Source: Deltaproteobacteria bacterium (GTDB lineage Bacteria > Desulfobacterota > JADFXK01). From it: a stretch of 36,835 nt of DNA. Below are positions 1 through 36,835 of this stretch, one piece after another (position 1 is the stretch's first letter; the number at the start of each line of letters is the position of its first letter). The stretch lies in NCBI GenBank assembly GCA_015233625.1, contig JADFXK010000004.1, positions 1 to 36,835 on the forward strand. The letters are read 5' to 3'. Position numbers and translations under genes: made by a program. The notes under the pieces are model-generated. The model saw only the letters and a list, made by a program, of their open reading frames with translations, made no database searches and was not told where the DNA came from.

Positions 1-221
1 AGATACAGCGGCAGGTCAGACACCTGTTGTATTGTCTCCACCAAGAAAACCATCTTTTCTGCACCTTGACGAGGTAAAGGGCCGGAGTTAACGTCAATGG
101 CTTCGGCTCCGGCAGCCTCGAGTTGCTTAACCAGGTTTTGGATCGGAGTAGAATCCATGTCGGTTAAAGCTTGTTCAATAACCCGGTTGGTGACCTGGAG
201 ATTGTCCGCGACCAGTATCAT
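1..221 (-). CDS. Methyltetrahydrofolate/pterin-binding methyltransferase family protein (partial, runs off the window edge)
   Basis: Reverse-strand translation MILVADNLQVTNRVIEQALTDMDSTPIQNLVKQLEAAGAEAIDVNSGPLPRQGAEKMVFLVETIQQVSDLPLYL; 'AGAEAIDVNSGP' is typical of the pterin-binding (DHPS/AcsE-like) TIM barrel. Confidence 0.75.
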   Translation of the reverse strand, partial: MILVADNLQVTNRVIEQALTDMDSTPIQNLVKQLEAAGAEAIDVNSGPLPRQGAEKMVFLVETIQQVSDLPLY

Positions 222-465
222 ATGGTTCCCCTGTTCGGAAATGATGGGTAAAATTTGGGTGAAGTTAGTCTTACCACTTCTGATGGCTTTGGAGTATAGT
301 TCTACACGGTCTTTTTGCCTTGGCTAAAAGTAATTGAGGAAACTTCGGCTTCGTGGCTGACAGGACAATCGGGCCCAGGGTAGGGCGAATGTATGCCCCG
401 CCTTTTATAAACCTATGTTTACCGGACTGACAACTATTTTCAAACACAAGAAAGGAGAAAGAACG

Positions 466-1068
466 ATGAACAGACTAGCAGGTGTCATTATGGCCCTCGT
501 TGTGCTGGCGCTTCCCTCCCTCGCGTTGGCGTCCACCTGGACTATCGATCCGGTTCATTCCAATATCCAGTTCAAGATACGCCACCTGATGATCTCCAAC
601 GTCAAAGGTGTGTTCGGCAAAGTCCAGGGTGTCATCAATCTTGATGACAAGGACATTACAAAATCCAATCTGACGGTCACTATCGATACCGCTTCAATCT
701 CCACCGGGGTGGGTAAGCGCGATGAAGACCTGAGGAGCGCCAATTTTTTCGATGTGGCCAAATTCCCAACCATGACCTTTGTGTCGAAAAAAGTTATGAA
801 AAGTGCCATGGGAAAATTAAAGGTAATCGGTGACCTGACCATCCGGGGAATTGCCCGCGAGGTCGTCCTCGACGTGGAAGAGTTCTCGAATGAAATTAAA
901 GATCCCTGGGGCGGGATCAGGCGGGGTACTTCTGCTGACACGAAGATCAACCGTAGCGACTTTGGGATGACCTGGAACAAGCCGATGGAGTCCGGCGGGG
1001 TGATGATCGGGAATGACGTATTCATCACGCTGGAAGTAGAGATGGTCAAGGACCAGACGAAGAAATGA
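466..1068 (+). CDS. YceI family protein with signal peptide
   Basis: ATG at 466 preceded by aaaggag; signal peptide MNRLAGVIMALVVLALPSLALAS then TWTIDPVHSNIQFKIRHLMISNVKGVFG, a YceI signature. Confidence 0.92.
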   Translation: MNRLAGVIMALVVLALPSLALASTWTIDPVHSNIQFKIRHLMISNVKGVFGKVQGVINLDDKDITKSNLTVTIDTASISTGVGKRDEDLRSANFFDVAKFPTMTFVSKKVMKSAMGKLKVIGDLTIRGIAREVVLDVEEFSNEIKDPWGGIRRGTSADTKINRSDFGMTWNKPMESGGVMIGNDVFITLEVEMVKDQTKK

Positions 1069-1072
1069 TTGT

Positions 1073-1729
1073 CTAGATCGTTTTAAGTTTCTCTTTGGCC
1101 AATTCTTCAGCCGAACTCATAATCTCCTCAAACTCGGCTTCGGACAAACCTGCCCCCAGGGCAACCACCCTGGCGAAAGCTCGATCAATTAGGTCGCCGG
1201 GAGCATGACTATCGGTATTGATCAGGAGCCTGGCCCGATGAATTCTGGCCAGGCTCGCCACTCGGCCATTGCCCAGGCTATGTCCTCCCCGCGCAGTAAT
1301 CTCCAGATGGACCCCATTCCGGGCTGCCAATTGAACCTCTTCCGCGGTGATAAGCCCGGGATGGGCCAGGATGTCCACGCTACATTCAATGGCCGCCCGA
1401 TTTGTTCCCGGTGCCACCGGTTCGACCGGAGATTCGCCGTGGACGACCACCAGGGCGGCGCCCAATTCTCTGGCTTGCCTTGATAGTTCGGCAATCATGG
1501 CCGGAGGGACATGGGTTAGCTCTACACCAGGTATGACTCGAATATTGCAGTGGCGGTTGGCTGCCTGAGCCGCCTGGGTAATCCGGGGAATAATATGATC
1601 CAGATTGGCAGGATCTGCGTGATCGGTAATGGCCAGATACCGAATGCCCTTAACCTCCGCCCGCCGAATCAATTCCATCGGCCCGAGGACGCCGTCGCTG
1701 AAGAAACTATGTGTATGTAGATCAATCAT
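1073..1729 (-). CDS. PHP domain phosphoesterase (histidinol-phosphatase-like)
   Basis: MIDLHTHSFFSDGVLGP...AITDHAD...VIPGVELTH...DILAHPG...INTDSHAPGDL: PHP metal-binding motifs. Confidence 0.9.
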   Translation of the reverse strand: MIDLHTHSFFSDGVLGPMELIRRAEVKGIRYLAITDHADPANLDHIIPRITQAAQAANRHCNIRVIPGVELTHVPPAMIAELSRQARELGAALVVVHGESPVEPVAPGTNRAAIECSVDILAHPGLITAEEVQLAARNGVHLEITARGGHSLGNGRVASLARIHRARLLINTDSHAPGDLIDRAFARVVALGAGLSEAEFEEIMSSAEELAKEKLKTI

Positions 1730-1885
1730 GTTAGTCCCAAGGATTCGAGTAAAGACTGCACAGGAGATTGCAGGAGTGAAGTCCTGAATCAGGCAATCGG
1801 GCGCATGTCGAGATCACAGTTGGTTGAGCATATCTTTCCATGAGCCATGAGATAATTCGAGGAGGTGGGGAAGGCAGGCGGTAAA

Positions 1886-1902
1886 GACACGGTCACCCGT
1901 GG
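1886..1902 (-). terminator. Possible weak intrinsic terminator downstream of the BFN-domain gene
   Basis: Minus-strand CACGG-GTGA-CCGTG hairpin followed by TCTTT, about 25 nt after the stop. Confidence 0.3.
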
Positions 1903-1926
1903 CGACACCTCTTTATAGGTGAATTT

Positions 1927-2421
1927 TTACATCTTGTATTTCCCGAAATCTTCCGGTGACAGGCTTTCAAGTATTTCCGTCCACTTCTTAGCTTCTTCGG
2001 TCTTGATCTCTTCTTTGGCCGACATGTCAATACTTCGTGACTTCATAATCACTTGCTCCGTCACGTAGATCGGCGCGTCGGACCTCAGGGCCAGGGCTAT
2101 CGCATCGGAAGGCCGGGCGTCTATCGAGACCTCATGGCCATTCACCATAAGATAAATCGAGGCGTAAAATGTATTTTCTTTGAGGTCACAGACTTCAATC
2201 CGGGAAACATCAACCTGGAAGTAATCAAGGACATTTTTAAGTAAATCGTGGGTCATCGGCCTGGAAAACTTTATTTTTTCGAGTTCACTGGCAATGGCCG
2301 TAGCCTCCAGCAGGCCGATCCAAATGGGCACCGAAATGTCTCCCCCGTCTTCCTTTAAAATGACTATGGGACTGTTGGTAAAAGGATCTATATTTAATGC
2401 GGATACAACCATTTTGATCAT
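1927..2421 (-). CDS. Bifunctional nuclease family protein (BFN / DUF151 domain)
   Basis: MIKMVVSALNIDPFTNSPIVILKEDGGDISVPIWIGLLEATAIASELEKIKFSRPMTHDLLKNVL...SIDARPSDAIALALR; start chosen at the internal Met. Confidence 0.9.
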   Translation of the reverse strand: MIKMVVSALNIDPFTNSPIVILKEDGGDISVPIWIGLLEATAIASELEKIKFSRPMTHDLLKNVLDYFQVDVSRIEVCDLKENTFYASIYLMVNGHEVSIDARPSDAIALALRSDAPIYVTEQVIMKSRSIDMSAKEEIKTEEAKKWTEILESLSPEDFGKYKM

Positions 2422-2665
2422 TTGGACTACTCCCGTCGGCGATAGGCGTTGTTGCACTTGCTTGAAGCATACTCCGACCATTATGGCTGAGTCAACAATT
2501 TTCTAAAAAACTATTGATAACATTTCCGGGGATTGGCCTCTTGGCGGATCGGCTCTAAGTCGGTCGATTTAAAAGCCCAAGTCCACAGGACGCCAGATTT
2601 GGCGCATAGGACACAGAGGTTTTCTTGCGGTTATATAATTCGGTACCGGGCCACCGGGGTTAACT

Positions 2666-3988
2666 TCAATCGACCTGCCTCCCCAACAGCGAGTTGGGTC
2701 TGCCTTCCAAAATTTTAACCATCGCGGTCTGTCCGACCAGTTCTGGGGGGCCCATGAAGTTAACGACTTTATTGGATCGGGTTCGGCCTTGCAGCATCGA
2801 GTCAGATTTTTTGCTTCGAGCTTCGACCAATACCTCCACCTCACCGCCTTCCAACGCCTGATTCTTTTCCAGGGTGATTTCTTTTTGACGGTCTTGCAGG
2901 ACAGCTAGACGTCGAGCCGACTCTTCAAAGGGGACTTTATCCGGCAGACGGGTCGCCTTTGTCCCAGGTCGATCGGAATAGCGGAATGAAAAGAGGCTGT
3001 CGAAGCGAACTTCCTCGATTAAAGCCATGCTGGCGTCAAATTCCGCCGCCGTTTCAGTGGGAAAACCCACGATCACGTCGGACGTGACGGCCAAGGCCGG
3101 GAATTGCCGGCGGAGCGTTTTGATAAGGTTTAAGTACCATTCGATGGTGTAGTTTCGGTTCATCATCCGCAATATCCGGTCCGATCCGGTCTGGACAGGG
3201 AGATGGATGTGCTCGCACAAGGTCTTCAGCGTGCCATAGGTGGCGATGAGCTCAGGCGAAAGATCCTTGGGGTGAGACGTCGTAAATCTCAGCCGAACCA
3301 GGTTGGGGACCGCGTCCACCCGTTTAAGTAGTTCTGGAAAGGAGGGTGAATCCGGTTGCCCCACACCGTAGGAGTTGACATTTTGGCCGAGTAGCGTCAC
3401 CTCCGCCACACCTGATGCGGCCAGACCAGTCACCTCATCTAGGATGTCCTGGCTGGGGCGGCTGATTTCCCGGCCCCGGACGTAGGGGACGATACAATAA
3501 GTGCAGAAATTGTTGCACCCCTGCATGATGGTCACGGTCGCTTTGATCCTGGGGCGGGCGGTTTCGATCGTCGCGGGCGGTGGAAATGAATAATGGAAAT
3601 CCGTGTCGACCACTCTTTCTCCTTTGACCAGGATTCGAGTGATCAGGTCCGGCAAGCGGTAGATGCCATGGGTGCCGAACACCAGGTCTAGATGAGGAAC
3701 TCTTTTAAGTAACCGGATACCCTCTTGCTGAGCTACGCATCCGCCCACGCCGATAATCAGTTCCGGTTTTTGTTCCTTTAAATGGTGTAACCGACCCAGG
3801 AAACTATATACCTTTTGTTGAGCCTTGTCTCTGATGCTGCAAGTATTTAGCAAAATCAAGTCGGCCAATTCCATGTTGGGCGTAAGGTCATACCCTGACT
3901 CGTGAAGAACAAGGGCCATCTTCTCTGAGTCATACTCGTTCATTTGACAGCCAAAAGTGGCGATGTATAGTTTTTTTTCAGCAAGCAT
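2666..3988 (-). CDS. miaB: tRNA-2-methylthio-N6-dimethylallyladenosine synthase MiaB
   Basis: N-terminal UPF0004 domain (YIATFGCQMNEYDSEKM), radical SAM CNNFCTYCIVPYVRGRE, C-terminal TRAM-like region; 440 aa. Confidence 0.95.
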   Translation of the reverse strand: MLAEKKLYIATFGCQMNEYDSEKMALVLHESGYDLTPNMELADLILLNTCSIRDKAQQKVYSFLGRLHHLKEQKPELIIGVGGCVAQQEGIRLLKRVPHLDLVFGTHGIYRLPDLITRILVKGERVVDTDFHYSFPPPATIETARPRIKATVTIMQGCNNFCTYCIVPYVRGREISRPSQDILDEVTGLAASGVAEVTLLGQNVNSYGVGQPDSPSFPELLKRVDAVPNLVRLRFTTSHPKDLSPELIATYGTLKTLCEHIHLPVQTGSDRILRMMNRNYTIEWYLNLIKTLRRQFPALAVTSDVIVGFPTETAAEFDASMALIEEVRFDSLFSFRYSDRPGTKATRLPDKVPFEESARRLAVLQDRQKEITLEKNQALEGGEVEVLVEARSKKSDSMLQGRTRSNKVVNFMGPPELVGQTAMVKILEGRPNSLLGRQVD

Positions 3989-4186
3989 AAATGAATTACC
4001 CGGAGGTGCCGGTGGCGGCTATCTTTATCAGCGGTTTATTCCCAAAAGTTGCATCTTGGGCTCAGGTAGACGGACCGCAAGAATAGGCCTTCGCAAGAAG
4101 ACGCAATTGTTGTGGGGTCAGAGGGCCGGCCGGGCCCTGGTATTCTTGTCTCAGAATCTATTGTTTTATCGGGGTGGGGCTTCAGA

Positions 4187-4837
4187 TCAAGTCATCAGTT
4201 GACTGAAGCAGATGACGGCAGGAAATTCTTCCGTCACTTCATCTGGGCCGTCAAAATTGTTCCGGGCCTTGTGAAAAACGTGATCAAGTCCCCAGGCCCG
4301 GGCGGTTCTGAGTACTTCGAGATCGTCATCCACAAACATGGTCCGGCTAGTGGAAAACCCGACCTGTTTCTTGATCCCGTCCCAAAACCGTGGATCTTCT
4401 TTGGGATAACCAATATCAGAAGAGGAGATCATGGAGTGAAAATAACGGTCCAACCCGGTTCGGGCCATTTTGATGGCAATGGTTTTGGGATGGGCGTTGG
4501 TCGCTAAGTGGAGGCTCTTGTTTAGAGACAGCACGTAGTCCAAGAATTCAGTCACACCGGGCAAAACCGCCACTCGGTGGCTGAACCGGTTCTTTAGTTC
4601 GACTATGTCCAGTCCCAAGGTTCTGCTCCAGAAATCAATATCGGTCCAGTTCAGGGTCTTTTCTTGTGACTTATACAAGGAAAACAACTGGTCCTGGGCT
4701 TCATCCGAGGACAGACCGTTTTTGGCCGCGTACTCACGGGGTACGGCCTTCATCCAGAAATAATTGTCAAAATTTTTGTCAAGGAGCGTCCCGTCCAGGT
4801 CCAACAGAACACACTCCAGGTCATCCCAAGTAACCAT
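4187..4837 (-). CDS. HAD-superfamily hydrolase, GMP/IMP nucleotidase (YrfG)-like
   Basis: VLLDLDGTLLDKNFDNYFW...HLATNAHPKTIAIKM...DIGYPKEDPRFW...MFVDDDLEVL: HAD motifs. Confidence 0.85.
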   Translation of the reverse strand: MVTWDDLECVLLDLDGTLLDKNFDNYFWMKAVPREYAAKNGLSSDEAQDQLFSLYKSQEKTLNWTDIDFWSRTLGLDIVELKNRFSHRVAVLPGVTEFLDYVLSLNKSLHLATNAHPKTIAIKMARTGLDRYFHSMISSSDIGYPKEDPRFWDGIKKQVGFSTSRTMFVDDDLEVLRTARAWGLDHVFHKARNNFDGPDEVTEEFPAVICFSQLMT

Positions 4838-5362
4838 AGGTCTAATTATCCTTTTGTCGTCAATGTCAACCGGCAGGCTGCTGCTTCAGACCGGCAATCC
4901 ATCGAGTCGTGGCTTGTGGAGTTTTGAGAAAATATTATTTTATAAATAAAATATCACGTTCGGGAGAAAATAGCAAGACGGCTGGAGCTAATTGTGGCCG
5001 TCCGTTGGCTGAAAAGTTGGTCATAAGAGATTGGAGATGCTTTAGAAACAGGTTATGAACAAGTTTTCTACGTCCAAACAAGAGGAAGAAAAAATTGTAA
5101 CCTGGTCGACGTGGTTCAACCGGGGTGATGCCGGATAGGCGGCCGTTCGGTTGCATTTAGACGAAAGTCGACTGCTGATAGTTGATGGGGTGCCAATTTT
5201 TGTCACCGAGGGACAAAAATAAGTCATCAGGGACGAAGATAATTGAATGTTGGCAACTGATGCCGAGGTAGCTGACAACTTAGTTATCACCCTGATATAC
5301 ATCATAAAATCAGATACCCCCCCGGCCGTCGTGGCCGGATACGGTCAGGATATGACAACTAC

Positions 5363-5390
5363 TTGACAAATCTGTAAATTTGAGTATATA
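5363..5390 (+). promoter_or_regulatory. Candidate sigma70-type promoter
   Basis: TTGACA (5363-5368), 16-nt spacer, TATATA (5385-5390), in an intergenic region upstream of the 867-aa gene. Confidence 0.4.
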
Positions 5391-5784
5391 TGAATAAGTG
5401 GGTGGTCTCCTGGATGAACCGGATGTCGATTCCTGGTATCGGCCGCGGGCTACCCCAAATTGAATCTTCCGGTCCCATCGGCCCCACTCGGAATAAAGAG
5501 GCTTTATCAATCTGTTATTGAACAGACAACGGGCAGTCTCGTTTCTTTCTTTGTATGGCATTATAATTGCATCAATTTTCCGGATGGCCCAGGTCTGACC
5601 TATTCAAAAGCTAAACCTGGATTGATTAGATCGTGCAGTGTTAAGCCACAGGCCAGCGTGGCTTGGGGCTAGATCAAATTTGAGCTATCCGGAGTAATGA
5701 CTGATTGATGCATGGTGTTAATCCGAAGTTTATTGGACCATCCCTTCTTTCCTGTCCATAAAACAGGATGTCTTGGGTCTGGGT

Positions 5785-8376
5785 ATGAATGCACTGCTAG
5801 AGCGGATTACTGATCCTCAGGCTGTCAATGAGGCCGGCCTGGGTTTTTTGTTTGAGTGGCTGGTTGGTCGATATGGCGCAACTGAAGCCAAGGTTCGCCG
5901 AGAACTCGGCGCGAAGAATTTAAACCTGGAAGATCAGACCCTGCTCCTAGCCGCGACCAAATCTTGGTATAAGTACGATTATCCCTTATCTCTCCCGCAG
6001 GCCAGGAATATTATCCAGCTAGCCTCCATTAACCGCCGCAAGTTTCCACTATACCGGTTGATCCACTCTAACTCTTTCTTACTGATTAAGACCACCTGGC
6101 TCCTGGAGCACTCACCCTATTTCTTAATGCTGGGTGATCAAACCAAAGAAGACCATGATCGGTTCATCCTCGATTTCAGTAGCAAGTATGATCGGCAATT
6201 CCTGAGACGGGTCCATGAATTGGACCGCCTGACTCCCCAGACCGAACCCTTTCAACTCCTCTGTGCCGGGTTTTGGGAAAACCGCTTCTGGGACCCCCTG
6301 GATCAGATCCTGGACGTATACTACCGGAACATCAGAGGCATTGAATTGTCTTTTGATTTCCATCCATTTAACGCGACCAGATTGTTGCCGGAGGAGCTTT
6401 CACCTTCCCGCAGGGCTTTGATTCGGAGCCTGGTGGACCGGGCCGGAGTAGTTTTGTCTATCCATTCGCCCATCGTCGGGCCCTATTTCCCCAAGCCGAA
6501 TCCCCGCCAAGGAAAGCAACATTTTGCCAATCCCGGAAAAAAATTAAACCTGATCAAAGAGACTATCCAGTTGGGTCTGGACATCAAGGCCAAGACCGTC
6601 GTGGTCCACGCGGTCGATTTGGATCAAGACCAGAATATGGCCGAGTTGGTCAAGTACGCGACTCGGGGAGCGATCCACGTTACTTTCGAAAATTATTGTG
6701 ATACTAAGGATAAACAGACGACTCAAAGGTATCTGGACTTCATCTCCAGGATAAAATCCCATTTGACCGAGGAGGAGGCGAAGAACAATTTCGGCCTCAC
6801 CTTTGACAGTGGCCACATCAATATTGAGGGCGAAGATCCGGTAAAGGCCGCGGTGCGGGTTGGAAGGTGGGTGGTTCAAAACAAGGTTTTTCTCCATGTG
6901 CATGCCACGGATAACTATGGTCAGTTGCTCTATTCGCCACCCAATTTCAGCGCCGACGTTCACAGCAACGTGGCCGGAAAAGGGATCAACAATGAAATGA
7001 TCATTAAGATTTTCCGGTCTATGGGCCTTGATATGGAGGTGGTGGCCGAACAGATTCAACCTCTCTCCAAAGAGGATATTCGAGTCATTGATCAGGCCAA
7101 AAGATGTCGGCTGGATCTTCCGTTCGAGCAGTTGGTATCCCGAGGTCGGGAACGTCTGGCTGATACGCGACCGGGAAATATGATCCAAGCAGAGGAAAAA
7201 CAAGAAGATGCTTATCTGTTCATGGTCGGTCTGGATGGAGAGCAAGCCTTGCGGGAACATTTGATTCTAAGGCGGATCCAGGAGAAAAAGTATCTGTCGA
7301 CGGAACAAGCTAAACAGGCATCAATTGACTTAATGAAAATGCCTCTGGAGAGCCGCGCCAACATCATCGAATACTTAGACGAATTCTTGTACCCCATCCA
7401 TTGGGAAACCGGGGTGGCGGAAAAACGTGAAATAGACCTGATCTGTCAAAATATCAGCGGCGCCTTATTCGGCGCTATCAACAATGAACACCTGTCGAGA
7501 ATCTTTTCCAAGACCAAGACCTTTGCCAAAGGCGAGGTTATCTGTCGGCAAGGCACTGTCGGCGAGGAGATGTATTTCATCAAGGTCGGCCGGGTACGGG
7601 TGGTGGTCGACGAAGTGGACATGGCCCAGTTGGGGGTAGGGGAACTGTTTGGAGAGATTAGCCTGTTTTATAATATTGCCCGGACCGCGTCGGTGGTGGC
7701 CGACCAGGACGAGACCTTAATCGGGGTATTGTCCAGACGAGCATTTGAAAAGATGATGGAGGAAGAGAGTGACCACGTTCGGTCCCTGATCTATCGACTC
7801 TATCTTTTTCTACCCCAGAGATTGCGGAATCTGAACGAAAAATACAAGTCGGCGGTGGCAACCTTGAGACAACTCTTTGGGCACAACCTGTCAGAACAGG
7901 AGTTGCTGGAAAACGCCGAAAATGATATGAATCTTTTTAAAGTCTTGCCTGCCGATATTTTGGGTCAGGATCTCGACCGGTTGTTTAGTCATAAAAAGGT
8001 TTTTCCGGCCGGAACGGCAGTCTTCCGCCAGGGGGAAAGTGGAGACGGCGCTTATCTGGTCGAAAGTGGCCGCCTGGCCGTGATCGGGACGTGCAACGAA
8101 GAAGAGATACACTTAGGTGACATAAAAGAAAATGAAATATTTGGAGAAATGTCCCTGATTGATCACAAACCCCGCTCAGCCACGGTGACTGCCATTATTG
8201 ACACGCGGGTGAAGTTTTTACCTCGGCAGGAATTCGCCCTGTTGATGGACGAGAAGTCCAGTTTGACTTTTAGATTTATGTCCTCCATCAGCCTGAATAT
8301 GTTTCGGCATATTCAACGCCTCGATTCCGGTTATGCCAAACTTAAGACCAGCTTCTTGAATAGCCCGACTCACTGA
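5785..8376 (+). CDS. Xylose-isomerase/AP-endonuclease-2-like TIM barrel fused to two cyclic-nucleotide-binding (cNMP/Crp) domains
   Basis: TIM-barrel metal-site motifs (GIELSFDFHP, LSIHSPIVG, VVVHAVDL, VTFENY, LTFDSGHINIEGEDP, FLHVHATDN, MEVVAEQ) followed by two intact phosphate-binding cassettes, FGEISLFYNIARTASV and FGEMSLIDHKPRSATV. The track ORF begins at 5773 (TTG); ATG at 5785 is the likelier start. Confidence 0.85.
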   Translation: MNALLERITDPQAVNEAGLGFLFEWLVGRYGATEAKVRRELGAKNLNLEDQTLLLAATKSWYKYDYPLSLPQARNIIQLASINRRKFPLYRLIHSNSFLLIKTTWLLEHSPYFLMLGDQTKEDHDRFILDFSSKYDRQFLRRVHELDRLTPQTEPFQLLCAGFWENRFWDPLDQILDVYYRNIRGIELSFDFHPFNATRLLPEELSPSRRALIRSLVDRAGVVLSIHSPIVGPYFPKPNPRQGKQHFANPGKKLNLIKETIQLGLDIKAKTVVVHAVDLDQDQNMAELVKYATRGAIHVTFENYCDTKDKQTTQRYLDFISRIKSHLTEEEAKNNFGLTFDSGHINIEGEDPVKAAVRVGRWVVQNKVFLHVHATDNYGQLLYSPPNFSADVHSNVAGKGINNEMIIKIFRSMGLDMEVVAEQIQPLSKEDIRVIDQAKRCRLDLPFEQLVSRGRERLADTRPGNMIQAEEKQEDAYLFMVGLDGEQALREHLILRRIQEKKYLSTEQAKQASIDLMKMPLESRANIIEYLDEFLYPIHWETGVAEKREIDLICQNISGALFGAINNEHLSRIFSKTKTFAKGEVICRQGTVGEEMYFIKVGRVRVVVDEVDMAQLGVGELFGEISLFYNIARTASVVADQDETLIGVLSRRAFEKMMEEESDHVRSLIYRLYLFLPQRLRNLNEKYKSAVATLRQLFGHNLSEQELLENAENDMNLFKVLPADILGQDLDRLFSHKKVFPAGTAVFRQGESGDGAYLVESGRLAVIGTCNEEEIHLGDIKENEIFGEMSLIDHKPRSATVTAIIDTRVKFLPRQEFALLMDEKSSLTFRFMSSISLNMFRHIQRLDSGYAKLKTSFLNSPTH

Positions 8377-8620
8377 TATGATTAATCATAAGCGATTTAC
8401 CACGGCTTGCCACCTCTGGTCATGGTCATGACCATCCCTATCCGACGATCTCGCGTCACAGGCAATGGGGCAGAACATAGACTACCCCGTTGTCTTCATC
8501 TGAGAGCCGGCCGCTCCCGATGAATTCCTGTCTTTAATCTCTGATCAAATTTTACTGAATAACCCAAAAGAGATGCTCTCTGGCACCTTCAGCCTGAGAG
8601 CTGGTGAAAGGCCTTGAAAT

Positions 8621-9100
8621 ATGGACAACTTTACGAACGAAATAAACAGCACCACCGAATTGTTCAAACAGGGGTTCTCTTGAGCCCAGGCGGTGTTCGC
8701 CGGATTCGGTGAACGTTACCATCTGGATAAAGAGATCGCCTTGAAGTTGGGTCGGGGATTTGGCGCCGGGATGGGCCTGGGTCTAACTTGTGGGGCGGTC
8801 ATCGGGGCTGGCCTGGTCTTGGGGTCGGCCGGCGGGGAAATCGAGGAAAATGATCGCCAGGCCAGATACAGGTGCTATGATGCGATTAAGGACTTTATTT
8901 CTCGTTTTGAGGCCCGGTACGGGACGATCAGGTGTAATGATTTGTTAGGCGTAGACATGAGCACCGAAGAAGGGCGAAAGGAAGCCCAAGAAAAGAATCT
9001 GTTCGCCACGGTTTGTTATGAAATCGTCCAGAACTCCGCCCAGATCTTAGCTGACCTGATGCAACCAGAATCAAATGCAGCCCTTACCCGCCGGTTTTGA
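8621..9100 (+). CDS. C-GCAxxG-C-C family probable redox protein, probably a selenoprotein with in-frame TGA (8681-8683) as Sec
   Basis: ATG 8621 is in frame with TGA 8681 and with the annotated ORF 8693..9100. Read-through gives MDNFTNEINSTTELFKQGFS(U)AQAVFAGFGERYHLD...GRGFGAGMGLGLTCGAVIGAGLVLG...RCNDLLGVD...CYEIVQNSAQIL; U falls where the family has its first Cys (GFNCAQAVF-like). Confidence 0.85.
8695..8714 (+). promoter_or_regulatory. Candidate bacterial SECIS hairpin
   Basis: GTTCGCC-GGATTC-GGTGAAC: 7-bp stem with one G:U, 6-nt loop containing GG, starting 11 nt after the TGA. Confidence 0.6.
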
Positions 9101-9398
9101 CACGCGCTCCAGTGTGGCCAGACGATATTACCGTTTATAGACGAAAGCTATGGCCTGACGCCGGATTGATTGATAATAACTATTGGAACTATCCTTCAGT
9201 ATGTGGTAGTCACGATAAGAAGAAAGAAGACAGCCAGACCTGGCCTGATTACCTGGGTGCGATTGGTCTCCCATGACGGAAGAAAATGAAGGGCTTGATT
9301 TAGAGACCAATGGCCACCATCTCCAGATTTTATCAAAATTGATCCAGGTCTGGCATCTATGAAATCATAACCCGTCAGCATACGGATCGAGGTTACCT

Positions 9399-10004
9399 AT
9401 GCAGGATGTGATCGACTGTCGGGGGTTTGCCTGCCCGCAACCCGTGCTTGAGACGAAGGCTCGTTTAGAGACAACCGACCTGGCCGCCTTTACCGTGATC
9501 CTGGACAATGAAGCCGCCAGAAACAATGTCAGCAGGTTCGTGATTAGTCAGGGACACAAAATTGAAGAAGAAGTAGGAGAGGGGATCTATCGACTTCGGG
9601 TGATTCGGATAGGGACCCCTGGGCGGACGACCGAATCGTCCCTAACCCCCTGTGCCGCCCCCCAGGAGCCGGTTCTGGTTATTAAGATTCCATCGGATAA
9701 AATGGGGCACGGGGACGATGAGCTGGGCGCAATCCTGTTGCGGGCTTTTGTCAAAACCATTAAGGATGTCACCCCCCGGCCCAAATGTCTGGTCATGTTC
9801 AATTCCGGGGTAAAATTGGCCGCCGTCGGTTCGGATGTCTTGGCGGCCTTGCAGGACCTGGAAAAAGCCGGCACTGAGATTCTGGTCTGCGGCACTTGCC
9901 TGGACTTTTATCAGCTAAAAACTCAGCTCCAGGCCGGCCGGGTCTCCAATATGTTTGAAATAATGTCCGCGATGGCTCAGGCTGATCGGGTAGTCAGTCC
10001 ATGA
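9399..10004 (+). CDS. yedF: Sulfurtransferase-like selenium metabolism protein YedF (TusA-like N-terminus, DsrE-like C-terminus)
   Basis: VIDCRGFACPQPVLETKARLE (TusA motif) plus VLVIKIPSDKMGHGDDELGAILLRAFVKTIKD...LVCGTCLDFYQL. Confidence 0.88.
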   Translation: MQDVIDCRGFACPQPVLETKARLETTDLAAFTVILDNEAARNNVSRFVISQGHKIEEEVGEGIYRLRVIRIGTPGRTTESSLTPCAAPQEPVLVIKIPSDKMGHGDDELGAILLRAFVKTIKDVTPRPKCLVMFNSGVKLAAVGSDVLAALQDLEKAGTEILVCGTCLDFYQLKTQLQAGRVSNMFEIMSAMAQADRVVSP

Positions 10005-11152
10005 TCTACTTTGACAACGCGGCCACCTCGTTTCCCAAGCCGCCTACCGTCATCCAGGCTATGACCGAATTTATGGGCACAACCAGCGCCAGCCCGGGCC
10101 GTTCTGGTCACCGCATGGCCCTGGAGGCTAGCCGCGTCGTGTTTGAAACCAGGGAAACCTTAGCCGAGCTGTTCAACGTCGCGGATTCAAGCCGGATTAT
10201 TTTTACGCTCAATGTCACCTGGGCTCTTAACCTGGTGTTTAACGGCCTGCTGAGACACCAAGATCATGTGGTGACCACGTCGTTGGAACATAATTCGGTC
10301 ATGCGTCCGTTGACCCGACTGGTCAAGCACCGGGGAATAGATTTGACCGTGGTTCCGGCCGGCCCTGATGGAACTGTGGATCCGGCCCAAATTGCCCTGG
10401 CTTTGACCCCACGCACCCGGTTAATTGTCATCAACCATGCCTCCAATGTCACCGGCAGTATTGCCCCAATCAGGGCCATCAGCCAGATTAAGGGGCAGGC
10501 CCTGCTGGCCGTTGACGCGGCTCAATCCGCGGGTAGTATCCCCATCGACATGAACCAGTTGGGGATTGACCTGCTGGCTTTCACTGGTCACAAGGCTTTG
10601 CTCGGTCCCACCGGTACCGGTGGAATCTGCCTGGGGCCGGGGATTAATTTGGAGCCGCTGGTCACCGGCGGCACCGGTAGCAGATCTGAAGAAGAGGACC
10701 ATCCTGATTTTTTCCCGGATTGTCTGGAGGCTGGGACGCCCAACACGATCGGCCTGGCTGGCCTGCGAGCCGGGGTTGATTTCATCCGGCACACCGGCCA
10801 GGAGAAGATCAGAGAGCATGAGCAGGCCCTGACCCGACGTCTGATGGAAGGTCTGGCCGAGATTCCAGAAGTAACGGTTCATGGCCCGGTTGATCCCGTG
10901 GCTAAGGTTCCGCTGGTGTCCATCACCGTGGCTGGTTGGCCGGTCGATGAGATTTGTCTTAGATTAGACCGTGACTTTGGGGTGGCAACTCGGGGCGGGC
11001 TGCATTGCGCTCCTCGGGCGCACCGGACCATCGAGACCTTTCCCCACGGAACGATTCGATTGTCCCTTAGTTTCTTTAACACTTTTGATGAGATCGACGT
11101 GGTTCTGGCCGCCTTGCGGCAAATCGCATCCCATCGTCAAACCTACCGGTAA
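10001..11152 (+). CDS. Class V aminotransferase, cysteine desulfurase family (selenium/sulfur-cluster type)
   Basis: MIYFDNAATSFPKPPTVIQAM...TSLEHNSVMRPL...AVDAAQSAGSIPIDM...LAFTGHKALLGPTGTGG...RGGLHCAPRAH; ATGA overlap with yedF. Confidence 0.9.
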   Translation: MIYFDNAATSFPKPPTVIQAMTEFMGTTSASPGRSGHRMALEASRVVFETRETLAELFNVADSSRIIFTLNVTWALNLVFNGLLRHQDHVVTTSLEHNSVMRPLTRLVKHRGIDLTVVPAGPDGTVDPAQIALALTPRTRLIVINHASNVTGSIAPIRAISQIKGQALLAVDAAQSAGSIPIDMNQLGIDLLAFTGHKALLGPTGTGGICLGPGINLEPLVTGGTGSRSEEEDHPDFFPDCLEAGTPNTIGLAGLRAGVDFIRHTGQEKIREHEQALTRRLMEGLAEIPEVTVHGPVDPVAKVPLVSITVAGWPVDEICLRLDRDFGVATRGGLHCAPRAHRTIETFPHGTIRLSLSFFNTFDEIDVVLAALRQIASHRQTYR

Positions 11153-11160
11153 TTCCAACC

Positions 11161-11457
11161 ATGTCTCCTACCTGCGTAGCTATCCTGGATTCAATTCATT
11201 ATATCCTCAAAGCCGAAAAAATCCTTAAGGCTAAAGAAATGCCCCATGAGATCGTCCCTGTGCCGCGGGAAATCAGTTCCGATTGCGGCATGGCCATTCT
11301 ATTCGACTGTGCCCTGCTCACGGAACTTCGTCGCATTCTGTCTGAAACCGGTATTCGGATCAGGGGAGTTTATCGGAGCCCCAGGTCGGCTCAAGATGGG
11401 GAGCGGAATGGCTCCAGCTATGTTCCTTTGATTAAGCGCCAGGACGGACTCTCCTGA
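11161..11457 (+). CDS. DUF3343 family putative Se/S carrier-like protein
   Basis: CVAILDSIHYILKAEKILKAKEMPHEIVPVPREISSDCGMAILFDC; small protein immediately downstream of yedF and the class V aminotransferase. Confidence 0.8.
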   Translation: MSPTCVAILDSIHYILKAEKILKAKEMPHEIVPVPREISSDCGMAILFDCALLTELRRILSETGIRIRGVYRSPRSAQDGERNGSSYVPLIKRQDGLS

Positions 11458-11513
11458 TTATCCGGACGATTACCATCAAGAGTCTATGGATGGTCATAAG
11501 ATTCAAAAAGCTC

Positions 11514-11541
11514 TTGACATTTCCTGGTGAAAATCTAATAA
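11514..11541 (+). promoter_or_regulatory. Candidate sigma70-type promoter for the polysaccharide gene block
   Basis: TTGACA (11514-11519), 16-nt spacer, TAATAA (11536-11541), about 57 nt upstream of the glycosyltransferase start. Confidence 0.5.
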
Positions 11542-11597
11542 GAAGGGTATCCGGGATGATGCGGATTTCATAAACGTAGCTGTAAATTGAGGCTGTG

Positions 11598-12542
11598 ATG
11601 AGCCGTGTCCTTTACATCTGCCATGATAACCCTAATCCTTCGGGTGGCATCCGGGTCCTTTACCGGCACGTGGAGGAACTTAATCGCGCCGGATTTAAGG
11701 CCGCGGTGGTCCACTTCCAACCCGATTTTACGCCGTCATGGTTTTCCCACCATGTCCCGGTTATCAATGTCTCGCAGAAATTAGATCTCTTTCATGACGA
11801 TTGGATCGTCATTCCTGAGGACCATACCCAGGCCCTTAACTCCTTTTCCCAGGTCCCATGCCGCAAGGTGATTTTTTGTCAGAACCATTTTTATGTCTTT
11901 AATTCTTTACCTCCAGAAAAGACCTGGCTCGACTTCGGGGTGTCTGAAGTCATGGTCAGTTCGGTGGAGATACTTAAGTTCGTCAAGAATGTGTTTAATC
12001 TTGAGGCTACCCTGGTCCCGGTGGGGATTGACCCTGAGCTTTTTTTCCCAATTCAGGAGGAGCGGAATCCGGCCGTGGCCTTCATGCCGCGCAAAGGAGT
12101 TTGGGCTGTCCGAACAGTTATGGGCATCCTGTGGCATCGGGCGCCCCAATTGAGATCCGTCAAATGGGTGCCGATTGATGGCATGACGGAAGATGAAGCA
12201 GCCCGGGCCATGCGGCAATGTGCCGTGTTTATGTCTACCGGAGTCCTGGAAGGATTCGGACTTCCGCCCATTGAGGCCATGGCCAGCGGGTGCATCGTCG
12301 TCGGCTTTACCGGCGGCGGCGGCCGAGAGTACGCCCATGACGGAAACGGTTTTTGGTGCCCTGACCAGGACCCCTTCGCCTTAGCCGACAGGTTGGAACA
12401 CATCTTGACGTTGATTTTGGATAACCCGTCTTCTCCGCACCTGGAATCCGTGCGGCAGGCGGGCTTTGAAACAGCCCGGCGCTATAGCCTGGAGGCGCAA
12501 CGCCAGCGTCTGCTTGAATTCTGGGCGCCACGGTTATCTTGA
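11598..12542 (+). CDS. Glycosyltransferase (GT4-like)
   Basis: MSRVLYICHDNPNPSGGIRVLYRHVEELNRAGFKAAVVHF...STGVLEGFGLPPIEAMASGCIVVGFTGGGGREY. Confidence 0.85.
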   Translation: MSRVLYICHDNPNPSGGIRVLYRHVEELNRAGFKAAVVHFQPDFTPSWFSHHVPVINVSQKLDLFHDDWIVIPEDHTQALNSFSQVPCRKVIFCQNHFYVFNSLPPEKTWLDFGVSEVMVSSVEILKFVKNVFNLEATLVPVGIDPELFFPIQEERNPAVAFMPRKGVWAVRTVMGILWHRAPQLRSVKWVPIDGMTEDEAARAMRQCAVFMSTGVLEGFGLPPIEAMASGCIVVGFTGGGGREYAHDGNGFWCPDQDPFALADRLEHILTLILDNPSSPHLESVRQAGFETARRYSLEAQRQRLLEFWAPRLS

Positions 12543-12624
12543 GTCTATCCGGTTTGTTGACGTGGTGGTCGGCGGAGACCATGGCCGGCACCGAGCTTTG
12601 AGATTTGACGAAGGAGATTTTTGA

Positions 12625-13629
12625 ATGCAGAATTCTTATTATGCCGACTTACCAGTCTTGGTCACCGGCGGGTTGGGTTTTTTGGGCAGTAATTTGATCT
12701 TGGAGTTGGTCCGGCTCGGGGCCAGAGTGACGGTGCTCGACGCCATGTTACCGCTGTATGGCGGTAATTTTTTTAACCTGGAGCCAGTCAAGAACCAGGT
12801 GGAAGTGGTCCTGGGAGATATCCGCGATGAGGAAAAGGTGAAGTCATGTCTCAAGGGCCAGAAACTTGTTTTTCACATTGCCGGCCAGACCTCTCATGTG
12901 GATAGCATGACCGACCCGCTTCTGGATATCGACATCAATTGCCGGGGGAATATGATTTTTCTTTTGGCCTGCCTGGAGGAATGCCCTGATGCCCGGATCG
13001 TCTATGCCGGGACGCGAGGGCAATACGGCAAACTTAAGTATACGCCGGTGGATGAGGAACATTCGATGGATCCCTCCGACATTTACGGAATCAATAAAAT
13101 GGCCGGGGAAAAATACTTTCTGCTGTTGGGGCAGAAACGAGGGATGGCCGTGACCTCATTACGGATAAATAACACTTACGGACCCCGGCATCAAATGAAA
13201 CACGGGAAATATGGTATCCTTAACTGGTTCATCAGGTTGGCCATGGATGGACAGGCTCTTCCGGTTTTCGGCGAGGGAAGCCAGTTACGTGACTATAATT
13301 ATGTCGATGATGTCACCGCCGCTTTTCTGCTGGCCGGCGAAAGGGAAGAAGCGGTCGGCGAAGTGTTTAATCTGGGCTGTGGTGAACCGGTGACTTTTCA
13401 CCGGATGGTGGAAATGATCGTGGCTCACGCCGATTCCGGGACCATTAAAACCGTTCCCTGGCCGGAAGAGCGGAAGCAGATCGAAGTCGGGGATTATGTG
13501 GCTGATTTTTCTAAGATCGAGCGTCTCCTGGGCTGGCGGCCCCAGGCTTCCCTGATGCAAGGGCTGGACAAGACAATCGCCTACTATCGTGAATACAAAG
13601 GGCACTACTGGTCACCCCTAGAACGTTGA
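12625..13629 (+). CDS. NAD-dependent epimerase/dehydratase (extended SDR)
   Basis: VLVTGGLGFLGSNLILELVRLGARVTVLD...YAGTRGQYG...YGINKMAGEKY...RINNTYGPRHQ. Confidence 0.9.
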   Translation: MQNSYYADLPVLVTGGLGFLGSNLILELVRLGARVTVLDAMLPLYGGNFFNLEPVKNQVEVVLGDIRDEEKVKSCLKGQKLVFHIAGQTSHVDSMTDPLLDIDINCRGNMIFLLACLEECPDARIVYAGTRGQYGKLKYTPVDEEHSMDPSDIYGINKMAGEKYFLLLGQKRGMAVTSLRINNTYGPRHQMKHGKYGILNWFIRLAMDGQALPVFGEGSQLRDYNYVDDVTAAFLLAGEREEAVGEVFNLGCGEPVTFHRMVEMIVAHADSGTIKTVPWPEERKQIEVGDYVADFSKIERLLGWRPQASLMQGLDKTIAYYREYKGHYWSPLER

Positions 13630-13639
13630 GGATGTGTTT

Positions 13640-14677
13640 ATGAAGTTCCTTATAACCGGAGGCTGCGGATTTATTGGGGCCAATTTCATCCGGTATGTCC
13701 TAAATAAATATGCAGATTACCAGGTTGTGAATCTGGATAAATTGACCTACGCCGGAAATCTGGAGAACCTCGCCGGACTGGAGGAGGAATCGGGTGGCCG
13801 CTACGCTTTCATCAGGGGTGATATCCGTGACGCCGCCCTGGTCGCAGAATTGTTAAGCCGAGACATAGACGTAGTGGTCAATTTCGCCGCGGAGTCCCAT
13901 GTGGACCGGAGCATCGAAGACGCTTCCGTCTTTGTCCGGACCAATGTGGAAGGAACCCAGGTGTTGCTGGAAGCCGCGCGGAAAAGCGGGGTGGGACTGT
14001 ATGTCCAGATTTCCACAGATGAAGTCTACGGCTCCCTTGGCCCATCCGGCGCCTTTTCCGAAAAAACGCCATTAGATCCCAGAAGCCCGTACTCGGCCAG
14101 CAAGGCCGCGGCCGATCTGTTGGTTCAGGCCTATGCCCACACTTACGGGCTTCCGGTATTGATTACAAGGTGTTCAAATAATTATGGACCATTTCAATTC
14201 CCGGAAAAGCTCATTCCGCTAATGCTGACTAACGCCTTAGAAGGGCTGCCCTTACCGGTTTACGGGGATGGGCTGAATGTTCGGGATTGGATCTACGTGG
14301 GCGATCACTGCCGCGGCGTGGACTTGATTATCCATCATGGGACCAAAGGTGAAGTCTACAATTTAGGTGGGGCCTGTGAATTGACCAATCTAGATCTGGT
14401 CGGGGCCCTTTTGCTGGAACTGGCGATTCAGAAGGGGCACCGGCCGGGGTGCTATGACGGATTGATTAAGTTCGTTACCGACAGACTCGGTCATGACCGG
14501 CGTTATGCCATGGATTTTACAAAAATTCAGACAGAATTGGGGTGGACCCCCGGCTACACTTTGGCCCAGGGGATGAAAGAAACCGTGGCCTGGTATCTTC
14601 AAAACGAGGCCTGGTGGAGGCGGATCAAGACGGGGGAGTACCTCGATTACTATCAACGGATGTACGCCGGCAGGTGA
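13640..14677 (+). CDS. rmlB: dTDP-glucose 4,6-dehydratase
   Basis: KFLITGGCGFIGANFIRYVLNKYADYQVVNLDKLTYAGNLENL...NFAAESHVDRSIEDA...ISTDEVYGSLG...YSASKAAADLLVQAY. Confidence 0.93.
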   Translation: MKFLITGGCGFIGANFIRYVLNKYADYQVVNLDKLTYAGNLENLAGLEEESGGRYAFIRGDIRDAALVAELLSRDIDVVVNFAAESHVDRSIEDASVFVRTNVEGTQVLLEAARKSGVGLYVQISTDEVYGSLGPSGAFSEKTPLDPRSPYSASKAAADLLVQAYAHTYGLPVLITRCSNNYGPFQFPEKLIPLMLTNALEGLPLPVYGDGLNVRDWIYVGDHCRGVDLIIHHGTKGEVYNLGGACELTNLDLVGALLLELAIQKGHRPGCYDGLIKFVTDRLGHDRRYAMDFTKIQTELGWTPGYTLAQGMKETVAWYLQNEAWWRRIKTGEYLDYYQRMYAGR

Positions 14678-14688
14678 CGGGTCCGATT

Positions 14689-15801
14689 ATGGATGATAGC
14701 GAATCCAACATTATTATAGATAACGTACTGGAAAGTATGAGTGACGGCCTGATTGTCATCCTGCCCGACGGGACTATTCCCGTGGTCAACGAGGCCGCAT
14801 TAAATATCCTGGGCCACCGGCGCGAGGAGTATGCCAACGCAGGTTGGGGAGAAATTTTCCTCAGCTCGGGGGATAATCTTGAGTTCAATCAAGTCCTGAT
14901 TGATGTCATTTACGACAGGAAGCTAAATTACTATAAGGAAACATTGTACGTTACACCACAGGGCCAAATCAAACACCTGGGTATCACCACCTCCTACCTG
15001 CGGGATCTGAGTAGCCGGAATCAGCACATTGGGATTGTTCTGCTGATTAAAGACGTGACCGAACTGGTGGAATTACGCCGGGAAGAACAGGCCTACGCGG
15101 AAGAACTGCGGTTACTGGACAAGGAGCGAATCGAGAACCTGAATCAAATCGCCATGAGCGTGGCTCATGAAATAAGAAATCCGGCCGCCTCCATCGGAGG
15201 ATTTGCGAATTTGATGTTGCGGAAGTTGCCGCCCGACGGCCCTTACCGGGCTTACCTGGAGAATATTCTGGCCGGGTCTAAGCGGTTGGAGCAAATCGTC
15301 CGGTTGGTGGGTGAATATGCCGAAATTTCGAAACCGCGACCGACTCTGATCCTGCTTGAAGACCTGGTCAAGGCCTCGGTCTTGGAGCTTTATGGCTGGC
15401 CGGAGATCGGGTCCAAGATTGCCCTGGTTGTTATGGTGGATGAAGGCGCCGAAGTTTATGCCGACCAGCAGTTGATGTTGCGGGTGTTAGGCATCCTGTT
15501 TCAGAATGCCTGGGAGGCCATGCCCCAGGGCGGGACGATCACTATCGAGGGCAAGAGAATCGACAAAAAGTCCACTCTGTCTGTTACCGATACCGGGGTG
15601 GGGATCAAACAAGGTGATATTCCATTTATTTTCAATCCATTCTTTAGCACCAGGCCGCTCTCGGTGGGTATGGGCCTGACCATCGCCCGAAAAATTATCT
15701 TTGACCACAAAGGGTCGATCAATCTAGAGAGCCGGCCTAATCAGGGCACTTCCGTGATCATCACCCTCCCGGCCACCCCACCGGTCAGCGACCAGGAATG
15801 A
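14689..15801 (+). CDS. PAS domain sensor histidine kinase
   Basis: PAS region MSDGLIVILPDGTIPVVNEAALNILGHRREEY; HisKA SVAHEIRNPAASIGGFANLM; HATPase FQNAWEAMPQGGTITI...VTDTGVGI...GMGLTIARKII. ATG 14689 preferred over the 14542 start overlapping rmlB. Confidence 0.9.
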   Translation: MDDSESNIIIDNVLESMSDGLIVILPDGTIPVVNEAALNILGHRREEYANAGWGEIFLSSGDNLEFNQVLIDVIYDRKLNYYKETLYVTPQGQIKHLGITTSYLRDLSSRNQHIGIVLLIKDVTELVELRREEQAYAEELRLLDKERIENLNQIAMSVAHEIRNPAASIGGFANLMLRKLPPDGPYRAYLENILAGSKRLEQIVRLVGEYAEISKPRPTLILLEDLVKASVLELYGWPEIGSKIALVVMVDEGAEVYADQQLMLRVLGILFQNAWEAMPQGGTITIEGKRIDKKSTLSVTDTGVGIKQGDIPFIFNPFFSTRPLSVGMGLTIARKIIFDHKGSINLESRPNQGTSVIITLPATPPVSDQE

Positions 15802-17121
15802 TTAATTCTGTCTCCTAAGCCTCAAAAATTTTTCCATATATTTGAAATCAACATTTACATCAACCTCGGCCAAACCCTTCTTGATCAAATGGGCATTAAC
15901 AAATGTTCTATTCTTCAGGTAGACATATCCCATATCAGAACCATTTGTGTCGCCCGGCTCAGGTTCATGTTTCAGGTATACTTTTTTGCCTTTCACCTTT
16001 TCCGTCAAGAATTTAATGGCTTTTTCGCGAGTCTCAGGGTTCTCAGCCAAGCCGATTAATTTTACTTTAAAGTGACTGCCGCCGTCATTCAACAATAACA
16101 CCGTAGGTGAAATAATCTCAGATACCATGAAGTATTCATGGCTGGCCGAAGAGTTGCGGTCAACTTTAGAACCGAAATTGAGTCTCTTCGGATCCACCTT
16201 CTTGTCAAACTTGATCGGATCAACGAAGGTATATGGTAATTTCTTGATGTCGTCGGCAAAGTCATTCTGAAATTTTTCTGGCCGGATTATTTCAAAATTT
16301 GCAGCTTGAACGATGTCTGGTTGTGTTAGACCGACCTTTTCTTCGATTATCGGCAGGAATTCGTCGTTAATCTCATAACCGATAGAATTTCGGTCCAAAT
16401 TCTTTGCGGCCAGTATCGTTGTTCCGCTGCCGAGAAAGGGGTCGAGCACCGTGTCGCCCACAAAGCTAAACATCTTGATCAGACGTTTGGGCAATTCTTC
16501 AGGAAACATAGCTAAATGTTTATTCTGTTTATCACCCGGAAAATTCCAATGCCCGGTAAAATATTGATTCCATTCTTCTGGGCTCAGCTTAGAGGCTTCC
16601 TTCGTCTCTGCTTCGACTTTTGGGCCGGTGCCGTACTTCTTAAAAACCAAGATGAACTCATAGTCTAATTTTATAATGCCATTGCGGGGATAAGGATATG
16701 AGCCCATGATTACCGCCCCGCCGGAGGTATTGCAGGTGGTTACTTTTTGCCAGATAATCGCCCCCATATAATCGAACCCGGAACTCTCACAGAACTTGAT
16801 GATCTCGGTCCGGATCGGCATTACTTTATATCTGCCGTAATAGACAGAACGGGCAAATTGATCTCCGATATTGACGCACAAACGGCAACCTTTGGTTAGA
16901 ACTCTTTGACATTCCGACCAAACCAAATTGAGATTATTAATATATGCTTCGTAAGTGTCATTGAAGCCTATCTGGTCACCGTCGCCGTAATCTTTCAGTT
17001 GCCAGTATGGCGGAGACGTGATGACCAGATGTACGCTTTCATCTGAGATCTCTCGCATGCACCTGGAATCACTAATTACTATTTTATGAAGGGTTTTCAC
17101 CCTAACTCCTGATTCACCCAA
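15802..17121 (-). CDS. Beta-class DNA methyltransferase (N4-cytosine or N6-adenine) with C-terminal staphylococcal-nuclease-like (TNase) domain
   Basis: Motif IV TSPPYWQLKDYG near the N-terminus, motif I DPFLGSGTTILAAKNLDRNSIGYEIN later; C-terminal FKVKLIGLAENPETREKAIKFLTEKVKGKKVYLKHE...MGYVYLKNRTFVNAHLIKKGLAEVD is SNase-like. Confidence 0.88.
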   Translation of the reverse strand: MGESGVRVKTLHKIVISDSRCMREISDESVHLVITSPPYWQLKDYGDGDQIGFNDTYEAYINNLNLVWSECQRVLTKGCRLCVNIGDQFARSVYYGRYKVMPIRTEIIKFCESSGFDYMGAIIWQKVTTCNTSGGAVIMGSYPYPRNGIIKLDYEFILVFKKYGTGPKVEAETKEASKLSPEEWNQYFTGHWNFPGDKQNKHLAMFPEELPKRLIKMFSFVGDTVLDPFLGSGTTILAAKNLDRNSIGYEINDEFLPIIEEKVGLTQPDIVQAANFEIIRPEKFQNDFADDIKKLPYTFVDPIKFDKKVDPKRLNFGSKVDRNSSASHEYFMVSEIISPTVLLLNDGGSHFKVKLIGLAENPETREKAIKFLTEKVKGKKVYLKHEPEPGDTNGSDMGYVYLKNRTFVNAHLIKKGLAEVDVNVDFKYMEKFLRLRRQN

Positions 17122-17145
17122 GAGGGCCGGGTGACGTTGGCAAAA

Positions 17146-18201
17146 TTAGCTCCGGCCGTTTTCTTGGAGCTTTTTCTGAGTGGAATTGATCAATTGCTGG
17201 GCTTCGGGGAAGGATGGGTTCAGAGCCAGGGCGCTTTGAAAGGAAACGATGGCCTTTTGATATTCTTTGAGTTCGATGAATACCAACCCCATGTTAAAAT
17301 GGATATTCTCATCATCGGGAGTCGCCTTCAGCGCGTTTCGGTATTGCTCGATGGATTGGACATATTTCTTTTGCTTGCGATATAGAATACCTAACAGGTT
17401 ATAGACATTGGAGGTATCAGGATTTGATTTGGCTACTTCCAAGAGAAGATCTTCGGCGTCTTCCTCCCGATTCTGGCCAATGTAGATTTCCGCGGCCTTC
17501 TGCATGGCCTCCTGGGCCTTATCCGCCATGCCCAGTTTTTGATACGCGGTGCCCATCCCTCGGAATGCCTTAGCAAAAGATGTGTTTATTTCAGTGGCCT
17601 TACGAAATGCTACCAGGGCCTCGCCATATTTGTCCTGGGCCGCTTTAATGTATCCGACATTGTAGTATACCTCGGCGGGATGATAAACCTTCATGGCCTC
17701 AGCATAGGATTCCAAGGCTTGTTCATAATTGTCCTCTTTGAAAAACTTTTCAGCACTGGCCAGGAATTTATCCGCCTGGCGGACTTCCGGATCGTTGAGC
17801 ATATCGGAAATCAATTCGAGCTGCTGCTCCAGGACCTTAATCGTCAACGGCAGAACGATCAGTCCGTTTACCCCAAATCGCCCGGCTTCAATGACATGAT
17901 CTTTGGTTAGACGGGAGGACATAAGCAACACCGGAGTCCGGGCCAATCGTTCATTAGTCCGGATCTTTCGCAGCAGGTCAACGCCGGACAATTTGTCCAG
18001 ATCCCAATTTGAGACAACGAAACTAATGGGCTTGTTTTTGATGATGTCCCAAGCCTCGTCGCCGTTGGTCGCCTTTGTAAACCTTCTAAATCCGACATAC
18101 TTTAAGACCAGAAGAACGTTCTTTAAGACACTGGGGTTACTTTCAGCCACAATAAACCTGGTATCTAATGAAAATTTTCTCTTATCTTTTCCTACAGCCA
18201 T
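17146..18201 (-). CDS. Response regulator receiver domain protein with TPR repeats
   Basis: N-terminal REC-like region (FIVAESNPSVLKNVLLVLKYVGF...FVVSNWDLDKLSGVDLLRKIR...PVLLMSS) and multiple TPRs (AEVYYNVGYIKAAQDKYGEALVAFRKATEIN etc.). Confidence 0.88.
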   Translation of the reverse strand: MAVGKDKRKFSLDTRFIVAESNPSVLKNVLLVLKYVGFRRFTKATNGDEAWDIIKNKPISFVVSNWDLDKLSGVDLLRKIRTNERLARTPVLLMSSRLTKDHVIEAGRFGVNGLIVLPLTIKVLEQQLELISDMLNDPEVRQADKFLASAEKFFKEDNYEQALESYAEAMKVYHPAEVYYNVGYIKAAQDKYGEALVAFRKATEINTSFAKAFRGMGTAYQKLGMADKAQEAMQKAAEIYIGQNREEDAEDLLLEVAKSNPDTSNVYNLLGILYRKQKKYVQSIEQYRNALKATPDDENIHFNMGLVFIELKEYQKAIVSFQSALALNPSFPEAQQLINSTQKKLQENGRS

Positions 18202-18479
18202 AATAAACCACCACCACAGAAGGACTGATCCCCGGATTAATCATCACTAAAAGGGGCTTTATGTTCCTCATAAATCAACTTGAACCAACTATTATCTTTA
18301 GGCTCTTTCCGTGCCTCCTGGCACCATATTTCAGGTGAGACCATAATTCAAGAAAAAAATACCACGTGTCGTCCGCCCGTTGAAGGACGCCGGGACCTAA
18401 TAACTCTGCGCTCTCCGCCAAACCGTGGCTCGTTCTGGGTTGAGCTTTCCCCACACTGATAGAAATCGGCAGCGGTCGG

Positions 18480-20114
18480 CTACGGCTGATTTCCCTCGGC
18501 CCGGTTAAGGAAGAAATCTTCCATGCGTTCCAGGAGTGGGCCGAACGTGTTCACGTCCCGGGCCGAAATGGATACCGCATCGTATTGTTGGCATCGATTG
18601 GCTACCGTCAAGGGATCAGCCAGGTCCTCTTTATTCAGGACCATCAAGATGGGAATCTGATCAAGATTAATCTGGGCCAGGATTTGTTCCACGGCTGAAA
18701 TGTGTTTTTCGAAAGCCGGACTACTGGCATCGACGACGTGGAGGAGCAAGTCCGCGTCCTCCATCTCTTCTAAAGTGGCCTTAAATGCCTCCATCAGGTC
18801 TTTGGGCAAATCGGCGATGAATCCTACCGTGTCAGTAATAATGACCTCTACGTCCCTGGGGAACCTGAGCCGGCGACTGGTGGGGTCCAACGTCGCGAAA
18901 GGCTTGTTCTCGGTAAACACCCGACTCTTGGTTAAGGCGTTCAACAAGGTGGATTTCCCGGCGTTAGTGTACCCGATAATGGATATCACCGGCATACCCT
19001 TTCGTCGGCGATGATCCCGGCGGAGTTGCCGTTCCTTCCGGACATTCTCCAGTTGTTTTTGGAGACGGTGCAGGCGGTCATTGGCCCGACGACGATTGAT
19101 TTCCAGCTTTGTTTCGCCCGGGCCCCGGGCTCCGATGCCTCCAGTCAACCGGGACATGGCTGTGTTTTTGACCACCAGTCTGGGTAAAAGATATTTTAAT
19201 TGGGCTATCTCAACCTGGATTTTTCCCTCTCGGCTTTTGGCGCGTCGGGCGAAGATGTCTAGAATTAACTGGGTTCGGTCAATGATTCTGACTTCAGTCG
19301 CGTCGGTCAAGGATCGAACCTGGGAAGGATTCAATTCCTGGTCAAAAATCAGCAGATTTGCGCCCATCTGGAGCATCCGGGCCATCAGTTCAGTCAGCTT
19401 CCCCCGACCCAGCACATACCTGGAATTCATCTTTCGGGTAACCTGAATCACCTGGTCCAGCACCTTGATACCGCTTGAAGTAGCCAATTCCGTCAACTCC
19501 GCCAAAGACTCAAGTATTTTGGCCCGAGATTTGTCCGACACGGAAACCAGAATGGCCCGGTCTTTGGCCGAATCTAACCCAGCGACCTGGCCGGTCCGGG
19601 CGAATTCTTCTTCCAATGCCTGGATGAAGGGCGCGAAATCCAGGTCCAAGGCAGCCGGGTGGTCGGCCGTGATGGTTCGGTAGTCTTTTCCCTCAATGGC
19701 CTGGGGCAGGAGATGGGTCACGGTCATCGCCCCGGGCAGGCCATCGGGTTTGACCTGGAGGACGGCGATCAGGTCTAATGACAGCAAGGACAGATCGGCC
19801 AGGTCGTCATCGCTTAACGGTTCCCCGAGGAGATGGGTGTGGATTAACCGCAAGCCCTTGAGCCGGGTTTCTAGTCCCCGAAGTCGGCTCAACGGAGGGA
19901 TAACAATCCCTCGACCGTCACCTACAATGACATGGGAGATGACTCCCCGGCGGTCAATGAGCAGCCCGATTTGACGACCCGTCTCATGCGATATTTCGGT
20001 GACAATTCTGGCCAGATCAGGCGCGATGACTTCCTCACCCGTTAGACGCCTCTGGTAGATGCGCTCCAACCGTTTCACCTGGCTTGGCTTTAGTCCGACA
20101 GTTTGGCCATACAA
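18480..20114 (-). CDS. hflX: GTPase HflX (ribosome-associated, with N-terminal extension)
   Basis: GRGKLTELMARMLQMGANLLIFDQELNPSQVRSL; GIGARGPGETKLEINRRR; G1 GYTNAGKSTLLNAL; DTVGFIADLPKDLMEAFKATLEE. Confidence 0.94.
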   Translation of the reverse strand: MYGQTVGLKPSQVKRLERIYQRRLTGEEVIAPDLARIVTEISHETGRQIGLLIDRRGVISHVIVGDGRGIVIPPLSRLRGLETRLKGLRLIHTHLLGEPLSDDDLADLSLLSLDLIAVLQVKPDGLPGAMTVTHLLPQAIEGKDYRTITADHPAALDLDFAPFIQALEEEFARTGQVAGLDSAKDRAILVSVSDKSRAKILESLAELTELATSSGIKVLDQVIQVTRKMNSRYVLGRGKLTELMARMLQMGANLLIFDQELNPSQVRSLTDATEVRIIDRTQLILDIFARRAKSREGKIQVEIAQLKYLLPRLVVKNTAMSRLTGGIGARGPGETKLEINRRRANDRLHRLQKQLENVRKERQLRRDHRRRKGMPVISIIGYTNAGKSTLLNALTKSRVFTENKPFATLDPTSRRLRFPRDVEVIITDTVGFIADLPKDLMEAFKATLEEMEDADLLLHVVDASSPAFEKHISAVEQILAQINLDQIPILMVLNKEDLADPLTVANRCQQYDAVSISARDVNTFGPLLERMEDFFLNRAEGNQP

Positions 20115-20133
20115 TTTACCGATGGTGAATTCT

Positions 20134-20612
20134 CCTAGTTCGTGTTGCGTGTTACGGGTTTCGAGTTGCGTGTTACGAGTTGCGTGTTAATGTCATTGAC
20201 TTAACGGCTGCGCATATTGGAGACCTCGACCCAGGGTGGCGCTGCGCTGACCCTGGGCTATATTGGGTAACCCCTACGGGGTATTAGGGCGTGGTGGCCT
20301 GGTCAATGGTGTGCTTAGCCCCGGCAATGGACTTTGAAGACAAATCATCCCGTTCCGATTGACGAAATCCATTTCCCCGAAGGGGAAAAACAATCTAGCC
20401 CAGGGTCAGCGAAGCGCCACCCTGGGTCATGCAGACACCAAGCCTGGAACCTTAAGTCAATGACATTGAGTTGCGTGTTACGAGTTGCGTGTTACGAGTT
20501 GCGTGTTACGGGTTGCGACGTGTTCCGGAAGGGAAGGAACGTCATATTTTTCGCCAAGATAACTCGGTGGTCATCGACACATACCCGCAACACCTAACTC
20601 GCAACCCGTAAC
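20134..20612. repeat. 14-bp direct-repeat array (consensus GAGTTGCGTGTTAC) flanking an inserted element, with an inverted copy at the far end
   Basis: Copies of (c/g)agttgcgtgttac at about 20160-20188 and 20467-20515; inverted-orientation copy ctcgcaacccgtaacatc at about 20596-20612. Confidence 0.75.
20189..20467. mobile_element. MITE-like non-autonomous element with 16-bp perfect terminal inverted repeats
   Basis: AATGTCATTGACTTAA (20189-20204) and TTAAGTCAATGACATT (20452-20467) are exact reverse complements; subterminal inverted copies of CCCAGGGT...ACCCTGGG at 20230-20257 and 20399-20426; no transposase ORF inside. Confidence 0.7.
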
Positions 20613-20614
20613 AT

Positions 20615-22207
20615 CTATTGCATTACCGCATGGACCCGTACTAACTGCTCTTTTCCCTTAACTTTGACCGGCGGGAATTCCTTTAAGTCAAAGGGTTCCT
20701 GGAGTTGATCGCGGGTGGCCTGGCTAATCAGGATATCTGTATGTAATTCCTTATTCAAGGTTTCAATCCGGGAAGCCAGGTTCACGGAGTCACCCACCAC
20801 CCGGTATTCCATCCGATGCGTCGTCCCAATTATTCCAGCGACTACCGGGCCGGTATTGATACCCACGCCAACGCGGAAGGGAGGCACCCCGACCCGGTGC
20901 CGGGTATTAAATTCCTCCAGAGCGCACATTATCTCCAGGGCGCTTTTGACCGCCAGGGTGGCATGGTCAGGCAGCCTCACCGGCGCACCAAATACGGCCA
21001 TAATCCCATCTCCGACAAATTGATAGACTACCCCCTGGTGCATTTCAATGGCCCTGACCATATAGGAAAAATAGTTATTGAGCAGATTAATCACCTCGTG
21101 GGGAGGTAACTCCTCACACAGGGTGGTGTAGTCTCGAACGTCGGAGAACAGAATTGACACGTCGGTACTCTCTCCGCCTAGAGCCGGCGGATGCTCCAGA
21201 ATTGCCCGGGCAATTTCCGGGGTAACAAACCGGCCAAAGGTTTCTTTGATCCGTTCCCGATCTCGGAGACCTTCCACCATTCGGTTAAAATGGTCTGCTA
21301 AAATGCCCAGTTCATCATTACTGGTGACACCGGCTGTCGCGGTCAGGTCTCCTTCGGCCACTTTGGTCATGGCCGCGACCATGTCCTTTACCGGCGTAAC
21401 GATGCTGCCGGAAACGGTGTGAGCTAAAATCATGGCCAGGGCCAGTCCCGTAATTAGTAGGAAAACAGTCAGATATAGCAGACTGCTGATAACTTCTTCC
21501 GGGTCCATGGTTAGCATCATTCTGGCCTTATTATAGGACAGCACGGCCAGGATGATCATGGGTAAGAAACTGGCGAACATAAAAGTATAGAGTAACCTTG
21601 ACCGGAGACGCAGTCGAAAGGCGCCTGGTGTCTGGACCAGACCACCGTCGGGAAAGAAATGACTCCGGGCCGCGCGGCTGAATATCTCCGTGGTGAAGAA
21701 AACAATGGCCGAGGTGACGACGCCTGAAATCAACACTCCGACAAACACTCTGACTCCGCTGATGATGATGGGCAAAGTGGCTTTTCCGACTGTCTGGAGC
21801 ATGGTGCTGTAGACCGACATAATCAAAGCCGCCATGAGCCAGTTGGCCAAACTGACTAAGGCGGAATAAAACGGCATGTTGAGAATTTTTCGCTGGACAA
21901 TGGGCAATAATCCGGTAGGGATATCACGGGACTCCAATTTGAGCCGAATGTATCGCCTGATACCTAATAACCAGTTGAAGTTAAAGCAAGTTGCTGTGAC
22001 CACTAAAATGACCAGCATAATGGTCGAGGCACGCAGAGCTTTCTGGACATAGGCCAGGGGATGAAGACGGTCAAAATAGAGAAAGTAGGATATGCAAATA
22101 ATCGCCCCGGTGACGTTAGCCAGGATTTGAATAAGGCCCAATTTGAACCTGAAAAGTCGACTTATGCCTGGCCAGGGGTTGTTATTTTCGAAAGGTTGTT
22201 CAGCCAT
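20615..22207 (-). CDS. Membrane-bound class III adenylate/guanylate cyclase with HAMP domain
   Basis: Multiple N-terminal TM segments; HAMP region SGSIVTPVKDMVAAMTKVAEGDLTATAGVTSNDELGILADHFNRMV; cyclase DVSILFSDVRDYTTLCE...FVGDGIMAVFGAP...GINTGPVVAGIIGTTHRMEYRVVGDSVNLASRIE. Confidence 0.93.
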   Translation of the reverse strand: MAEQPFENNNPWPGISRLFRFKLGLIQILANVTGAIICISYFLYFDRLHPLAYVQKALRASTIMLVILVVTATCFNFNWLLGIRRYIRLKLESRDIPTGLLPIVQRKILNMPFYSALVSLANWLMAALIMSVYSTMLQTVGKATLPIIISGVRVFVGVLISGVVTSAIVFFTTEIFSRAARSHFFPDGGLVQTPGAFRLRLRSRLLYTFMFASFLPMIILAVLSYNKARMMLTMDPEEVISSLLYLTVFLLITGLALAMILAHTVSGSIVTPVKDMVAAMTKVAEGDLTATAGVTSNDELGILADHFNRMVEGLRDRERIKETFGRFVTPEIARAILEHPPALGGESTDVSILFSDVRDYTTLCEELPPHEVINLLNNYFSYMVRAIEMHQGVVYQFVGDGIMAVFGAPVRLPDHATLAVKSALEIMCALEEFNTRHRVGVPPFRVGVGINTGPVVAGIIGTTHRMEYRVVGDSVNLASRIETLNKELHTDILISQATRDQLQEPFDLKEFPPVKVKGKEQLVRVHAVMQ

Positions 22208-22619
22208 TTGAGCACCGGGTTTGGTTGATGTTGCTGCATCTTGCCGACGTGTTCTGAATTCGGTTGGAAATAGGCCGGAAGGGTAGAGGCAACCAATGTC
22301 TTCAACCGGCGCCTCTTAAGGGCAAATCTCAATCTTGAGACCAGCATTTTTATTCGCTATATTCTATAGGTCGGCTGAAACCAGAGTACCACAAGGGGCG
22401 ACCCTTGGCAATCTTTTTCCAGATGGGGACGGTCGGCGCGAATGGAGTGATTCTCAGGGAGCACCCGAAGAGGTTACTGGGGCACAGACGGAGGGCAATC
22501 AGGTAGCAGGAGAAGTAGCCGTATATGTTTGAATGGGATATCAACCGTGAGTACGGCAGACCATGCAGAATCTAACTCTGCTTTCTTGTTTGCTTAGAAA
22601 GGGTCCAATCATTTGTGAC

Positions 22620-25109
22620 CTATATCTCTATCTCCACCTGCTGCCTGACAAGGTTGGCCACCGGTGTGTATATATCAACATCGGCTTCCGGCGTGCGTAT
22701 GGTGACGATTAGAGAGTAACGGGCTCTTTTGGACCACCGTTTTAGGTGATGACGCTCACGCCACCAGCCTACAACCGGATAAACAGCAAGGTAACCCCGT
22801 TGAGCAAGTTCTGCCGCCGTTCCGACCCAGCGGTCTGAATGCAATGAACCCAAGTTTCTCAGTTTAGGACCCAATTCCCAGCTATCAGAATCACTCTTGG
22901 AACGGTCACCCCTTCCTTCTTCAAAGGCAATCTTGTTTATGCGTCCTTTGAATTGGTCGAGAGTTTCTATAGGCGTTTTAACCTCTAATCTTAGACCGTG
23001 AGAAGCATAGCGATATGGCTTCTTCCATCCTCTTTCTCCAGGGTTGGGCTCAATGAAGTAAGACAGCGTAACCCGCATCTCCACCTCGGTCTCGCCCAAT
23101 TCCTGCAAGACATCCGTTGGCCACGGAATAGTGTGAAGATTCATGTCCCGCATTTTATCCTTTCCATCGATCCTATCATATGGCTGCAGCGAATCCTGGG
23201 CGATGAGGGTCAAGGAATTCCTGGCACTCCACAGAGCCTTGGTCAGGTCAGGCACACCAAATCCGCACCATCTCAGAAGCTTTTTGTAATCCTCTCTCTT
23301 CTTTAGCGGAGAAAATCTGGCTTTCATCGCCTCGGTCCAATCGGCGGAGTGGACCAGCAGAGCCCGAATGGTTTCCGGCCAATACTCGGGATGCTCGGCC
23401 TGAAGCATGGCCGCCATTCGTGAAGCCAGGGCAGTGGCGGCGCTGGTATCTCTCATGATGGTCAACGGCTTTATGGTGAATGATCCATTCGTTGAAAGTA
23501 AGCCAAGACTATCAACGTATTCTGAGTCCCTCGTCACCGGGTTCAGCGCCATGTTTCCACCTTCTAAGACGATGTCCGGTTTGATCGGCCATGCATTGGA
23601 CCACACGCTGGAAGTGCAACTGGAAGGACTCAGGTCGCCGTGTGGTGCGAGGGGGAGCCAACCGGGATACTTATTCTGATCAATTGTGACCTTTTCGGTG
23701 AAAGCCCCAACAGTTAAGGCGTTCCATGACTGTCCAGGGTCATGAATTCCATCGGTATGGTTGCTGTCTGGATAGAGATGACGAAAGTCGGGGTTAGTAT
23801 TTCCGGCGCAGACTACGATGAGGCGCTTCAGGTTGTCATCGTTTTCGTCGTAACCCGAAGCCAGAGCATCCAGGCGGGCAGACCACGACGATGGTTTTCC
23901 GCGATCTCGGGAATCTTTTGCCGATACAGCCAGGCACATGACGCGTTGGCGTTCAGGCGCAGTAATCTCTGCCCGAGAAATCGCCTCGCTGGTAATGTGA
24001 CCATAGAGATGGGGGAGATTCTTACCGTTAGGTGGAAGAATCTTGACAGACTCAAGCCGATGTCCCAATTCATAGGAATAGCTATCAGATAAGACCTCAG
24101 TGAGATCGCCGTAAAGTGAAAGCCCGGCCATCTCGGTTCCATGTCCTTTGCGATCTGAGGTGCCCCAGTTTGGGTTGTAAGAGTGCATGTCGGTTTGATC
24201 GAGCGCATGCCTCAGCATAGGATGTTCTCTATTTATTCCTGTATCCAGTATACATACGGCCGGGCTTGATGATGGCGGCCAACTTATTCTGGACAACGCG
24301 TCATCGATCCATTTGTATTGCTCGACCGCTGTAAGGTCAGTGAAAAAGTCGGCCGTTTCTTTCGCCCGGCGAACTTCCGCAATACAATCGAGTAAGTCGA
24401 CTGATCTACTCATCTGAGACTTGGTGCCTTGGGCTATAATCACCGTTCGATCTGGAAATTCTATTGTCTCCGCATTAACGCCAAGTCCGATGCGCTGTGC
24501 GTGTTCCTTAAAAGTTTCAAGGTAATCCCGTCTGTTGATTCCAACGCGAAGCCAGACTTCCCAAAATATGACCTCATCTCCTGTTGGCATAACTTCATCG
24601 TCGTCAGTCCATAGGGCGGTAAGTACGGCTTTCCGAATTTCCGAGATGCTTTCGATAAACGGCTGATTTTTGGGCTTACCTTTTTGGGTATACTCGGTGA
24701 GATACTGGTCTATTCTGTCGAAAAAGAAGGATAGCTTGCCTTCTGGAATATAGCAAGTGGCCAAATTCGTATCTTCCACTTTCTTTACCGCAAGCAATTC
24801 AATGCCGGCCCTTCTGGATTCAAGGCTTTCGAACTTCAACTCGAATCCTGGTTCACTTTGGAATTCCACGTAGATCCCATAGCCCACATGAACGCCGAAG
24901 GCCACACGTTCTTGTTTCAAGGCTTGAGCCTTTTCCTCAACTTGCTTCAATTGATTGAGTAATCTATTACCGTGAGATTTCTTGTCTCGGGTAGGCAGCT
25001 TTATTTTATTGCCATCGCCACCCCGATCCGGCGGCGCGTACCGATCAGTCTGAGCTGTACCAGCCACAAGTAAGTGAGGAAGCTTATCCAGCTTTTGATC
25101 AGTCATCAA
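22620..25109 (-). CDS. ietS: S8 family subtilisin-like serine protease, IetS-like defence component
   Basis: Catalytic triad motifs AVCILDTGINREHPML (Asp), GHGTEMAGL (His), MRDTSAATALASRMAAML (Ser); 829 aa; directly downstream of an AAA ATPase. Confidence 0.82.
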   Translation of the reverse strand: MMTDQKLDKLPHLLVAGTAQTDRYAPPDRGGDGNKIKLPTRDKKSHGNRLLNQLKQVEEKAQALKQERVAFGVHVGYGIYVEFQSEPGFELKFESLESRRAGIELLAVKKVEDTNLATCYIPEGKLSFFFDRIDQYLTEYTQKGKPKNQPFIESISEIRKAVLTALWTDDDEVMPTGDEVIFWEVWLRVGINRRDYLETFKEHAQRIGLGVNAETIEFPDRTVIIAQGTKSQMSRSVDLLDCIAEVRRAKETADFFTDLTAVEQYKWIDDALSRISWPPSSSPAVCILDTGINREHPMLRHALDQTDMHSYNPNWGTSDRKGHGTEMAGLSLYGDLTEVLSDSYSYELGHRLESVKILPPNGKNLPHLYGHITSEAISRAEITAPERQRVMCLAVSAKDSRDRGKPSSWSARLDALASGYDENDDNLKRLIVVCAGNTNPDFRHLYPDSNHTDGIHDPGQSWNALTVGAFTEKVTIDQNKYPGWLPLAPHGDLSPSSCTSSVWSNAWPIKPDIVLEGGNMALNPVTRDSEYVDSLGLLSTNGSFTIKPLTIMRDTSAATALASRMAAMLQAEHPEYWPETIRALLVHSADWTEAMKARFSPLKKREDYKKLLRWCGFGVPDLTKALWSARNSLTLIAQDSLQPYDRIDGKDKMRDMNLHTIPWPTDVLQELGETEVEMRVTLSYFIEPNPGERGWKKPYRYASHGLRLEVKTPIETLDQFKGRINKIAFEEGRGDRSKSDSDSWELGPKLRNLGSLHSDRWVGTAAELAQRGYLAVYPVVGWWRERHHLKRWSKRARYSLIVTIRTPEADVDIYTPVANLVRQQVEIEI

Positions 25110-25148
25110 TCCCTCTATTTGGCGTGCAACCCACTAGTCTATTAACTG

Positions 25149-26162
25149 CTATTTACCTTGAATCGTTTTTCGTTCTGATAAAGTTTTTAGTATATCATCG
25201 TTGGTGACGTGGTCACGATCATTGATTATGGCGTCTTTTAAAGCATCGTTACACGCCCTGGTAATATCAGCATAGCTCAACCCAACGGCAACATCAGCTA
25301 ATTGAGGCCAGTAGACGTCTATTTTCTTGAAAGCGGCCAGGTTGGCTTGGATAGCCTGGGCCAGAAGATCCCTATCCGGTAGGCGGTATTCTATGACATC
25401 ATCAAAACGGCGAAAGAGTGCAGAGTCCAGAATCTCGGGATGATTTGTTGCTGCGAGCAAAAGGCTATTAGATTCATCTTGTTCAATCAGTTGCAAAAAG
25501 CTGTTTAATACTCTGCGGATTTCACCGACCTCATTGAGAATGCTACGATTCGACCCAATTGAATCAAATTCATCGAAAAGATAAACTCCGCGAACCTGAG
25601 CGATCGCATCAAATATCTGTCGCAGCTTTGCGGCTGTTTCGCCCATGAATTTGGTGATAAGGCTGTCCAACCTCACGGAGAATAAAGGAAGGTTAAGTTC
25701 TCCAGCCAGGACACCTGCCGACATCGTTTTCCCGGTTCCGGGAGGGCCAACAAAAAGTAATTTTTTTCGGGGTGCCAGGCCGAAAGAACGAATTTTTGTT
25801 ATTTGTCGATGTTCTTTGATGACGCGGGTCAACCGCTCCCGGATATCCCGGCCAAGTATCATATCAGGTATACGAAGCTTTGGATATGAAAGCGTGAGGA
25901 GGTTGGCCAGTTCACCGCGCGGCTGGGCCAGGGGGACGGATTTATTGGCTGATTCAAACGAGTTATGGCGTAGTTTAGCCTCATCTATCAGAGAACGCAG
26001 CTCCTGGGCCAGCTTGCCGTGCCCCAGCTTTGCCTCATGAGCGGCCACTTGCATGGCCACGGCATAGAACTGGGCATCATCTCCATCAATGTGGGATTTC
26101 AGAAGTGCTTTCATTTGATCAGCGCTGGGCATCCGCAACCCGGTCTTTCTTTTTGGGAACAA
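25149..26162 (-). CDS. ietA: AAA family ATPase, IetA-like defence component
   Basis: Walker A LLFVGPPGTGKTMSAGVLA, Walker B VYLFDEFDSIGSNR, sensor LLAATNHPEILDSALFRRFDDVIEY; paired with the S8 protease. Likely start at MPSADQMKALL. Confidence 0.82.
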   Translation of the reverse strand: MFPKRKTGLRMPSADQMKALLKSHIDGDDAQFYAVAMQVAAHEAKLGHGKLAQELRSLIDEAKLRHNSFESANKSVPLAQPRGELANLLTLSYPKLRIPDMILGRDIRERLTRVIKEHRQITKIRSFGLAPRKKLLFVGPPGTGKTMSAGVLAGELNLPLFSVRLDSLITKFMGETAAKLRQIFDAIAQVRGVYLFDEFDSIGSNRSILNEVGEIRRVLNSFLQLIEQDESNSLLLAATNHPEILDSALFRRFDDVIEYRLPDRDLLAQAIQANLAAFKKIDVYWPQLADVAVGLSYADITRACNDALKDAIINDRDHVTNDDILKTLSERKTIQGK

Positions 26163-26207
26163 TGTCAGGTGACAGCTTCGGTCAACCAGTAAGACAGTTT
26201 TATTTTA

Positions 26208-27062
26208 TCACCTTGATTGGTTTGAAGTCAATATATCAGCCAAATTGACGAATTCCTCCACGCTGAGTGTCTCGCCGCGGCGGCGGCCGTCGATCCCGGC
26301 TTGTTCCAAAGTTTCTTTCACGATCTCTTTGGGCAAGCCGGGCAGGTTGGCCCCAGTCAGGGCATTGAGCAGGGTTTTGCGTCGCTGGCCGAACGCGCCT
26401 TTGACCACCCGCGCAAAAATCGCCTCGTTTTGGGCCCGCAGATTTATCGAAGGCTTAAAGATGATTTTGGTCAGCGCGGATGAGACCTTTGGCCTGGGAT
26501 GGAACAGGTCTGGGGACAAATGGAACAGGGTTGTCACGGTGGCAAAGTAGGCCACCATCACGGTCAATGCGCCATAATCCTTGCCTCCGGGTGAAGCCGC
26601 CAACCTGTCCGCCACCTCCCGTTGGAACATCAGGGTCGCTTCGGCGATGGCCTGACGATGATCCAGGAGCTTGAAAAGCAGGGGAGACGAGATGTAATAC
26701 GGCAGGTTGCCGATAACCTTGACCGGCGCTTGCAACTCCTGAGCAACCCTGGTGAAGTCATACTTCAGGGCATCTGCCTCAACCAGCGTGATGTTGGACG
26801 GGCCGCTGGAAGATAGCTGATCGCTCAGAGCTGCCACCAGGTCTCGGTCAAATTCTAAGGCGATGACCCGGCGGACGCGCCGAGCCAGGGGTATGGTCAG
26901 GCTGCCCAGCCCGGCCCCGATCTCAATGACGGTGTCCTCAGGATCGAATCCGGCCGCGTCCAGGATTCTTTCGGCGGTGGCGGGTTGGGCCAGGAAGTTT
27001 TGGCCCAGCTTATGCTTGGGTCGGATGTGGTAATGTTTGATGAGGCTGATAGAATCGCGCAT
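26208..27062 (-). CDS. rsmA: 16S rRNA (adenine1518-N6/adenine1519-N6)-dimethyltransferase
   Basis: PKHKLGQNFLAQPATAERIL...VIEIGAGLGSLTIPLA...VIGNLPYYISSPLLFKLL...GAFGQRRKTLLNAL. Confidence 0.95.
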   Translation of the reverse strand: MRDSISLIKHYHIRPKHKLGQNFLAQPATAERILDAAGFDPEDTVIEIGAGLGSLTIPLARRVRRVIALEFDRDLVAALSDQLSSSGPSNITLVEADALKYDFTRVAQELQAPVKVIGNLPYYISSPLLFKLLDHRQAIAEATLMFQREVADRLAASPGGKDYGALTVMVAYFATVTTLFHLSPDLFHPRPKVSSALTKIIFKPSINLRAQNEAIFARVVKGAFGQRRKTLLNALTGANLPGLPKEIVKETLEQAGIDGRRRGETLSVEEFVNLADILTSNQSR

Positions 27063-27198
27063 GTTTATGGCCTTTCGACCAGCTCAATATGGACCCGGCC
27101 GCTGAATCCGATTGACTTAGATCAGGGTTAAGGTTTAATATCTCGCCGGTTAACTATTCGGGCTCGTGGGTTTGATCAACTTAAAGAGGTAATATCTT

Positions 27199-27771
27199 AT
27201 GAAATCAGCCATTTTAGTTATTGACATGGTCAAGGATACGCTTGACGGGACTCATTCTTACCCTATTACCCCCCAGGCTATGGCCATGTTGCCGGCGTTG
27301 AATCATTTGTTGATTGAAGGACGGCGGTTGGGGTCGCAAATCATATTCTCCACCGATAGTTTTCTGGAAGAAGACTTTATCTTTAAGGGGCGAATGAAAG
27401 CCCACTCCATTCGGGGAACCAAGGGCGCGGAAACGATTGATGAGTTGGACCAGAGACCCGGTGACATCCATCTGCCTAAACGCCGGTTTAGCGCTTTTTT
27501 TAAGACCGACCTGGATCAGACGCTCCGGGTGAAGGGCATTGAGTTGGTGGCCGTGACTGGAATCGCGACCAACTTTTGTGTCTTGGCGACCGCCCTAGAT
27601 GCTCTCTGCCACGACTTCCGGGCCGTCATTATCGAAGACTGCGCCGCCGCCTTTGATTTGGCCACCCACACCAGGACGGTGGATAACTATCGTCGGAATC
27701 CCTTAAACCCCCTTTTCAGAATTATGACGTCCCACGACTTTTTACAGGAGCAGGCCGAAAACGCAGCCTAG
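27199..27771 (+). CDS. Cysteine hydrolase, isochorismatase family
   Basis: AILVIDMVKDTL...HSIRGTKGAETIDEL...LPKRRFSAFFKTDLDQTLRVKGIELVAVTGIATNFCVLATALDAL. Confidence 0.92.
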   Translation: MKSAILVIDMVKDTLDGTHSYPITPQAMAMLPALNHLLIEGRRLGSQIIFSTDSFLEEDFIFKGRMKAHSIRGTKGAETIDELDQRPGDIHLPKRRFSAFFKTDLDQTLRVKGIELVAVTGIATNFCVLATALDALCHDFRAVIIEDCAAAFDLATHTRTVDNYRRNPLNPLFRIMTSHDFLQEQAENAA

Positions 27772-27790
27772 CCGGTCAGCGTCGGATCTG

Positions 27791-28057
27791 TTACTCCGGT
27801 TCCGGAGAGTCTTCCTCTGTTGGTTCAAAAGGGACCGCCTTAAACTGGTCCTCACCCTGTTTAATCAAGAGTTCCACCTTGGTTTCGGCTTCATCGAGTT
27901 TGGAGGCGCAAAATCGGGACAGGCGGATTCCTTCCTCGAAGATATTTAAGGCCTCTTCCAGGGGCAGGTCTCCGCCCTCCATCCGGTTCACGATGGCTTC
28001 CAACCGCTTCAAGGCTTTCTCAAAGGTCTGATTTTCTGCTGCGGCAGCTTTTTTCAT
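27791..28057 (-). CDS. xseB: Exodeoxyribonuclease VII small subunit
   Basis: TFEKALKRLEAIVNRMEGGDLPLEEALNIFEEGIRLSRFCASKLDEAETKVELL. Confidence 0.95.
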   Translation of the reverse strand: MKKAAAAENQTFEKALKRLEAIVNRMEGGDLPLEEALNIFEEGIRLSRFCASKLDEAETKVELLIKQGEDQFKAVPFEPTEEDSPEPE

Positions 28058-28169
28058 CTGGTTCCTCGGCTATCCAGGTTCTCCCTATATCTTGGGGATG
28101 AAACGGTTATTTGGGACAGGTGGGGCAACGCGACGTCATTAGAGGGCGACCGCCACGTCCTTAAGTTAT

Positions 28170-29576
28170 CTATATTTTTTCTGGTTCCGGGCTCAATTTT
28201 TCCACTCGAACTTCGGCCGCTCCCCTGGCGAACCTAATACTCATGGCATCTCCCGGGGTGAGCATGGCCGCATCCTTGACAATGGCCAGGTCCGGCAAGC
28301 GCCGGCTGAGGCTGTATCCGCGGGCCAGCACAGCCAGAGGGCTCAACGCGTCCAGGCTTCCGACCATCCGGCCCAAGCGTTGGCTTAACCGGCCCAGGTA
28401 GGTCCTGGTCAAGCTATCCAGGTCTTTTCGCAACGTGGTTAATCTTTCACTCTTTCGGCGAATGTCACCGAACGGTGATAATAATCTCAGTCTGGCATAA
28501 TTTCCGTCCACTTCCCGGCGGCTGGATTTGATTGACGCCGCAGCCGACCGGATCAATCGTCCGGTCAAATCATCGAGTCTGAGACGCTGGTCAGCCAGAC
28601 GTCGGCTGGGGGAAATCAGTCGAGCCGAGATGTGCCGAAGCTTTTCTCGGCCAAGGGAGATGGTTTGTTTTACCCGGTCGGCTAATGTCTGGTCCAACTG
28701 CCGTATTCCTGCTAATAGATCTGATCGCCTGGGGACAATCATTTCCGCCGCGGCAGTGGGCGTGGCGGCTCGCACGTCGGCCACCAGATCACAGATAGAC
28801 AGGTCAATCTCATGCCCCACGGCCGAGACCACTGGGTGCTTCGACGCGGCCACGGCCCGGGCGACCACCTCTTCATTAAACGCCCACAGATCTTCTAATG
28901 AGCCACCCCCCCTGGTCACCACAACCAGATCCACATCATCGAAGCGGTTAAGGTCGGTCAGGGCCACAGCGATGTCCTTGGCCGCCCCTTCCCCCTGGAC
29001 TCTGACCGGATAGATCAACACCTCCAGCCCGGAGAACCGCTGGTTAAGGATTTTCAGGAAGTCTCGGACGGCCGCGCCCGTCGGGGAAGTGACCAGGGCG
29101 ATCTTAGTCGGCAAGAAGGGTAGGGGCCGCTTTTTTCCGGGGTCAAATAATCCTTCCTCTTTCAACCGTTTTTTGAGCTGCTCAAAGCCCAGTTGCAGGC
29201 TGCCCAGACCGGCCGGTTCCAAATACTCGAAGATGAGTTGGTAATCACCTCTGGGCTGGTACAAACTCACCCGGCCGTGCCCGACCACCTTCAGCCCATC
29301 CTCCAGTTTAAATTTGAGCAACCGGTTTTGGAACTTAAACATGACCCCGTGAATCTGGCTATGGGCGTCTTTTAGCGTAAAGTAAAGGTGTCCCGACGAG
29401 GGCCGGCTGAGATTGGATATTTCACCCTCCACCCAGATGAACCCAAACCTGGCCTCCAGAAGGGTCTTAATCTCTTCGTTTAGTCTACTGACGGAGTAAA
29501 TCCGCCGTTCCACAATTTGCGGCCAGACGTTTTCCATAAAGGCAGTCCCAGGCAGGTAGATTGTTTCTTGATTCAT
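28170..29576 (-). CDS. xseA: Exodeoxyribonuclease VII large subunit
   Basis: YSVSRLNEEIKTLLEARFGFIWVEGEISNLSRPSSGHLYFTLKD...LVTSPTGAAVRDFLKIL...VVVTRGGGSLEDLWAFNEE...SAVGHEID; start trimmed to the internal Met. Confidence 0.95.
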   Translation of the reverse strand: MNQETIYLPGTAFMENVWPQIVERRIYSVSRLNEEIKTLLEARFGFIWVEGEISNLSRPSSGHLYFTLKDAHSQIHGVMFKFQNRLLKFKLEDGLKVVGHGRVSLYQPRGDYQLIFEYLEPAGLGSLQLGFEQLKKRLKEEGLFDPGKKRPLPFLPTKIALVTSPTGAAVRDFLKILNQRFSGLEVLIYPVRVQGEGAAKDIAVALTDLNRFDDVDLVVVTRGGGSLEDLWAFNEEVVARAVAASKHPVVSAVGHEIDLSICDLVADVRAATPTAAAEMIVPRRSDLLAGIRQLDQTLADRVKQTISLGREKLRHISARLISPSRRLADQRLRLDDLTGRLIRSAAASIKSSRREVDGNYARLRLLSPFGDIRRKSERLTTLRKDLDSLTRTYLGRLSQRLGRMVGSLDALSPLAVLARGYSLSRRLPDLAIVKDAAMLTPGDAMSIRFARGAAEVRVEKLSPEPEKI

Positions 29577-29896
29577 CCGGTTGAACAATGTGTCGCCGCG
29601 CTGAAGGCTATCCCAGACCTCTGCAACTCTGATTATCCCGGCGATTTGTTTGACATCGCTACCACATTTTGACCCACCGGACAACCACAAAAGATGATTT
29701 CCATATGTCTGGCCTTAGTTAGAGCCGTGGCGATGAATAGTTGCGTAGGATTTCAACGGCAGGTCATGGTTTCGTCCGTTGCCCTCCGACCGCGGGATAT
29801 TTATTGATTGAATCGGGGCCTTAAATCAGTTATGATTAAAAGTGGATGCCTTTGGCTCAAACAGAGTGATCTGATCCTGCAAAATAGAGGCGATCG

Positions 29897-30154
29897 ATGA
29901 AATTAACCGCTGTGTTTCAAAAGGTTCCCGAAGGTTACATTGGTTTTGTGGAAGAACTGCCCGGCGCAAATACCCAAGGTGCCACGCTGGAAGAAACCAA
30001 AAGGAATCTGATGGAAGCAATTTCAGTCGCCGAAGAATTGAAGACTAACGTGGTCCGGGCGGAAATGGTGCTGGAGGTTAACCGAATGCTGGCTGAAGAA
30101 TCGCTAAAGGGCCAGGAAGTGATAAAAGAATCGCTGGACCTGGCGGCCTTGTGA
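29897..30154 (+). CDS. hicB: HicB-like antitoxin
   Basis: MKLTAVFQKVPEGYIGFVEELPGANTQGATLEETKRNLMEAISV, HicB fold; immediately upstream of hicA. Confidence 0.85.
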   Translation: MKLTAVFQKVPEGYIGFVEELPGANTQGATLEETKRNLMEAISVAEELKTNVVRAEMVLEVNRMLAEESLKGQEVIKESLDLAAL

Positions 30155-30155
30155 A

Positions 30156-30341
30156 ATGAAACGGCAAGACTTGATTCGGCACTTGAAAAGACACGGTTGC
30201 GAATTGCTGCGAGAAGGAGGGAGCCATTTGATTTATGTCAACCGGTCGGTTGGGAGTGTCTCCACGGAGCCCAGACATAGAGAGATCAATGATTTTTTGG
30301 CGCGGAAAGTTTGCCGAGATTTACAAATCCCGCTTCCGTGA
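30156..30341 (+). CDS. hicA: HicA-like mRNA interferase toxin
   Basis: KRQDLIRHLKRHGCELLREGGSHLIYVNRSVGSVSTEPRHREINDFLARKVCRDLQIP. Confidence 0.9.
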   Translation: MKRQDLIRHLKRHGCELLREGGSHLIYVNRSVGSVSTEPRHREINDFLARKVCRDLQIPLP

Positions 30342-30510
30342 GGCCCAATCCCGACATTGGGGCGCGACGGGCCACCGGGGCAGGTTGCGGGGATAGGTCG
30401 CTGTTCTGATCTCGGTCGCCGGAGGTGGTATCAGTGGAATAGCCCCAAACTCCTTAACATGGATAGTTCCAATGATGTCTCTGAAAATCCATCTGGTAGG
30501 TGAGGAAACA

Positions 30511-33500
30511 ATGCGTACTTTTTGTATCGTTCTCCTGCTGGCCTGCTCCATCCTGCTCAACCCGCAGCACGCCAACGCCAAAAGAACCGTCAGAGCCGGC
30601 GTCTTCAACTATAAGCCGATGGTCTACTTTGATACTGACGGCTCTGCTCGCGGGTTCTTCGTGGATATTCTGAACCATGTGGCAACTAAGGAAAACTGGG
30701 ACGTGCAGTATGTGACCGGCACCTGGCAGGAGGGGCTAGATCGTCTCAAGAGCGGCGAAATCGACCTGATTCTCTGTGTCGGCTATTCCGAGGAGCGGGA
30801 AAAATACATGGACTTTCCAAAGGAGTTTCTGCTGCTGGACTGGGGGCTGGTCTATAAGGCAAAAGGTTCGTCCATAAACACCATCATGGATCTCGACGGC
30901 AAGGCGGTTAGCGTGCTTAAGGGAAGCGTTTACGCGTCGGGTTTTAAAGAACTTGCAAGACAATTCAATATAAATGCGAAGATTTTGGAAGTGAACCAGG
31001 TCAGTGATGTGTTCAAGACGGTGGACTCCGGCAAGGCCGAAGCGGGGGTAACTGCCAACATAGCGGGCATACTGAATGAAGCAGGTTACACCGTGGATCG
31101 GACGCCGATCATCTTCACTCCGGTAAAATTAAGCTATGCGACCAATGAAGGCAAAAATGGAGACCTGATTGCGGTATTGAACAGAGAAATCGCCGGATTG
31201 AAAGGAGACCAAGCATCTCTTTATTATCATAAGCTTGAACATCTGATGGGCAAAAAGGATAACGGGATACCTGAAGAAGTCTACTGGGTGTTGATTGGGA
31301 CCGCTTCTGCATTGTTTCTTGCCATTATGTTTATAGCCGCGCTCAGGCGGGAGGTGCGCAGGAAAACCATAATGATTGAGGAGTCTGTGAAGCAGTATCA
31401 AACCATATCTGCCCGCCAGGAAGCAATTCTGACAGCTGTTCCCGACATTATAATGGAGGTGGACATCAATAAGGTTTATACCTGGTCAAACCGTGCCGGG
31501 TTTAAGTTCTTCGGTGAAGATGTTATTGGTAAAGAAGCCGCGTTATATTTTGTAACTGAACAGGATACATATGATATTGTCCATCCTATAATCCAAGGTT
31601 CGGAAAATGTGGTTTATGTAGAAAGTTGGCAAAGACGCCAAGATGGTGAAAGTCGGCTTTTGGCCTGGTGGTGCAAGACGCTCTATGATGAGCACGTCAT
31701 TGGATCAGGCGCATTGTCGACAGCGCGGGACATCACCGAGAGCAAACATGCTGAGGAGGCCCTAAGGGAAAGCAATAGTAAATTCAAGGCGCTTGTGACC
31801 AACATCCCTGGATACGTCGCTTATGTCAATGCGGATACTTTACAATATGAATTAGTAAATGACGCATATGAAGAAGCGTTTGGAATTCCACGGGAAAATA
31901 TTATGGGCAGTCATATCAGAGAAATTATTGGGGAAACTAATTATAATTTCGCTCTAAAATATATTAACGAAGTGAAATTGGGGAAATCGATTTCCTACGA
32001 AAACACCTTTAATTTTGTCTCAGGAAAACGTTGGATTCAAGTAAATTACGCTCCTGTTACGGACGCCGACGGACATGTTGCATCAATTGTCGCGCTCAAT
32101 AATGATATCACCGAACGGAAACAGGTGGAGGAGGAACTGTTCCAAAGTCGCAGTATGTTGGCCAACATCCTAGACTCCGTGCCCCAGTCAATTTTCTGGA
32201 AAGACCGCAACAGCGTATACCTGGGATGCAATCAAGCATTCGGTAGAGCGGTCGGAATCAATGAGGTCGAGAAAATTGTCGGCAAAACGGATTTTGATCT
32301 TCCATGGACGTTTGAAGAAACCAAGGCGTACCGAGCCGATGACCGTGAGGTGATGGAGACCAACCAACCGAAGCGGCACATCATTGAAACGGCCAAGCAG
32401 GCTGACGGCACGGTCATCTGGGCCGAAACCACCAAGGTTCCTCTCGTGGATGGCCACGGTAATGTCTACGGCGTCTTAGGTGTTTACGAGGACATCACCG
32501 AGCGTAAGCGGGCTGAGGAAGCATTGAAAGAAAATGAGAGAGTATTCCGCAACCTTTTCAACAACACTCTGGTCGCGATGTTTAGGTCAAGGCTAGATGG
32601 ATCTGAAACATTGAATGTGAATGAAAAATTCCTCGAACTTGTTGGGCGGAGCCGTGAGGAGGTAATCGGTAAACCTTCCGTGGTATACTGGCTCGATCCG
32701 CTGCAACGCGAGGAAATGGTCCGCATGCTGATGACCGATGGGCGGGTCGTTGATTTAGAATACAAAATGCTCAGAAAGAACGGTGAAGTACGTGATTGTA
32801 TTACATCATTAAATCTATATCCTGATGAAGGGATTCTGGAAGGCTCTATTCAGGACATCACCGAGCGCAAGCGGGCGGAGGAAGAGCAGAAGACATTGGA
32901 GGTACAGCTCCGCCAGGCCCAGAAAATGGAGGCCATCGGCACGTTGGCGGGTGGAATCGCTCATGACTTCAATAATATTCTTGGCTCAATTTTCGGTTAT
33001 ACCCAACTGGCCTTGGATGATGCCAAGTCAGGCGTCGCCAACCCCGTTTTCTTGGAAGAAATATTTAAGGCGTCAAAAAGAGCCAGGGATTTGGTCAAAC
33101 AGATACTAACCATTAGCCGTCGAGCTGAACAGGCAAAGAAACCTTTTGAAATTTCATCTGTTGTAACGGAAGGCATAAATCTGATTCGGGCCTCCTTGCC
33201 GGCTAATATCATTATCAAACATGAAATATCCGCCAAGGAATTAAACATCTTGGGTGATCCCACCCAAATTCATCAGGTGTTGATCAATCTGTGCACCAAC
33301 GCCGCCCATGCCATGTCGGAAGATGGCGGCGTATTAACCATAACACTCAACGAGCTCTATCTTGATCCTGATTTAGCTAAGAGATACATTAACCTGGCCC
33401 CAGGTCATTATGTCAAACTGTCAGTGAGCGATACGGGACACGGTATGGAAGGCCGGGTTATGGAAAGAATCTTCGATCCTTTCTTTACCACAAAAGAATT

Positions 33501-34041
33501 CGGTAAAGGCACCGGTATGGGCCTGGCCATTGTCCACGGGATCGTTAAGAACCATGGCGGGGACATTAGTGTTTATAGCATACCTGGCCGGGGATCTACC
33601 TTTAACATCTTGTTGCCGACATTAGAAGCCAGACCCGAATTGACGAGTGATGTTATAGAGACCATTCCCAGAGGGATAGAGACCATTCTGCTGGTAGATG
33701 ATGAACCAGGGTTGCTCGATACCCACAAGAAGATTTTGGAGCGGCTTGGTTATAAGGTTACAGTAAGAGCCAGCGGGGTGGAAGCACTAAAGACTTTTAG
33801 AAGACATCCTGAAGGTTTTGACTTGGTAATTACTGATATGGCCATGCCCCATATGACCGGCGATAAACTGGCCCAAGAGGTTCTGAGCTTACGTCCAGAT
33901 ATCCCTGTAATCCTTTGTACTGGATTTAGTGAAGCTATCGATGAAAACATGGCGAAAGAAATCGGAGTGAGTGGGTTTCTAATGAAGCCGGTGGATGTAA
34001 CCATCCTTGCCAAGTTCATTCGGAAAGTATTGGAGAAATGA
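30511..34041 (+). CDS. Hybrid sensor histidine kinase: periplasmic SBP (bac_3-like) domain, TM, multiple PAS/PAC, HisKA, HATPase, REC
   Basis: Signal peptide; VRAGVFNYKPMVYFDTDGSARGFFVDILNHVA; repeated PAS ends 'DITERKRAEE'; KMEAIGTLAGGIAHDFNNILGSIFGYTQLAL; VSDTGHGM; ILLVDDEPGLLDTHKKILERLGY; ATG 30511 after ggtgagg. Confidence 0.92.
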   Translation: MRTFCIVLLLACSILLNPQHANAKRTVRAGVFNYKPMVYFDTDGSARGFFVDILNHVATKENWDVQYVTGTWQEGLDRLKSGEIDLILCVGYSEEREKYMDFPKEFLLLDWGLVYKAKGSSINTIMDLDGKAVSVLKGSVYASGFKELARQFNINAKILEVNQVSDVFKTVDSGKAEAGVTANIAGILNEAGYTVDRTPIIFTPVKLSYATNEGKNGDLIAVLNREIAGLKGDQASLYYHKLEHLMGKKDNGIPEEVYWVLIGTASALFLAIMFIAALRREVRRKTIMIEESVKQYQTISARQEAILTAVPDIIMEVDINKVYTWSNRAGFKFFGEDVIGKEAALYFVTEQDTYDIVHPIIQGSENVVYVESWQRRQDGESRLLAWWCKTLYDEHVIGSGALSTARDITESKHAEEALRESNSKFKALVTNIPGYVAYVNADTLQYELVNDAYEEAFGIPRENIMGSHIREIIGETNYNFALKYINEVKLGKSISYENTFNFVSGKRWIQVNYAPVTDADGHVASIVALNNDITERKQVEEELFQSRSMLANILDSVPQSIFWKDRNSVYLGCNQAFGRAVGINEVEKIVGKTDFDLPWTFEETKAYRADDREVMETNQPKRHIIETAKQADGTVIWAETTKVPLVDGHGNVYGVLGVYEDITERKRAEEALKENERVFRNLFNNTLVAMFRSRLDGSETLNVNEKFLELVGRSREEVIGKPSVVYWLDPLQREEMVRMLMTDGRVVDLEYKMLRKNGEVRDCITSLNLYPDEGILEGSIQDITERKRAEEEQKTLEVQLRQAQKMEAIGTLAGGIAHDFNNILGSIFGYTQLALDDAKSGVANPVFLEEIFKASKRARDLVKQILTISRRAEQAKKPFEISSVVTEGINLIRASLPANIIIKHEISAKELNILGDPTQIHQVLINLCTNAAHAMSEDGGVLTITLNELYLDPDLAKRYINLAPGHYVKLSVSDTGHGMEGRVMERIFDPFFTTKEFGKGTGMGLAIVHGIVKNHGGDISVYSIPGRGSTFNILLPTLEARPELTSDVIETIPRGIETILLVDDEPGLLDTHKKILERLGYKVTVRASGVEALKTFRRHPEGFDLVITDMAMPHMTGDKLAQEVLSLRPDIPVILCTGFSEAIDENMAKEIGVSGFLMKPVDVTILAKFIRKVLEK

Positions 34042-34157
34042 GTGATATCGCCCTGAAGACTCCCGCTGTGAGTACGGAAGAGGAACTCGATATACTCAAG
34101 GGGACGAATAACCTAAACTTTAGACTTGCTCACTTGAACTGGCCAAGAGGCAGGTGA
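34038..34157 (+). CDS. Micro-ORF, 39 aa, unknown
   Basis: MSDIALKTPAVSTEEELDILKGTNNLNFRLAHLNWPRGR; ATGA overlap with the upstream kinase stop and GTGA overlap with the downstream MNT start. Confidence 0.4.
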   Translation: MSDIALKTPAVSTEEELDILKGTNNLNFRLAHLNWPRGR

Positions 34158-34495
34158 CTTTTGGGGAGTATCCCGTGGGTATCGATGAATCTTTAGTAAA
34201 TGAGATCGTCAGGCGAATCCTGATTGTGGCCGAGCCTGATAAGATAATTCTTTTTGGTTCCGCGGCGTCGGGCCAGATGACCAGTGACAGCGACATCGAC
34301 CTGCTGGTTGTGGAACATCATATTGCAGACCGCCGAGAAGAATATGTCCGCATCAGAACGTCCCTGAGAGGAATGGGTTATCCATTTGATATATTTTTAA
34401 TTTCCGCCCAATCATATCAGACCACCAAAGATCTGGTCGGTGGAATAGCTTATCCCGCGGCCAGGCAAGGACGGGTCATCTATGAAGCCGCCTGA
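34154..34495 (+). CDS. Nucleotidyltransferase domain (MNT/MntA-like) protein
   Basis: KIILFGSAASGQMTSDSDIDLLVVE: GSxxxG...DxD nucleotidyltransferase motif. Confidence 0.85.
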   Translation: MTFGEYPVGIDESLVNEIVRRILIVAEPDKIILFGSAASGQMTSDSDIDLLVVEHHIADRREEYVRIRTSLRGMGYPFDIFLISAQSYQTTKDLVGGIAYPAARQGRVIYEAA

Positions 34496-34681
34496 AAATC
34501 CGAGTGGACAACGCTGAGAGTCGAGCCAGATTAATTCATTGAACTCGCCGTCCAAATCATTTATACTCACTGTTGGCGGATCCCTGTCGTTTTACCTCAA
34601 TGGTCATCTTTTCCTTGAAATCCCTTGAGAAATCAAGGTCGATAGCAGTCTCCGGATCATTAACCTTGAGTGGGTGTAACC

Positions 34682-35071
34682 ATGCCATTGGTAAAAATAA
34701 GCATTTTGCGGGGCAGATCGGTCGCGGAGAAAAAGGATTTGTTAGATGCTGTTCACTCTGCCCTGGTCGATGCCTTTAAAATTCCTGAAATGGATCGTAA
34801 TCAGAGATTGGTCGAATTTGATCCCGTCAATTTCGAGATTCCCTCCGGGAAATCTGATAACTATGTATTAGTTGAGCTTACGGTGTTTCCAGGACGGTCT
34901 ATTGAGACTAAGCGGCGGCTTTATCAACGTATCGTAAAAAAAATTGGCGACTTGGACATTAGCCCGGACGATGTCTTCATCGTGCTGCACGAACCGCCTT
35001 TGGAGAACTGGGGCATTCGGGGTGGGATTCCGGCCATAGAAATAGACTTTGGGTTCAACATAAAGGTATAA
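34682..35071 (+). CDS. Tautomerase family protein
   Basis: MPLVKISILRGRSVAEKKDLLDAVHSALVDAFKIPEMDRNQRL, Pro immediately after the initiator Met as in 4-OT/MIF superfamily. Confidence 0.88.
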   Translation: MPLVKISILRGRSVAEKKDLLDAVHSALVDAFKIPEMDRNQRLVEFDPVNFEIPSGKSDNYVLVELTVFPGRSIETKRRLYQRIVKKIGDLDISPDDVFIVLHEPPLENWGIRGGIPAIEIDFGFNIKV

Positions 35072-35072
35072 T

Positions 35073-36131
35073 ATGAAAATACTTATTCTTGGAGTTAATG
35101 GGTTTATCGGCAACAGTCTGGTCAAGAGAATCATGGATACCACGGATTGGGAGGTTTACGGCATGGACCTGTCGTGCCACAAATTGTCTCATTCCTTAGC
35201 CAACCCCAGATTTAAGTATATCGAAGGGGATATCTCCATCAACAAAGAATGGATTGAATACCATGTTAAGAAATGCGATGTGGTGTTGCCATTAGTGGCC
35301 ATTGCCACGCCCAAAGCTTATGTAGAGCGGCCGCTGGAGGTGTTCGGAATCGATTTTGAAGAGAATCTCAAGGTCATCAGATACTGTGTCAAATACCGGA
35401 AACGGGTTATCTTCCCATCCACCTCCGAGGTTTATGGGATGTGCACCGACCCGGAATTCGACGAAGAGAAGAGCCAGTTAGTGCTGGGACCGATCCATAA
35501 ACAACGGTGGATTTACAGTTGCTCCAAGCAATTGATGGATAGGGTTATCTGGGCCTACGGGGCGCAACAAAAGCTTCAGTTTACCCTGATTCGGCCCTTT
35601 AACTGGATCGGCCCCAAGCTCGATGACATTGACTCCGCTTTAGAAGGCAGCTCTCGGGTGGTGACTCAGTTCATTATCAACCTGGTTAAGCGGGAACCTA
35701 TTAATCTGGTCGATGGCGGGTCCCAAAAGCGGTGCTTTACTTACGTGGAGGACGGCATAGATTGCCTGATGGAGATCATCAAAAACAGCGATAATCGTTG
35801 TGACGGGCAGATATTCAACATCGGGGCTCCCGCGAACGAATGTTCGGTAAAAGAGTTGGCCGAAAGACTTCTGGGGCTGTTTCAGGCCCATCCGGATCAC
35901 GCCCATGACCCGGTCTACTCGGACATCATCGGCACCAGTCATCAAGATTATTATGGCAAAGATTACGAAGATATCCTTTACCGCCGCCCGTCCATCCAAA
36001 AGGCCCGGGACATCTTGGGCTGGGAACCTAGAACCAGCCTGGACGATGCCTTGAAATATACCCTGGATTTCTTTTTGGAGGAGATTAAGGCCATGGGTGA
36101 CGATGCCAAAGTCCAGCCGAGGTGTGCCTGA
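35073..36131 (+). CDS. NAD-dependent epimerase, ArnA dehydrogenase-domain-like (UDP-glucuronate decarboxylase)
   Basis: MKILILGVNGFIGNSLVKRIMDTTDWEVYGMDLSCHKL...VVLPLVAIATPKAYVERPLEVFGIDFEENLKVIRYC...FPSTSEVYGMC...LIRPFNWIGPKLD. Confidence 0.88.
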   Translation: MKILILGVNGFIGNSLVKRIMDTTDWEVYGMDLSCHKLSHSLANPRFKYIEGDISINKEWIEYHVKKCDVVLPLVAIATPKAYVERPLEVFGIDFEENLKVIRYCVKYRKRVIFPSTSEVYGMCTDPEFDEEKSQLVLGPIHKQRWIYSCSKQLMDRVIWAYGAQQKLQFTLIRPFNWIGPKLDDIDSALEGSSRVVTQFIINLVKREPINLVDGGSQKRCFTYVEDGIDCLMEIIKNSDNRCDGQIFNIGAPANECSVKELAERLLGLFQAHPDHAHDPVYSDIIGTSHQDYYGKDYEDILYRRPSIQKARDILGWEPRTSLDDALKYTLDFFLEEIKAMGDDAKVQPRCA

Positions 36132-36835
36132 TGAATTTGGCCCAAGTTGCCTTAAAGGTAGATGTGGATACACTGGTGGGGCTGCGGGAAGGGGTGCCCC
36201 GGTTGTGCCGGGCGCTTGGATCGCGGGGCATCAGGGCTACGTTTTTTCTATCCCTGGGCCCGGATAATTCGGGTCGAGCCATTTTCCGAGTCTTTCGGCG
36301 GAAGGGTTTTTTGAACAAAATGATCCGGAATCGGGCTCCGGCGGCCTACGGCTTCAAGACCTTGTTTTACGGGACGTTACTTCCTGCGCCGATTATCGGG
36401 GAGCGGACCAAAGGGGTATTGGCGGCCCTGGGCGAGACCGAGCATGAAATCGGGGTGCATGGCTACGATCATGTCTTTTGGCATGACCATCTGGGCCGGC
36501 TGAGTGAAGCTCAGGTGCAGGAGCAGATGGCCGCGGGAATAGATGCGGTGACGCGATTGACCGGGCGGCAGGTCAGGGCTTTTGCCTCTCCGGGGTGGCA
36601 GGTCTCCCGGGCCAGCCTGGCCGTGGAAGATCTAATCGGGTTTAAGTATGCCAGCGATACCAGGGGCCGGTCTCCGTTTCGTCCCGATCTGGGCGGCGTC
36701 CATTATCTGACTCCTCAAATTCCCACGACTATGCCTACTATGGACGAGATCATGGGGCTGCCCGGTGTGGGCCGGGATCAATTAGCCGTGGCCATGCTTA
36801 GCCACATTAAGAAAACTCAATTGAACGTCATGACC
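36131..36835 (+). CDS. Polysaccharide deacetylase family, ArnD-like (partial at window end)
   Basis: NLAQVALKVDVDTLVGLREGVPRLCRALGSRGIRATFFLSLGPDNSGRA...EHEIGVHGYDHVFWHD; overlaps upstream stop (TGATG); open to window end. Confidence 0.88.
   Translation, partial: MNLAQVALKVDVDTLVGLREGVPRLCRALGSRGIRATFFLSLGPDNSGRAIFRVFRRKGFLNKMIRNRAPAAYGFKTLFYGTLLPAPIIGERTKGVLAALGETEHEIGVHGYDHVFWHDHLGRLSEAQVQEQMAAGIDAVTRLTGRQVRAFASPGWQVSRASLAVEDLIGFKYASDTRGRSPFRPDLGGVHYLTPQIPTTMPTMDEIMGLPGVGRDQLAVAMLSHIKKTQLNVMT

Follow-up and report, generated by a model that had tools for sequence, protein, structure and literature searches.

A probable selenoprotein of the C-GCAxxG-C-C family, with an in-frame TGA in place of the first motif cysteine, in a member of the Desulfobacterota

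The gene at positions 8621–9100 of the analysed window, a stretch of 36,835 nucleotides from contig JADFXK010000004.1 of a metagenome-assembled genome (MAG) of the Desulfobacterota, most likely encodes a selenoprotein of the C-GCAxxG-C-C family, in which the UGA at codon 21 would be read as selenocysteine (Sec). This interpretation had been proposed from the letters of the DNA alone, and the present analysis supports it, with none of the three findings named there as refuting it in evidence: the homologues carry only Cys or TGA in the corresponding column, the genome contains tRNA-Sec and SelD, and a SECIS-like hairpin is present (Table 1).

Table 1. Features of the candidate selenoprotein locus, its neighbours, and the probable second UGA-decoding locus of the genus
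Feature	Coordinates	Strand	Description and basis
Ribosome-binding-site-like stretch GGTGAAAGG	8603..8611	+	9 nt before ATG 8621; putative, from sequence
C-GCAxxG-C-C family (seleno)protein gene	8621..9100	+	159 codons plus stop, in-frame TGA at codon 21; translation with TGA = U, profile matches, start shared with both same-genus homologues
In-frame TGA at the first motif Cys position	8681..8683	+	Probably Sec, less likely Cys; homologue column Cys 23 / TGA 9 of 32
Bacterial-SECIS-like hairpin	8686..8726	+	Apical 8-bp stem 8695-8702/8707-8714, loop GAUU 8703-8706, loop G 19 nt after TGA; fold
YedF, sulfurtransferase-like selenium metabolism protein (TusA + DsrE)	9399..10004	+	TIGR03527 equivalog, 200.8 bits, cut-off 110
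Class-V aminotransferase / cysteine desulfurase family protein	10001..11152	+	TIGR01977, 445.2 bits
Putative Se/S carrier protein (PF11823, DUF3343)	11161..11457	+	PF11823, 78.9 bits, cut-off 25
selC*-type tRNA and second selB	L088 (G001:C163) 443..2487; L089 (G002:C258) 482..1651; L090 (G000:C12) contig edge, 3' part of selB* only		Downstream of Hdr-like genes

Translation placed the ATG at 8621–8623, the TGA at codon 21, the GTG at 8693 and the terminal TGA at 9098–9100 in one frame, in agreement with the sequence-only reading. The read-through product of 159 amino acids (TGA = U) starts with MDNFTNEINSTTELFKQGFS-U-AQAVFAGFGE, and the frame contains neither a frameshift nor a second internal stop. 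As had been claimed, the TGA falls on the first Cys of the motif and the remaining motif cysteines are intact, namely Cys57 (TCGAVIG), Cys105 (RCND), and Cys132 (VCYE); both the read-through translation and the alignment of 32 homologues agree on this. All four conserved Cys/Sec positions are thus occupied, the second of them within GCAxxG, and their columns are conserved across homologues. Profile searches with the read-through product returned matches to PF09719 (93.8 bits, cut-off 27) and to TIGR01909, "C-GCAxxG-C-C family (seleno)protein" (73.8 bits, cut-off 47.4), and the region 8621–9100, read through the TGA, is a full C-GCAxxG-C-C protein. The mechanical ORF call starts only at the GTG (8693–9100, 135 amino acids), which bears out the earlier remark that the supplied track cuts off the N-terminus. 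A search by sequence found no solved structure of the read-through product; an AlphaFold model built from four sequences was all-helical and of low confidence (pLDDT 58, pTM 0.49). At the 3' end, a TAG near codon 150 terminates the two same-genus genes; the window gene has a sense codon instead and is about nine codons longer, ending at its TGA (9071–9100). This TAG was considered as an occupant of the codon-21 site in the same-genus genes, but the idea was rejected, since it is their normal terminator, at codon 151 in L037 and at the equivalent codon in the other gene.

Selenocysteine-containing members of this family are known, as the sequence-only reading had stated: C-GCAxxG-C-C selenoproteins have been published (PMC9312934, PMC13188914), among them WP_012158890.1 (PMC9312934) and the variants named "form 1" and "form 2" (PMC13188914), and the NCBI model itself bears the name "(seleno)protein". 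The window gene shares with the published TIGR01909 / PF09719 selenoproteins the domain, the positions of the motif cysteines, and the exchange of Sec/TGA for Cys; it differs from them in standing in a row of YedF, desulfurase, and Se/S carrier genes and in having sister species with Cys. The domain is also common to the DVU_1555 family C-GCAxxG-C-C protein (NF045669) and to the HUGP/GUXX-star fusion selenoprotein (NF045501), but with 47.1 bits (cut-off 103) and 53.9 bits (cut-off 325), respectively, the window protein scored far below the thresholds and is a member of neither. It is therefore a well-supported but ordinary addition to a family in which selenoproteins are already known.

Homologues were found in 34 of the 59 genomes searched, and 32 loci were aligned. 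The alignment to C-GCAxxG-C-C homologues, which had been suggested as a check, revealed Cys (23 loci) or TGA (9 loci) and no other residue at position 21. Besides the window gene, the TGA copies are L039, L043, L048, L050, L051, L061, L064, and L065, eight homologues within the same phylum; they are scattered on the homologue tree, and at least eight changes are needed to explain their distribution. Both same-genus homologues are 85–86% identical to the window gene, match it from residue 1, and have TGT at codon 21, so that a third-position change from TGT to TGA is all that separates this codon from both copies. The extended frame is not a product of chance, since these two align from the first residue and have a Cys codon at position 21, and the phylum has eight more homologues with TGA in that column. 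Against the two same-genus homologues, dN/dS was 0.17 and 0.21 over the full gene, and 0.08 and 0.12 when only the 20 codons upstream of the TGA were taken. Homology on both sides of the TGA had been taken as an argument against decay, and purifying selection on both sides, together with the unbroken frame, likewise speaks against it. The genome contains another C-GCAxxG-C-C gene (L001, G000:C222:37541-37987), with TGC (Cys) in the codon-21 column.

According to the work on bSECISearch, the apical loop of a bacterial SECIS reportedly lies 16–37 nt downstream of the UGA and has a G in its first two positions. For counting, we required at least five stacked pairs, a loop 16–37 nt after the codon, and a G among its first two nucleotides; the hairpin of the window, in which an apical stem of 8 bp closes the loop GAUU 19 nt after the TGA, follows this rule. 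The 55 nt from TGA 8681 fold with –22.8 kcal/mol (z = –3.63), and none of 200 shuffled sequences was as stable. The terminal TGA at 9098, tried as a second Sec codon, was rejected, as it has no hairpin and no such fold (z = –0.44). Rule-conforming hairpins follow seven of the nine TGA codons versus four of the 23 Cys codons (Fisher p = 0.0026, with no correction for relatedness). Three of the four Cys loci with a hairpin are closely related to TGA copies: both same-genus genes, and L041, which stands next to L043. This fits a presumed recent change from Sec to Cys in which the hairpin persisted. In the two same-genus Cys copies the fold energies are –16.7 and –15.2 kcal/mol, versus –22.8 kcal/mol for the TGA copy, and the lower stem, complete only in the latter, is lost or weakened. 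Because most of the hairpin is also found in these Cys homologues, it is by itself no proof of Sec. Synonymous conservation over codons 23–34, ranking 5 of 138 codon windows along the gene, was low but not uniquely so.

The three genes that follow on the same strand (Table 1) are all linked to selenium, and their order is the same in the sister genome G001. YedF and DUF3343 proteins are predicted selenium-metabolism proteins (PMC9312934). The next best match of the desulfurase was the selenocysteine lyase SclA (NF040779, 389.3 bits), below the cut-off of 525.

The machinery for Sec insertion was recovered in part. Of the four genes that the sequence-only reading had named for a search (selA, selB, selC, and selD), selC and selD were present in the own genome (G000; MAG of 619 contigs, 67.8% complete), while SelA was not found and SelB was represented only by a 3' fragment. 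The tRNA-Sec gene (C362:270-363, 74.4 bits) has the anticodon UCA and G73. SelD, on contig C16 (L033, 327.3 bits), itself contains one in-frame TGA in the active-site stretch AAG-U-ASKIP, and SelD of the sister genome G001 (L094, G001:C516) likewise has one. The SelB fragment, at the edge of contig C12, is the only SelB piece in this 68% complete MAG, where an ordinary SelB was not found; it matches not the ordinary SelB of G001 but the second one (SelB*). G001 contains tRNA-Sec, an ordinary SelB, and the TGA-bearing SelD, and in addition a second pair of tRNA and SelB. SelA was above the cut-off in 51 of the 59 genomes searched; it was not found in the own MAG or in the incomplete sister MAGs G001 and G002, and the archaeal-type SepSecS was sought without a match. 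With completeness values of 68, 79, and 62% for the own and the two sister MAGs, the chance of missing SelA in all three is 0.32 × 0.21 × 0.38, or approximately 2.6% (about 2–3%), if the losses are independent, and shared binning problems would raise it. Incompleteness of the three MAGs may explain the missing SelA. The single-contig, 99% complete genome G039 of the same phylum (L061, L097, L098) contains a C-GCAxxG-C-C gene with TGA and an ordinary tRNA-Sec, with no match to SelA; it also has a selC*-type tRNA-Cys (anticodon GCA, U73) beside a row of genes resembling those of the Se/S carrier and YedE.

Three observations speak against Sec: all three same-genus MAGs yielded no SelA, the SelB piece of the own genome is of the SelB* type, and the closest homologues use Cys. 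They bear on a different decoding of the same codon, in which a selC* tRNA-Cys with the anticodon UCA, delivered by SelB*, would insert Cys at UGA 8681, or in which both amino acids would be inserted at the same UGA. Immediately upstream of selB*, G001 and G002 have a second, short, tRNA-Sec-like tRNA with the anticodon UCA and U73, whose acceptor arm has 8 bp and whose 4-bp T stem contains a bulged A. Contig C12 of the own genome ends inside selB* and includes only its 3' part. A selC* tRNA-Cys with selB* has been published for Syntrophobacterales and Desulfobacterales (PMC7609411). The loci of the two sister genomes match that description in U73, the UCA anticodon, the bulged A in the 4-bp T stem, and the second selB downstream; they differ in that the system is sited elsewhere in the genome than 8621–9100 and that the own genome shows only the 3' part of selB*. 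A match to a group I intron (RF00028, 69.5 bits, L090:420-665) lies on C12 about 1.6 kb from a tRNA-Val and the selB* fragment. The genus thus probably has two ways of reading UGA, and Cys would work at codon 21, because the same-genus homologues have Cys there. However, the genus also has the ordinary, G73-bearing tRNA-Sec and a SelD that itself contains a TGA, G001 has the ordinary SelB, the window gene adjoins selenium-metabolism genes, its hairpin follows the bacterial SECIS rule, and the homologues with TGA in this column belong mostly to genomes with SelA. Decoding as Cys, or as a mixture of Sec and Cys, is therefore unlikely, both for this UGA and for such genes of the genus in general.

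It is similarly improbable that a one-base error of the fragmented MAG produced the TGA, or that the gene is dying and has recently acquired a nonsense mutation there. A single third-position change relative to both same-genus copies and an assembly of 619 contigs would be compatible with it. However, of the 1377 possible single-base changes in the sister gene, 17 create a TGA and only one of these falls on codon 21, the column in which eight other homologues have TGA; the lower stem of the hairpin, which the TGA copy has, is missing or weaker in the two Cys copies; and the frame is intact and under purifying selection on both sides. A start of the real product at GTG 8693, without the first Cys, is very improbable: the frame is open from there, but 20 conserved residues precede the TGA (dN/dS about 0.1), the ribosome-binding-site-like stretch stands before 8621 with none before 8693, and the first Cys or a TGA occurs in all homologues examined.

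If codon 21 is read as Sec, as we consider most likely, SelB would deliver Sec-tRNA-Sec to the ribosome at this UGA, recruited by the hairpin that begins 2 nt downstream, and Sec would take the place of the first Cys in the four-thiol motif (Sec21, Cys57, Cys105, Cys132). Judging from the motif and the neighbouring genes, the protein probably acts in redox or selenium/sulfur handling together with the downstream YedF, desulfurase, and Se/S carrier.

The reading of 8621–9100 corrects a truncated gene call, and the window gene and its same-genus copies form a clean Cys/Sec pair inside one genus. As tRNAs that read UGA and SelB both come in two kinds in this genus, the amino acid at codon 21 is a testable question; if Cys were inserted after all, a gene with the appearance of a selenoprotein gene would be a natural target of UGA-to-Cys or dual decoding. 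The position beside YedF, a SclA-like desulfurase, and a Se/S carrier ties the uncharacterised C-GCAxxG-C-C family to selenium handling.
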